DNA from: Kosakonia sacchari
GTDB lineage: Bacteria > Pseudomonadota > Gammaproteobacteria > Enterobacterales > Enterobacteriaceae
Assembly: GCA_900109485.1 (NCBI GenBank)
Contig: FOAY01000002.1
Span: 20,392 to 84,391 of the forward strand
DNA: 64,000 bases
Direction of reading: 5' to 3'
A program made the position numbers and the translations under genes. Of this stretch, positions 1-64,000 are shown in pieces (within the stretch, counting starts at the first letter, position 1; each line of letters begins with the position of its first letter). Below the pieces are notes generated by a model. It worked only from the letters and a program-made list of their open reading frames with translations. It was not told the DNA's origin and made no database searches.

Positions 1-3
1 TAT

Positions 4-79
<76 letters not shown>

Positions 80-98
80 AATCTTCATCTATAAAAAA

Positions 99-107
99 TT
101 ATCCACA
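99..107 (+). promoter_or_regulatory. DnaA box (perfect TTATCCACA)
   Basis: Exact match to the high-affinity DnaA consensus, on the proximal side of the IHF-like site. Confidence 0.8.
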
Positions 108-111
108 GCGG

Positions 112-137
112 GATCCCTCGTTGGGGGCGTTTTTTTA
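112..137 (+). terminator. Possible weak terminator of the tRNA-Gly transcript
   Basis: A short CCC/GGG stem with a TCGTT loop is followed by GGCG and a run of seven T. The stem is very short, so this is a tentative call. The T-run may instead be the A/T tract flanking the IHF-like site. Confidence 0.3.
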
Positions 138-143
138 TTGTCC

Positions 144-156
144 TGTCAAACTATTA
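144..156 (+). promoter_or_regulatory. IHF-like binding site
   Basis: TGTCAA-ACTA-TTA matches WATCAA-N4-TTR except for G at the second position, and an A/T-rich tract lies just upstream. It sits between the two perfect DnaA boxes, as in the E. coli datA core. Confidence 0.55.
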
Positions 157-165
157 TGAACAGAG

Positions 166-174
166 TTATCCACA
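166..174 (+). promoter_or_regulatory. DnaA box (perfect TTATCCACA)
   Basis: Second exact consensus box, 67 bp after the first and in the same orientation. Confidence 0.8.
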
Positions 175-326
175 GGCATAACTTTCATTCGCAACATTAT
201 CATTGCTTCGCCAGGTGAATAGTCTCTTTTCAACCGCCTGAAAAATAAAAACAAAATAATATTTCAAACTGTTAATGCGATCGCTTGACGATTTTGTGAA
301 CGTTGAATCGTAATGTGTTTTTTATT

Positions 327-335
327 TTATTCACA
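327..335 (+). promoter_or_regulatory. DnaA box (TTATTCACA)
   Basis: Matches the relaxed consensus TTWTNCACA. A weaker reverse-strand box (CCATCCACA when read on the minus strand, 339-347) is next to it. Confidence 0.55.
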
Positions 336-348
336 AGCTGTGGATGGT

Positions 349-1488
349 TCAGGCATCGCGCGGCAGCCCTTTTTCAACCACCCGTACCAGTCGCTGCTTT
401 TGCGGGGGTTGTACTTCCACTACGCAGGCATTTCGTTTCGCAATTTGCTGCGCAATCGCCCATTCTATGTGTTCGTCGAGAAGTGGGTGCTCACCCAGCC
501 GCTGTCGGAGAGCCTGGATAATGGCCTCGTCCCACGGCGCATTGCCCAGCGCAACGGCAATATTGCGTAGCCAGCGTAAATGACCAATACGGCGAATCGC
601 CGAACCTTCCGTGACTTTCAAAAAGTGCGCTTCATTCCAGGCGAACAACTCAATCAGTGCGGGCGCATGCAGCGCTTTGCGCGGGCTGAAATCCTCTTCA
701 CTGGTCAGTTGTGAGTAGCGATTCCAGGGGCAAATCAGCTGGCAGTCGTCACAGCCGTAAATGCGGTTACCAATCAGCGGGCGAAACGCTTCCGGGATGG
801 CACCTTCCAGCTCAATCGTCAGATAAGAGATGCAGCGGCGGGCATCGACGGTATAAGGCTCGACAATAGCGCCGGTCGGGCAAATCGTCATGCAGGCCAC
901 GCAGCGCCCACAACCTTCTTCGACTGGCGAATCAACGGGTAACGGGAGATCAATCAGCAGTTCGCCAAGGAAAAAGAACGAGCCTGCATCGCGGCTGAGG
1001 ATAAGTGAGTGCTTACCTGTCCAGCCCAGCCCGGCTTTTTCCGCCAGCGGACGCTCAAGAATGGGCGCAGAATCAACAAAAGGTCTAAAATTCAGCGAAG
1101 CACAATGCTGCTGGATAAGTTCTCCGAGCTTTTTGAGCCGGTTGCGCAGCAGCTTATGATAATCGCGACCCAGCGCATAACGGCTGACATAGCCCAGCGT
1201 TGGGTTTTTCAGCGTGCTGGCGAAAGCAGCCTGTGCAGGAAGGTAATTCATGCGCACACTAATGACGCGCAGCGTGCCGGGGAGAAGCTCGTGGGGGCGG
1301 GCGCGCATCATGCCGTGGCGCGCCATCCACTCCATTTCGCCGTGATATTGTTTGTCCAGCCACGCCTGCAGCTTCGGCTCGCTGGCGCTGAGATCGGTAT
1401 CCGTAATACCGACCTGCTGAAAACCCAGTTCAGAGCCCCACTGTTTGATTTGTTGCGCTAAGTCATTGAGATTGAGGGGCTGTGACAT
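349..1488 (-). CDS. queG: Epoxyqueuosine reductase QueG
   Basis: Catalyses the last step of queuosine synthesis in tRNA, reducing epoxyqueuosine to queuosine with a cobalamin cofactor and two [4Fe-4S] clusters; cytoplasmic. The 379-residue product has the E. coli length. Cluster motifs are visible: CGRCVACMTIC (Cys193, 196, 199, 203) and CDDCQLIC (Cys246, 249, 253). The segment FRPFVDSAPILERP around residue 139 carries the conserved catalytic Asp. The start was set at the ATG that gives MSQPLNLNDL, matching E. coli; the open frame extends 19 codons further without support. It is divergent from nnr with only 14 bp between the two starts, so the promoters must overlap the neighbouring coding sequences. 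Confidence 0.97.
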   Translation of the reverse strand: MSQPLNLNDLAQQIKQWGSELGFQQVGITDTDLSASEPKLQAWLDKQYHGEMEWMARHGMMRARPHELLPGTLRVISVRMNYLPAQAAFASTLKNPTLGYVSRYALGRDYHKLLRNRLKKLGELIQQHCASLNFRPFVDSAPILERPLAEKAGLGWTGKHSLILSRDAGSFFFLGELLIDLPLPVDSPVEEGCGRCVACMTICPTGAIVEPYTVDARRCISYLTIELEGAIPEAFRPLIGNRIYGCDDCQLICPWNRYSQLTSEEDFSPRKALHAPALIELFAWNEAHFLKVTEGSAIRRIGHLRWLRNIAVALGNAPWDEAIIQALRQRLGEHPLLDEHIEWAIAQQIAKRNACVVEVQPPQKQRLVRVVEKGLPRDA

Positions 1489-1502
1489 GACGGACCATAG
1501 AA

Positions 1503-3468
<1,966 letters not shown>

Positions 3469-3484
3469 CAGGAAGGGTGACGGG

Positions 3485-4807
3485 ATGATCTCTCGCGTGA
3501 AAGGTTGGTTGGCGGCAGTTCTTTTGCTGGCGTGCGCTCACGCTGGCGCAGCAAGTTTAGCCGATATTCAGGTGTCCAATGGCGACAGCCAGGCGCGTAT
3601 CACCTTTAGCTTTATGGGCGATCCTGAGTATGCGTTTTCGCAGCAGGGTAAGCGCAGCGTGGCGCTGGATATCAAACAGACCGGCGTTATTCAGGGATTG
3701 CCGTTGCAGTTCAGCGGCAACAATCTGGTGAAAAGTATTCGCGCAGGTACGGCAAAAGATAACCAGTCGATCCGCCTGGTAGTGGATCTGACGCAGAACG
3801 GCAAAACCCGTGCGGTGAAACAGCAAAACGGCGCGGGTTACAAGGTGGTATTTACCATCGATGCTGATGTCCCGCCGCCGCCGCCGGTGGTGGCGAAGCG
3901 CGTCGAGACGCCTGTTGTTACGCCGCGCCAGACACAGCCTGGACGCAATCCGTTTAAATCAGACAATGACCGTATTACCAGCGTTACCAGCAGCAACACC
4001 GTGACACGTCCGGCGGTGCAATCGCACACGGTATCCGGCGACAAAGTGGTGATTGCGATTGACGCCGGGCACGGCGGCCAGGATCCTGGCGCAATTGGTT
4101 CCGGCGGCACGGAGGAGAAAAACGTCACCATCTCCATTGCCCGTAAATTGCGTTCGCTGCTGAATGACGATCCCATGTTCAAGCCGGTGATGACCCGCGA
4201 CGGCGACTATTTTATCTCCGTAATGGGGCGTTCCGATGTGGCGCGTAAGCAGAACGCCAACTTTCTTGTCTCGATCCACGCCGATGCTGCGCCAAACCGT
4301 GACGCTACCGGTGCGTCGGTCTGGGTGCTGTCGAACCGTCGTGCCAACAGCGAGATGGCGGGCTGGCTCGAGCAGCATGAGAAACAATCCGAGTTGCTGG
4401 GCGGCGCGGGCGACATGCTGGCGAACAGCCAGTCTGACCCCTACCTCAGCCAGGCGGTGCTCGATTTACAGTTCGGCCATTCTCAGCGCGTAGGTTATGA
4501 TGTCGCCACAGACATACTGGGCCAGCTCCAGCGCGTGGGGGCATTACATAAACGCCGCCCGGAACATGCCAGCCTTGGCGTGCTGCGTTCGCCGGATATT
4601 CCGTCGGTACTGGTCGAAACGGGTTTTATCAGCAACAGCGGTGAAGAGCGCTTGCTGGCCAGCGATGCGTATCAGCAGCAAATCGCCGAAGCGATTTACG
4701 GTGGCCTGCGTAACTATTTCCTCGCTCATCCATTGCAATCCGCGCCGCAGGGCGGAGGTGGGCAAACAGCCAGCGCCGCAGCGCCTGCAAGCGGTCTGCT
4801 TAACTAA
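3485..4807 (+). CDS. amiB: N-acetylmuramoyl-L-alanine amidase AmiB
   Basis: A periplasmic zinc amidase that splits septal peptidoglycan between MurNAc and the stem peptide during cell separation, activated by EnvC. The 440-residue product has a signal peptide (about 1-23, ending near AGAA), an AMIN domain (about 24-125) for septal targeting, a Pro-rich linker (PPPPPVV) and an Amidase_3 domain (about 185-410). Zinc-ligand motifs are visible: IDAGHGG, the Glu in the GGTEEKN segment, VSIHAD and the catalytic LVETGFISN. The start is the ATG after GGGTGACGGG; the frame is open 27 codons upstream inside tsaE but that lacks a signal sequence. Confidence 0.97.
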
Positions 4808-4818
4808 GGATATTTTTC

Positions 4819-6678
4819 ATGCCGATACAGGTTCTACCGCCGCAGCTTGCGAACCAGATCGCCGCTGGCGAAGTGGTTGAACGCCCTGCGTCGGTGGTGA
4901 AAGAGTTGGTGGAAAACAGCCTTGATGCCGGAGCGACGCGTATCGATATCGACATCGAACGCGGCGGTGCGAAGCTTATTCGCATCCGCGATAATGGCAG
5001 CGGCATCAAGAAAGACGAGCTGGCGCTTGCGCTGGCTCGCCATGCCACCAGTAAAATTGCCTCGCTTGACGATCTGGAAGCGATTATCAGCCTCGGTTTT
5101 CGTGGCGAAGCGCTGGCCAGTATCAGTTCAGTCTCCCGTTTAACGCTCACCTCCCGTACCGCCGATCAGCAAGAAGCGTGGCAAGCCTACGCGGAAGGCC
5201 GCGATATGGACGTAACGGTAAAACCTGCTGCGCACCCTGTCGGCACCACGCTGGAAGTGCTGGATCTGTTCTACAACACGCCGGCGCGGCGTAAGTTTAT
5301 GCGTACGGAAAAAACCGAGTTTGGTCATATCGATGAGGTGATCCGTCGCATTGCACTGGCGCGTTTTGACGTCACTATCAATCTGAATCACAACGGTAAA
5401 ATGGTGCGCCAGTACCGTGCTGTTGCCGAAGGAGCACCAAAAGAGCGTCGGCTTGGCGCGATATGCGGCACGGCGTTTCTGGAACAGGCGCTGGAGATTG
5501 CGTGGCAGCACGGCGATTTATCTCTGCATGGCTGGGTGGCCGATCCTAAAAGCACCAGCAGCGCGTTTGCTGAGATCCAGTATTGCTACGTGAATGGTCG
5601 CATGATGCGCGACCGGTTAATTAATCACGCCATTCGACAGGCATGTGAAGATAAGCTGGGTGCCGATCAGCAGCCTGCTTTTGTGCTTTATCTGAAAATT
5701 GACCCGCACCAGGTGGATGTGAATGTGCATCCGGCAAAACATGAAGTACGCTTCCATCAATCGCGTCTGGTGCATGATTTTATCTATCAGGGCGTATTGA
5801 GCGTGCTGCAACAGCAGCTCGAAACGCCGCTTCAACTGGAAGAAGAGCCTGCTCCGCGCGCGTTGCCGGAGAACCGTGTCGCAGCCGGGCGTAACCAGTT
5901 TGCTGCGCCGCCCGTTGCCCGGGAACCCGAAGCACCGCGTTATTCATCACCTGCTTCCGGCGCATCACGCGGGGGCAACGGTGCTACGGGGCAACCGTGG
6001 CCGAATGCGCAGCCGGGGTATCAGAAACAGCAGGGGGCGCTCTATCGCCAGTTGCTGGAAACGCCCGCAGCTGAACGTAAAACCGAAAGCGTCACTTCTG
6101 TTGCTCCTGCACTGGAAGGGCATTGCCACAGTTTTGGTCGCGTGCTGACTCTGATCGCGCCGCATTTTGCCTTGCTTGAGCGTGATGGCAACCTTGCGCT
6201 GTTGGCGCTGCCGGTGGCTGAACGTTGGCTGCGACTGGCGCAGCTCTCCCCGGACAATGCGCCGGTATGCGGCCAGCCGCTGCTGATCCCGGTTCGTTTA
6301 AAAATCTCCACTGAGGAGAGTACGGCGCTGAAGCGTGCGCAGCCGGTGCTGGCAGGAATGGGGATTGAATTGCTGCTGGATGGCCAGCATGTGACCATTC
6401 GTGCAGTGCCTTTACCCTTGCGCCAACAAAATTTACAAATCTTGATTCCTGCTCTGATAGGCTACCTGGCGCAGCAGACAAGCATTGATGCGGTGAATAT
6501 AGCCCAGTGGCTGGCTCGTCATCTGGCGAGCGATCATCCGCAATGGAGTGTGGCGCAGGCGATTACCCTGCTGGCCGACGTCGAACGGCTTTGTCCGCAT
6601 CTGGTGAAGACTCCGCCAGATGGTTTATTACAACCTGTAGAGCTACAAACGGCGATGAACGCCCTGAAACATGAGTGA
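4819..6678 (+). CDS. mutL: DNA mismatch repair protein MutL
   Basis: Couples mismatch recognition by MutS to the MutH nick and UvrD unwinding. 619 residues (E. coli 615). The N-terminal GHKL ATPase (about 1-330) shows Glu29 and Asn33 in [11 protein letters not shown], the DNGSGI box at 58-63 and the GFRGEAL lid motif. A Pro/Ala/Gly-rich linker (about 340-430) leads to the C-terminal dimerisation domain. The DQHAxxER endonuclease motif of other MutL families is absent, as expected where MutH makes the nick. It starts after an AAGGAT ribosome-binding site and overlaps miaA by 8 bp. Confidence 0.98.
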
Positions 6679-7621
6679 AGCGAGTAAGGCTAGCCTGCCG
6701 AAGGCAATTTTTTTGATGGGGCCGACGGCCTCCGGCAAGACTGCGTTAGCCATTGAGTTACGTAAAGTTTTGCCAGTAGAGTTGATAAGCGTTGATTCTG
6801 CCCTTATTTATCAGGGCATGGATATCGGCACCGCCAAGCCGAGCGCGGAAGAGTTACGTGCCGCACCGCACCGGTTGCTGGATATTCTCGATCCCGCGCA
6901 GGCTTATTCCGCCGCCGATTTTCGCCGCGATGCACTGGCGGCGATGCAGGAGATCACCGAAGCAGGGCGCATTCCTCTGCTGGTGGGCGGTACAATGCTC
7001 TACTTTAAAGCGCTGCTGGAAGGGTTATCGCCCCTGCCATCAGCAGATGCAAAAGTCAGAGCGGAAATAGAAAAACAGGCGGCAGAGCGTGGATGGGAAG
7101 CGTTGCATCAGCAGTTACGGGAGATTGACCCCGTTGCGGCAGCGCGGATTCATCCAAATGATCCGCAAAGGCTTTCCCGGGCACTGGAAGTTTTTTTCAT
7201 TTCGGGTAAAACTTTAACGGATCTGACGCAAACGTCAGGAGACGCTCTGCCTTACCAGGTGCATCAGTTCGCCATCGCCCCGGCGAGCCGTGAACTGCTC
7301 CATCAACGGATCGAGCAGCGTTTTCATCAGATGTTAGCTTCAGGTTTTGAAGCAGAAGTGCGGGCGCTTTTTGCTCGCGGAGATTTGCATACGGATATGC
7401 CTTCCATTCGTTGTGTGGGATACCGCCAGATGTGGTCGTATCTTGAAGGTGAAATCACATACGATGAAATGGTTTATCGAGGTATTTGCGCCACGAGGCA
7501 GTTAGCCAAGCGGCAGATAACCTGGTTGCGGGGCTGGGATGGCGTTCACTGGTTAGAGAGTGAAAAGCCAGAAAAGTCTTACCGTGACGTGTTACAGGTT
7601 GTTAGTGCTATCGCAGGGTGA
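6671..7621 (+). CDS. miaA: tRNA dimethylallyltransferase MiaA
   Basis: Transfers the dimethylallyl group from DMAPP to A37 of tRNAs that read UNN codons, the first step to ms2i6A. The 316-residue product has the E. coli length. The P-loop GPTASGKT lies at about 17-24. [16 protein letters not shown] is the conserved substrate-binding segment, and RCVGYRQMW is the C-terminal signature. The ATG lies inside the mutL stop region (ATGAGTGA), implying coupling. In E. coli, promoters for hfq lie inside miaA; I did not identify them here. Confidence 0.98.
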
Positions 7622-7705
7622 ATGTGTACAATTAAGTCGTATCGTGCGCGAATTTTTACGCAGTTTTCAGAACCTTCGGGTTCTAAGTACAAAACAAGCA
7701 TATAA

Positions 7706-8023
<318 letters not shown>

Positions 8024-8098
8024 GGTTGACGGCTGATTTTCCAGATCGGGGAGCCAGTTAAGCTGTGTTCCCCGCTGGTATTTTATGAGGGTTTACGC

Positions 8099-9379
8099 TT
8101 GTTTGACCGTTATGACGCCGGTGAGCAGGCGGTACTGGTACACATCTATTTTTCGCAAGACAAAGATATGGAAGATCTCCAGGAGTTTGAATCTCTGGTT
8201 TCTTCCGCCGGTGTCGAAGCAATGCAGGTGATTACCGGTAGCCGTAAAGCACCGCACCCCAAGTACTTTGTTGGTGAAGGTAAAGCAGTAGAAATTGCGG
8301 ATGCCGTAAAAGCAGCGGGCGCTTCCGTCGTGCTCTTTGATCATGCGCTAACCCCCGCCCAGGAACGAAACCTGGAGAGACTGTGCGAATGTCGGGTTAT
8401 CGATCGCACCGGTCTGATTTTAGATATTTTTGCCCAACGTGCGCGCACGCACGAGGGGAAATTGCAGGTTGAGCTGGCGCAGTTGCGCCATCTGGCGACG
8501 CGTCTGGTGCGTGGCTGGACCCACCTTGAACGACAAAAAGGCGGGATTGGTTTGCGCGGTCCGGGTGAAACCCAACTCGAAACCGACCGTCGTTTGCTGC
8601 GTAATCGAATTACCCAGATCCTCTCGCGTCTTGAAAAAGTTGAGAAGCAGCGCGAGCAGGGACGTCGCTCCCGCATGAAAGCCGATATTCCAACGGTTTC
8701 GCTGGTGGGCTATACCAACGCCGGTAAATCCACGTTGTTTAACCAGATTACCGAAGCGCAAGTCTACGCGGCGGATCAGCTATTTGCGACGCTGGATCCC
8801 ACGCTTCGTCGTATTGACGTAGCGGATGTCGGCGAAACCGTGCTGGCCGATACGGTCGGGTTTATTCGCCATCTGCCGCACGATCTGGTGGCCGCATTTA
8901 AAGCGACCTTGCAGGAGACGCGTCAGGCGACGCTGCTGCTGCATGTTATTGACGCCGCCGATGTGCGCGTGCAAGAGAACATTGATGCAGTGAATACGGT
9001 GCTTGAAGAGATTGAAGCGCACGAGATCCCAACGCTGCTGGTGATGAATAAGATCGATATGCTGGAAGATTTTGAGCCGCGTATCGACCGGGATGAAGAG
9101 AATAAACCAATTCGCGTCTGGCTCTCTGCGCAGACGGGCGTTGGCGTACCACTGTTATTCCAGGCTTTAACAGAGCGTCTTTCCGGTGAAGTCGCGCAGC
9201 ACACGTTGCGTTTACCACCGCAGGCAGGGCGTCTGAGAAGTCGGTTTTACCAGCTTCAGGCAATAGAAAAAGAGTGGATGGAAGACGATGGCAGCGTAGG
9301 TATGCAGGTGCGTATGCCGATTGTCGACTGGCGTCGACTCTGTAAACAAGAACCGGCACTCGAAGAATACGTCGTTTGA
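8099..9379 (+). CDS. hflX: Ribosome-splitting GTPase HflX
   Basis: A GTPase that binds the 50S E site and splits stalled 70S ribosomes during heat stress. The 426 residues align with E. coli HflX over the full length. The N-terminal HflX domain carries [10 protein letters not shown], and the RGPGETQLE segment is at about 153-161. The G1 loop GYTNAGKST is at 204-212, G3 DTVGF at 251-255, and G4 NKID near residue 317. The start codon is TTG, preceded by GAGGGT; this unusual start is shared with E. coli, and no in-frame ATG upstream fits. It lies 75 bp after hfq. Confidence 0.96.
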
Positions 9380-9463
9380 CCGGCAGCCTGAAGATTTTTC
9401 CCCTTTGGGGGTGCCCGCGAGGCCGGGCATACACCGCACGATATATACATATGGAGCACATAC

Positions 9464-10720
9464 ATGGCGTGGAATCAGCCCGGTAACAACGGACAGGACC
9501 GCGACCCGTGGGGAAGCAGCAAACCAGGCGGCAACTCTGAGGGAAATGGAAACAAAGGCGGTCGCGATCAGGGGCCACCTGATCTGGATGATATTTTCCG
9601 CAAACTGAGTAAAAAGCTCGGTGGCCTGGGCGGTGGTAAGAGTACCGGCGGCGCGCCCGGTTCCTCTGGCCCTCGCGGTCAGGCGGGCGGACGCATTGTC
9701 GGCATCGTTGCCGCAGCGGCCGTGATTATCTGGGCTGCGACCGGGTTCTATACCATTAAAGAAGCAGAACGCGGCGTCGTTACGCGCTTCGGCAAGTTCA
9801 GCCATTTGGTTGAGCCAGGTCTGAACTGGAAGCCGACCTTTATCGATAGCGTGACGGCGGTAAACGTCGAATCGGTTCGTGAACTGGCGGCTTCCGGCGT
9901 GATGCTCACTTCTGATGAAAACGTCGTGCGCGTTGAGATGAACGTGCAGTACCGCGTGACCGATCCTGAGCGTTACCTGTTCAGCGTTACCAGCGCCGAC
10001 GACAGTCTGCGCCAGGCAACCGACAGCGCCCTGCGCGGTGTGATCGGCAAATATTCCATGGATCGTATTCTGACCGAAGGGCGTACCGTTATTCGTAGCG
10101 ATACCCAGCGTGAGCTGGAAGAGACCATTCGTCCGTACAACATGGGGATTACCCTGCTCGACGTCAACTTCCAGGCTGCGCGTCCGCCGGAAGAGGTGAA
10201 GGCCGCGTTTGACGACGCGATTGCAGCACGTGAAAACGAGCAGCAGTACATCCGTGAAGCGGAAGCCTACAGCAACGAAGTACAGCCGCGCGCAAACGGC
10301 CAGGCGCAGCGTATTCTCGAAGAGGCGCGTGCTTATAAGACGCAGACCGTCCTGGAAGCGCAGGGTGAAGTGGCGCGTTTCGCGAAGATCCTGCCGGAAT
10401 ATAAAGCCGCGCCGGAAATTACTCGCGAGCGTCTGTATATCGAAACCATGGAAAAAGTGCTGAGCCATACCCGCAAGGTGCTGGTTAACGATAAAGGCGG
10501 CAACCTGATGGTGCTGCCGCTGGATCAGATGCTGAAAGGCGGCGCGAGCGCGCCTGCGGCAAAGAGTGATAGCAGTGGCGCAAACAACCTGCTGCGCCTG
10601 CCGCCTGCGTCAAACTCTGGCAGCAGTGCAAACAGCGCCCCGGCACCATCTGCCGGAGACATCATGGACCAACGCCGCGTAAACGCGCAGCGTAACGACT
10701 ACCAGCGTCAGGGGGAATAA
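9464..10720 (+). CDS. hflK: HflK subunit of the HflKC complex (FtsH regulator)
   Basis: An inner-membrane SPFH/stomatin-family protein that forms a large periplasmic cage with HflC and restrains the FtsH protease. 418 residues. A Gly/Asn-rich cytoplasmic N-terminus (1-75) precedes one membrane span (about 78-95). The SPFH domain (about 97-270), a long charged helix, and a Ser/Ala/Pro-rich C-terminal tail follow. The ATG lies after a GGAGC ribosome-binding site, 84 bp after hflX, and hflC begins 2 bp after its stop. It aligns with E. coli HflK throughout. Confidence 0.97.
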   Translation: MAWNQPGNNGQDRDPWGSSKPGGNSEGNGNKGGRDQGPPDLDDIFRKLSKKLGGLGGGKSTGGAPGSSGPRGQAGGRIVGIVAAAAVIIWAATGFYTIKEAERGVVTRFGKFSHLVEPGLNWKPTFIDSVTAVNVESVRELAASGVMLTSDENVVRVEMNVQYRVTDPERYLFSVTSADDSLRQATDSALRGVIGKYSMDRILTEGRTVIRSDTQRELEETIRPYNMGITLLDVNFQAARPPEEVKAAFDDAIAARENEQQYIREAEAYSNEVQPRANGQAQRILEEARAYKTQTVLEAQGEVARFAKILPEYKAAPEITRERLYIETMEKVLSHTRKVLVNDKGGNLMVLPLDQMLKGGASAPAAKSDSSGANNLLRLPPASNSGSSANSAPAPSAGDIMDQRRVNAQRNDYQRQGE

Positions 10721-10722
10721 CG

Positions 10723-11727
10723 ATGCGTAAGTCAGTTATCGCGATCATCATCATCGTGCTGGTAGTGCTCTACACCTCTATTTTTGTGGTGAAAGAAGGC
10801 GAGCGCGGAATTTCGCTGCGCTTTGGTAAGGTATTGCGCGACGACGAAAATAAACCGCTGGTTTATGAGCCGGGCTTGCACTTTAAGCTGCCGTTTATCG
10901 AATCGGTTAAACTGCTTGATGCGCGTATTCAGACCATGGATAACCAGGCAGATCGCTTTGTTACTAAAGAGAAGAAAGACCTGATTGTTGACTCTTATAT
11001 CAAGTGGCGCATCAGCGATTTCAGCCGTTATTACCTGGCGACAGGCGGCGGTGACGTCTCCCAGGCCGAGGTGCTGCTGAAACGTAAGTTTTCTGACCGT
11101 CTGCGTTCTGAAATTGGTCGTCTGGATGTGAAAGACATCGTTACCGATTCTCGTGGCCGTCTGACTCTGGAAGTGCGTGATGCGCTGAACTCCGGTTCTG
11201 CGGGGACGGAAGACGAAGTGGCGACGCCGGCAGCAGATGACGCCATTGCGAAAGCCGCAGAGCGCGTACAGGCTGAAACCAACGGTAAAGTACCGGTTAT
11301 CAACCCGAACAGTATGGCGGCGCTGGGTATCGAAGTGATCGACGTGCGTATCAAGCAGATCAACCTGCCGGCAGAAGTGTCGGATGCGATCTACAACCGT
11401 ATGCGCGCCGAGCGTGAAGCGGTAGCCCGTCGTCACCGTTCGCAGGGCCAGGAAGAAGCGGAAAAACTGCGTGCTGCCGCGGATTACGAAGTGACGAAAA
11501 CACTGGCGGAATCTGAGCGTCAGGGGCGTATCCTGCGCGGTGAAGGTGATGCTGAAGCGGCAAAACTGTTTGCCGATGCCTTTAGTCAGGACCCGGATTT
11601 CTATGCCTTTATCCGTAGCCTGCGCGCGTACGAAAATAGTTTTGATAGCAACCAGGATGTGATGGTGCTCAGCCCGGACAGCGATTTCTTCCGTTATATG
11701 AAAACGCCGACTTCCGCGACGCGCTAA
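10723..11727 (+). CDS. hflC: HflC subunit of the HflKC complex (FtsH regulator)
   Basis: Partner of HflK. The 334 residues equal the E. coli length. One N-terminal membrane anchor (about 4-22) precedes an SPFH domain facing the periplasm and the long helix (AEREAVARRHRSQGQEEAEKL) that builds the wall of the cage. It is translated right behind hflK (2-bp gap) and followed by a strong terminator-like hairpin, so it probably ends the main operon transcript. Confidence 0.97.
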   Translation: MRKSVIAIIIIVLVVLYTSIFVVKEGERGISLRFGKVLRDDENKPLVYEPGLHFKLPFIESVKLLDARIQTMDNQADRFVTKEKKDLIVDSYIKWRISDFSRYYLATGGGDVSQAEVLLKRKFSDRLRSEIGRLDVKDIVTDSRGRLTLEVRDALNSGSAGTEDEVATPAADDAIAKAAERVQAETNGKVPVINPNSMAALGIEVIDVRIKQINLPAEVSDAIYNRMRAEREAVARRHRSQGQEEAEKLRAAADYEVTKTLAESERQGRILRGEGDAEAAKLFADAFSQDPDFYAFIRSLRAYENSFDSNQDVMVLSPDSDFFRYMKTPTSATR

Positions 11728-11752
11728 GTTTGCGCCTGCGGTTTTCATGGTA

Positions 11753-11790
11753 AAAACCACCGCCAAAATCCGGCGGTGGTTTTGTTTTTT
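11753..11790 (+). terminator. Rho-independent terminator after hflC
   Basis: A perfect 9-bp stem ACCACCGCC / GGCGGTGGT with an AAAATCC loop, followed by TTTTGTTTTTT. It separates the hfl operon from yjeT. Confidence 0.85.
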
Positions 11791-11801
11791 AAGGATTAGA
11801 C

Positions 11802-11997
11802 ATGAATTCGACAATCTGGCTCGCCCTGGCGCTGGTTTTGGTCTTTGAAGGCCTTGGTCCGATGCTATCCGCGTGCCTGGCGGCGTATGATTGCCTCGCT
11901 GAGCCTGCTTCCGGACCATCTTCTGCGTCGTTTTGGCGGTGGGCTTGTGGTTGCGGGAGTAGTGATCTACTACATGTTGAGGAAAACGATTGGCTGA
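11802..11997 (+). pseudogene. yjeT: yjeT (DUF2065 membrane protein), disrupted by a 2-bp deletion
   Basis: The intact E. coli protein has 65 residues (198 bp with stop); this stretch is 196 bp. The first 22 codons encode MNSTIWLALALVLVFEGLGPML. The frame then breaks at CTATCC (11865-11870). The rest of the protein is clear in another frame (RAWRRMIASLSLLPDHLL, then RRFGGGLVVAGVVIYYM and RKTIG, stop at 11995-11997). Restoring AT to give CTATATCC would repair the gene, so dinucleotide slippage is the simplest explanation. The unshifted frame reads on to 12044 as unrelated residues. It could be a genuine loss or a sequencing error. The AAGGAT ribosome-binding site and start are intact. Confidence 0.85.
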
Positions 11998-12040
11998 GTG
12001 AAAAGTGGGCGTCTTTGGTCAATTTTGCGCGGAAAAAGTG

Positions 12041-12069
12041 CTGAATCTGAAAAAAAGCGGTGGTAGAAT
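12041..12069 (+). promoter_or_regulatory. Possible sigma-70 promoter for purA
   Basis: CTGAAT and TAGAAT are separated by 17 bp, 31 bp before the purA start. The -35 element is a poor match. Confidence 0.35.
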
Positions 12070-12077
12070 CCATTTTT

Positions 12078-12093
12078 AAGCAAACGGTGATTT
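12078..12093 (+). promoter_or_regulatory. Possible PurR operator at purA
   Basis: AAGCAAACGGTGATTT matches the PurR core GCAAACG of ACGCAAACGTTTNCNT but diverges in the right half. PurR control of purA is known in E. coli; the site here is a partial match. Confidence 0.35.
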
Positions 12094-12096
12094 TGA

Positions 12097-13398
<1,302 letters not shown>

Positions 13399-13405
13399 TG
13401 TTGTT

Positions 13406-13446
13406 CCGGGGCGCGTTTTGCGCGTCCCGTCTCCTCGCTTTTTTTA
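13406..13446 (+). terminator. Possible terminator after purA
   Basis: The hairpin GGGGCGCG / CGCGTCCC (with one mismatch) is followed by TCTCCTCGC and a run of seven T. The gap between stem and T-run makes it non-classical. Confidence 0.45.
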
Positions 13447-13549
13447 CCCTTCTGTTCAAATAAATTAGCGGCATGACTAGTGGCTGGTTTATCATCAATA
13501 GAGTCAATACCTGCGGGTATCTCATCTTTTCCCATTTACTGAGGTTGAT

Positions 13550-13975
13550 GTGCAGTTAACGAGTTTTACCGATTATGGTTTACGCGCCCTGATCTATATG
13601 GCATCGCTGCCTGATGGAAAAATGACCAGTATTACTGAAGTCACAGAAACATATGGCGTATCCCGTAATCATATGGTCAAAATAATCAACCAGTTAAGTC
13701 GTGAAGGCTATGTCGCGGCCGTGAGAGGGAAAAACGGTGGGATTAGGCTGGGGAAACCCGCGCAGGATATCCGCATTGGTGATGTCGTCCGTTCGCTGGA
13801 GCCGCTTGCGCTGGTCAATTGCAGCAGCGAATTTTGCCATATCACCACTGCATGCCGCCTGAAAAAGGCGCTTGCCAAAGCCGTGCAAAGTTTTCTCAAG
13901 GAGCTGGATAACTACACGTTGGCCGATTTGGTTGAAGAGAATCAACCGCTTTACAAATTATTGCTGGTGGAATGA
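13550..13975 (+). CDS. nsrR: Nitric-oxide-sensing transcriptional repressor NsrR
   Basis: An Rrf2-family repressor whose iron-sulfur cluster is nitrosylated by NO, releasing genes such as ytfE and hmp. 141 residues. A winged helix-turn-helix occupies about 1-75 ([18 protein letters not shown] is the recognition region), and the cluster ligands are Cys91, Cys96 and Cys102 in [12 protein letters not shown]. The start codon is GTG (GTGCAGTTAACG), as in E. coli, preceded by GAGG. It lies upstream of rnr, whose start is 38 bp after the nsrR stop, so they are probably co-transcribed. A perfect NsrR operator lies 25 kb away at ytfE. Confidence 0.96.
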
Positions 13976-14013
13976 CGAAAATTTCCGCCAGAGCTGACTA
14001 CGGAGGACCCGCA

Positions 14014-16458
14014 ATGTCACAAGATCCTTTCCTCGAACGAGAATCTGAAAAATATACCAACCCCATTCCCAGCCGCGAATTTATCCTCGATCACTTAGCC
14101 AAACGCGAAAAACCAGCCAGCCGTGATGAACTGGCGGTTGAACTGAAAATCGAAGGCGAAGAACAAAATGAAGCGCTGCGCCGTCGTTTGCGCGCCATGG
14201 AGCGTGACGGTCAACTGGTGTTCACCCGCCGTCAGTGCTACGCCTTACCGGAAAGGCTGGACCTGCTGAAAGGTGTGGTGATCGGCCACCGCGACGGCTA
14301 TGGCTTCCTGCGCGTCGAAGGGCGTAAAGACGATCTTTACCTCTCCAGCGAGCAGATGAAAACCTGCATCCACGGCGACCAGGTGCTGGCGCAGCCGCTG
14401 GGTGCCGATCGCAAAGGCCGCCGCGAAGCGCGTATCGTACGTATTCTGGTGCCCAAAACCGGGCAAATTGTTGGCCGTTACTTCACCGATGCTGGCGTCG
14501 GTTTTGTGGTGCCGGACGACAGCCGCATGAGCTTTGACATCCTGATTCCGCCGGAAGAAACCATGAGCGCGCGCATGGGCTTTGTGGTGGTGGTGGAGTT
14601 AACCCAGCGTCCGACACGCCGCACCAAAGCACTTGGCAAGATTGTTGAAGTGCTCGGCGACAACATGGGTACCGGCATGGCCGTCGATATGGCGCTGCGC
14701 ACCCATGAAATTCCTTACCAGTGGCCGCCTGAAGTTGAAAAACAGATTGCCGGGCTGAAAGAGCAAGTTCCGGAAGAGGCAAAAGCGGGACGTGTGGATC
14801 TGCGCGATCTGCCGCTGGTCACCATCGATGGCGAAGACGCCCGCGATTTCGACGACGCTGTCTATTGCGAGAAAAAACGCGGCGGTGGCTGGCGTTTGTG
14901 GGTGGCAATTGCCGATGTGAGCTATTACGTGCGCCACGGAACGCCGCTCGACAACGAAGCGCGCAACCGTGGCACATCGGTGTACTTCCCGTCGCAGGTC
15001 GTGCCTATGCTGCCGGAAGTGCTCTCAAACGGTCTCTGTTCGCTCAACCCGCAGGTGGATCGCCTGTGTATGGTCTGCGAAATGACCGTCTCGACGAAAG
15101 GCCGTTTAACCGGTTTTAAATTCTACGAAGCGGTGATGAGCTCCCATGCGCGTCTGACCTACACCAAAGTGTGGCATATGTTGCAGGGCGATCAGGAGCT
15201 GCGCGAGCAGTATGCGCCGCTGGTGAAACATATCGAAGAGTTGCATAACCTCTACAAAGTGCTCGACCAGGCGCGTGCTGAACGCGGCGGCATCTCGTTT
15301 GAGAGTGAAGAAGCGAAGTTTATCTTCAACGCCGAGCGCCGTATTGAACGCATCGAACAGACTCAGCGTAACGATGCGCACAAACTGATTGAAGAGTGCA
15401 TGATCCTCGCCAACATCTCGGCAGCGCGCTTCGTCGAGAAGGCCAACGAACCGGCGCTGTTCCGTATTCACGATAAACCGACCACCGATGCGATCACCGC
15501 ATTTCGTTCCGTGCTCGCCGAGCTGGGGCTGGAACTGCCGGGCGGCAACAAACCGGAACCGCGCGATTATGCCGAGTTGCTGGAGTCGATTGCCGATCGT
15601 CCCGATCACGAGATGCTGCAAACTATGCTGCTGCGCTCGATGAAACAGGCGATTTACGATCCGGAAAACCGGGGTCACTTCGGGCTGGCGCTGCAATCCT
15701 ATGCGCACTTTACGTCGCCGATCCGCCGTTATCCGGACTTGTCATTGCACCGCGCCATTAAGTATCTGCTGGCGAAAGAGCAGGGGCTGAAGGGCAACAG
15801 CACAGAAACCGGCGGCTGGCACTACAGCATGGAAGAGGTGCTGCAACTGGGCCAGCACTGTTCGATGACCGAACGCCGCGCAGATGAAGCCACCCGCGAA
15901 GTGTCGGACTGGCTGAAGTGCGATTTCATGCAGGATCAGGTGGGCAACACCTTCCCGGGCGTTATCGCCAGCGTCACCGGCTTCGGTTTCTTTGTGCGCC
16001 TGAACGATCTGTTTATCGATGGTCTGGTGCATGTCTCCTCGCTGGACAACGACTATTACCGTTTTGACCAGATTGGTCAGCGCCTGATTGGCGAATCCGG
16101 CGGGCAAACCTATCGCCTCGGCGATCGGGTGGAAGTGAAGGTTGAAGCCGTCAATATGGATGAGCGTAAGATCGACTTCTCGCTGATCTCCAGCGAACGC
16201 GCGCCGCGCAATGTCGGTAAAACCGAGCGTGAAAGAACGAAAAAAGGCGCTGCGGGTAAAAACGTTGGCGGTAAAAAGCCACCGCGTCGGCAGATGGGGA
16301 AAAAGGTGAATTTTGAGCCGGACAGTGCCTTCCGCGGTGATGCCGCAGGCAAAGGTAAAAGCAAAGCGAAAAAAGCCAAAAACCCCTCGGCAAAAACGCA
16401 AAAAATAGCCGCAGCCACCAAAGCTAAACGCGCGGCGAAAAAGAAAGTCGAGCAGTAA
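14014..16458 (+). CDS. rnr: Exoribonuclease R (RNase R)
   Basis: A processive 3'-5' exoribonuclease that degrades structured RNA, rRNA and, with SmpB/tmRNA, mRNA of stalled ribosomes. 814 residues. It has an N-terminal helix-turn-helix region, two cold-shock domains (about 85-240), the RNB catalytic domain with metal ligands Asp272, Asp278 and Asp280 in [11 protein letters not shown], an S1 domain (about 645-725) and a Lys-rich C-terminal tail. The start was set at [10 protein letters not shown] with a strong CGGAGG ribosome-binding site; the frame is open 14 codons upstream, into the nsrR stop. In E. coli rlmB follows directly; here 4.6 kb of other genes intervene. Confidence 0.97.
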
Positions 16459-16466
16459 TATCCGCG

Positions 16467-16497
16467 AAGCCCTTCCACTGTGAAGGGCTTTTTTTAT
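16467..16497 (+). terminator. Rho-independent terminator after rnr
   Basis: The stem AGCCCTTC / GAAGGGCT with a CACT-type loop is followed by seven T. It marks the end of the nsrR-rnr unit and the left edge of the accessory block. Confidence 0.85.
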
Positions 16498-16643
16498 GGC
16501 TTAGTTATTTCCTGCACATCGATATTTATTATTTATCGTTAGCCTGCGAACACAGATCTATATAGTAAATATCCATCTCGTATTTACCGAATTAAAACCG
16601 TGGCATTTCGCTTCGGTTGGTCTCTGTTTTCCAAGGAGCGATT

Positions 16644-17660
16644 ATGCATCTGGCCCGTTTTCCCCGCCTGTCATTAGGTCATTTCCCGACGCCGTTAGAA
16701 CCGCTGGAGAATTTAAGCGCGCTGCTGGGCGGTCCCAAAATATGGATCAAACGCGATGACGCTACCGGTCTGGCGACGGGCGGCAATAAAACCCGCAAGC
16801 TGGAATTTTTGCTGGCGGATGCGCTGGCGAAAAACGCAGACGTGATTATTACTCAGGGCGCAACGCAGTCGAACCACGTCCGGCAAACCATTGCTGGCGC
16901 TGCGAAACTCGGGCTGGCAAGCAAAGTGCTGCTGGAAAAACGCGTCACCGATTTTGGTGAAGATTATCAGCGCTCTGGCAACATCCTGCTGGATGAGTTG
17001 CTGGGCGGCGAAATTGTCGCGCATCTGCCGGGCGGCACGGATATGCAAAAAGCGATGGAAGAGTATGCCGAACAGCTGCGCGAGCAGGGGCATCGCCCGT
17101 ATGTCATCCCCGGCGGCGGCTCCAACGCCATCGGCGCGCTGGGTTATGTTGCTTGCGCCGAAGAGCTGTTATTCCAGTCCTCACAGTTACGGCTACGCAT
17201 CGATCATGTCGTCCACGCGACCGGCAGCACCGGGACGCAAGCAGGGCTGGTGGCAGGTTTCACCGCCACTAATAGCCATGTGCCGGTGCTGGGCATCAGC
17301 GTCCGCGCGCCGAAAGCGAAGCAGGAAGAGAACGTCTGGAACCTGGCATCACGTACGCGCGAACTGCTGGGCGTGGCGGGCGATCTGCCACGTGAAGCGG
17401 TAGCCGCCAATAGCGATTACGTCGGTGATGGTTACGGTTTGCCGACAGAAGGCATGCTGGAAGCGCTGACGCTGTTTGCCCGCCATGAAGGCATTTTGCT
17501 CGACCCGGTTTATTCCGGTAAAGGTGCCGCCGGGCTTATTGATCTGATTCGCAAAGGCTACTTCACGCATGACGAGAATGTAGTGTTTATCCACACCGGC
17601 GGCTCAGCCGGGCTATTCGGTTACCGCCAGGTGCTGGAGGCGCATGCCCGCCATGGCTAA
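16644..17660 (+). CDS. PLP-dependent lyase of the D-cysteine desulfhydrase / L-cysteate sulfo-lyase family
   Basis: A fold-type II PLP enzyme of 338 residues in the family that includes DcyD (D-cysteine to pyruvate, sulfide and ammonia), CuyA (L-cysteate to pyruvate, sulfite and ammonia) and ACC deaminase. The PLP lysine is Lys49 in [10 protein letters not shown], and the following QSNHVRQT (75-82) and LDPVYSGKG loops are the family's substrate and cofactor contacts. The start is the ATG after AAGGAG (16633-16638). The next gene overlaps by 17 bp and encodes a racemase-family protein, and a sulfonate-type ABC transporter follows. DcyD is normally paired with a cystine transporter, so this context favours a sulfonated amino acid such as cysteate (inference). 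Exact substrate unproven. Confidence 0.85.
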
Positions 17661-18405
17661 ACCCTTCTTACTGGGCGTGCTGGGCGGCATGGGGCCGCTC
17701 GCCACGCTCGATTTTCAGCACAAGCTGTTACAGGCGACGCCTGCCGATAGCGACCAGCAGCAACTGCCGTCGGTGGTGTGGAACGTGCCGCAAATCGCCG
17801 ATCGGCAAAAAGCGCTGGCCGGGCTGGGGCCATCGCCGCTGCCGCAGTTGCTTCGGGGAATTGAAAAGCTTAATCAGGCGGGCGCCAGCCATATCGCTAT
17901 TCCCTGCAACACCGCGCATCACTGGTATGACGAACTCAGCCGCGCCAGCAACGCGCCGTTGTTGCACATTGTGGATGCCACCATGGCGTCGCTGGCGAAT
18001 TTAGCGCACAGACCTCAGCGGGTTGGGTTGATTGCCACGCAAGGCACGCTGGATGCGGGTTGGTATCAGCAGCGCCTGGCACAGCAGGGAATTGAGGTGC
18101 TGCTGCCGAATGACGATGAACTGCAACAGTGGTTTGTGCCCGGCTGTTATGCTGTGAAGCGCGGCGCACTGCGTGAGGGCGGTGAATTGCTGGCAAAGCA
18201 GGCAAATGCGTTACTGACGCGCGGCGCGCAACAGTTGATTCTGGCTTGTACCGAAGTGCCGGTTGCGCTGGAAGCGATTGCCGCGCCGTTTCTCGCACAA
18301 ACCTGCGATCCGTCACAGGCGCTGGCGCAGCAGTGCGCGCAAATCTGGCTCGATTATCGCCATTCTTATTCCACGTATATCCAACGCAATAATTCGAATA
18401 AATAA
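17644..18405 (+). CDS. Aspartate/glutamate racemase family protein
   Basis: A cofactor-independent racemase-type protein of 253 residues with the two-Cys arrangement of the family: IPCNTAHHW (about 82-90) and LACTEVP (about 199-205). [14 protein letters not shown] near the N-terminus is the conserved substrate loop. It overlaps the lyase gene by 17 bp. The start is 17644 or the ATG at 17653; the GGAGG at 17636-17640 lies between their ideal spacings. In context it may interconvert D and L forms of the amino acid used by the lyase (inference), for example cysteate, a structural analogue of aspartate. A plain aspartate racemase is the alternative. Confidence 0.85.
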
Positions 18406-18461
18406 AAGCGCCGCCTGTCGATATAGTAGTTCGGCGCTAATAACCTCCAGGATTAAATAAC

Positions 18462-19466
18462 ATGAAAAAAAGTCTCTGCTTATTACTGGCAGCGGGTAGT
18501 TTATGGCTAAATACCAGCGTTGCCGCTACACCAGCCGAAGTGCGCGTCGCTTATAGCGGCGGTTCCCAGGTATTAATGTTGGCGAAAGCCGATGGTTCGC
18601 TGGATAAAGCCTTAAACACGAAAGTTCAGTGGGTGCAATTCGCCTCCGGCGCGGATGCGCTCAGCTATTTCGCCAGCAATGCTATCGATATTGCCAATTT
18701 CGGTTCCAGCCCGGCCACGGCCGGTATTGTGCGTAAATTACCCGTGGAAATTATCGGCGTTTCCGGCGTGATTGCCAGCTACGAACGTTTAATTGGCAAA
18801 GACGGCATTAAAACGCTGCGTGATATTGAAGGGAAACGCGTGGCTTATCCGCCAAATTCGACGGCGCAATATGCGCTGGAAGCCGCGATCAGCGTGAATA
18901 AACTCGACCGCAGCAAAATTACCTTGCTGCCGCTGCGTCCGGCGGAAATGGTGGCGGCCTGGAAACGCGGCGATATCGATGCCGGTTACGTCTGGGCGCC
19001 GTTTGCCCAGGAGCTGGAATCCTCCGGTGGCCATCAGGTCTTTGCCACCAAAGATCTGCAAAAAGAGGGCTACCTGATTTACAACAATTACGTGGTGCGC
19101 AAAGCCTTTGCTGAGCAGTACCCGGAAGCGGTGACCGCTTTCCTGCGCGTACACCAGCAGAAAGTGGATGAGTTCAAAAAGGATCCTGAACGCGCCGCCG
19201 CGATTGTGGCAAAAGAGGTCGGCGCGCCGGTGACTACCGCCGCCAATACCCTCGGCGGGCTGGAGTATCCCACGTTAAGCGAGCAGGGTACTGCTGCGTG
19301 GCTGGGTAACGGCACGCAAACCAGCGAGAGCGGCATCGGCAAGGCGCTGAGCAAAACCTCGAACTTCCTCGCCGGAATTGGCGAAATCCGCAAACGCGAT
19401 ATCCCGGCGAACTGGGATAGCGCCATCGACTCGCGCTACATCCGCGAGGCAGCAGCCGCAAAATGA
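18462..19466 (+). CDS. Taurine/sulfonate-type ABC transporter, periplasmic binding protein
   Basis: 334 residues: a signal peptide (about 1-22, ending VAA) followed by an NMT1/SsuA-TauA-type binding domain. Segments typical of TauA are FASGADALSYFASNAIDIAN, NFGSSPATAG and AWKRGDIDAGYVWAPFAQEL. It is only moderately similar to E. coli TauA, so the ligand may differ; no taurine dioxygenase (tauD) is nearby. It shares a 4-bp ATGA overlap with the permease gene and lies 56 bp after the racemase, so all five genes probably form one operon. Confidence 0.85.
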   Translation: MKKSLCLLLAAGSLWLNTSVAATPAEVRVAYSGGSQVLMLAKADGSLDKALNTKVQWVQFASGADALSYFASNAIDIANFGSSPATAGIVRKLPVEIIGVSGVIASYERLIGKDGIKTLRDIEGKRVAYPPNSTAQYALEAAISVNKLDRSKITLLPLRPAEMVAAWKRGDIDAGYVWAPFAQELESSGGHQVFATKDLQKEGYLIYNNYVVRKAFAEQYPEAVTAFLRVHQQKVDEFKKDPERAAAIVAKEVGAPVTTAANTLGGLEYPTLSEQGTAAWLGNGTQTSESGIGKALSKTSNFLAGIGEIRKRDIPANWDSAIDSRYIREAAAAK

Positions 19467-20233
19467 AACTGCGTCAACATATCGCCATCAGCGTGCTGTC
19501 GGTGGCGGTCTTCTTTGTGATTTGGCAAGTGGCGGCCACCCGGCAATGGGTGGACCCGCTGTTGTTACCTTCGCTGACCGACATTGGGCTGACCGCCGAA
19601 GAGCTGCTGGCGGACGGTTACCGCCAGGTTCCGCTGTGGCAGCACGTCGCTGTCAGCCTGGCGCGAGCGCTGAGCGCTTTTGCGGTGGCGATTGCTATCG
19701 GTATCCCGCTGGGTTTGTTGATGGGCTTATCCGACGGTCTTTCCGCGGTGCTCAACCCGTTTGTGCAGTTCCTGCGCCCGCTACCGAAGATTGCGCTGAT
19801 CCCGCTGGCGGTGGTCTGGCTGGGGATTGGTGAAGCGTCGAAATTCTTTCTGATCTTTATCGCCACCTTTTTAAGCGTGGTCGTCGGTGCCAGCGCGGCG
19901 GTGGAACGCATCGGTCGCGCACGCATTCGCGTCGCGCAAACGCTGGGGGCATCGAAAAGACAGATCTTTTTGCGCGTGGTGCTACCGGATGCATTGCCGG
20001 AGTTGTTTACCACCGTGCGCCTTTCGATTGGTATTGGCTGGACATCGCTGATCGCCGCCGAAATGGTCGCCGCCAGTTCCGGCCTCGGCTGGATGGTGAT
20101 CAACGCCAGCTCTTATTTACGTACGGACATTGTCATGCTTGGCATTCTTCTGCTGGGCGGCATTGGTTACTTACTGGATTTATTACTGTTAGGGCTACAA
20201 CGCGGTCTGGTGCCCTGGGCGGGGAAAGAGTGA
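19463..20233 (+). CDS. Taurine/sulfonate-type ABC transporter, permease
   Basis: 256 residues, predicted to have about six membrane spans. The BPD_transp_1 domain ends with the EAA-type loop (RIRVAQTLGASKRQIFLRVVLPDALPEL reduced to its core AQTLGASKRQIF...LPDALP) that docks on the ATPase. It is related to TauC/SsuC. The start overlaps the binding-protein stop (ATGA), and the stop overlaps the ATPase start (GTGATGA region). The order binding protein, permease, ATPase differs from E. coli tauABC. Confidence 0.85.
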   Translation: MKLRQHIAISVLSVAVFFVIWQVAATRQWVDPLLLPSLTDIGLTAEELLADGYRQVPLWQHVAVSLARALSAFAVAIAIGIPLGLLMGLSDGLSAVLNPFVQFLRPLPKIALIPLAVVWLGIGEASKFFLIFIATFLSVVVGASAAVERIGRARIRVAQTLGASKRQIFLRVVLPDALPELFTTVRLSIGIGWTSLIAAEMVAASSGLGWMVINASSYLRTDIVMLGILLLGGIGYLLDLLLLGLQRGLVPWAGKE

Positions 20234-21012
20234 TGACGGCACAAATCGCGCTGGAAAATGTTTCGCTGACGTTTGCGGCAAAACCGCAACCGTTCACGGT
20301 GCTGGAGGATATCTCGCTGGCGCTGGCGCCGGGGGAATTTGTTGTGCTACTTGGCCCCTCCGGCTGCGGTAAATCCACCATTCTCAACCTGGTTGCCGGG
20401 TTTACCCGACCCGATAGCGGGCAGGTTCTGGCGGCCGGAAAAACGGTGAGCCAGCCTGGACCGTCGCGCGGCATGATCTTCCAGCAGCCGAACCTGTTTC
20501 CGTGGTTATCGGTGCTGGATAACGTGACGTTCGGCCCGCGGCTCGGTAAATACCGCAAAGAAGAGGTTAACGCCCAGGCGCTGGACTGGCTGGCGCGCGT
20601 GGGGCTGAAAGGTTTTGAACACCATGCGCCGTGGCAGCTTTCCGGCGGGATGAAACAACGTGTCGCGCTGGCGCGCGCCTGGCTGCCCGGCCCGGATGTG
20701 CTGCTGCTCGATGAGCCGTTTGGCGCGCTGGATGCGCAAACCCGGCTGATGATGCAGGAACTGCTGCGCAGCGCCTGGCTGGAAACGCGCACCACGCTGC
20801 TATTCGTGACGCACGATGTGGATGAAGCGCTGTTTCTCGCCGACCGTATTCTGATCATGTCAGCGCGCCCCGGCAAAATCGTCGAAGAGATTTCTCTGCC
20901 GTTTGGCCGCGATCGCGATATCGAAACCCTCGCTGGCGATCCGCATTATGGCGAGATCAAGCAGCACGTGCTGCATCGCGTACGGCTGGAGGCGAAACGG
21001 CATCTGAGTTAG
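20230..21012 (+). CDS. Taurine/sulfonate-type ABC transporter, ATP-binding protein
   Basis: 260 residues with a complete ABC ATPase core: Walker A GPSGCGKST (about 43-51), Q-loop (FQQPNLFPW), signature LSGGMKQR, Walker B VLLLDEPFGALD and the H-loop VTHDVDEAL. It is related to TauB/SsuB. The gene overlaps the permease stop by 4 bp. It is the last gene of the accessory block; rlmB starts 99 bp downstream. Confidence 0.88.
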   Translation: MMTAQIALENVSLTFAAKPQPFTVLEDISLALAPGEFVVLLGPSGCGKSTILNLVAGFTRPDSGQVLAAGKTVSQPGPSRGMIFQQPNLFPWLSVLDNVTFGPRLGKYRKEEVNAQALDWLARVGLKGFEHHAPWQLSGGMKQRVALARAWLPGPDVLLLDEPFGALDAQTRLMMQELLRSAWLETRTTLLFVTHDVDEALFLADRILIMSARPGKIVEEISLPFGRDRDIETLAGDPHYGEIKQHVLHRVRLEAKRHLS

Positions 21013-21111
21013 CGAGGTACTTTCTGCGGCGCGTGTCGGTTATAATGAGCGCAGGTGATGAGAATCACAGCCCACATAACGCGGCGAAACCGCCCCAAAT
21101 GAGTACCATCA

Positions 21112-21846
21112 ATGAGTGAAATGATTTACGGCATCCATGCGGTGCAGGCACTGCTGGAGCGCGCCCCGGAGCGTTTTCAGGAAGTCTTTATTCTGAAAGG
21201 CCGCGAAGACAAACGTCTGCTGCCGCTGATCCATGCGCTGGAAGCGCAGGGCGTGGTGATCCAGGTGGCGAATCGCCAGTATCTGGATGAGAAAAGCGAA
21301 GGCGCGGTGCATCAGGGGATCATTGCACGGGTGAAACCAGGGCGTCAGTATCAGGAGAACGATCTGCCGGATCTGATCGCCAGCCTCGATCAACCGTTCC
21401 TGCTGATCCTTGATGGCGTTACCGATCCGCATAATCTTGGCGCCTGTTTGCGCAGTGCAGATGCGGCAGGCGTTCACGCGGTGATCGTGCCGAAAGACAA
21501 ATCCGCCCAGTTGAATGCGACCGCGAAAAAAGTGGCGTGCGGCGCAGCGGAAAACGTTCCGCTGATCCGCGTCACCAACCTTGCGCGCACCATGCGCCAG
21601 CTGCAGGAAGAGAATATCTGGATCGTTGGCACCGCCGGTGAAGCGGACCACACTCTGTTCCAGAGCAAAATGACCGGGCCGATGGCGCTGGTAATGGGCG
21701 CGGAAGGCGAAGGTATGCGCCGCCTGACGCGCGAACACTGCGATGAGCTGATCAGCATTCCGATGGCGGGCAGCGTTTCATCGCTGAACGTCTCAGTGGC
21801 GACCGGCATCTGCCTGTTTGAAGCGGTGCGCCAGCGCGCGCTTTAA
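21112..21846 (+). CDS. rlmB: 23S rRNA 2'-O-methyltransferase RlmB (Gm2251)
   Basis: Methylates the ribose of G2251 in the peptidyl-transferase P loop of 23S rRNA with S-adenosylmethionine. 244 residues. An N-terminal substrate-binding domain (about 1-75) is followed by a SPOUT knot with [23 protein letters not shown] and [11 protein letters not shown] as the three SpoU motifs. The start [12 protein letters not shown] matches E. coli. In E. coli it is co-transcribed with rnr; here the accessory block separates them, so it probably depends on read-through or its own promoter. Confidence 0.97.
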
Positions 21847-21861
21847 GTCCGCAATACCACA

Positions 21862-21892
21862 AAAACCACCCTTATTTGGGTGGTTTTTTTTG
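21862..21892 (+). terminator. Rho-independent terminator after rlmB
   Basis: The stem AACCACCC / GGGTGGTT with a short TTATTT loop is followed by a run of T. Confidence 0.88.
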
Positions 21893-22045
21893 CCCTGAAT
21901 CCGGAGATTTCACGGCAGGTCTTTTGATGAAACGGTAGGTATGGGGATCCGCGAAGCCAGTACGCTCCAAAGATACTTTGCGGTTTGTGCCGCATTATAT
22001 CGGCGGATAAACCAAAGCCCGGCAGCGCCACGCCACCGGGATGCT

Positions 22046-23338
22046 TCACTCTTCCAGCGAACGCAAATGGTCATTTTTGTTGAGCGTCATCAGCGCCACC
22101 ATACTCACCACGGCGGTCGCCATCACGTAGTACGCCGGGATATCGACATTGCCGGTCTCTTTGATAAGGCCGGTGATAATTAACCCCGCGCAACCGGAAA
22201 AGAGCGCATTCGATAGCGAATAGGCCAGACCCAGCCCGGTATAACGTACGCGCGTGGGGAACATCTCTGCCAGCATTGCCGGGCCTGGTCCGGCCAGCAT
22301 GCCGACCAGACCACCGGCAACCAGCACCACCAGCGCTTTTATCGTTAAGGTGCTGGATTCCGCCTGTAAAAGGTTCAGCAGCGGCAGCGCCAGAACCAAC
22401 AGCAACGCGGTGGCAAGCACCATCACGGCGCGCCGCCCGACGCGGTCGCTCAACATGCCGGACGGAATAATGGTTAATGCAAAGCCAATATTGGAGATCA
22501 CTGCAATCAGCAGCGCCTGATTGAAACCGGTATGCAGCGCCGACTGCAAATACGCGGGCATGATCACCAGATAGGTGTAACCGGCGGCGGACCACACCAT
22601 CACCCGGCCAATCCCCATGACAATGGCTTTTAGCGTATCGGCGAAGTGCGCCCGTTCGGCAACCGGTTGTTCTTGCTGTTGCACGAAGCTCGGCGTCTCT
22701 TCCATGCTGACCCGTAACCACAGCGCGACAACGCCCATCGGCAACGCGAGGAAAAAGGGGATGCGCCAGCCCCAGTCATGCAGCGCGTCTGGCGTCAGCA
22801 GCGCGGAAAGCAGCGCCACAATGCCTGCGCCAGCCAGCAGCCCTAACGCGACGGTAAAAGATTGCCATGCGCCATACAGCCCGCGTTTGCCGCGCGGCGC
22901 GAACTCCGTCATCAGCGACACCGCGCCGCCGTACTCCCCACCGGCAAATAAGCCCTGCAAAATTCGCAAACCGGTGATGATGAGCGGCGCGGCGAGGCCG
23001 ATGCTGGCATACACCGGAACGAGACCGATCGCGGCAGTGGCGAGCGTCATCATCACCAGGACGATAATCAGCGTCGGTTTGCGGCCGATACGATCGCCGA
23101 TACGCCCGAACACCATGGCACCCAGCGGGCGGAAGAAAAAGGCGATGGCAAACGAGGCGTAGGTGAGGATTAAGCTGGTCAGCCCCGTTTCTCCCGAAAG
23201 CTGAAAGAAATTTTTGGCGATGACGGTAGCGAGGAAACCGTAAACCGCGAATTCATACCACTCGATAAAATTGCCAATCGAGCCTGCCATTAAAGCGCGC
23301 TTATGCGCATTGGGTGCAACGTGAGGTGCCGGCATCAT
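22046..23338 (-). CDS. MHS-family major facilitator transporter (metabolite:H+ symporter)
   Basis: About 430 residues with 12 predicted membrane spans. The MFS signature between spans 2 and 3 is visible (GRIGDRIGRKP), as is the MHS-type N-terminus (GSIGNFIEWYEFAVYGFLA). Relatives include ShiA (shikimate), KgtP (2-oxoglutarate), ProP and citrate carriers; the substrate cannot be told from sequence alone. The start is ambiguous: ATG at 23338 or 23335 behind AAGAGA, with a TTG at 23353 also in frame. It is divergent from aidB and stands where E. coli has the yjfI-yjfM genes. Confidence 0.85.
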   Translation of the reverse strand: MMPAPHVAPNAHKRALMAGSIGNFIEWYEFAVYGFLATVIAKNFFQLSGETGLTSLILTYASFAIAFFFRPLGAMVFGRIGDRIGRKPTLIIVLVMMTLATAAIGLVPVYASIGLAAPLIITGLRILQGLFAGGEYGGAVSLMTEFAPRGKRGLYGAWQSFTVALGLLAGAGIVALLSALLTPDALHDWGWRIPFFLALPMGVVALWLRVSMEETPSFVQQQEQPVAERAHFADTLKAIVMGIGRVMVWSAAGYTYLVIMPAYLQSALHTGFNQALLIAVISNIGFALTIIPSGMLSDRVGRRAVMVLATALLLVLALPLLNLLQAESSTLTIKALVVLVAGGLVGMLAGPGPAMLAEMFPTRVRYTGLGLAYSLSNALFSGCAGLIITGLIKETGNVDIPAYYVMATAVVSMVALMTLNKNDHLRSLEE

Positions 23339-23528
23339 TATTCTCTTCTGCAAGGTGAGAATAAATTATTCACCACGAACATCGATGGCGAAATATATTA
23401 TTCTTATATTATGTGAGCTGTTTCACGAATGAGCATTGCAAGATCGCGTCCTTGTGAGCCTGTTCCCGTGCAGCATTGAGGTGCGCTGTCCATACTTATC
23501 TTCAGTGCCCATGAAGGAGGGAGACACC

Positions 23529-25148
23529 ATGCACTGGCAGACTCATACGGTTTTCAACCAACCTGTTCCTCTGAATAACAGCAACTTATTTCTTTCCGAC
23601 CGCGCGCTGTATGACGCCGTCATGCGCGAGGGCGCGGCGTGGGACGCCGAATTCCTTGCCAGCATCGGGCAGCAGCTTGGAACGGCGGAATCACTGGAAC
23701 TGGGGCGGCTGGCGAATGCCAATCCGCCAGAATTGTTACGTTATGACCCCGCAGGCCAGCGGCTCGACGACGTGCGTTTTCACCCGGCCTGGCATTTATT
23801 GATGCAGGGATTATGCGCCAACCGGGTTCACAATCTGGCGTGGGAAGAAGATGCGCGTGTTGGCGCGTTTGTCGCTCGCGCCGCGCGCTTTATCCTGCAT
23901 GCGCAGGTCGAATCCGGCACGCTGTGCCCCATCACCATGACGTTTGCCGCCACGCCGCTGTTGCAACAGGCGCTGCCGAAGCCTTTTCACGACTGGTTTA
24001 AACCGTTACTCAGCGATCGTTACGATCCGCATATGGCGCCCGGCAACCAGAAACGCGGCCTGCTGATTGGCATGGGGATGACGGAAAAACAGGGCGGTTC
24101 CGATGTGCTGAGCAATACCACCCGCGCGGAAAAAAGCGGCGATGTGTACCGGCTGGTGGGACATAAATGGTTCTTCTCCGTACCGCAGAGCGATGCACAT
24201 CTGGTGCTGGCGCAGGCTCCCGGCGGCCTGTCCTGCCTCTTTGTGCCGCGCTTTTTGCCCGACGGGCAGCGCAACGGCGTACGGCTGGAGCGGCTGAAAG
24301 ACAAGCTCGGCAACCGTTCAAATGCCAGCAGCGAAGCGGAATTTTGCGATGCCAGCGGCTGGTTGCTGGGGGAAGAGGGCGATGGCGTACGGCAAATTCT
24401 GAAGATGGGCGGCCTGACGCGTTTTGATTGTGCGCTGGGCAGCCACGGTTTGATGCGGCGTGCTTTTTCGGTGGCGCTGTACCATGCGCACCACCGGCAG
24501 GCCTTTGGCAAAAATCTGGTCGATCAGCCATTGATGCGCGATGTTCTCAGCCGTATGGCGCTGCAACTGGAAGGGCAAACCGCGTTTCTGTTTCGTCTGG
24601 CGCGCGCCTGGGATCTCCGCGCTGATGCACAGGAGGCGTTATGGGCGCGGTTATTTACCCCGGCGGCGAAATTTGCCGTCTGCAAGGCGGGCATTCCTTT
24701 TGTCGCGGAAGCGATGGAGGTGCTCGGCGGGATTGGCTACTGCGAAGATAATGAGCTGCCGCGCCTGTATCGTGAAATGCCGGTGAACAGCATCTGGGAA
24801 GGATCCGGCAATGTGATGTGCCTGGATGTGCTGCGCGTGTTGAGCAAGCAATCAGGTGTGATGGCGCTGCTGACCGAGGAGTTTGGCGCAGTGAAAGGCC
24901 AGGATCGCCATTTCGATCGCGCCTGGCGGCAGTTGCAGCCGCAACTGCATAAACCGAATGAAACGCAGGGAAGAGCTATCACCCGGCAGCTCTTTCTGTT
25001 GGGATGCGGAGCGCAAATGTTGCGCCACGCATCGCCGCCGATGGCGCAAGCCTGGTGCCAGGTGATGCTCGATACCCGTGGTTCGTCGCCGCTGGCCGTC
25101 CAGATTCAGGACGACCTGCTGCTCCGCGCCACGGGTGGGTCAAATTAA
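23529..25148 (+). CDS. aidB: Adaptive-response flavoprotein AidB (acyl-CoA dehydrogenase family)
   Basis: An FAD-containing acyl-CoA dehydrogenase homologue induced by alkylating agents as part of the Ada response. It binds DNA and is thought to protect it from, or inactivate, alkylating agents. 539 residues (E. coli 541). FAD-binding segments [12 protein letters not shown] and [12 protein letters not shown] are present, and the acyl-CoA dehydrogenase C-terminal helical domain includes [14 protein letters not shown] and [11 protein letters not shown]. The start was set at [12 protein letters not shown] behind AAGGAGG. Its stop codon overlaps that of the convergent chemoreceptor by 3 bases. 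Confidence 0.96.
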
Positions 25149-27079
25149 TCCACTTTCAGGCGGAACTGGCTCACCAGACGGGTCAGGTTAGCGCCTTTTT
25201 CCCGCAGCGCCTGGGCGGTTTCTTCGCTATGCGATACCCGCCCGGCGTTGACATTGGTGGCATCGCCGATGTGCGTCATCGCCAGATTGACCTGATTGAT
25301 CCCCGCCGACTGCTCGCGCGAAGCGTGGTTGATTTCGCCGACCAACTGGTTGATATGGCTCATATGGTGGATGATCGATTGCATCGCCACCTGCGTCGCT
25401 TCCGACTGAGCATGACCTTCGCCCACTTTCTTCTGCGTGTCGCCAACCAGCACTTCGATCTCTTTCACCGCGTTGGCACAACGTGACGCCAGCGCGCGCA
25501 CTTCCTGCGCGACCACCGCAAAACCTTTCCCGTTTTCGCCTGCGCGGGCGGCTTCCACCGCTGCATTCAGCGCCAGGATATTGGTCTGGAAGGCAATGGA
25601 TTCAATAACATGGGTGATATCGGCAATCCGCTGCGAGGCGGTGCGAATATCTTCCATCGTCGTGACGGAAAGGGCGACGGTCTCGCCGCCTTTTTGCACC
25701 ACATCGGTGGTGTCATTCACCAGACTCTGCGTCTGTTCCATGTTGGCAGCATTTTGCTGCACGGTGGCGGCCAGTTGCTCCATGCTGGCGGATGTCTCTT
25801 CCACGCTGCTGGCCTGCTTGTTGATCTGCTCACTGATCTCACTGCTGTCGGAAGCCAGAGCATTGGTGCCAAGGTTAATTTCCGCTGCGGATTCGCGCAC
25901 CTGCAACACAATGGTGTGCAACCCATCCCCAATGCCGTTAATGGCGGTGATTAACTGGCCGACTTCATCCTGGCGATCGACAGCGAGCGTGGCGCGGAGA
26001 TCCCCGGCGGCATAACGCTGGGCCAGCTCGATAACGCTACGCAGCGGGCGGGTCAGCCAGCGGCGAATAATCACCACGAACATGGCGGCAAACAGCAGGG
26101 AGATGACCACGCCTGCCAGCAGGAACAGGTTGCGCATAAAGGTGACATCCTGCAACAGCACGTCTTTATCCACTTCGCCAATTACGCTCCAGTTCCAGCC
26201 GGGCAGCGTGGTGTAGGACATCAGCAGCGTGCGGCCATCTTCACTTTCACGTTCCAGCGTGCCTTCGCTGTTTTTCAGCAGCGTTTGCAGATCGTTTTCA
26301 TCCCACTGCGGACGCTTGCCTTCCTCGGTGTCATGGAACAGGTAGTTACCGTAATCATCACCCTCGTTGCGATCGAGTACGAAAATGCGGCCGCTGTCGC
26401 CCAGCTTGTGATCGAGGATTTTGCTGCGCATTACGTCCCACGAACGGGAGATATCGACGCCGACAAACAGGATGGCGATGATATTGCCGCTGGCATCCTT
26501 CACTGGTTGATACTGAGTGATGTAGCGTTTGCCGAACAGCAACGCCTGGCCGCGGTAAACCTCGCCTTTCATGATTGAGGTGAAAGCCGGGCTGGTTTTT
26601 TCCAGGCGGGTGCCAATCGCGCGCTCGCCATCCTCTTTACGCAGCGAGGTGGCTACGCGGACGAAGTCACTGCCGCTACGCACGAATATCGTGGCGATCG
26701 CGCCGGTACGCTTCAGAAAGTCATCCGCGATGGCGTTGTTGTTGTGCAGCTCAATGTCGCCGCCTTTGAACAGTGGGACATCAATGCCGCTAATTTCGCG
26801 GCGCTGTTGCGGATCGACCGCCAGCGGTTGCGGCAGGAAGCTGCTGAACAAACGCGTGTAGCTTTCCACCTCTTCGCTAATACTGCTGTTGAACATTTCT
26901 ACCATACTCACCACGCCGGTGGTCTGGTTACGCAGATCTTCCATCGCCAGCGTTTCCTGTAACTGGCTGGCTTTATTGCTCATCAAAAAAGTAAACAGGA
27001 GGAAAAGCGCAGCTACGCTGATGCCAGTCAGGAGTGACAATTTGGCACCGAGGCCAGTGCGAATAAAAAGGGGTCTCAT
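25145..27079 (-). CDS. Methyl-accepting chemotaxis protein with Cache sensor (copy 1 of tandem pair)
   Basis: A transmembrane chemoreceptor of 644 residues. Membrane spans lie at about 14-33 and 317-338, and a large periplasmic Cache_3-Cache_2-type sensor (35-315; segments [22 protein letters not shown] split at 175-195, and FVGVDIS at 205-211) lies between them. A HAMP domain follows from about 339. The cytoplasmic methyl-accepting helices have the invariant hairpin [20 protein letters not shown]. The C-terminus ends FRLKVD, without the NWETF docking pentapeptide, so adaptation would rely on other receptors. The ligand is unknown; Cache sensors of this type commonly bind small organic acids or amino acids. 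A sigma-70-like promoter is seen upstream, not sigma-28. Confidence 0.93.
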
Positions 27080-27119
27080 AGGATGTCCATATATTTTGCG
27101 GGTATGCCATTACCGCCGA

Positions 27120-27148
27120 ACAATAGGAGATGCCAATTTGATTGTCAA
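27120..27148 (-). promoter_or_regulatory. Sigma-70-type promoter of chemoreceptor copy 1
   Basis: Read on the minus strand: a perfect TTGACA (27143-27148), a 17-bp spacer and TATTGT (27120-27125), about 40 bp before the start codon. No FliA-type element was found here. Confidence 0.7.
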
Positions 27149-27488
27149 AATAGCGAAAATTCATTAATGGCTATTCGCCATAAAATATAATTATTGTGTA
27201 TGTGTTCGTGCGCAGACACGCGGGATAGCATTTCGGGAAGGAATGTATGGCGCTGAAATACGGTCATTTTAATAATATTTCATGAGAATGAGATGAGGAT
27301 TTTCTGCATGCTAAATATATTTATCTCTACCGGTTTTCTTTTTTTCGCTTTTCAATGGTGATAATTATTTTAAGACAATGAGTTTTCTGGCTGTTTTTTA
27401 ACTATAAATTGTCGGTGAAAATAATAATGGCTTTTTGCTGACGAGCGCTAAACAGAGTGGGATCCAGGTAAATCCTTATAAAACGATG
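27149..27488. other. Non-coding A/T-rich interval between the two receptor genes
   Basis: About 340 bp with no supported gene. It is markedly A/T-rich, with several stretches of T and A. No tRNA, terminator or insertion-sequence feature was recognised. It may contain upstream control sequences for copy 1. Confidence 0.5.
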
Positions 27489-27553
27489 GCCCGCAGCACA
27501 AAAAGAACAGCTAAACAGATGAAATCTGACCTGTGACTCTCTGTGCTGCGGGC
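27489..27553 (-). repeat. Perfect 12-bp inverted repeat with nested hairpin, downstream of chemoreceptor copy 2
   Basis: The arms GCCCGCAGCACA (27489-27500) and TGTGCTGCGGGC (27542-27553) are exact complements around a 41-bp loop. Inside the loop CAGAT and ATCTG (27518-27530 region) can form a second small hairpin. It begins 8 bp after the stop of copy 2. There is no long U-run, so it is either an unusual transcript end, an RNA stability element or a small repeat. Confidence 0.6.
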
Positions 27554-27560
27554 AGTGACG

Positions 27561-29495
27561 TTAATCCATTTTTAAGCGGAACAGGCTGACCAGCTCCGTC
27601 AGATGCGCCCCTTTTTCCCGCAATGTACGGGCGGTTTCTTCGCTTTGCGATACGCGTCCGGCGTTGATATGCGTGGCATCGCCAATGTGCGTCATTGCCA
27701 GATTGACCTGGTTGATTCCCGCCGACTGCTCACGGGATGCATGGTTAATCTCATGGACTAACTTGTTGATATCACTCATATGGCGGATGATCGATTGCAT
27801 CGCCACTCGCGTTGCTTCAGATTGGGCATGGCCTTCGCCCACTTTCTTCAGCGTGTCGCCAATCAGTGCTTCGATCTCCTTCACCGCGTTAGCGCTGCGC
27901 GCGGCCAGCGCGCGGACTTCCTGGGCGACTACGGCAAAACCTTTACCGTGTTCACCTGCGCGGGCCGCTTCAACCGCCGCGTTCAGCGCCAGAATGTTGG
28001 TCTGAAAAGCAATGGATTCAATCACATGAGTGATATCAGCGATACGCTGCGAGGCTGCGCGAATATCTTCCATGGTTGCCACCGAGTGATCCACGGTTTC
28101 GCCGCCTTTTTGCACGGCATCGGCAGTGTCATTCACCAGGCTTTGCGTCTGTTCCATATTGGCGGCATTTTGCTGCACGGTGGCGGCCAGTTGCTCCATG
28201 CTGGCGGACGTCTCTTCCACGCTACTGGCCTGCTTGTTGATCTGTTCGCTGATTTCGCTGCTGTCGGAAGCCAGCGCAGTAGTGCCAAGGTTAATTTCTG
28301 CTGCGGATTCGCGCACCTGCAGCACAATGGTGTGCAGCCCATCGCCAATGCCGTTGATCGCGGCGATCAACTGGCCGACTTCATCCTGACGATCAACGCT
28401 AAGGGTGGCACGCAGATCCCCGGCGGCATAGCGTTGCGCCAGATCGATCACCTGGCGCAGCGGACGGGTAAGCCAGCGGCGAATAATCACCACAAACAGC
28501 GCGGCAAACAGCAGGGAAACCACTACGCCAGCCAGCAGGAACAGGTTGCGCATGCGGTTGACGTCCTGCAACAGTACCTCTTTGTCCACTTCACCAACCA
28601 CGGTCCAGTTCCAGCCGGGTAATGCGGTGTAAGACATCAACATTGTGCGGCCATCGGCATGGGTGCGAGCCAGCGTGCCGCTGCTGGTTTTGAGCAGCGT
28701 TTGCAGATCCTTTTCATCCCACTGCGGGCGTTTGCCTTCATCAGAATCATGGAACAGGTAGCTGCCGTAGTTCTTGCCTGCATTACGATCGATCACAAAG
28801 AAATGGCCGCTTTCCCCCAGCTTACGGCCGAGGATCTTGCTGCGCATGATCTGCCACGAGCGGGAGATATCAACGCCGACAAACAGGATGGCGATGGTAT
28901 TGCCGCTGGCGTCTTTCACTGGTTGATACTGGGTGATGTAGCGCTTGCCAAATAGCAGCGCCAGGCCGCGATAAACCTCGCCTTTCATTACCGGGGCGAA
29001 AGCCGGGCTGGCGTTGTCCAGCCGGGTGCCAATCGCACGATCGCCATTCTCTTTGCGCAGCGAGGTGGCCACGCGGACGAAGTCATCGCCGCTGCGTACA
29101 AACAGCGTGGCGATCGCGCCGGTGCGATTTAGAAAATCATCGGGAATGGCATTGTTGTTGTGCAGTTCGGTATCGCCGCCTTTCAATAGCGGAACATCAA
29201 TGCCGTTAATTTCGCGGCGCTGTTGCGGATCGACCGCCAGCGGTTGCGGCAGGAAACTGCTGAACAAGCGCGTGTAACTTTCCACCTCTTCGCTGAGGCT
29301 ACTGTTGAACATTTCAACCATATCCACCACGCCGGTGGACTGATTGTGCAGGTCTTCCATGGCCAGCGTTTCCAGTTGTTGGCTGGCTTTATTGCTCATC
29401 AGAAAAGTAAACAGGAGGAATAGCGTTGCCACGCTTGCGCCAGTCAGAAGTGACAATTTAGCACCGAGACCGGCGCGGGATAAAAAGGCGCGCAT
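27561..29495 (-). CDS. Methyl-accepting chemotaxis protein with Cache sensor (copy 2 of tandem pair)
   Basis: A 644-residue chemoreceptor of the same length and architecture as copy 1: membrane span about 14-33, Cache_3-Cache_2-type periplasmic sensor, second span about 317-338, HAMP, and signalling domain with [20 protein letters not shown]. The two proteins are highly similar along the whole length, including the sensor, and their DNA is nearly identical over long stretches; this is a tandem duplication. Differences concentrate in the sensor and adaptation regions. The start was set at [14 protein letters not shown] by alignment with copy 1; the frame is open 14 codons further. It has no C-terminal pentapeptide. 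A sigma-28-type promoter and a palindrome lie upstream. Confidence 0.93.
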
Positions 29496-29527
29496 AATTT
29501 GTCCGTTGTTCTGTGTATGAAGCACCT

Positions 29528-29554
29528 TCAACGGCACAAATCGAATAACATTTA
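29528..29554 (-). promoter_or_regulatory. Sigma-28 (FliA) type promoter of chemoreceptor copy 2
   Basis: Read on the minus strand: TAAA (29551-29554), exactly 15 bp, then GCCGTTGA (29528-29535), against the consensus TAAA-N15-GCCGATAA (6 of 8 in the -10). It is 33 bp before the start codon. Confidence 0.6.
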
Positions 29555-29560
29555 GTGCGT

Positions 29561-29583
29561 CAATGTAACAAAATGTTACATTG
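29561..29583. promoter_or_regulatory. Perfect 10-bp inverted repeat, candidate operator
   Basis: CAATGTAACA and TGTTACATTG are separated by AAA. It lies 6 bp upstream of the -35 element of the copy 2 promoter. The symmetry suggests a dimeric regulator; I could not match it to a known factor. Confidence 0.55.
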
Positions 29584-29624
29584 AGATATCTTTACATTAA
29601 CATAGTCTTAATGATTGCAGGGAA

Positions 29625-29652
29625 ATAAAAAAGCCACCAAATCAGGTGGCTT
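29625..29652 (-). terminator. Rho-independent terminator of yjfN
   Basis: On the minus strand GCCACC and GGTGGC form a stem with a TGATTT loop, followed by TTTTTTA. It directly follows the yjfN stop. Confidence 0.85.
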
Positions 29653-29663
29653 TGTTTAGCGGC

Positions 29664-29939
29664 TCAGGCGTACAAGATGGCCTGCACCCGCCAGTTGTCA
29701 ACTCGTTGATCTTCCTGCATTCGTACAATGCGATACCAGGAAGCTCCCTGTTCGTCTGCTTTTAACGCGATAACACGCTCCACATCCTGTAGGCTCCCTG
29801 AGACATTATTGACGGAAATCAGCCCGATTTCGTTCAGTCCCGTCACGCAGTCAGCGCTGGCGAACTCTGCGGGCTGCGCTGTTGTATTAAGCATTCCTGT
29901 AGAAAGCAACAGTGAGTTTACGGCAAGAGATCGTTTCAT
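29664..29939 (-). CDS. yjfN: DUF1471 (YdgH/BhsA/McbA-like) small periplasmic protein YjfN
   Basis: 91 residues, the E. coli length. The N-terminus is signal-like (about 1-22, MKRSLAVNSLLLSTGML). The mature part is one DUF1471 fold, and its ending (ADEQGASWYRIV...DNWRVQAILYA) matches E. coli YjfN. E. coli YjfN has been reported to stimulate the periplasmic protease DegP. Start chosen behind GGAG; the ATG four codons upstream overlaps that ribosome-binding site. It lies next to bsmA on the same strand, as in E. coli. Confidence 0.93.
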   Translation of the reverse strand: MKRSLAVNSLLLSTGMLNTTAQPAEFASADCVTGLNEIGLISVNNVSGSLQDVERVIALKADEQGASWYRIVRMQEDQRVDNWRVQAILYA

Positions 29940-30074
29940 TGTCAGCTCCATTTTACGTTACCCCGAAATATTGCAGGGCTTCCTTTCGCGCAACGGATTC
30001 CATTAATCCAATTGTGCCCAGGAGAACATCAATGGACGCAAAGCAGTGTAAATATCCTGAAAATCAATGCCTCG

Positions 30075-30404
30075 CTATCGCCGATATAACAACGCACGTC
30101 CGAACCAACGGGACGGAATAATGGAGTCATCCATCATAATAATGACGTAATAATCGGCTTTTGCTGCGGCTGCTTTGGCCTTAATCGCGGCTTCCACGTC
30201 CATGGGAGAACCCAGTACTGTTACGCTTACCTCGCCTGTTTTTTGTAGACCGTGCGTTTGGTTGCGGCTGATCTCCTGCGGATGATCGCTCACCGGCGGG
30301 GCAGGCTGCGGTGTACCCTCTAACACAGAACAGCCGCTAAGCAAGGCGGCAAACAGAACCGATAGCAAGATGCGCATGGGTTTCTCATCTCTCCTGATAG
30401 CCAT
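30075..30404 (-). CDS. bsmA: BsmA (YjfO), DUF1471 lipoprotein linked to biofilm and stress tolerance
   Basis: 109 residues. The N-terminal signal ends in the lipobox LLSGC with Cys25 as the lipidated residue, the same position as in E. coli. A short Pro-rich spacer is followed by a DUF1471 domain ending ALLYRR. The start at 30404 gives the E. coli length and has AGGAA upstream; an ATG at 30377 (100 residues) is also possible. In E. coli BsmA is associated with biofilm formation through stress and motility; here the role is inferred from homology. Confidence 0.9.
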   Translation of the reverse strand: MAIRRDEKPMRILLSVLFAALLSGCSVLEGTPQPAPPVSDHPQEISRNQTHGLQKTGEVSVTVLGSPMDVEAAIKAKAAAAKADYYVIIMMDDSIIPSRWFGRALLYRR

Positions 30405-30591
30405 AGTGTAGTTCCTGACGTGATCCACTTTGGGGGAATGTTCCCAAATTGTTACCGTGAGCACTAATTTCGAATGAAAGTGGTTTGAAAGCGTAATCTA
30501 TATCTCAACCTTACCTGATGCTATTGCGAATTCTGACTTGCGTCGAGGGGTTGCCAATGGCATACCAGCACAAGAAATCAAGGAGCGTGTG

Positions 30592-31341
30592 ATGATCGAA
30601 CTGCAAACAGAACACTTTGCCGGCGTGGAAGCACTGCATGCTTTTCCGGCGGGAAAACGTGCCGAACCCCTGCCCAGCGTGGTGTTTTATCATGGTTTTA
30701 CCTCGTCAAAACTGGTCTACAGCTATTTTGCCGTCGCGCTGGCGCAGGCGGGTTTTCGCGTGATCATGCCCGATGCGCCGGATCATGGCGCACGTTTTAG
30801 CGGTGATGCGGAGCGGCGCTTGCGCCAGTTCTGGCAAATTTTACAGGGCAATATTGAAGAGTTCTCCGCGTTGCGCGACGCGATGGAGAGCCAGTCGCTT
30901 ATTGATAATCAGCGGCTGGCGGTCGGCGGCGCGTCAATGGGCGGGATGACGGCGCTGGGGATTATGACCGTGCATCCGGAAGTGCGTTGCGTGGCCAGCC
31001 TGATGGGTTCCGGCTATTTCTCTTCGCTGGCGCATACGCTTTTTCCGCCGCTGGAAGTGACCACCGCAGAGCAACAGCACGAGTTTGAAACCATTCTGGC
31101 GCCGCTGGCGCAGTGGGAGGTCAGCCATCAACTGGCGCGTGTTGCCGATCGTCCGCTGCTACTGTGGCACGGTGAGCAGGATGATGTGGTGCCTGCAGCC
31201 GAATCTTTCCGTTTACAGCAGGCGTTGCAGGATGCGGGACTGGATGCGCATCTTACTTACCAGTGGGAAACGGGCGTGACGCATCGCATCACGCCGCTGG
31301 CGCTGGAAGCCACAACGGATTTTTTCCGCCGTTATCTCTGA
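30592..31341 (+). CDS. yjfP: Esterase YjfP (alpha/beta hydrolase)
   Basis: 249 residues, the E. coli length. It has an alpha/beta-hydrolase fold with oxyanion motif HGFTSS, nucleophile elbow GASMGG, acid loop HGEQDDVVP and catalytic His in THRITP. E. coli YjfP is a carboxylesterase active on short-chain esters. The start was set at MIELQTEHF behind AAGGAGCG; the frame is open 18 codons further without a ribosome-binding site. In E. coli the ula genes come next, but here a decayed transporter overlaps its 3' end in the opposite direction. Confidence 0.94.
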   Translation: MIELQTEHFAGVEALHAFPAGKRAEPLPSVVFYHGFTSSKLVYSYFAVALAQAGFRVIMPDAPDHGARFSGDAERRLRQFWQILQGNIEEFSALRDAMESQSLIDNQRLAVGGASMGGMTALGIMTVHPEVRCVASLMGSGYFSSLAHTLFPPLEVTTAEQQHEFETILAPLAQWEVSHQLARVADRPLLLWHGEQDDVVPAAESFRLQQALQDAGLDAHLTYQWETGVTHRITPLALEATTDFFRRYL

Positions 31342-32046
31342 AGGCGCATGCCGCACAGTGCCACCACGCAAATAATGGCGCCGGCCCAGAATGTGGACGC
31401 CGCGCCGTGGGTTTCCCATAAGATCCCGGCGCCAAGGCTTGCCAGCAGCAGCGCGACGCCGCTAATCAGATTGAACATGCCGAGCAGCATGATGCTCCAG
31501 TGCTGGCTGAGCGCCAGCGCGATATCCGCCAGGATCAGCACCAGCAGACCCAGTTGCAGGAAATGGCGACGGCCAGCAGCGGCCCGAGAAACGCGCCAAC
31601 AGTATCCAGCGACTGGCGTAAACCGAAAGCGCACCGCGAATTTCCGCAGGCGTGACATCAGCGACCAGCGCATCGCGCGGCGCACCGCGAATACCTTTGC
31701 CGAGCCGGTCTATCATTCGCGCGCCGAATGCCATACCGGATGAAGTAGCCAGCGCAAACAATGGCTTGCTCAGCGCGCCCATGCCATAGCCCAGCAGTGC
31801 CAGCCCTTTACGTTTGCCAATATAGTCGCTGATTGCGCCGGAGAAGACCTTCACCATCAGCGCGGTGGCTTCCGCCAGCCCTTCGATCAGGCCGATGATC
31901 ACCACGCTGGCGCCGAGCGTCGTCGCCATAAACAGTGGCAGCAGGCTGTGGATCATTTCTGATGAGATATCTATCAGCATACTGACGCCGCCCAGAACCC
32001 AAACGCCTTTGGGTATACGGCTGAGTGTCGAAAAACGTGTGAACAT
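31332..32046 (-). pseudogene. Decayed MFS transporter (UhpC/multidrug-like), frameshifts and internal deletions
   Basis: The first roughly 140 codons from 32046 read well as an MFS protein (VLGGVSMLIDISSEMIHSLLP, then AISDYIGKRKGLALLGYG, and GKGIRGAPRDALVADV). Near 31626 the frame shifts: the expected FGLRQSLDTVGAFLGPLLAVA is read in the next frame. It breaks again near 31565, where a large segment is missing. A third in-frame piece (LQLGLLVLILADIALALSQHWS) is joined directly to FNLISGVALLLASLGAGILWE, again with loss. About 240 codons remain of the roughly 400 usual for the family. It replaces the ula region of E. coli. Confidence 0.85.
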
Positions 32047-32195
32047 GGCTTCCCCGCGTACTTTCCATAACGCTGAAAAGCTCTTATTAAACCTGCCGGT
32101 GGGGTATTTGATAAGATCCGAAAGAAAATTATTCTCACTTCTGAGCGCGGCCCCAATCCGGGGCCGCAGCGCAAGGGAAACTTAGCCTGATTCGG

Positions 32196-32468
32196 TTAGC
32201 GGTAGATATCCGCGCTGGCGTGCAGAGCGCCGTTGCTGCCTGGCTCGTGTGTCAGGATTGGGTGAAAGTACGTGGCGTTTTGTGCGTCGGTGGCGGCATT
32301 CAAAGCCTGGTCGGCTTCCTGTTCGCTGGCGAAGTTATGATTGATGTAGATAACGCCTAAGCTGCGCACATCATCCATGTTCCGGGCTTGCCGGTTGTCG
32401 AGTTTTATTGCTGCCGTCGCGTTGAGGCTGAGCAATAGGGTTGTTAGTAAAATTGCGATGTATTTCAT
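32196..32468 (-). CDS. yjfY: DUF1471 small secreted protein YjfY
   Basis: 90 residues: a signal peptide (about 1-20, ending TAA) and one DUF1471/BhsA-type domain. QARNMDDVRSLGVIYINHNF and EPGSNG...HASADIYR match E. coli YjfY closely. Family members are periplasmic or surface proteins induced by stress. The start was set at MKYIAILLTTL behind GGAGAG; the frame runs 43 codons upstream without support. It lies divergent from the ribosomal rpsF operon. Confidence 0.93.
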   Translation of the reverse strand: MKYIAILLTTLLLSLNATAAIKLDNRQARNMDDVRSLGVIYINHNFASEQEADQALNAATDAQNATYFHPILTHEPGSNGALHASADIYR

Positions 32469-32684
32469 GATGTTACTCTCCAATATAACGCCGAATATTA
32501 TGTTTTGAACATCTCTCCTCCTTTGTTTTGAGGCCTGATTAAAGTTTACGCGGTTGTTATAAAACGTATCGCGACCATTTCTGATGCTGTCGTTCAAAAA
32601 ATTGCCGGAATGCGTTTTGTTTAATTTTAATGCGTGCAGGGGAGTTCTCTTTGCGCTTAGTGCGAATTATTTGTGCAATTCACC
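32469..32684. other. Intergenic stretch between yjfY and the rpsF promoter
   Basis: No gene seen. It presumably holds the yjfY promoter on the minus strand. I found no terminator, repeat or RNA gene in it. Confidence 0.5.
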
Positions 32685-32713
32685 TTGAGTTTACCCGGTG
32701 GGATCAGTATTAT
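32685..32713 (+). promoter_or_regulatory. Sigma-70 promoter of the rpsF operon
   Basis: TTGAGT (32685-32690), a 17-bp spacer and TATTAT (32708-32713). It lies about 100 bp before rpsF, leaving room for a structured leader. Confidence 0.75.
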
Positions 32714-32749
32714 GACGCGTCAATTTTTCAGCCGACCTTTAACACGTTC

Positions 32750-33208
<459 letters not shown>

Positions 33209-33214
33209 TTTCTG

Positions 33215-33761
<547 letters not shown>

Positions 33762-33790
33762 TCGGTCACGGTCCATTAATACGACTTTGA

Positions 33791-34252
<462 letters not shown>

Positions 34253-34289
34253 TTTTTACTCATAAACGATGCCCTTAAGTCGTTCGGGC

Positions 34290-34390
34290 TTGCAGAAAGG
34301 CGGCAAGTGAGTGAATCCCCGGAAGCTGAGTTAACTCAGTGATCAGGGTAAGCGAATAAGCCAATGCATCTGCAACGCGAAATACGATGG
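34290..34390 (+). other. Structured untranslated element downstream of rplI
   Basis: Between the rplI stop and its terminator lies about 140 bp with no ORF. It contains the 14-bp perfect palindrome CTGAGTTAACTCAG (34326-34339), flanked by CCCC and GGG that could extend the stem, and a tail ATGCATCTGCAACGCG. I have an unverified impression that similar segments occur at several places in other enterobacterial genomes. Confidence 0.4.
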
Positions 34391-34397
34391 GGAATGA

Positions 34398-34430
34398 GAC
34401 GCCGGCCTTGTGCCGGCGTTTTGCTTTTTA
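34398..34430 (+). terminator. Rho-independent terminator of the rpsF-rplI operon
   Basis: Stem ACGCCGGC / GCCGGCGT with a CTTGT loop, followed by TTTGCTTTTT. Confidence 0.85.
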
Positions 34431-34450
34431 GCGCGACCAGAACGAAATGT

Positions 34451-34472
34451 GCCGGATAAGCGCTTATCCGGC
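34451..34472. repeat. REP-like palindrome
   Basis: GCCGGATAAG followed by CGCTTATCCGGC gives a perfect 22-bp palindrome of REP type, between the convergent rplI and ytfB genes. Confidence 0.7.
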
Positions 34473-34480
34473 GTTATCGG

Positions 34481-35134
34481 TTAACGTGCGCGAATAAAGC
34501 TGCCGTCCGGCTGGCGGGTAAACAGCACTTGCTGGCCGTTAGCATCAATGGTTAATCCGGTTACAACGCCGTTCGCATTCTGGCGAATCTTCACCATCTG
34601 GCCGTTTTTCAGGCTGCTCAGCGGTTTTCCGTCACCTTCCACTTTCGCCATCGCGTAAACATCGGTGGGCGGCAGATTATGATCGCGGAACAGTTGCGCC
34701 AGCGTTTTCCCTTCTTCCACACGATAAGATCGCCACTGTTGTTCAATGCCGCCGGAAGAGGGGATCGTCGGACGGCTTTGCGCCACCGGGGCTTCTTGCT
34801 GCTGCACCGGTTGTTGTTCTGGTTGCTGCTGTTCGAGCGACTCTTCAGCGCCAGGGGCGACCTGTTGCTGATCGTTCACCACCGCTGGCGGCGTTTGCGC
34901 AGGGGCGACAGGCTGAGTGGCAGTGGATGAGGGTAACTGAATTTGCGCTTCGCGTGAGGCGGGAACCGATGTCGTATCGTCCGTTGATGGTAGCAGAAAG
35001 CCGATAACCACCAGCAACGCGGCCAGGATCACACCACGACGGTGAAACGGCGGGAGCGGGTCCATAAGGCGAAAATGGTCCGGGGCTTGCCAGATTTTCA
35101 CCAGGGTAGGTTTCAGTTCAAATCGCCCGGGCAT
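34481..35134 (-). CDS. ytfB: Cell-division-associated OapA-domain protein YtfB
   Basis: 217 residues. The cytoplasmic N-terminus is basic. One membrane span lies at about 32-50 (RGVILAALLVVIGFLLP), followed by a long Gln/Pro/Glu-rich periplasmic linker. A C-terminal opacity-associated-protein-A domain with LysM-like features (SYRVEEGKTLAQLFRDHNLP) is thought to bind glycan or peptidoglycan at the septum. The start is MPGRFELKPTL behind AGGAGG; an ATG 8 codons upstream is less likely. The linker is more Gln-rich (QQQPEQQPVQQQ) than in E. coli. Confidence 0.93.
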   Translation of the reverse strand: MPGRFELKPTLVKIWQAPDHFRLMDPLPPFHRRGVILAALLVVIGFLLPSTDDTTSVPASREAQIQLPSSTATQPVAPAQTPPAVVNDQQQVAPGAEESLEQQQPEQQPVQQQEAPVAQSRPTIPSSGGIEQQWRSYRVEEGKTLAQLFRDHNLPPTDVYAMAKVEGDGKPLSSLKNGQMVKIRQNANGVVTGLTIDANGQQVLFTRQPDGSFIRAR

Positions 35135-35397
35135 GGCTTTCCTCCTGCTCCGCGTCATTTAAAGTCCTGTCTCGTTGAGTATATACACTTTATCCTTCCG
35201 GGGCGGCGTCCATCGTTTTTAACTCTCTGATCGTCAGCACAAAGTCGGATTTTGCTACAGCAATATTAGATTTATCTTACGGACTCTATTCTTTCCCTTT
35301 CCCTGCGATTTGTCATCTTTCCTGCGACAAAGTTGTACCCGGCGCAGCCCGGCTGTTATGCTGCGCGCTACCTTAAAAAGCGATGGAAGGAAAACCC

Positions 35398-36018
35398 ATG
35401 ACAACCCCAACTTTTGACACGATCGAAGCGCAAGCCAGCTATGGCATCGGTTTACAGGTCGGACAGCAGCTTAGCGAATCCGGGTTAGAGGGGCTGTTAC
35501 CGGAAGCGCTGGTCGCGGGCATCGCGGATGCGCTGGCAGGTAAACAACCTGCTGTACCGGTTGACGTTGTACATCGCGCCCTGCGTGAAATCCATGAACG
35601 TGCCGACGCCGTGCGTCGCTCCCGTTTTGAAGAGATGGCAGCGGAAGGCGTGAAATATCTGGAAGAGAACCGCGAACGTGAAGGCGTGAACAGCACCGAA
35701 TCCGGTTTGCAGTTCCGCGTGATCACTCAGGGCGAAGGCGCAATCCCGGCGCGCACCGACCGTGTTCGCGTGCACTACACCGGTAAACTGATTGACGGTA
35801 GCGTATTCGACAGCTCCGTCGCGCGCGGCGAACCGGCTGAATTCCCGGTTAACGGCGTTATCGCTGGCTGGATCGAAGCCCTGACGCTGATGCCGGTCGG
35901 CTCCAAATGGGAACTGACTATCCCGCACAACCTCGCGTATGGTGAGCGTGGCGCTGGCGCATCTATCCCGCCATTCAGCACCCTGGTATTTGAGGTGGAA
36001 CTGCTGGAAATTCTGTAA
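35398..36018 (+). CDS. fklB: FKBP-type peptidyl-prolyl isomerase FklB (FKBP22)
   Basis: 206 residues, the E. coli length. The N-terminal dimerisation domain (about 1-85) has alpha-helical segments. The C-terminal FKBP catalytic domain (about 95-206) includes [34 protein letters not shown] and [12 protein letters not shown]. Cytoplasmic or periplasmic folding catalyst; no signal sequence is seen. The start is MTTPTFDT; an upstream ATG at 35383 is in frame but the ribosome-binding site (GGAAGGAAAA) fits 35398. Confidence 0.97.
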
Positions 36019-36314
36019 TTCCCCGCATAAATCCCTCTCTCTTTTTGGAGGGAGGGGTGAGAAGAGTGCGTCGATCGTTCGTTAATAAGATCAATGTCGA
36101 TATATTATCTTGCAAACTATGCATTCAGGTGTATTTTTGTGAGGCGTTTCGCATTAACTAAGTGATATGACACTCACTTTCAACAAATATTTAACATTCG
36201 ATTTAATTCAGAGTATCCATCCCGCCGATTCTTACCTAATATCGATGCGTCCATAAAGGACGGAACACGCAATAAAAGGCCAGAAGAGCCCAACAACACA
36301 GACAGGATTAAAAC

Positions 36315-37727
36315 ATGGTAGATCAGGTTAAAGTCGCAGCCGACGAACAGGCTCCGGCTGAACAGTCGCTGCGGCGAAATCTCACAAACCGACATATACA
36401 GCTTATTGCGATCGGCGGCGCTATCGGCACCGGGCTGTTTATGGGCTCCGGCAAAACCATCAGCCTCGCAGGTCCGTCGATCATTTTTGTTTATATGATC
36501 ATCGGCTTTATGCTGTTTTTCGTGATGCGCGCAATGGGTGAGTTGCTGCTGTCGAACCTCGAATATAAATCATTTAGCGACTTCGCCGCCGATCTGCTGG
36601 GACCGTGGGCGGGGTACTTTACCGGCTGGACCTACTGGTTCTGCTGGGTGGTGACCGGGATGGCGGACGTAGTGGCGATCACCGCCTACGCGCAATTCTG
36701 GTTTCCGGGCATTGCCGACTGGGTCGCCGCGCTGGCGGTGGTATTGCTGCTGCTGAGCCTCAATCTCGCGACGGTAAAAATGTTCGGCGAGATGGAATTC
36801 TGGTTTGCGATGATCAAAATCGTTGCCATTGTCGCGCTGATTATTGTGGGCGTGGTGATGGTATTGATGCACTTCAAATCGCCGACGGGCGTTGAAGCCT
36901 CGTTCGCGCACCTGTGGAATGACGGCGGCTGGTTCCCGAAAGGCATCAGCGGTTTCTTCGCCGGTTTCCAGATCGCTGTCTTCGCCTTTGTTGGGATCGA
37001 GCTGGTCGGCACAACCGCGGCAGAAACCAAAGATCCGGAGAAATCCCTGCCGCGCGCGATTAACTCCATTCCGCTGCGCATTATCATGTTCTATGTCTTC
37101 GCGCTGATCATCATTATGTCGGTGACGCCGTGGAGCTCGGTCGTCCCGGATAAAAGCCCGTTTGTGGAACTGTTTATGCTGGTCGGTATTCCGGCGGCCG
37201 CGAGCATCATCAACTTTGTGGTGCTGACTTCTGCCGCGTCGTCGGCGAACAGCGGCGTCTTCTCGACCAGCCGTATGCTGTTTGGTCTTGCGCAGGAGAA
37301 GATGGCGCCGAAAGCGTTCGCTTCACTCTCTAAACGCGCGGTGCCGGCAAAAGGGCTGACCTTCTCCTGTATCTGCCTGCTGGGCGGCGTGGTGATGCTC
37401 TATGTGAACCCGAGCGCGATTGCCGCGTTCACCATGATCACTACCGTATCGGCCATTCTGTTTATGTTTGTCTGGACGATCATTCTCTGTTCGTACCTGG
37501 TCTACCGTAAACAGCGTCCGCATCTGCACGAAAAATCGAGCTACAAAATGCCGCTGGGCAAATTGATGTGCTGGGTTTGCATGGCCTTCTTTGCTTTCGT
37601 ACTGGTACTGCTGACGCTGGAAGCTGATACCCGTGAAGCGCTGATCGTCACGCCGCTGTGGTTTATTGTGCTGGGCGCAGGCTGGCTCTATGCCGGTAAA
37701 AGACGTCTGGCTGACCGTCAGCCATAA
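36315..37727 (+). CDS. cycA: D-serine/D-alanine/glycine:H+ symporter CycA
   Basis: An APC-family permease of 470 residues with 12 predicted membrane spans; GGAIGTGLFMGSG in span 1 is the substrate-site motif. It imports glycine, D-serine, D-alanine and D-cycloserine. The start ATG gives MVDQVKVAADEQAP, as in E. coli. In E. coli the mRNA start region is targeted by the GcvB small RNA; I could not confirm the pairing here. The upstream 296 bp carry no gene. Confidence 0.97.
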   Translation: MVDQVKVAADEQAPAEQSLRRNLTNRHIQLIAIGGAIGTGLFMGSGKTISLAGPSIIFVYMIIGFMLFFVMRAMGELLLSNLEYKSFSDFAADLLGPWAGYFTGWTYWFCWVVTGMADVVAITAYAQFWFPGIADWVAALAVVLLLLSLNLATVKMFGEMEFWFAMIKIVAIVALIIVGVVMVLMHFKSPTGVEASFAHLWNDGGWFPKGISGFFAGFQIAVFAFVGIELVGTTAAETKDPEKSLPRAINSIPLRIIMFYVFALIIIMSVTPWSSVVPDKSPFVELFMLVGIPAAASIINFVVLTSAASSANSGVFSTSRMLFGLAQEKMAPKAFASLSKRAVPAKGLTFSCICLLGGVVMLYVNPSAIAAFTMITTVSAILFMFVWTIILCSYLVYRKQRPHLHEKSSYKMPLGKLMCWVCMAFFAFVLVLLTLEADTREALIVTPLWFIVLGAGWLYAGKRRLADRQP

Positions 37728-37751
37728 AAAAAGAGCCGCAAAGCGGCTCTA
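37725..37751 (-). terminator. Terminator of ytfE (minus strand)
   Basis: Stem AGAGCCGC / GCGGCTCT with an AAA loop. On the minus strand it is followed by seven T, which overlap the cycA stop codon. Confidence 0.75.
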
Positions 37752-37767
37752 AACTTCCATGAATCAA

Positions 37768-37794
37768 GGGCGCTCTTTTGGGCGCCTTTTATTA
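37768..37794 (+). terminator. Terminator of cycA (plus strand)
   Basis: Short stem GGCGC / GCGCC with a TCTTTTGG loop, followed by TTTTATTATT. It ends at the ytfE stop. Confidence 0.55.
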
Positions 37795-38454
37795 TTCACC
37801 TGCGAGGGCACGCGGAAACAGGTTATTGTTTTCCAGACTGATGTGTTCCATCAGATCGTCAATTAACAGATTGATGCCGTTATACATGGCTTTCCAGGTG
37901 GTGCAGGCTTCCGGCGGCGGCGTGACGTTGTTGGTGATGTGCTTAATCACTTCCAGCAATTCACCGGCTTCATCGTGTTCACTCTCCATCACCGTGATCG
38001 GCCCCATGGCCTGCGAACCCATGCCCTGTTTGATCATCGGGAACAGGATCTGCTCCTCTTTCATCATATGGCTGGAAAGCTCCTGGTGCAGCATCGTCAA
38101 ATATTTGGTTAATCCGCGCGGTACATTCGGTTTATCGGCATGCACGCGCTCCACTTTGGTGGCCTGTAAAATCAGCTCCGGCAGTTGTTCGCGGTGGCGA
38201 TTATGGTAACGCACGATAATGTGGTCGATGATTTCCGCGAGTTTGGCAACGCGCCAGTCTTTCTCGATAGGCTGCTCGGCCAGTTTTGCCAGCTCGGCTT
38301 CAATTACATCAATATCCAGCTCTTTGCGCACCGCAGAGCGGCCGAGCGTCTGCTTACCGCCGCAGCAGTAGTCCATATCGTATTGACGGAACAGTGCGGA
38401 GGCGCGGGGAATTGAGAGCGCCAGCTCACCCAGGGGTTGATCGCGGAAAGCCAT
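37792..38454 (-). CDS. ytfE: Iron-sulfur cluster repair di-iron protein YtfE (RIC)
   Basis: 220 residues, the E. coli length. A hemerythrin-like di-iron protein that repairs clusters damaged by nitric oxide and oxidative stress; cytoplasmic. The N-terminal ScdA_N segment has Cys30-Cys31 in DYCCGGKQT. The four-helix bundle carries His84 and the conserved His/Glu ligands in [18 protein letters not shown] and DHISLENN-like motifs (here MEHISLENN). A perfect NsrR operator lies just upstream, matching the nsrR gene in the same window. Confidence 0.97.
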
Positions 38455-38479
38455 AGCAGTTACCTCATCGTGAAATTAT

Positions 38480-38502
38480 AAGATGCATTTTAAATGCATC
38501 TT
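38480..38502. promoter_or_regulatory. NsrR operator upstream of ytfE
   Basis: A perfect 11-1-11 inverted repeat: arms AAGATGCATTT and AAATGCATCTT around a single T. This is the full NsrR consensus, 26 bp before the ytfE start, so repression of ytfE relieved by NO is expected. Confidence 0.92.
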
Positions 38503-38660
38503 TAAGCCGATGATATACCCCTTTTGGGGTGGGAACAAATCGACTTATGCCTTTATTACGCGAAAAACAGTGATATTCGTCACAAAAAATCTTTCGCGTT
38601 TAACATGTTGAATGCAGGTAATTTTATTGAAAAATTTTGGATAGAGTTTTGTATCGAGAT

Positions 38661-38687
38661 TAAACAACTACGTAACGCTGCCGATAC
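38661..38687 (+). promoter_or_regulatory. Sigma-28 (FliA) promoter of the Tsr-like receptor
   Basis: TAAA (38661-38664), exactly 15 bp, then GCCGATAC (38680-38687): 7 of 8 in the -10 with ideal spacing. It lies 40 bp before the start codon. Confidence 0.85.
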
Positions 38688-38727
38688 AGAGACTCAGACC
38701 ATTCCCTGTATCAAATGAAGGCCTTCG

Positions 38728-40383
38728 ATGTTCAAGCGTATTAAAGTTATTACCTTATTAATTATGGTGTTGCTCGTGCTGGGTGCGATGCAGCTTATTT
38801 CTGCCGGTGTGTTTGTCAGCGCGCTGAATAATGACAAAAACAACTTTAACGTTTCTCAGGTTTCCAGCCAGAACGTTTCTGAGTTCACCGATGCCTGGAT
38901 CAGCCTTAACCAGGCGCGCGTCACGTTAAACCGCGGCATGCTGCGCTTACAGAGCAGCGCCGCCAGCCAGATCAATGGCGGGCAACTGAGCGAGCTGGCC
39001 AACACCGCGACCGACTTGCTGAATCAGGCGCAAAAGCATTTTGAAAAATACAAAGCGATGCCGGACACGCCGGGGCTGGATGAAAATCTCTCCAGTGACC
39101 TGGAAAAACAGTACGGCATTTACCATGCGACGCTGACGGAAATGAACCGTCTGCTGCTGGCGGGTAATCTGGAAGATATGTTCCGCCAGAACGCTGAAGC
39201 GAAACAGGTTGCTATGCAGAAGAGCTATCGTGCGTGGCGCGATGCCCAGGCTGAACTGGCGAACCAGGGCGTGATCGAAAACGAGAGCGATTACCAGCGT
39301 ATCCTGTGGATTCTGGGCGTCGTCATGGTCGTTGTTCTGGCGGTGATCATCATCAGCTGGATAGCGATGCAGCGTGTACTGCTGAAACCGCTGCATGAAG
39401 TGATGGGCCATATCCGCCACATTGCAGCAGGTGATTTGACGCACGCGATCGATGCTGAAGGCAAAAACGAGATGGCGCTGCTGGCGCAAAACGTGCACGA
39501 GATGCAGCAGTCGCTGGTGAAAACCGTCAGCGTGGTTCGTGATGGCGCAGACACCATTTATACCGGCGCGGGCGAAATCTCTGCCGGTAGCAACGATCTC
39601 TCTTCCCGTACCGAGCAGCAAGCGGCCTCGCTGGAAGAGACTGCGGCCAGTATGGAACAGCTGACGGCAACGGTGAAACAGAACGCCGACAACGCCCGTC
39701 AGGCGACGCAACTGGCGCAGAACGCCTCCGGCACGGCGAAAAAAGGCGGTCAGGTTGTGGATGGCGTGGTGCGTACGATGGATGAAATTGCCACCAGCTC
39801 CAGCAAAATCGCGCAAATCACCAACGTGATCGACGGCATCGCCTTCCAGACCAATATCCTGGCGCTGAACGCGGCGGTTGAAGCCGCCCGCGCCGGTGAA
39901 CAAGGTCGCGGTTTCGCCGTCGTTGCTGGTGAAGTTCGTACGCTGGCGCAGCGCAGCGCGCAGGCGGCGAAAGAGATCAAAGGGCTGATCGAAGATTCCG
40001 GCAGCCGCGTCGATGCAGGCGCTGCGCTGGTACATGAAGCCGGAGAAACGATGAAAGAGATCGTCAGTGCGGTTACCCGCGTGACGGATATCATGGCCGA
40101 AATCTCATCGGCTTCGGATGAGCAGAGCCGCGGTATCGACCAGGTGGGCCAGGCCGTTGCTGAGATGGATCGCGTTACGCAGCAGAACGCCTCGCTGGTG
40201 GAAGAGTCCGCCGCTGCCGCTGCCGCGCTGGAAGAGCAGGCCGCACGCCTGACGGAAACGGTAGCGGTATTTAAAGTCAACCGCAGCCGCAACTTGCGCA
40301 CGCCTGCGCTGGTAAAACCGGGCAGCAAACCGCAGGCGAAAGCCGCAGAGAGCTTTAGCGAAGCGAACTGGGAAACCTTCTAA
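38728..40383 (+). CDS. Tsr-like methyl-accepting chemotaxis protein
   Basis: 551 residues, same length and layout as the serine receptor Tsr. First membrane span about 7-30, four-helix periplasmic TarH sensor (31-189), second span about 190-213, HAMP, then methylation helices and hairpin [20 protein letters not shown]. It ends in the NWETF pentapeptide that tethers CheR and CheB. Tsr ligand residues Arg64, Asn68, Arg69, Arg73 and Phe152 are all present; the position of Tsr Thr156 is Ala. It probably binds an amino acid, with altered side-chain specificity (inference). It is an insertion between ytfE and ytfF relative to E. coli. Confidence 0.93.
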
Positions 40384-40402
40384 ATCCTCGCTTCAGGCTG
40401 AC

Positions 40403-40432
40403 CAAACCCGGCGCATAATGCCGGGTTTTTTT
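40403..40432 (+). terminator. Terminator after the Tsr-like receptor
   Basis: Stem AACCCGGC / GCCGGGTT with a GCATAAT loop, followed by seven T; the stop of the convergent ytfF lies in the T-run. The flanking A-run may let it work in both directions. Confidence 0.85.
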
Positions 40433-41396
40433 ATTCCTGTTGTAGCGGAATAACGCTCGCTTTTTGTGGTTTTGACAGCACTGCCATCACCACGCCACAT
40501 ACCAGCAGCACAATGCCGCAAAAGGTGAGCAGCGGCGGAATGCTCTGGCGCAACAGAAAGGTATACAGCAACCCGGCCAGCGTTTCGAAAACAATCAGCG
40601 GGCCGACAATCACCGTTGGCAGACGCTGGCAGGCGATATTCCAGCATAGCGCGCCCACCCACGAACAGAGCACGGCAATGGCAAACATCAGCACGATAAA
40701 CACCAGCGGATGCGGGCCGAACGGCAGGGAGAAATTGGGCTGCTGCACGCCAAGCCACAGGCAGGCGGCGAGATAACCGACCAGCGAGACGGGCAATGTG
40801 ACCAGCGCCTGCGCCGTCGCCCACATCATCGGATTTTTATCCGGATTCTCCCGTAACCAACGGGCGTTACGCAGGGCATACCACGCCCAGCAACCCACCG
40901 AGGTAAATGCCAGCGCGATCCCCGTACCGTAACGGCGCCAGGTGAAATCCGGCAGCCCGTGGCGCAGTTCGGCAATATTGACGCACACCAGGCCGATCGC
41001 GATGCAGGCAAGCGCGGGTGCCAGCCGACGCCAGGAGAGTTTGCCGTCCCGCTGGCTATAGAGCAGGTTGGCGCACACCGGAATCACCACCGGCAGGGTG
41101 GCGATGATCATGGTCGATACCGGCGCGCCAGTACGCTGGATGGCACTCGCCAGGCAGACGTAATAAATCAGGTTGCCCATCATCGTCAGCGCCAGCGCAG
41201 TCATCCAGTCGCTGCGCGTTAACTGGCGCAGACGCACGCGCCCGAGCCACGCCAGCGGCAGGGCGATCAGACCCAGCGCCAGATAACGGCCGGTGGATTG
41301 CAGCACCGCCGGGTAATCCGGCACGATCAACGGCCCAACGAAAATTAACCCCCACAACAGCCCGGCAAGCAGGGCATACAACACACCACTAATCAT
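40431..41396 (-). CDS. ytfF: EamA/DMT-family inner-membrane transporter YtfF
   Basis: About 321 residues (E. coli 321) with ten predicted membrane spans in two EamA repeats; NARWLRENPDK is the central cytoplasmic loop. Substrate unknown; DMT members export amino acids or metabolites. The start was set at MISGVLYALLAG by alignment; two in-frame ATGs lie just upstream (41399, 41408). An AraC-family regulator gene follows upstream on the same strand, ending 75 bp before it, and may control it. Confidence 0.92.
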   Translation of the reverse strand: MISGVLYALLAGLLWGLIFVGPLIVPDYPAVLQSTGRYLALGLIALPLAWLGRVRLRQLTRSDWMTALALTMMGNLIYYVCLASAIQRTGAPVSTMIIATLPVVIPVCANLLYSQRDGKLSWRRLAPALACIAIGLVCVNIAELRHGLPDFTWRRYGTGIALAFTSVGCWAWYALRNARWLRENPDKNPMMWATAQALVTLPVSLVGYLAACLWLGVQQPNFSLPFGPHPLVFIVLMFAIAVLCSWVGALCWNIACQRLPTVIVGPLIVFETLAGLLYTFLLRQSIPPLLTFCGIVLLVCGVVMAVLSKPQKASVIPLQQE

Positions 41397-41471
41397 CATT
41401 CCATCCACGTTTACATTGGCTGTCGCCAGTGTAGGGAAGCGATGGCGCGGAATATTGTATGAGATTGCGCA

Positions 41472-42296
41472 TTAACGGCGGGTGACTTGCTTCTGGTAAC
41501 GCACCGGCGTGATGCCGTAGCGGTGAGTAAAGGCGCGTGTCAGATGCGATTGATCCGTCAGCCCGGTCATGGCGGCGACATCTGCGGCGGGCATACCCTG
41601 CGTGAGAAACGCTTTTGCCCGCCACAGGCGGATCGCCATCAACATCTGGTGCGGCGTGACGTGGAAGTACGCCTTGAACTGGCGCTGAAAATGGTACGGG
41701 CTAAGCGCAGCAACGCTCGCTAACGCGTCCAGCGTCAGGCTGTGCATATAGTTGTCGTGCAGATAGTCGCGCACGCGTTCAAAACGGTGTGCGCCTTCCG
41801 GGCGCTGCGGCGCGTGATGCGCCAGCGGGCGAAAAGTATCGATCAGATCCAGCAAAATGCCTTGCTGCGCCAGCGGATCGTCGGTGTGCCACAGGCCGTG
41901 GATCTGCGTGCAGATCTGCCGGGTGCGCAGCGGATCGTGACGCATCACCTCGCTGAACCACCAGTGGCGGACGCCGGTCACCTCTTCGAGCAACTGCGGA
42001 TCGAGATAGACCATGCGATAGCGCCAGCCGTCGTCCGCTGCCGCTTCGCCGGTGTGCAGCTCGTCGGGGTTCATGGTGACCACGGAATTGGCCGGAGCGA
42101 CATACTGCGTGCCGCGATAGCGGAAGCGTTCGGCACCGGCTTCAATGGCGCCAATGCCAAACGCTTCATGGGTGTGGGGTTCGAACGCGTAACGGGAGAT
42201 ATGCGCGTGGTACAGCTCAACGCCTGGCACTTTCGCCAGGTGGCGAAAGCGGGCGCGATCTCGCTCATCGTTAAACTGCTCTGGTACGCCTTCCAC
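41472..42296 (-). CDS. AraC-family transcriptional regulator
   Basis: 274 residues. The N-terminal cupin-like sensor (about 20-150, with HAHISRYAFEPHTHEAFGIG and NPDELHTGE) is followed by two C-terminal helix-turn-helices (about 170-268; LDALASVAALSPYHFQRQFK and AAMTGLTDQSHLTRAF). The start codon is GTG behind GGAG with 7-bp spacing. It lies between qorB and ytfF, where E. coli has no regulator, and on the same strand as ytfF. Control of the DMT exporter ytfF is a reasonable guess, since such AraC-exporter pairs are common, but unproven. Confidence 0.88.
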   Translation of the reverse strand: MEGVPEQFNDERDRARFRHLAKVPGVELYHAHISRYAFEPHTHEAFGIGAIEAGAERFRYRGTQYVAPANSVVTMNPDELHTGEAAADDGWRYRMVYLDPQLLEEVTGVRHWWFSEVMRHDPLRTRQICTQIHGLWHTDDPLAQQGILLDLIDTFRPLAHHAPQRPEGAHRFERVRDYLHDNYMHSLTLDALASVAALSPYHFQRQFKAYFHVTPHQMLMAIRLWRAKAFLTQGMPAADVAAMTGLTDQSHLTRAFTHRYGITPVRYQKQVTRR

Positions 42297-42377
42297 AATG
42301 CATCTCCACGCGGGTCATCGCTGCATTATTCAGGATGACCCGGCGGCAGGCTACAAAAATTAACCAATATTTAACCG

Positions 42378-43226
42378 TTACGCCAGGGCGTTGACGCTGT
42401 CAGCGATCGGCGTAGTCGGGCGGCCAATCAGTTTGCTGAGCGTTTTGCTGTCGTCAAACAGACCGCCTTTTGCGGCTCCGGCATCGGAATCCGCCAGCAG
42501 ATTAGCAAACACGTCCGGCAGGCCTGCGCCTTTCAGCGCGGCGGCGAAATCCGCTTCGCTCAGGTTCTGGTAGACAATGTTTTTGCCGCTGGCTTTGCTT
42601 AACAGCGCGGCCAGTTCACTCAGCGTCCAGCCGTTGTCGCCCGCCAGTTCGTAAACCTTACCGGCATGACCCTCTTCGCTGATCACACGCGCAGCAGCGG
42701 CAGCATAATCCGCGCGGGTCGCCGAAGCGATTTTGCCGTCGCCTGCGGCACCGATAAAGACACCGTGCGCCAGTGCCGCCGGTGCGCTGGCAAGGTAGTT
42801 TTCGCTGTACCAGCCGTTGCGCAGCAGTGCATACGGAATGCCGGATTCGGCGAGCATTTTCTCGGTTTCAACATGTTCGACGTGCAGGCCGAGCGGGGAT
42901 TTATCCGCATGCAGCAGGCTGGTGTAGGCGATAAATTTCACCCCGGCGGCTTTAGCAGCGTTGATCACATTGCGGTGCTGTGCGGCGCGCTGGCCCACTT
43001 CGCTACTGGAGATCAGCAGCAGTTTATCGACGCCCGCCAGCGCCTGCGTTAGCGCGGCCTGGTCGCCGTAGTCGGCCTGACGCACCAGTACGCCCTGTTT
43101 GCTCAGCGCTTCGGCTTTCGCCGGGTTACGGACAATGGCGACAATCTGTTTTGCCGCGACGGTTTTCAGCAACTCTTCTACCACAAACTGGCCCAGTTGG
43201 CCGGTCGCGCCGGTAAGTGCGATCAT
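42378..43226 (-). CDS. qorB: NAD(P)H:quinone oxidoreductase 2, QorB (YtfG)
   Basis: 282 residues (E. coli 286). An NmrA/atypical short-chain dehydrogenase; the dinucleotide-binding Gly motif GATGQLGQFVVEEL is at about 5-18. It reduces quinones with NADPH. The C-terminus (DSVNALA) is a few residues shorter than E. coli. Divergent from the HxlR regulator ytfH with an 84-bp shared control region. Confidence 0.95.
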   Translation of the reverse strand: MIALTGATGQLGQFVVEELLKTVAAKQIVAIVRNPAKAEALSKQGVLVRQADYGDQAALTQALAGVDKLLLISSSEVGQRAAQHRNVINAAKAAGVKFIAYTSLLHADKSPLGLHVEHVETEKMLAESGIPYALLRNGWYSENYLASAPAALAHGVFIGAAGDGKIASATRADYAAAAARVISEEGHAGKVYELAGDNGWTLSELAALLSKASGKNIVYQNLSEADFAAALKGAGLPDVFANLLADSDAGAAKGGLFDDSKTLSKLIGRPTTPIADSVNALA

Positions 43227-43278
43227 GGTGTTCTCCTTACGTGTTTAGTGAGTGTTGTGGTAAGCTATCATCCAAACT

Positions 43279-43306
43279 AACTTTTAGTAAGTACGTACAA
43301 AAAGGT
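43279..43306. promoter_or_regulatory. Imperfect palindrome between qorB and ytfH, candidate YtfH operator
   Basis: A 28-bp near-palindrome starting AACTTTTAGTAAG and ending GTACAAAAAGGT; 22 of 28 positions are symmetric. It lies 5 bp before the ytfH start and 53 bp before the qorB start, typical of HxlR-type autoregulation. Confidence 0.5.
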
Positions 43307-43310
43307 AAGT

Positions 43311-43703
43311 ATGAAAACAGTTTCTGCCCCCCAGACCCTGAGTGAACAGATACGCGACGGCAACCTGTTCGCCGAGCAGTGTCCGTCGCGGGATGTCCTC
43401 AAACATGTAACCAGCCGCTGGGGCGTGTTGATCCTCGTGGCGCTGCGCGATGGCACGCACCGTTTTAGCGATCTGCGCCGCAAGATGGGCGGTGTGAGCG
43501 AAAAGATGCTGGCGCAAAGCCTGCAATGGCTGGAGCAGGATGGTTTTATTAACCGCGTCGCATACCCGGTTGTACCGCCGCATGTGGAGTATAGTCTGAC
43601 TCCGCTCGGCGAGGAGGTTAGCGAGAAGGTCGCCGCGCTGGCGGACTGGATAGAACTGAATATTCCGCAGGTGCTGGCGCATCATGCGAAACAGGTGGCG
43701 TAG
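43311..43703 (+). CDS. ytfH: HxlR-family transcriptional regulator YtfH
   Basis: 130 residues (E. coli 126). One winged helix-turn-helix typical of HxlR/DUF24 proteins: CPSRDVLKHVTSRWGVLILVAL at the start, FSDLRRKMGGVSEKMLAQSL as recognition helices, and YSLTPLGEEV as wing. A Cys at about residue 24 in AEQCPSR is conserved in redox-sensing family members, such as quinone/aldehyde sensors. Divergence from qorB suggests it controls the quinone oxidoreductase (inference). Confidence 0.94.
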   Translation: MKTVSAPQTLSEQIRDGNLFAEQCPSRDVLKHVTSRWGVLILVALRDGTHRFSDLRRKMGGVSEKMLAQSLQWLEQDGFINRVAYPVVPPHVEYSLTPLGEEVSEKVAALADWIELNIPQVLAHHAKQVA

Positions 43704-43768
43704 GCCCGGTAAGCGTTAGCGCCACCGGGCAAGATGCCGGATGGCGCTGCGCTTATCTGGCCGACAAA
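43701..43768. repeat. BIME: two REP-like palindromes
   Basis: The first palindrome pairs GGCCCGGTAAGCG with CGCCACCGGGC (43703-43731). The second reads GCCGGATGGCGCTGCGC followed by TTATCTGGCCGAC (43737-43768), close to the REP consensus and in opposite orientation. It lies between convergent ytfH and cpdB. Confidence 0.75.
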
Positions 43769-43793
43769 AGCCAGGTTTCCCGGATCGGGTTAA

Positions 43794-45740
43794 TCACGAC
43801 TTGTTTAAATCGATGCTATAAATCGCAAAGCCGATTTCGTCGTTCCCCACTTTTTGCAGCGGATAACGCGCGTTCTGTTTAATAAACGCGGCAGCTTTCT
43901 CCGTCGGCGCGGTTTCAAAACGAATATCCAGCTTGTGGCTTGCGTGAACCGGTGCCAGTTGCCAGTTGTTATCTGCGGCGGGATGGATTTCCCCGGCGCG
44001 CTTCGTTTCATCGCTGATCCACTTTGCCAGCACGGCGCGGTTTTCATCCGGCGAAGCAAAAGCGATATGACTGTCGCCCGTCCCGGCAAACTTACCGCCG
44101 TAAGCGCGGTAATTATTAGTGGCAACGAGGAAAACCGCGTTCGGATCGATGGGCTTGCCGTTAAACGTCAGATCCTTAATGCGTTCCGCCTGCGGATTTA
44201 TGCTCTGGCATTCGCCGTCGTAACGCGCGGGCTGCGTCACATCGATCTGGTATTTCACGCCGTCGATAACATCGAAGTTATAGGTGCGGAAACCGTCCCA
44301 GTTAATCAGGTTTTGCGGCTTATCGCTGTTCGGATCGATTTGATTGAACTGCCCGGCAGAGCACTCCAGCCACTCTTTCACCTCTTTACCGGTCGCTTTT
44401 ACCACTACCAGCGTGTTGGGATAAAGGTAGAGATCGGCGGCGTTACGGAACGTAAGCTGGCCTTTTTCCACTTCAACAAAACTGGCCGGATCGTTTTTAC
44501 GTCCGCCCGCTTTAAATGGCGCGGCAGCAGAGAGCACCGGCAGTTTCGCCAGATCCGGATCGCCCTGAATAAAGTGCTCCACGTAGGCTTTTTGCGCGTT
44601 ATTCACCACCTGTACGGTCGGATCGTCCTGCACCAGCGACAGGTAGCTGTACATGTTGTCGGCCGACTGACCAATCGCCTTCCCCACAAAATGACGCGTG
44701 GCGTCGTGATCGTGTTTGAGGATAGCGACCAGCTTGCTGTCTTCGCCGACGAGGGCTTTTTTCGCTGCCGCGTCGTAGATGGGGCGCGCTTCGGCTTTGG
44801 ATTGCGTCACCTGCCATTTGCCGGAATCGTTGTTCAGCACCAGATCGACCACGCCGAGATGGTCGCCCCACATGCCCGGCATTACCGAAGGAATACCGTT
44901 CAGCGTGCCTTTGCTGATATCTGCGCCTTTGATGGCGGCAAAATCTTTACCCGGGAAGACGGCATGAGCGTGACCAAACAGAATGGCATCGACGCCCGGC
45001 ACTTCGCTCAGGTAGTAAACGGAGTTTTCCGCCATCGCCTGATACGGCTCTGCCGACAGCCCGGAGTGCGCCACCACGACCACCAGATCGGCACCTTTGG
45101 CGCGCATTTCCGGCACGTAGCGGCGCGCGGTTTCGGTGATGTCGTTGACCGTCACTTTGCCGTCGAGGTTGGCTTTATCCCACACCATGATCTGCGGCGG
45201 CACAAAACCGATATAACCGATGCGCAGCGTGTGGGTGTTGCCCTCTTTATCCTGCACGGCGGTCTCTTTAATCAGGTAAGGCGTGAACAGCGGTTTTTTA
45301 CTTTTTGCATCAATGATATTGGCATTCACATAGGGGAATTTCGCCCCCGCCAGCGCTTTGTGCAGGTAATCAAGGCCGTAGTTGAATTCATGATTGCCGA
45401 GGTTACCAACGGCGTAATCAAGGGTATTCATTGCCTTATAGACCGGGTGAATTTCTCCCGCTTTAAGCCCCTTTGCTGCCACATAGTCGCCCAGAGGGCT
45501 ACCCTGGATTAAGTCGCCGTTATCCACCAGCACGCTGTTTTTGACTTCGCCCCGCGCGGCGTTGATCAGGCTGGCAGTGCGCACCAGTCCGAATTTTTCC
45601 GTCGCGGTATCTTTGTAGTAATCAAAATCCATCATGTTGCTATGCAAATCAGTGGTTTCCAGAATACGTAAATCCACCGTTGCCGCCTGCACGCTGGCCG
45701 CAATCAGCGTCGCCAGAAGCGTTGCACTAAACTTAATCAT
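43794..45740 (-). CDS. cpdB: 2',3'-cyclic-nucleotide 2'-phosphodiesterase / 3'-nucleotidase CpdB
   Basis: A periplasmic bifunctional metallophosphatase that hydrolyses 2',3'-cyclic nucleotides and 3'-nucleotides. 648 residues (E. coli 647). Signal peptide about 1-19 (ending VQA). The metallophosphoesterase domain shows [26 protein letters not shown] and [10 protein letters not shown], and the C-terminal 5'-nucleotidase domain binds the base. The start was chosen at [12 protein letters not shown]; the frame is open 35 codons upstream without a signal sequence. Divergent from cysQ. Confidence 0.97.
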
Positions 45741-45930
45741 CAGAGGTATCCTTTTTCGAACTAAGCCACAAAAGAAATTGTTATGTACATTTTGTTGCTT
45801 ACAGAACTGTGAATACTGCCATAAAAGTGAGCAAAGAAAACGCATTCGCTATCACAGATGGCAGATTCCAGCGCAATGCGATATAAGTAAAACAACGAGT
45901 TACAAACCACTGAACAGATAAGAGGTGGAT

Positions 45931-46671
45931 ATGTTAGATGCAATTTGCCAACTCGCGCGGGAAGCGGGTGACGCCATTATGCAGGTGTATGACGGTCACA
46001 AACCGATGGAGGTCACTAGTAAGGTGGATGACTCCCCGGTGACCGCCGCAGATATTGCGGCCCACGGCGTGATTGTGCGCGGTCTGCAGGCGCTGACACC
46101 GGATATTCCGGTGCTCTCGGAAGAGGATCCGCCCGCGTGGGACATTCGCCAGACATGGGGACGCTACTGGCTGGTGGATCCGCTGGACGGCACCAAAGAG
46201 TTTATCAAGCGTAACGGCGAGTTCACTGTCAATATTGCCTTGATTGAAAAGGGAAAACCTGTGCTTGGCGTGGTTTACGCGCCGGTGCTGAAAGTGATGT
46301 ACTCTGCCGCTGAAGGCAAAGCGTGGAAGGAAGAAGCGGGGCATCACCAGCAGATTCACGTGCGCGATGCGCGTCCGCCGCTGGTCGTGGTGAGCCGCTC
46401 CCATGCCGACGATGAACTGAAAGAGTATTTGCAGCAGTTAGGCGAACATCAAACCACGGCGATTGGTTCATCGCTGAAGTTCTGTCTGGTTGCGGAGGGG
46501 AAAGCGCAGCTCTATCCGCGTTTCGGGCCGACCAACGTCTGGGATACGGCGGCAGGGCATGCTGTTGCGGTAGCCGCCGGGGCGCATGTTCACGACTGGC
46601 AGGGGCGTACACTGGATTACACCCCGCGTGAATCCTTCCTCAACCCCGGCTTTCGGGTCTCTATTTACTGA
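45931..46671 (+). CDS. cysQ: 3'(2'),5'-bisphosphate nucleotidase CysQ
   Basis: 246 residues, the E. coli length. Degrades PAP (adenosine 3',5'-bisphosphate), the by-product of sulfate assimilation, to AMP; Mg-dependent and Li-sensitive. The inositol-monophosphatase-type motifs are [16 protein letters not shown] and WDTAAGHA. The start ATG lies behind AGAGGTGG; an in-frame GTG two codons upstream overlaps that site. Its stop overlaps the convergent ytfJ stop by 11 bp. Confidence 0.97.
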
Positions 46672-47218
46672 GTAACGTGTGCAGCAGGTCGATCACCTGC
46701 TGCACCTCTTGCTGGCTCAACCCGCCGTCTTTAGCAAACTGCACGCGGCCTTCTTTATCCAGCACGATAATCGCGGAACTCTCTTCGTCCAGCTGCCACG
46801 CTTTGCGCGTCACGCCTTCGCTATCCACGATAAATTGCGACCACGGATAGAGCTTCTTATTGCTCTCAATGCTGCTGCGCACAAACATGGCGCTGCCCGG
46901 AATGGCATCATCGGTGTTGACGATGGTGGTGGTTTGATAGCGGTCATGGGGGAGATTTGCGGCTTTTATCGCTTCTATCAGCCCGGCATTCTTCTCTTTA
47001 GCAGAGGTGCGACCGGCAATATGCTGTACAACCCGCACCTTGCCTGGAAGCTGGGCGCTGTTCCAGTTTTTATAGCTAAATTTGTCATTCTCAAGAATCA
47101 ACTCTCCTCTGTCGGTAATGCCCACAGGCGGCACGCGCTGATTGGTTTCGACGTTATGGGCTGCAACCATCAGCGGCAGTAACAGGCATGTCGCTGCCAG
47201 GATAGAACGTAGGGTCAT
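46661..47218 (-). CDS. ytfJ: Periplasmic thioredoxin-like protein YtfJ
   Basis: 185 residues (E. coli 184): a signal peptide (about 1-20) and a thioredoxin-like fold of the YtfJ_HI0045 family. The usual CXXC is absent. [17 protein letters not shown]-like and [20 protein letters not shown] segments match E. coli. Function not established. Convergent with cysQ. Confidence 0.94.
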
Positions 47219-47543
47219 GGTGTTTCCTTATCGTTATGCAGGTGATCCGACCACTTGAATTACGGTTTTAATCATAAGTGCGATCTATATGTTTTTCCCG
47301 CAAGCGGGATGCCAGTTTGCGGGCGGACGCACATAACTGTGAAAAAAAATGGCTTTATACTGCGTGGATTAAAGGACTGAAAAGAATATTCTGAATAATT
47401 GTCATCAAAAGGTAAATAAAGTTATTCACACTATGTATGCGTGAGGTTCTGAACTATAGTCATTGAGCATTAAAATTTGCGCTCACCAACGCTGGTCCGA
47501 TTGTGGTACCGCAAGGGCGTAATGCTTTACAGGAGAGACAAGA
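47219..47543. other. Intergenic region between ytfJ and ytfK
   Basis: 325 bp without a gene. It must contain divergent promoters. A possible -10 TATAGT lies near 47454-47459 for ytfK, but with a poor -35, which suggests an activator. I looked for a PhoB box, since ytfK is in the E. coli Pho regulon, and found only a weak TGTCAT element (47400-47405). Confidence 0.4.
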
Positions 47544-47750
47544 ATGAAAATTTTCCAGCGTTACAACCCACTTCAGGTGGCTAAGTACGTAAAAATCCTG
47601 TTCCGTGGACGGTTGTATATCAAGGACGTTGGCGCTTTCGAGTTCGACAAGGGTAAGATCCTTATCCCGAAAGTGAAGGACAAACAGCATCTGTCTGTGA
47701 TGTCCGAAGTCAACCGTCAGGTTATGCGTCTGCAAACTGAGATGGCTTAA
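47544..47750 (+). CDS. ytfK: SpoT activator YtfK (DUF1107)
   Basis: 68 residues, the E. coli length, almost identical ([20 protein letters not shown]). In E. coli YtfK binds SpoT and tips it toward (p)ppGpp synthesis during phosphate or fatty-acid starvation. A strong AGGAGAG ribosome-binding site precedes the start. Monocistronic, convergent with paeA. Confidence 0.96.
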
Positions 47751-47785
47751 CCAACCCGTTGTGCTATGCAGTAGTTTAAGTACTA

Positions 47786-47815
47786 TAAAAAAACGGCCCC
47801 ACAGGGGCCGTTGAT
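47786..47815 (-). terminator. Terminator of paeA (minus strand)
   Basis: Stem ACGGCCCC / GGGGCCGT with an ACA loop. On the minus strand it is followed by seven T; it may also stop ytfK transcripts inefficiently. Confidence 0.75.
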
Positions 47816-47829
47816 ATTTCTGCCGGCGA

Positions 47830-49167
47830 TTACGCCGCGCCTTTATCTTCCGCGTCGGGCAGCTTCGGCGTCAGCACCGCCGCGCGAGTGTCGATACGGG
47901 TAACCAGCAGCTGATCGATGCGGTAGTTATCGATATCCACCACCTCAAACTTGTAGCCGGAGAATTTCACCGCATCGGTGCGTTTGGGGATCTTACGCAG
48001 CATAAACATCATAAAACCGCCGATGGTTTCATAGTTGCCGGACTGCGGAAATTCATCGATATCCAGCACACGCATCACGTCATCAATCGGCGTGCCGCCA
48101 TCTATCAGCCATGAGTTTTCATCACGGGCGACAATCATCTCTTCCAGCCCTTGGCCGATCAGATCGCCCATCAGCGTGGTCATCACGTCATTAAGGGTGA
48201 TAACCCCGACCACCAGCGCGTATTCGTTCATGATCACCGCGAAGTCTTCACCGGCGGTTTTGAAACTTTCCAGCGCTTCCGACAGGGTTAAGGTGTCCGG
48301 CACGATCAGCGTGTTGCGGATCTGCACGCCGCTACTGAGCGCCATGCTTTGATTCGCCAGCACGCGATTGAGCAAATCTTTGGAATCGACATAGCCGACA
48401 ATATGGTCGATATCACCATTACAGACCAGAAACTTGGAATGCGGATGTTCAGAGACTTTGTTTTTCAGGCTCTGCTCATCTTCATGCAGATCGAACCAAA
48501 TCACGTTCTCGCGCGAAGTCATTGACGATGGCACGGTGCGTGACTCCAGTTCAAACACGTTCTCAATCAGTTCATGTTCCTGTTTACGCAGCACCCCGGC
48601 TAAGGCACCGGCTTCCACAACGGCATAAATATCGTCGGAGGTGATGTCGTCTTTGCGCGCCATCGGCAGTTTGAAAATGCGGAAGATGACGTTAGCCAGG
48701 CCGTTGAAGAACCAGACCAGCGGGCGGAAAACGAACAAGCAGAAGCGCATCGGGTTGATGATGCGCAAAGCCACGGCTTCGGGCGCAATCATACCGATGC
48801 GTTTCGGTGTCAGGTCGGCGAACAGGATAAACAGCCCGGTCACCAGCGAGAAGGAGATAATAAAGCTGAGCTGTTCGGCCAGCTCCGGGGAAGCCACGTT
48901 GAGCAACATGCTGTGAAAAACGGGAGAGAAGGCCGCATCGCCGACGATACCGCCAAGAATGGCGACGGCGTTAAGGCCAATTTGCACCACCGTAAAGAAC
49001 ATGCCGGGCGTTTCCTGCATTTTCAGAATGCGTTGCGCGTTGATGTTGCCTTCATCGGCAAGCAGTTTGAGCTTAATTTTTCGTGATGCGGCGAGTGAGA
49101 TCTCTGACAACGAGAAAAACGCACTTACCGCGATCAGACAGAGTATGACTAAGATGCTGTTTAACAT
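47830..49167 (-). CDS. paeA: Polyamine (putrescine/cadaverine) export protein PaeA (YtfL)
   Basis: 445 residues (E. coli 447). The N-terminal CNNM/DUF21 membrane domain (about 1-200, four spans) is followed by a CBS pair (about 215-335) and a CorC_HlyC domain (about 350-430). In E. coli and Salmonella it reduces cytoplasmic putrescine and cadaverine and protects stationary-phase cells. The start MLNSILVILCLIAVS matches E. coli. Confidence 0.95.
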   Translation of the reverse strand: MLNSILVILCLIAVSAFFSLSEISLAASRKIKLKLLADEGNINAQRILKMQETPGMFFTVVQIGLNAVAILGGIVGDAAFSPVFHSMLLNVASPELAEQLSFIISFSLVTGLFILFADLTPKRIGMIAPEAVALRIINPMRFCLFVFRPLVWFFNGLANVIFRIFKLPMARKDDITSDDIYAVVEAGALAGVLRKQEHELIENVFELESRTVPSSMTSRENVIWFDLHEDEQSLKNKVSEHPHSKFLVCNGDIDHIVGYVDSKDLLNRVLANQSMALSSGVQIRNTLIVPDTLTLSEALESFKTAGEDFAVIMNEYALVVGVITLNDVMTTLMGDLIGQGLEEMIVARDENSWLIDGGTPIDDVMRVLDIDEFPQSGNYETIGGFMMFMLRKIPKRTDAVKFSGYKFEVVDIDNYRIDQLLVTRIDTRAAVLTPKLPDAEDKGAA

Positions 49168-49346
49168 AATTTATCCAGCTGTTAACCGGATCCTCGGAAG
49201 GGGTTTTGAAAATCCATGTGGTAAACACAATGAAAGCCGGCCCGAAGCGGTGGGCCGGCAATTTCGAAGGGTAGTATAGCGTAAGCCTGTCGCAAGCTGC
49301 CAGAGGCTTAGTTTTCGCCGAATTGCCTGAGAATTCCCTTACTGTT

Positions 49347-49991
49347 TTACGGGTTAAGCTGCGGCGGTAAACAAACCCCAATGCCACCGATACCGCAGTA
49401 GCCATGCGGGTTTTTATATAAATACTGCTGATGCTCATCTTCCGCGTAGTAGAACGGCGTTGCGGATTTGATCTCCGTGGTGACGGTACGCGCATCTCCG
49501 GCGCTGCGCATGGCTGCCTGGAAGCGTTCAAGGCTGGCGCGCGCGGCGGCGTTTTGCTCCGGCGTCAGCGGGTAGATCGCGGAGCGGTACTGGGTGCCGA
49601 GATCGTTACCCTGACGCATTCCCTGTGCCGGATCGTGGTTTTCCCAGAACACCTGCAACAGCTGCTCGTAGCTCACCACTTTCGGGTCGTACACCACGCG
49701 CACGGCTTCGGCATGGCCGGTCTGCCCGGTGCACACTTCACGGTAGGTCGGGTTTGGCGTATAGCCGCCGGTGTAGCCCGCAGCGGTGCTGTAGACGCCA
49801 GGTAACTGCCAGAACAGGCGCTCTACGCCCCAGAAACAGCCCATAGCAAACAGCGCAATCTCCATACCTTCCGGAACATGGCTCATTGAATGCTCGTTAA
49901 CAGCGTGTAAACTGGCAACCGGCATAGGTGTATTGCGTCCGGGCAATGCATCTGACTGAGAAACAAGGTCTTTTTTATTGAAAAAGCTCAC
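49347..49991 (-). CDS. msrA: Peptide methionine (S)-S-oxide reductase MsrA
   Basis: 214 residues (E. coli 212). Reduces S-methionine sulfoxide in proteins and free. Catalytic Cys52 lies in GCFWGVE; recycling cysteines are in the C-terminal [14 protein letters not shown]. The start codon is GTG with GGGAGG 7 bp upstream. Divergent from tamA. Confidence 0.96.
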
Positions 49992-50235
49992 GGTGATACC
50001 TCCCGGCGAGAGTAATTGCGGTTAGGGTTGTGTTGCGGCGTGTGTTTTAACACAATAAACATCACAAATCAGGCTAGATTTAAACATAAGAAATTTTGGG
50101 CTAGCCGTCCTTTTTTCAACCTGCGTTAGCGGGTTTTTATCAGCCTGTGTTCTGTATAAAAGCCGAGCAGGCTCAGCGCGGAGTTGCGCTTACGTTTCCT
50201 TCCAGAGGTGGGAACAAGGATATTCAGGAGAGAAC

Positions 50236-51969
50236 GTGCCAAAGATCCGTCTTTTATGTTTTGCCGGTTTGTTGCTGGTGAGTGAAACGGCTTTTGCCGC
50301 GAATGTACGATTAAAACTGGAGGGATTAACGGGCGAACTGCAAAAAAATGTGCGCGCTCAGTTGTCCACTATCCAGAGCGATGAAGTGACGCCGGATCGG
50401 CGTTTTCAGGCACGTGTTGATGATGCTATCCGCGAAGGGTTGAAAGCCTTAGGCTACTACGAACCTACCATTGATTTCGAACTGCGCCCGCCGCCGGCCA
50501 AAGGGCGTCAGGTATTGATTGCCCGCGTCTCGGCGGGCGAACCGGTGTTGATTGGCGGCACCAACGTAATCCTGCGCGGCGGTGCGCGTGACGACAGCGA
50601 TTACCTGGCGCTGCTCAAAAAGCGTCCCGCCATCGGCACCGTGCTGCACCATAGCGATTACGACAATTTCAAAAAATCCCTCACTAATGTGGCGCTGCGC
50701 AAAGGCTACTTTGACAGTCAATTCCTTAAAAGCCAGCTTGGCGTCGCGCTCGAGCGCCACCAGGCCTTCTGGGATATCGACTACGACAGCGGCCAGCGCT
50801 ACCGCTTTGGCGCGGTGACTTTTGAAGGTTCGCAAATTCGCGACGAATATCTGCAAAACCTCGTCCCGTTTCATGAAGGGGATTACTACCAGACCCAGGA
50901 TCTGGCGGAGCTGAACCGCCGCCTGTCCGCCACCGGCTGGTTTAACTCTGTTGTGGTTGCTCCTGAATTTGATAAAGCGCGTAAGACCAAAGTGCTGCCG
51001 CTGAAAGGCGTGGTGTCACCGCGTACGGAAAACACCATCGAAACGGGGGTTGGCTACTCCACCGATGTCGGGCCGCGCGTTAAAGCGACGTGGAAAAAGC
51101 CGTGGATGAACTCTTACGGCCACAGCCTGACCACCAGTATGAGCGTCTCGGCGCCGGAACAGCAGCTTGATTTCAGCTATAAGATGCCGCTACTGAAAAA
51201 CCCGCTGGAGCAATATTATCTGGTGCAGGGCGGCTTTAAGCGTACCGATCTGAACGATACTGAAGCGGATTCCACCACGCTTGCGCTGTCGCGCTACTGG
51301 GATCTCTCCAGCGGCTGGCAGCGGGCGATTAACCTGCGCTGGAGCCTCGACCACTTTACGCAGGCCAGCGTCACCAACACCACCATGTTGCTCTATCCCG
51401 GCGTGATGATCAGCCGGACCCGCTCGCGCGGCGGCCTGATGCCAACCTGGGGCGACTCGCAACGCTACTCGGTCGATTACTCCAACACCGCCTGGGGATC
51501 GGATGTCGATTTCCTCGTATTACAGGCGCAAAACGTCTGGATCCGCACGCTTTACGATCGCCACCGCTTTGTGGCGCGCGGCAATCTCGGCTGGATCGAA
51601 ACCGGTGATTTCAACCGCGTACCGCCGGATCTGCGCTTCTTCGCCGGGGGCGATCGCAGTATTCGCGGTTACAAATACAAATCCATCGCGCCGAGAGATG
51701 ATGACGGCAAGCTGATCGGGGCATCCAAGCTGGCGACCGGATCGCTGGAGTACCAGTACAACGTGACCGGGAAATGGTGGGGCGCTGTATTCGTTGACAG
51801 CGGCGAAGCGGTCAGCGACATCCGGCGCAGCGATTTTAAAACCGGGACCGGCGTTGGTGTGCGCTGGGAATCGCCGGTCGGGCCTATCAAGCTCGATTTC
51901 GCCGTGCCGGTCGGCGACAAAGATGAACACGGATTACAGTTTTACATCGGTCTGGGGCCAGAATTATGA
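50236..51969 (+). CDS. tamA: Translocation and assembly module subunit TamA
   Basis: An outer-membrane Omp85 protein that, with TamB, moves autotransporters and phospholipids across the envelope. 577 residues, the E. coli length. Signal peptide about 1-21 (ending AFA), three POTRA domains (about 22-265) and a 16-strand barrel (about 266-577) with the conserved RGY lid motif in [12 protein letters not shown]. The start is GTG behind CAGGAGAG. It overlaps tamB by 4 bp (ATGA). Confidence 0.97.
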
Positions 51970-54900
51970 GTTTATGGAAGAAAATCAGCCTCGGCGTACT
52001 GGTGTTTATCCTGCTGCTGCTGGCAACCGTTGTCTTTCTGGTGGGCACTACCAGCGGGCTGCATCTGTTGTTTAACGCAGCAAACCGCTGGGTGCCGGGG
52101 CTGGAAATTGGCCAGGTGACCGGCGGCTGGCGCGATCTGACGCTGAGAAACCTGCGCTATACGCAGCCTGGCGTCGCGGTGAATGCCGGGGAGATCCACC
52201 TTGCGGTCAAACTGGGTTGCCTGCGTAACAGCAGCTTCTGTGTCAACGATCTGTCGCTGAAAGAGATTAATGTCGCCATCGACAGCAAACAAATGCCGCA
52301 GAGCGCGCCCGTACAGGAAGAGGAGAGCGGGCCGCTGAATCTCTCCACGCCCTATCCGATTACCTTAAGCCGGGTGGCGCTGAACAATGTAAATATCAAA
52401 ATCGATGACACCACGGTATCGGTGATGGATTTCAGCACCGGGCTGAACTGGCAAGAAAAGAACCTGACGCTGACGCCGACGTCGCTGAAAGGGTTGCTAA
52501 TCGCGCTGCCGAAAGTGGCCGATGTCGCACAAAAAGAGGTGGTGGAGCCGAAGATCCAGAAGCCGCAGCCGCAGGAAAAACCGCTGGGTGAAACGCTGAA
52601 AGCGCTGTTTGACAAACCGCTGCTGCCGGAAATGACCGATGTGCACCTGCCGTTGAATCTCAATATTGAGGAGTTCCGCGGCGAACAGTTGCGTCTGACC
52701 GGCGACACCGATCTTCTGGTCAGCAGCCTGCTGTTGAAAGTCAGCAGCATCGACGGACAGATGAAGCTTGATGCGCTGGATATCGACTCCAGCCAGGGGA
52801 CGGTAAACGCCACTGGCAGTGCGCAACTGCGTGATAACTGGCCGGTAGATATCACCCTCAACAGCACGCTGAATATCGATCCGCTGAAGGGCGAGAAGGT
52901 GAAGCTGAAAGTTGGCGGCGAAATGCGTAAGCAACTTGAGGTTGGCGTGAATCTCTCCGGCCCGGTTGATATGGTCTTACGGGCGCAAACGCAGCTCGCC
53001 GAAGCGGGATTGCCGTTCAACCTTGAGTTGACGAGCCAGCAGCTTTACTGGCCGTTTACCGGGACAAAACAGTTCCAGGCGGACGATACCAGACTGACCT
53101 TTTCCGGCAAAATGACCGATTACACGCTGTCGTTCCGCACGGCGGTGAAAGGGCAGGATATTCCCCCGGCAACCATTACGCTGGACGGTAAAGGTAACGC
53201 GCAGCAGATCAGCCTTGATAAGTTAACCATCGCCGCGCTGGAGGGGAAAACCGAGCTGAAAGCGCTGCTCGACTGGCAGCAGGCGATCAGCTGGCGCGGC
53301 GAACTGACGCTTGACGGTATTGATACGGCAAAAACTTTCCCCGAGTGGCCATCAAAACTGAATGGCCTGATCAAAACTCGCGGCAGCCTGTACGGCGGTA
53401 GCTGGCAGATGGATGTGCCGGAGCTGAAGCTCAGCGGCAACGTGAAGCAAAACAAAGTGAGCGTTGACGGGCAACTGAAGGGCAACAGCTATTTGCAGTG
53501 GACGATCCCGGGCCTGCATCTGGCGCTGGGGAAAAACAGCGCCGATATCAAAGGCGAACTGGGGGTTAAGGATTTGAACCTCGACGCTAACATTGATGCG
53601 CCGGGGCTGAATAATGCCTTGCCGGGCCTCGGTGGAACGGCGAAAGGGGTGGTGAAAGTGCGCGGTACGGTCGATGCGCCGCAGGCGCTGGTGGACATTA
53701 CCGCCAACGCGCTGCGCTGGCAGGAGCTGTCTGTCGCCCGCGTTCGCGTTGAAGGAGATGTTACGTCCAGCGATCAGATTGCCGGGAAACTCAACGCGCG
53801 CATTGAGCGTATCGCCCAGCCGGGCGTGAACCTCAGCCTGGTAACGCTGAATGCCGACGGCAACGAAAAGCAGCACAAGTTGCAGTTGCGCGTACAGGGC
53901 GAGCCGGTCTCCGGGCAGTTAAATCTGGCCGGGAGCTTCGATCGCCAGCAGCAGCGCTGGAAAGGGACGCTGAGCGATACCCGCTTTGCCACGCCGATTG
54001 GTCCGTGGTCGATCAACCGGCCAATCACCCTCGATTACCGTAATCTGGAGCAGAAAATCGCTATCGGCCCGCACTGCTGGCTGAACCCCAACGCCGAACT
54101 GTGCGTGCCGCAGACCATTGATGCAGGCGCCGAAGGGCGCGCGGTAGTGAATCTGAATCGCTTCGATCTGGCGATGCTCAAACCGTTTATGCCGGATACC
54201 ACACAGGCCAGCGGCGTGTTCAGCGGTAAGGCCGATGTGAGTTGGGACACCACCAAAGCGGGCCTGCCGCAGGGCGAGGTGACGCTTTCCGGGCGCGGCG
54301 TGAAGGTCACCCAGGAAGTGAATGGCGCGCCGCTGCCGGTGGCGTTCGATACTTTGAACCTGAATGCGCAACTGCGTAACAACCGTGCCGATCTCGGCTG
54401 GCTGATTCGCCTGACGAACAACGGCCAGTTTGATGGTCAGCTACAGATTACCGATCCGCAGGGACGACGTAATCTGGGCGGCAATGTGAACATCCGTAAC
54501 TTCTCGCTGGCAATGGCCAACGCCATCTTTAGCCGTGGCGAGAAAGCGGCAGGGACGCTGAATGCCAACCTGCGGCTGGCGGGGAATGCACAAAGCCCGC
54601 AATTGTTCGGGCAGCTAGGGCTGAACGGGCTGGATGTCGAGGGCAACTTTATGCCGTTCGACATGCAGCCCAGCCAGTTGGCGATCAATTTCAACGGCAT
54701 GAGTTCGACGTTGCAGGGCGTGGTGCGTACCGGGCAGGGGCAGATCAACCTCAGCGGGGATGCTGACTGGCGGCAACTGGATAACTGGCGTGCGCGTGTG
54801 GCGGCGAAAGGCAGTAAAGTGCGCATTACTGTGCCGCCGATGGTGCGGCTGGATGTTTCGCCGGATGTGGTATTTGAAGCCACGCCAAGCTTGTTTACGC

Positions 54901-55742
54901 TCGACGGGAATGTCGATGTGCCGTGGGCGCGCATTGTGGTGCACGATCTGCCGGAAAGCGCAGTGGGCGTCTCCAGTGATGAGGTGATGCTCAACAACGA
55001 TCTGCAACCGGAGCAGCCAAAGAGCGCGTCGATTCCGATCAACAGCAATCTGACGGTCCACGTCGGCAATAACGTGCGGCTGGATGCTTTCGGCCTGAAA
55101 GCGCGGCTGACCGGCGACCTGAAAGTGGCGCAGGATAAGCAAGGGCTGGGGCTGAACGGGCAAATTAATATCCCGGAAGGGCGCTTCCATGCGTATGGCC
55201 AGGATCTGATTGTGCGTAAAGGCGAACTGCTGTTCTCCGGCCCGCCGGATCAACCGCTGCTGAACATTGAGGCGATTCGTAATCCGGACTCGACCGAAAA
55301 CGATGTTATCGCCGGGGTTCGCGTTACTGGTACGGCGGATGAACCGAAAGCTGAGATCTTCTCCGATCCGACGATGTCGCAGCAGGAGGCGCTCTCTTAT
55401 CTGCTGCGCGGGCAGGGGCTGGATAGCGAGCAGAGCGACAGCGCGGCAATGACCTCTATGCTGATTGGCTTAGGGGTTGCACAAAGTGGTCAGGTTGTGG
55501 GTAAAATCGGCGAGACATTTGGCGTCAGCAATCTGGCGCTGGATACTCAGGGGGTAGGCGACTCCTCCCAGGTGGTGGTCAGCGGCTATGTTCTGCCGGG
55601 TCTACAGGTCAAATATGGCGTAGGAATTTTTGACTCACTGGCGACTCTCACGTTACGTTATCGCCTGATGCCTAAGCTGTATCTCGAAGCGGTGTCTGGC
55701 GTAGATCAGGCACTAGATTTGCTCTATCAGTTTGAGTTTTAG
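51966..55742 (+). CDS. tamB: Translocation and assembly module subunit TamB
   Basis: An inner-membrane-anchored bridge of 1258 residues (E. coli 1259). One N-terminal span (about 7-29) is followed by a very long beta-taco/AsmA-like groove through the periplasm and a C-terminal TamB (DUF490) domain that contacts TamA, ending in LLYQFEF. It works with YhdP and YdbH in lipid transport to the outer membrane. Translationally coupled to tamA; ytfP begins 2 bp after its stop. Confidence 0.97.
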
Positions 55743-55744
55743 CA

Positions 55745-56095
55745 ATGCGAATATTTGTCTACGGCAGTTTACGACGCAAGCAGGGCAACAGCCACTGGAT
55801 GACCAACGCTCAGTGGCTGGGGGACTTTTGCGTCGAAAATCATCAGCTGTATAGTCTGGGGCATTACCCGGGGGCTGTTCCGGGCGAAGGAAACGTGAAG
55901 GGCGAAGTTTACCGCATCGATGCGGCAACGCTCGGCGAACTGGATGCTTTACGTACCGCAGGCGGCGAATACAAACGCCAACTGATCCAGACGCCTTATG
56001 GCAGCGCCTGGATGTATGTGTACCAGCGTTCGGTTGAGGGAAGAACCTTGATTGAAAGCGGTAACTGGCTGGACAGGGAACAGTACCAAAAGTAA
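55745..56095 (+). CDS. ytfP: Gamma-glutamylcyclotransferase-like protein YtfP
   Basis: 116 residues (E. coli 113) with the GGCT/AIG2 fold. VYGSLRRKQGNS is the substrate loop near the N-terminus and GEVYRID follows in the core. The reaction in bacteria is not established. It starts 2 bp after tamB and so is part of the tamAB operon. A terminator follows. Confidence 0.95.
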   Translation: MRIFVYGSLRRKQGNSHWMTNAQWLGDFCVENHQLYSLGHYPGAVPGEGNVKGEVYRIDAATLGELDALRTAGGEYKRQLIQTPYGSAWMYVYQRSVEGRTLIESGNWLDREQYQK

Positions 56096-56106
56096 TCAGT
56101 CCTGGA

Positions 56107-56134
56107 GAACCGCGCCGCATGGCGCGGTTTTTCT
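56107..56134 (+). terminator. Terminator of the tamA-tamB-ytfP operon
   Basis: Stem AACCGCGCC / TGGCGCGGTT with a GCA loop, followed by TTTTTC. Confidence 0.82.
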
Positions 56135-56156
56135 TTGGCGGGGCGCAGAAATTTTT

Positions 56157-56216
56157 CGCCGGATGGCACCCGATCAACGCTTAAGATCGTTGCGCAGTGC
56201 AGACCGGATAAGACGA
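56157..56216. repeat. REP-like palindromic element
   Basis: GCCGGATGGC at the left and GACCGGATAAGACG at the right flank an inner inverted repeat, GATCAACG and CGTTGCGC-like halves with AAGATCGTT. It is a REP/BIME type in the space between convergent ytfP and ppa. Confidence 0.5.
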
Positions 56217-56233
56217 TCCATCGAGGCGCAGCC

Positions 56234-56275
56234 ATAAAAAAGCCCCGGCCGCATAATGCGCACCGGGGCTTTTTC
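56234..56275 (-). terminator. Terminator of ppa (minus strand, possibly both directions)
   Basis: AGCCCCGG pairs with CCGGGGCT around a 14-nt loop that itself contains GCATAATGC. A and T runs flank both sides. Confidence 0.8.
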
Positions 56276-56286
56276 ACTAAAGCGTA

Positions 56287-56817
56287 TTATTTTTTGGCAG
56301 CGCGTTCGAAGGAAGCAACGATTTCCGCTTTTGCGGCTTCAGCGTTGTCCCAGCCGTCCACTTTCACCCATTTGCCTTTTTCGAGATCTTTGTAGTGCTC
56401 GAAGAAGTGGGTGATCTGCGCTTTCAGCAGTTCCGGCAGGTCGTTCACATCTTTAATGTGATCGTACTCTTTGCTCAGTTTGGTGTGCGGAACCGCAACC
56501 AGTTTCGCATCTTCGCCGGATTCGTCGGTCATTTTCAGCACGCCAACCGGACGGCAGCGGATCACAGAGCCTGGCTCCAGCGGGTACGGCGTCGGCACCA
56601 GCACGTCAACCGGGTCACCATCCAGGGAGAGGGTGTGGTTGATGTAACCGTAGTTGCACGGATAGAACATCGCGGTGGACATGAAACGGTCAACGAACAG
56701 CGCGCCGCTTTCTTTGTCAACTTCGTATTTGATCGGGTCAGCGTTAGCCGGGATTTCGATAACCACGTAGATATCTTCTGGCAGATCTTTACCCGCCGGG
56801 ACGTTCAATAAGCTCAT
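56287..56817 (-). CDS. ppa: Inorganic pyrophosphatase
   Basis: Hydrolyses pyrophosphate to phosphate, driving biosynthetic reactions; cytoplasmic hexamer, essential. 176 residues, the E. coli length. The metal-binding motif DGDPVDVLV (Asp65-Asp70 region) and [12 protein letters not shown] (Asp102 region) are intact. The start was set at [15 protein letters not shown] with a ribosome-binding site (AAGGAAAC); the frame is open 17 codons further. Convergent with ytfP. Confidence 0.98.
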
Positions 56818-56981
56818 GTTTGTTTCCTTTAAAATGTGTGGCAAACAAGTGCCGGGTATTATAGCCAACTGGCGGTGAATGTCTTCGCCTGTTTTAACTT
56901 ACTCACACATTTTCAGAGCGTTTCGTATTCCCTTTTTATGACCGTTTTATCCATAACCATAGCAGCATACTGAATAATTTT

Positions 56982-56997
56982 GTGGAAACGATTACAG
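56982..56997 (+). promoter_or_regulatory. GalR/GalS-type operator upstream of ytfQ
   Basis: GTGGAAACGATTACAG matches GTGKAANCGNTTNCAC at every fixed position except the final base. Lies 223 bp before the start codon. Confidence 0.65.
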
Positions 56998-57130
56998 CGT
57001 AATTTTTCACCACACTGCAACAGTTAAATTTCAGTAAGATCAAGTGCGGATTTAGGGTACATAAGAGTGCGTCATTTCGCGCGCCAGATCGCAACTGGCA
57101 ATCAACAATTCATTCACTTTTCCGATTTGT

Positions 57131-57153
57131 GATGTAACGCATTCTGTTACATC
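57131..57153. promoter_or_regulatory. Perfect 8-bp inverted repeat overlapping the ytfQ -35 region
   Basis: GATGTAAC and GTTACATC separated by 7 bp (GCATTCT). Its half-site ATGTAAC is the same as in the palindrome upstream of chemoreceptor copy 2 (29561-29583), though the spacing differs (7 versus 5). Factor unknown. Confidence 0.5.
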
Positions 57154-57220
57154 CCGGTTTGTCTATAGTTTTCCTCGCAGGTGAAGTTGTAGCCAACAAT
57201 AACCCTACGAGGATGCTCTT

Positions 57221-58177
57221 ATGTGGAAGCGCTTACTTCTTGTCACAGCAGTTTCGGCAGCCATGTCGTCTATGGCGATGGCCGCCCCTTTAACCGTAGG
57301 ATTTTCGCAGGTCGGATCAGAATCCGGCTGGCGAGCCGCTGAAACCAACGTCGCGAAAAGCGAAGCCAGCAAACGCGGCATTACGCTGAAAATCGCCGAC
57401 GGTCAGCAAAAACAGGAAAACCAGATCAAAGCCGTACGTTCGTTTATCGCTCAGGGCGTGGACGCCATCTTTATTGCGCCAGTAGTAGCAACGGGCTGGG
57501 AGCCGGTACTGAAAGAAGCGAAAGACGCCAAAATTCCGGTGTTCCTGCTCGATCGCTCCATCGATGTTAAAGATAAATCGCTCTATATGACCACCGTCAC
57601 CGCCAACAACATTCTTGAAGGCAAGCTGATTGGCGAATGGCTGGTGAAAACCGTGGATGGCAAACCGTGTAACGTCGTCGAACTGCAAGGCACTGTCGGC
57701 GCCAGCGTGGCGATCGATCGTAAGAAAGGGTTTGCCGAAGCTATTTCTAAAGCCTCCAACATTAAGATCATCCGTTCGCAATCCGGCGACTTTACTCGCA
57801 GTAAGGGTAAAGAGGTGATGGAGAGCTTTATCAAGGCGGAAAACAACGGCAAAAATATCTGCATGGTTTACGCCCATAACGATGACATGGTGATCGGTGC
57901 GATTCAGGCGATCAAAGAAGCGGGCCTGAAACCGGGCAAAGATATCCTGACCGGCTCCATCGACGGCGTGCCGGACATCTACAAAGCGATGATTGACGGT
58001 GAAGCCAACGCCAGCGTCGAACTGACGCCGAACATGGCTGGCCCGGCGTTCGACGCGTTAGAGAAATTCAAAAAAGACGGCACCCTGCCGCCGAAGCTGA
58101 CTATCACCAAATCCACGCTCTATCTGCCGGATACGGCAAAAGAAGAGCTGGAGAAAAAGAAAAATATGGGTTACTGA
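57221..58177 (+). CDS. ytfQ: Galactofuranose ABC transporter, periplasmic binding protein YtfQ
   Basis: 318 residues, the E. coli length. Signal peptide about 1-21 (ending MAMA), then a Peripla_BP_4 fold (GFSQVGSESGWRAAETNVAKS at the start of the mature protein). E. coli YtfQ binds galactofuranose and galactopyranose. It starts after ACGAGG. First gene of ytfQ-ytfR-ytfT-yjfF. Confidence 0.97.
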   Translation: MWKRLLLVTAVSAAMSSMAMAAPLTVGFSQVGSESGWRAAETNVAKSEASKRGITLKIADGQQKQENQIKAVRSFIAQGVDAIFIAPVVATGWEPVLKEAKDAKIPVFLLDRSIDVKDKSLYMTTVTANNILEGKLIGEWLVKTVDGKPCNVVELQGTVGASVAIDRKKGFAEAISKASNIKIIRSQSGDFTRSKGKEVMESFIKAENNGKNICMVYAHNDDMVIGAIQAIKEAGLKPGKDILTGSIDGVPDIYKAMIDGEANASVELTPNMAGPAFDALEKFKKDGTLPPKLTITKSTLYLPDTAKEELEKKKNMGY

Positions 58178-58185
58178 GTCGCGAA

Positions 58186-58212
58186 AACCCTCTCCCCATT
58201 GGGGGGAGGGTA
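58186..58212 (+). other. Stem-loop between ytfQ and ytfR
   Basis: CCCTCTCCCC and GGGGGGAGGG form a near-perfect stem with an ATT loop and no T-run (followed by TAACGG). Such hairpins after binding-protein genes commonly protect the upstream mRNA and keep the binding protein more abundant than the membrane parts. Confidence 0.65.
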
Positions 58213-58231
58213 ACGGTTTAAGGGGTCGACA

Positions 58232-59734
58232 ATGAACGCGGAAGCACACCAGGAAATCCTGCGTACCGAAGGCTTAAGTAAATTCTTTCCCGGCGTAAAA
58301 GCGCTCGATAACGTGGATTTCAGCCTGCGGCGTGGCGAGATCATGGCGCTGCTTGGGGAAAACGGCGCCGGGAAATCAACGCTGATTAAAGCGTTAACCG
58401 GCGTTTATCATGCGGATAAAGGGGCTATCTGGCTGGAAGGTCAGCAGATCAATCCCAAAAACACCGCCCATGCACAGCAGCTCGGCATTGGTACCGTGTA
58501 CCAGGAAGTAAACCTGCTGCCGAATATGTCGGTGGCGGACAACTTATTTATTGGCCGCGAACCGCGGCGTTTTGGTCTGCTGCGCCGTAAAGAGATGGAA
58601 AAACGTGCGACCGATCTGATGGCATCTTACGGTTTTTCGCTGGATGTGCGCGAGCCGCTCAACCGTTTTTCGGTGGCGATGCAACAGATCGTCGCGATCT
58701 GCCGCGCCATCGATCTGTCAGCCAAAGTGCTGATCCTCGATGAACCGACCGCCAGCCTGGATACCCAGGAAGTGGAGATGCTGTTTACGCTGATGCGCCA
58801 GCTTCGCGACCAGGGCGTCAGCCTGATTTTCGTCACCCACTTTCTCGATCAGGTTTATGAAGTCAGCGATCGCATTACCGTGCTGCGTAACGGCGGTTTT
58901 GTTGGCTGTCGCGAAACCCGCGAGCTGCCGCAAATCGAGCTGGTGAAAATGATGCTGGGCCGCGAACTGGACAGCAGCGCGCTTCAGCGCGCCGGACGTA
59001 CGCTGTTGAGCGATAAACCGGTTGCGGCGTTCAGCGGCTTTGGCAAAAAAGGCGTTATCGCGCCGTTTGATCTGGAAGTTCGCCCCGGCGAAATCGTCGG
59101 CCTGGCCGGGCTGCTGGGTTCCGGGCGCACCGAAACCGCCGAAGTGATTTTTGGCATCAAACCCGCCGACAGCGGCAGCGCGATCATCAAAGGTAAGAGC
59201 CAGACACTCCGTTCTCCGCACCAGGCTTCGTGCCTGGGAATCGGTTTTTGCCCGGAAGATCGCAAAACCGACGGCATCATCGCGGCGGCCTCCGTACGTG
59301 AAAACATTGTGCTGGCGTTGCAGGCGCAGCGCGGCTGGCTGCGGCCGATTTCGCGCAAAGAACAAAACGCGATTGCCGAGCGCTTCATCCGCCAGTTGGG
59401 GATCCGCACGCCGAGCGCCGAGCAGCCGATTGAGTTTCTCTCCGGCGGCAACCAGCAAAAAGTGCTGCTCTCGCGCTGGCTGCTGACCCGGCCTCAATTT
59501 CTGATCCTCGATGAACCGACGCGCGGTATCGACGTCGGCGCGCACGCTGAGATCATTCGTCTGATTGAAACCCTCTGCGCCGATGGTCTGGCGCTGCTGG
59601 TTATCTCCTCTGAACTGGAGGAGCTGGTGGGCTATGCGGATCGCGTGATCATCATGCGCGATCGCAAACAGGTGGCGGAGATCCCGCTCGCAGAGCTGTC
59701 GGTTCCGGCGATCATGAATGCCATTGCGGCGTAA
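58232..59734 (+). CDS. ytfR: Galactofuranose ABC transporter, ATP-binding protein YtfR
   Basis: 500 residues with two fused ABC ATPase domains of the sugar (RbsA/MglA) type. The first has Walker A GENGAGKST (about 42-50) and Walker B LILDEPTASLD, with a degenerate signature (FSVAMQQ). The second has a degenerate Walker A (GLLGSGRTE) and a good signature LSGGNQQK with Walker B LILDEPTRGID. It is 54 bp after ytfQ and 10 bp before ytfT. Confidence 0.96.
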   Translation: MNAEAHQEILRTEGLSKFFPGVKALDNVDFSLRRGEIMALLGENGAGKSTLIKALTGVYHADKGAIWLEGQQINPKNTAHAQQLGIGTVYQEVNLLPNMSVADNLFIGREPRRFGLLRRKEMEKRATDLMASYGFSLDVREPLNRFSVAMQQIVAICRAIDLSAKVLILDEPTASLDTQEVEMLFTLMRQLRDQGVSLIFVTHFLDQVYEVSDRITVLRNGGFVGCRETRELPQIELVKMMLGRELDSSALQRAGRTLLSDKPVAAFSGFGKKGVIAPFDLEVRPGEIVGLAGLLGSGRTETAEVIFGIKPADSGSAIIKGKSQTLRSPHQASCLGIGFCPEDRKTDGIIAAASVRENIVLALQAQRGWLRPISRKEQNAIAERFIRQLGIRTPSAEQPIEFLSGGNQQKVLLSRWLLTRPQFLILDEPTRGIDVGAHAEIIRLIETLCADGLALLVISSELEELVGYADRVIIMRDRKQVAEIPLAELSVPAIMNAIAA

Positions 59735-59744
59735 GGAGTAGAGT

Positions 59745-60770
59745 GTGATGCCTCAAACTGTGGGTCAAACCGGGCAGCCGAAGCGCCGCTTTAACTGGCC
59801 CACCGGAACGCCCCAGCTTATCGCGCTGGTGCTGGTTCTGGTGGTGGACAGCCTGGTCGCGCCCCATTTTTATCAGGTGGTGCTGCAGGATGGTCGCCTG
59901 TTCGGCAGCCCGATCGACATTCTTAACCGCGCGGCGCCCGTCGCGTTGCTGGCGATTGGTATGACGCTGGTGATCGCCACCGGCGGCATCGATCTTTCTG
60001 TTGGCGCGGTGATGGCGATTGCAGGCGCAACGGCGGCATCGCTCACCGTCTCCGGGCACAGTCTGACGGTGGTGCTGCTGGCCGCGCTGGGCACCGGCGT
60101 GCTGGCCGGATTGTGGAACGGCATTCTGGTGGCGATCCTCAAGATCCAGCCTTTCGTCGCCACACTGATCCTGATGGTGGCAGGGCGCGGCGTGGCGCAG
60201 TTAATCACCTCCGGGCAGATCGTCACGTTTGACGCGCCGTCATTGGCGTGGATCGGCAGCGGATCGCTGTTGCTGTTCCCGACGCCGGTGATTATCGCGC
60301 TGGTCACGCTGGTGCTGTTCTGGCTGTTTACCCGTAAAACGGCGCTCGGCATGTTTATTGAAGCGGCAGGGATTAATATTCGTGCGGCAAAAAACGCCGG
60401 GGTGAATACGCGCATCGTGGTGATGCTGACCTACGTTTTGAGTGGCGTGTGTGCGGCTATCGCCGGGGTGATCGTCGCGGCGGATATTCGCGGCGCAGAT
60501 GCCAATAACGCCGGGCTGTGGCTGGAGCTGGATGCCATTCTGGCGGTGGTTATTGGCGGCGGCTCGTTAATGGGTGGGCGCTTTAACCTTGCACTCTCGG
60601 TGATTGGCGCGCTGATTATTCAGGGTATGAATACCGGGATTTTGCTCTCCGGTTTCCAGCCGGAACTCAACCAGGTCGTAAAAGCGGTGGTGGTGATGTG
60701 TGTACTGATTGTCCAGTCGCCGCGCTTTATCGCGCTGATTAAAGGAGTACGCGGTCATGATAAAACGTAA
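59745..60770 (+). CDS. ytfT: Galactofuranose ABC transporter, permease YtfT
   Basis: 341 residues, the E. coli length; a BPD_transp_2 permease with about 8-10 membrane spans, including LAIGMTLVIATGGIDLSVGAVM, the family signature. The start is GTG at 59745 or ATG at 59748, both after AAGGAG. It overlaps yjfF by 14 bp. Confidence 0.95.
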   Translation: MMPQTVGQTGQPKRRFNWPTGTPQLIALVLVLVVDSLVAPHFYQVVLQDGRLFGSPIDILNRAAPVALLAIGMTLVIATGGIDLSVGAVMAIAGATAASLTVSGHSLTVVLLAALGTGVLAGLWNGILVAILKIQPFVATLILMVAGRGVAQLITSGQIVTFDAPSLAWIGSGSLLLFPTPVIIALVTLVLFWLFTRKTALGMFIEAAGINIRAAKNAGVNTRIVVMLTYVLSGVCAAIAGVIVAADIRGADANNAGLWLELDAILAVVIGGGSLMGGRFNLALSVIGALIIQGMNTGILLSGFQPELNQVVKAVVVMCVLIVQSPRFIALIKGVRGHDKT

Positions 60771-61755
60771 TTTACCGCTGATGATAACGTTAGGCGTGTT
60801 TGTGCTCGGTTATCTCTACTGCCTGACGCAGTTTCCCGGTTTCGCCTCAACGCGTGTGATTTGTAATATTCTGACGGATAACGCCTTTCTGGGAATTATC
60901 GCCGTCGGTATGACCTTCGTGATCCTCTCCGGCGGTATCGATTTGTCCGTCGGCTCGGTGATCGCCTTCAGCGGCGTTTTTCTGGCAAAAGCGATCGGTG
61001 ACTGGGGGATTTCGCCGCTGCTCGCTTTCCCGATTATTTTACTGATGGGCTGCGCTTTCGGCGCGTTTATGGGGCTGCTGATCGACGCGTTAAAAATCCC
61101 GGCATTTATCATCACCCTCGCGGGGATGTTCTTCCTGCGCGGCGTCAGCTACCTGCTCTCGGAAGAGTCGATTCCGATTAATCACCCGATCTATGATTCG
61201 CTCTCCAGCCTTGCATGGATGATCCCCGGCGGCGGGCGGTTGAGCGCCATGGGATTATTAATGTTGCTGGTGGTGGTGATGGGGATTTTCCTCGCTCACC
61301 GCACCCGTTTTGGTAATGAAGTGTATGCCGTTGGCGGCAATGCGACATCGGCGAACCTGATGGGGATCTCCACCCGCGGCACCACCATCCGCATCTATAT
61401 GCTTTCTACTGGCCTTGCGACGCTGGCGGGCATTGTCTTCTCGATTTATACCCAGGCCGGTTACGCGCTGGCGGGCGTAGGCGTGGAACTGGACGCCATT
61501 GCCTCGGTGGTGATTGGCGGGACATTGCTTAGCGGCGGCGTGGGTACGGTGCTGGGAACGCTGTTTGGTGTGGCGATTCAGGGGCTGATCCAGACCTATA
61601 TTAACTTCGATGGAACGCTCAGCTCGTGGTGGACGAAAATCGCCATCGGCATCCTGTTATTTATTTTTATCGCGTTGCAACGTGGCCTGACCGTGCTGTG
61701 GGAGAACCGTCAAAGCTCTCCTGTAACACGCGTTAACACAACGGCAATAAAGTAA
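60757..61755 (+). CDS. yjfF: Galactofuranose ABC transporter, permease YjfF
   Basis: 332 residues (E. coli 331). Second BPD_transp_2 permease, paired with YtfT. The signature VGMTFVILSGGIDLSVGSVI is present. Translationally coupled to ytfT by a 14-bp overlap. A chemoreceptor gene with its own sigma-28 promoter follows 111 bp downstream. Confidence 0.96.
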   Translation: MIKRNLPLMITLGVFVLGYLYCLTQFPGFASTRVICNILTDNAFLGIIAVGMTFVILSGGIDLSVGSVIAFSGVFLAKAIGDWGISPLLAFPIILLMGCAFGAFMGLLIDALKIPAFIITLAGMFFLRGVSYLLSEESIPINHPIYDSLSSLAWMIPGGGRLSAMGLLMLLVVVMGIFLAHRTRFGNEVYAVGGNATSANLMGISTRGTTIRIYMLSTGLATLAGIVFSIYTQAGYALAGVGVELDAIASVVIGGTLLSGGVGTVLGTLFGVAIQGLIQTYINFDGTLSSWWTKIAIGILLFIFIALQRGLTVLWENRQSSPVTRVNTTAIK

Positions 61756-61782
61756 TAACACATTGAAATAATTACTTTCTCC

Positions 61783-61809
61783 TAAAGTAAATCCGGTAGC
61801 GGTCGATAA
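61783..61809 (+). promoter_or_regulatory. Sigma-28 (FliA) promoter of the fourth chemoreceptor
   Basis: TAAA (61783-61786), exactly 15 bp, then GTCGATAA (61802-61809): 7 of 8 in the -10 element. It lies 57 bp before the start codon. Confidence 0.82.
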
Positions 61810-61866
61810 CTGACGAAATGGGCTTAATTTACGCCAAAAAGTATCGCTGCTACCGGAATTCACATC

Positions 61867-63432
61867 ATGCTTAAAACGCTTTCGATCCGTACTGGTTTAC
61901 TTTCTTTGCTGGCTGTTATGACGCTTCTGCTGCTGCTGGTCAGCGGCATTGGGGTGTATGCACTCAATAAAAGCTCCTCGTCGCTGGAGCGAATTAATCA
62001 ACTTCAGGGCGAAAAAATGGCGCGCCTGAGCGAGGGGTACACGCTGATTTTGCGGGCGCGTAACGAAGCCGGTCAGGCGGTGCGGATGATGGAAGTGGGG
62101 CTGCTGGATGACGCGGCCAAATCCGTGAAGCAGATCAACGGCGAAATCGCGCAGGGCGAACAGTCTCTCAGCAATGTGATCGCCGCCGGTGTGGATGATG
62201 AGCAGGGTTCCGCGCTGCTTGCCCAGGTGGCAAAAAGCTACGGTAATTACGTGAACCAGGGCATTAAACCGATGCAGGATGCGCTGAATCAGCAAAGCGC
62301 AGATGCCTACTACGATTTACTGGAAAACAAACTGATCCCCATTTCCCGCCAGTTCGACAACGATATACAAGCCTTCCAGAAGTGGGGCGAAGCGCGCGGC
62401 AAAGCGGAAGTGGACGCCGTACAGAGCAGCAAACGCGTTGTGATGTTGCTGATTCTGGTGGTGGCGCTGATGGTGGCCGGGATTATCGTGCTGGCCTGGC
62501 TGGCGCTGCGCCATATGCTGCTGAAACCGCTGGATCGCTCTATCGAACAGCTTGAGCATGTTGCGGCCGGCGATTTGATTGCAGTTAAAGCCGAGGTGAG
62601 CAGTAAAGAGTTTAACCGTCTGAACGCGGCCATCGAAGAGATGCGCCACTCGCTGATAAGCTCCGTCACCCGTGTTCGCGATGCCAGCGCGCAAATCGAT
62701 ACCGGCAGTCGCGAACTGGCCGCTGGCAACGTCGATCTGTCGCAACGCACGGAATCAACGGCGACATCGCTTGAACAAACGGCTGCCAGCATGGAGCAGA
62801 TCACCGCCACGGTGAAACTGAACGCCGATAACGCCGAGCAGGCGCATAAACTGGCTAAAACCGTTTCCGATACCGCCGATCGCGGCAGTGAAATGGTGTG
62901 TTATGTGATTGAAAAAATGCGCGATATCTCCAGCAGTTCCGATCGCATCGCCGATATTCTCAGCGTGATTGATGCCATTGCCTTCCAGACCAATATCCTC
63001 GCGTTGAACGCTGCGGTCGAAGCGGCGCGCGCGGGAGAGCAGGGGCGTGGTTTCGCGGTGGTGGCCGGGGAAGTGCGCAATCTTGCCAGCCGCAGCGCCG
63101 AATCGGCGAAAGAGATCCGCCAGCTTATCAGCAGCTCGCAGGCGCAGGTGTCTGAAGGCAGCGATCTGGCGATGCAGGCGGGTGAAACGATGGATGAAAT
63201 CGCCGAAGAAGTGCTGCGTATGACCAAACTGATGCGCGAAATCGCCAACGCATCGCAGGAGCAGAGCCGGGGTATTGAGCAGGTCAATATCGCGGTCAGT
63301 CAGATGGATGAAACTGCGCAGCAGAATGCGGCGCTGGTACAACAATCGTCTGCCGCGACCCGTTCGCTGGAAGAGCAGTCGCGCGAGCTGCTGCAAGCAA
63401 TGGCATCCTTCCGCCTGCAAACCCAGGGATAA
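61867..63432 (+). CDS. Methyl-accepting chemotaxis protein with TarH-type helical sensor
   Basis: 521 residues. First membrane span about 10-31, four-helix periplasmic sensor (32-188), second span about 190-215, HAMP (about 216-270) and the signalling domain with [20 protein letters not shown]. It ends SFRLQTQG without the NWETF pentapeptide. The sensor lacks the Tsr/Tar amino-acid-binding arginines in the N-terminal ALLQ-R segment, so the ligand is different. It sits immediately behind the galactofuranose transporter; by analogy with Trg and ribose/galactose binding proteins it might detect loaded YtfQ or a related sugar (inference). Confidence 0.92.
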
Positions 63433-63446
63433 TCAAAGGAAGAGAA

Positions 63447-63553
63447 ATGGGTGTTTGTATTCAATGTGATAACGAAGCGCTAAAAGACAGTGATTACTGT
63501 GCGAAGAGCGCGAGTTTAAAAAGATCCGCGGCTGGCTGTTTGTACCGCGTTAA
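63447..63553 (+). pseudogene. Relic of a zinc-ribbon plus DUF2569-type membrane protein gene
   Basis: A good ribosome-binding site (AAAGGAAGAG) precedes ATG and a start MGVCIQCDNEALKDSDYC with CxxC of a zinc ribbon. After the last Cys the expected frame is lost. Removing GC at about 63501 gives EEREFKKIRGWLFVPR and a stop at 63551-63553. KIRGWLFVP is how DUF2569 proteins (YdgK-like) enter their first membrane segment. The remainder of the gene is missing. The unshifted frame would encode only 41 residues to 63572. It could alternatively be a small real peptide gene. Confidence 0.45.
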
Positions 63554-63570
63554 ACGGACTTTCGTGCACT

Positions 63571-63600
63571 AAAAAAAGCGCCACAAATGTGGCGCTTTAT
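63571..63600 (-). terminator. Terminator of fbp (minus strand)
   Basis: AAAGCGCCACA pairs with TGTGGCGCTTT. On the minus strand a run of T follows. Confidence 0.82.
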
Positions 63601-63616
63601 TCCTCTTTCCCTGCGC

Positions 63617-64000
63617 TTACGCGTCCGGGAATTCACGCATAAAACGTTCTACATCATCAACCATATGCTCATTGCCGACGAAGAACGGACGGCGCTGGTG
63701 CAGGCTTTCCGGTTGAATATCCAGAATGCGCTCTTTGCCGTCGCTCGCTTTACCACCCGCTTGTTCAGCGAGGAACGCCATCGGATTGCACTCATACAGC
63801 AGACGCAGTTTCCCTTGCGGGTGGCTTGCGGTGCTGGGGTAGAGGTAGATGCCGCCTTTCAGCAGGTTGCGATGGAAATCCGCCACCAGCGAGCCGATAT
63901 AGCGCGTGGTATACGGACGGTTGGTCGCTTTATCCTCTTCCTGGCAGAACTTCAGATACTTTTTCACGCCCTGCGGGAATTTGATGTAGTTACCTTCGTT
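63617..64000 (-). CDS. fbp: Fructose-1,6-bisphosphatase class 1, C-terminal part
   Basis: The window ends inside the gene; 127 C-terminal residues of about 332 are visible. The segments [43 protein letters not shown] and [18 protein letters not shown] match E. coli Fbp. The key gluconeogenic enzyme, converting fructose-1,6-bisphosphate to fructose-6-phosphate. The N-terminal AMP and metal sites lie outside the window. Convergent with the chemoreceptor region. Confidence 0.97.

Follow-up and report, generated by a model that had tools for sequence, protein, structure and literature searches.

The five genes located between rnr and rlmB in the analyzed window (the whole stretch of 64,000 nucleotides of Kosakonia sacchari DNA) very probably form a cysteate-scavenging operon, whose predicted functions are import, racemization, and cleavage to sulfite. 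The initial annotation had proposed the same sequence of steps, and the computed evidence strengthens this reading: membership of the two enzymes in the CuyA and CuyB families is indicated by scores over the model cut-offs, the lyase groups with CuyA, the binding protein lacks Asp205 of TauA, no TauD was found, and the importer is linked to and co-occurs with the lyase; the gene order and a promoter-like element were also computed. The biochemistry of CuyB and CuyA is already in print (PMC11382572), and the idea is not new. What is new here is that linkage and co-occurrence tie a dedicated importer to CuyA and CuyB, and thus an enterobacterial transporter that is taurine-importer-like but distinct to a specific sulfur compound. 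No enterobacterial TauACB-type cysteate importer appeared among the literature matches listed, as far as titles and the beginnings of abstracts tell; the original paper on cysteate racemase (J. Biol. Chem. 2024, 300, 107371) may describe one.

Gene organization and upstream region

The five reading frames, located at 16644-21012 as first noted, are all open and run in one direction (plus strand). The block starts with cuyA (16644..17660; 338 aa), encoding a predicted PLP-dependent D-cysteate sulfo-lyase, and cuyB (17653..18405; 250 aa), encoding a predicted cysteate racemase. They are followed by the genes of a periplasmic sulfonate-type binding protein that would bind cysteate (18462..19466; 334 aa), a TauC-like ABC permease (19463..20233), and a TauB-like ABC ATPase (20233..21012). 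The overlaps between cuyA and cuyB (8 nt; cuyB could also start from an in-frame ATG at 17644), between the binding protein and permease genes (4 nt), and between the permease and ATPase genes (1 nt) agree with the earlier description of an overlapping lyase-racemase pair and a transporter in operon spacing. The flanking genes are rnr upstream (end at 16458; NF008648 over cut-off) and rlmB downstream (start at 21112; NF008386 over cut-off), which we take to be adjacent in E. coli.

A terminator-like hairpin (16466..16491, plus strand) between rnr and the block is backed by its position and not by the terminator scan, which returned 5 terminator-like sites versus 6.1 expected from shuffles, i.e., no excess. 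Alignment of the window with 22 rnr-adjacent relatives revealed a conserved element upstream of cuyA (16500..16566, plus strand), composed of a conserved stretch (16500-16538), a weak -35-like TTAGCC (16539-16544), and TATAGT (16561-16566). This element is visible by comparison only, being absent from the sites of a plain sigma-70 scan (3 promoter-like sites versus 2.2 expected). It is likely an activator-dependent promoter, for which CysB or Cbl was considered as the candidate activator.

Lyase and racemase

The lyase scores 556.1 bits with the curated NCBIfam model of CuyA (NF052482, cut-off 450) and shares 60% identity with CuyA of R. pomeroyi versus 47-48% with DcyD. In a 28-row tree, calculated without an ACC deaminase outgroup and containing two long branches (L151 and L152), the 23 CuyA rows, including R. 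pomeroyi CuyA, form one group with support of 94/96, just below the tree tool's own star, and 4 DcyD-like rows stand apart from them (99/99). Thus, the protein first assigned to a common DcyD/CuyA family sides with R. pomeroyi CuyA. The PLP lysine (Lys49) and the active-site serine (Ser76) are both present, their roles being presumably those of the ACC deaminase residues. The closest solved structure, 7ysk, is deposited as a D-cysteine desulfhydrase, and near relatives on plasmids carry the same annotation; the data suggest that 7ysk, despite its deposited name, is a CuyA from this type of operon.

The curated NCBIfam model of CuyB (NF052483) gives 269 bits for the racemase, with a cut-off of 190. 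Cys85 and Cys199 are situated in the two racemase motifs, in line with the original description of a two-cysteine protein of the Asp/Glu racemase family; there are three further cysteines. According to PMC11382572, L- and D-cysteate are converted into each other by CuyB, and the D-isomer is the one favored by CuyA.

Importer and its association with the enzymes

Of the named models, TauA, TauC, and TauB give the three transporter genes their highest scores, although each score falls short of the respective cut-off (TauA 179/304, TauB 255/357, and TauC 224/342 bits), and the importer is also below the Ssu cut-offs. Compared with TauA, the binding protein has retained Gly61, Gly79, Glu106, Thr132, and Trp176, whereas Gln30 is replaced by Ser and Asp205 by Asn (Asn208 in the window protein), the latter replacement being found in 6/6 aligned orthologs. 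In TauA, Asp205 holds the amine of taurine, as given, along with the roles of other pocket residues, in PMC6906117. The TauD family (PF02668) was detected in none of the 14 genomes of the genus, this one included, with a positive E. coli control; together with the replaced Asp205, this bears out the argument against taurine that had been drawn from the missing tauD. The companion statement that no ssuD-type oxygenase is present holds within the window and fails genus-wide, since an SsuD match occurs in 14/14 genomes (in this genome split into two adjoining pieces, neither of which reaches the cut-off).

Among 198 genomes of the family, the binding protein was found in 21, CuyA in 26, and both in 21 (p = 6e-24, a value that ignores shared descent and comes from a sample including the window's genome); the two genes lie apart in 3 of the 21 genomes having both. 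All five family genomes that possess CuyA and lack this binding protein have a second binding protein near cuyAB. Both cuyA and cuyB are present within 6-kb flanks in 44/52 loci with a full-length binding protein. This count leaves out five loci with partial or distant binding proteins (L141-L145), of which L143 (broken pieces) and L145 match cuyA and cuyB, and L144 encodes a 32% identical relative beside an ssuD gene. In six loci, the importer is flanked by neither cuyA nor cuyB; five of these loci belong to genomes in which CuyA is over the cut-off elsewhere, and in one of the five (L126) the contig ends 604 bases upstream of the importer. The importer is present in Tatumella (L119), where neither CuyA nor CuyB exceeds the cut-off, and, along with CuyB, in Providencia (L137), where CuyA does not.

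History of the rnr-rlmB site

The block had been described at first as an insertion between rnr and rlmB. A recent insertion in this strain is not supported as the main account, given the rnr-adjacent relatives and the remnants in other genomes. The block adjoins rnr in 22/52 loci with a full-length binding protein, and within the genus six of the 14 genomes besides the window's have it in the rnr-rlmB interval, the other eight being without it. Two of these eight retain remnants: G007 still has fragments of cuyA and the ATPase gene's end, and G009 a part of the ATPase gene. The rnr-rlmB spacing is about 150-475 bp in four of the 14 genomes (G005, G012, G013, and G014); DNA comparison yielded no match to the block's genes in the last three and, in G005, a match confined to the final 22 nt of the ATPase gene. 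In G010 and G011 the site is filled by other genes (about 8 kb); these two genomes were searched, outside the DNA comparison of the other genomes, by tblastn at 1e-8 with the five block proteins, giving no match. The first arrival of the block may have occurred by transfer.

Additional modules in related loci

In some relatives the gene row is extended by genes for an M20 amidohydrolase and for an importer of the Opp type, and others have an Ldh2 dehydrogenase along with a second importer near the genes. The importer found in the window has Ldh2 and a second binding protein of the sulfonate type in its vicinity in Pectobacterium, Brenneria, and Yersinia alsatica, as well as in some loci of Klebsiella. 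In the window, tblastn (E 1e-10) with TauD (N-terminal 235 aa), SsuD, the exporter-type neighbor of R. pomeroyi CuyA, and the M20, Opp-type, Ldh2, GldA, and second-importer proteins matched only ABC ATPases, namely, that of the block and another at 58250-59656. Exporter, dehydrogenase, and aminotransferase genes are absent from the five-gene block, so free cysteate as a sulfur source is the simplest reading. We tentatively consider a broader scheme, possible if somewhat doubtful, in which a modular locus for C3-sulfonate salvage in enterobacteria has these five genes as its core, this strain having the minimal version, for free cysteate, at the site studied and the M20/Opp and dehydrogenase/second-importer modules feeding it in relatives. 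If so, M20 and Opp would take up and free peptide- or N-acyl-bound cysteate, e.g., from oxidized thiols or peptides, and the dehydrogenase with the second importer would channel further sulfonates to the racemase and lyase as well.

Alternative interpretations

The co-location of this importer with Ldh2 and a second binding protein leaves room for a different C3-sulfonate as its ligand. The enzymes would then still be CuyA and CuyB, and the importer would mainly carry, e.g., sulfolactate, made into cysteate in the cell. Ldh2 and a second SsuA-family binding protein do occur near the importer or cuyAB in 13/57 loci, and of nine further cuyAB loci (one of them, L167, being the query source) eight have Ldh2 and all nine a second binding protein. 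However, the Ldh2 clusters have a second importer of their own, the five CuyA genomes without the present binding protein all have that second binding protein near cuyAB, the block comprises five genes only, and Ldh2, GldA, and the second binding protein were found neither in the window nor in the 22 rnr-adjacent loci. We regard this alternative as unlikely.

Utilization of D-cysteine (or ACC) by a DcyD-like lyase, a racemase acting on cysteine or aspartate, and a transporter for D-cysteine or a related amino acid is highly improbable. It would accord with the PDB and plasmid annotations, with a score over the cut-off of the broad "D-cysteine desulfhydrase family" model TIGR01275 (320 bits, cut-off 289), and with the additional D-cysteine desulfhydrase activity ascribed to CuyA in PMC10507020. 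Yet the lyase is under the cut-offs of three DcyD-specific models (NF003030, 317/429; NF003032, 289/469; NF003029, 283/610 bits) and of ACC deaminase (TIGR01274, 247 bits versus 392), the importer is sulfonate-type, and the genome encodes a separate DcyD that is 90.6% identical to that of E. coli in the aligned part and has an ABC ATPase close by. Hardly credible is a taurine uptake system that acquired unrelated amino-acid genes: the Tau models rank at the top for the transporter genes, but all three are under cut-off, Asp205 and Gln30 of TauA are replaced, PF02668 is missing from the genus (0/14), and the binding protein occurs only alongside CuyA in the 198 family genomes.

Proposed pathway and comparison with known systems

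In the favored cysteate-scavenging reading, the TauACB-type ABC importer would bring in cysteate (L, D, or both), CuyB would convert the L- and D-isomers into each other, and PLP-dependent CuyA would cleave D-cysteate to pyruvate, ammonia, and sulfite, the last of which would presumably enter the ordinary cysteine pathway. The operon may be regulated by sulfur supply. No step needs oxygen, so the sulfonate would be usable where SsuD/TauD-type oxygenases cannot work. The proposal thus offers enterobacteria a directly testable, oxygen-independent route to sulfur from cysteate.

The lyase belongs to the same tree group as CuyA of R. pomeroyi DSS-3 (SPO_RS20630, NC_006569.1), which we take to be the characterized enzyme, although its database record reads D-cysteine desulfhydrase. 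The gene surroundings differ: R. pomeroyi cuyA is followed by a sulfate-exporter-family gene and has a TRAP transporter upstream and no annotated racemase gene within 8 kb, whereas in the window cuyA adjoins cuyB and an ABC importer, and a tblastn search of the window found no relative of the exporter. The window racemase, encoded beside cuyA, appears to match the CuyB family (NF052483) in score, Asp/Glu racemase membership, and the two cysteine motifs, with no difference found at the sequence level.

Among transporters, E. coli TauABC/TauD shares the three-part ABC architecture and, in part, the sulfonate pocket; the window importer differs in its A-C-B order, scores under the Tau cut-offs, replaced Asp205, and lack of a dioxygenase gene. 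R. pomeroyi cuyTUVW (SPO3040-3043), which consists of four genes, is assigned as a cysteate importer on the basis of mutants in PMC10130141, even though a test with pooled mutants reported there missed it for cysteate. The E. coli tcyJ-dcyD-tcyLN locus likewise places a PLP lyase gene next to an ABC importer, but it is annotated as encoding a cystine importer and D-cysteine desulfhydrase, and the genome studied here has its own DcyD elsewhere.

Composition of the block and identity of the lyase and racemase

Five co-directional genes flanked by rnr and rlmB occupy positions 16644-21012 of the window; their placement in the initial annotation was confirmed by reading the gene coordinates and both flanks. 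The first protein scores 556 bits against the NCBIfam model of the D-cysteate sulfo-lyase CuyA (cut-off 450), and the second 269 bits against that of the cysteate racemase CuyB (cut-off 190). The window CuyA also passes the broad family model TIGR01275 and falls below the specific cut-offs for D-cysteine desulfhydrase (DcyD) and the cut-off for ACC deaminase among the profile models. It is 60% identical to R. pomeroyi SPO_RS20630, which we take to be the characterised CuyA of that organism, as fits its neighboring sulfate-exporter-family gene, and 47-48% identical to DcyD. Phylogenetic placement, proposed earlier as a check, put the lyase on the CuyA side: in a 28-row tree, for which the tool flagged long branches (L151 and L152), 23 CuyA rows form one group (support 94/96, not starred by the tool) and four DcyD-like rows stand apart (99/99). 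The window's genome carries a distinct DcyD gene on another contig. PMC11382572 describes L- and D-cysteate as interconverted by CuyB, with CuyA acting preferentially on the D isomer.

Two related entries were observed. A Pectobacterium CuyA from the same operon type (L124 8616-9620) has a near-identical counterpart in PDB 7ysk, an entry that carries the name D-cysteine desulfhydrase. On the Zymomonas mobilis plasmid pZZM402 (L055 996-4063), a racemase gene overlaps a cuyA-like gene (77% identical), and the pair adjoins genes for an iron-type alcohol dehydrogenase and a PfkB kinase.

Neighboring genes of the block overlap by 8, 4, and 1 nt, and only 56 nt separate cuyB from the gene for the binding protein, which suggests a single transcript. 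Comparison of the window with 22 rnr-adjacent relatives revealed a conserved stretch 78-144 bp before cuyA in the window, although the alignment rows are related to one another, so that conservation is weaker evidence than it appears. The element comprises a weak -35-like TTAGCC, a 16-nt spacer, and TATAGT (commonest form TGTGTATAGT), with a second conserved stretch upstream of it, as would be expected of an activator-dependent promoter.

Association of the importer with CuyA

Within 198 genomes of the family, CuyA was found in 26 and the binding protein (E-value of 1e-90 or better, at least 72% identity) in 21, all 21 inside the 26; the corresponding numbers for 197 genomes of the order are 6 and 3, again with all 3 inside the 6. 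The two samples share members, including the window's genome, and the hypergeometric probabilities (6e-24 and 2e-5, respectively) ignore kinship. In 3 of the 21 genomes (G296, G321, and G350) the two genes lie on different contigs or more than 1 megabase apart.

Named genomes were scanned using an alignment built from seven orthologous binding proteins. This yielded 57 loci, which share at least one genome with the co-occurrence set (G350, with the same contig coordinates as G060). In 52 of them the binding protein matches across 80% or more of its length at an identity of at least 70%. Both cuyA and cuyB occur within the 6-kb flanks of 44 of these 52 loci, preceding the importer in 35 and following it in 9, while two loci have cuyB only and six have neither gene. 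One of these six, L126, is truncated by a contig end close upstream. For five of the six, CuyA passes the cut-off elsewhere in the genome, accompanied by CuyB over cut-off in four and by two CuyB pieces in the fifth; in the sixth, Tatumella, both proteins are missing over cut-off. Providencia burhodogranariea (L137 5929-9272) combines the importer and CuyB without CuyA over cut-off.

History of the site

The block had been regarded as an insertion between rnr and rlmB. All five genes are present between rnr and rlmB in 6 of the 14 other genomes of the genus. Among the eight lacking the block, G007 (L063 1401-1749) retains a short remnant in which the start of cuyA and an internal piece are still present together with the final part of the ATPase gene; in G009 (L065 11842-12391) an ATPase remnant lies between rnr and rlmB. 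Four have short rnr-rlmB spacers, one of which still contains the final 22 nt of the ATPase gene; the remaining two carry approximately 8 kb of other genes. Moreover, rnr lies in the flank of 22 of the 52 loci, including those of Kosakonia, Raoultella, Kluyvera, Enterobacter, Phytobacter, and Trabulsiella. Contigs of K. oryzendophytica and K. quasisacchari carry the block as well. Given these remnants and the shared rnr adjacency, two losses of the block are seen in the genus, and insertion in a single strain is unsupported.

Additional modules

Neither of the two modules described here was found within the 64-kb window. A gene for an M20 amidohydrolase follows the ATPase gene by 21-119 bp on the same strand in 16 of the 57 loci, and in 14 of these OppA-, OppB-, and OppC-like genes come next (L089, L091, L093, L094, L095, L099, L102, L104, L111, L112, L113, L135, L138, and L140); M20 alone is present in L121 and L134. 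G001 (L057) has the same M20-Opp arrangement plus OppD and OppF. At three loci with unlinked cuyAB (L117, L120, and L128), M20-Opp is divergent and upstream of the importer; the M20 match of L120 has only 30% coverage. The L117 M20 protein passes TIGR01891; among solved structures, HmrA and a Xaa-Arg dipeptidase are its closest matches. This extension might give access to peptide- or N-acyl-bound cysteate. Separately, two Pantoea plasmids (L162 2017-11485 and L163 2020-11485) encode an M20 enzyme that shares 72-73% identity with the L117 protein, along with an ABC importer, a GNAT acetyltransferase, and a pair of flavin-dependent monooxygenases; the set resembles Bacillus thioether-salvage operons.

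The second module, present in 13 of the 57 loci, combines a dehydrogenase of the Ldh2 family with a second binding protein, of the SsuA family; a GldA-like gene frequently accompanies them. In nine further cuyAB loci, Ldh2 was found in eight and the second binding protein in all nine (overall, L165-L167, L169-L173, L074, L096, L105, L109, L122-L125, L127, L129, L132, L133, L136, and L145). The second binding protein is also present in all five family genomes that have CuyA and lack the block's binding protein. The Ldh2 of L167 scores 189 bits on the sulfolactate dehydrogenase model (cut-off 500) and passes a malate/lactate model. The module is possibly another C3-sulfonate route.

Comparison with the taurine system and proposed function

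The best named models for the transporter genes are TauA, TauC, and TauB, whose cut-offs are reached by none of the three block proteins. Relative to the taurine contacts of TauA described in PMC6906117, the window binding protein keeps residues equal to Gly61, Gly79, Glu106, Thr132, and Trp176, whereas Gln30 is replaced by Ser32 and Asp205 by Asn208 (positions 55, 84, and 109 were left out owing to a mismatch with precursor numbering). The Asn is present in all six aligned orthologues and the Ser in five, with a gap in G016. The reported lack of a tauD- or ssuD-type oxygenase held for tauD, as TauD (PF02668) was found in none of the 14 genus genomes, but not for ssuD at the genome scale, since all 14 have an SsuD match, over cut-off in 13. 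TauA over cut-off was likewise found in none of the 14. The SsuD of the window's genome appears as two adjoining pieces (G000:C11:385913-386951), which may reflect a sequencing error or decay.

Since the block consists of an importer, a racemase, and a lyase only, free cysteate is the simplest reading of its substrate. The sulfite released by the lyase would more likely be assimilated than excreted, because the block contains no exporter gene. The chemistry of CuyA and CuyB is already established; the present analysis contributes the link between this importer and CuyA, together with a modular view of the locus.
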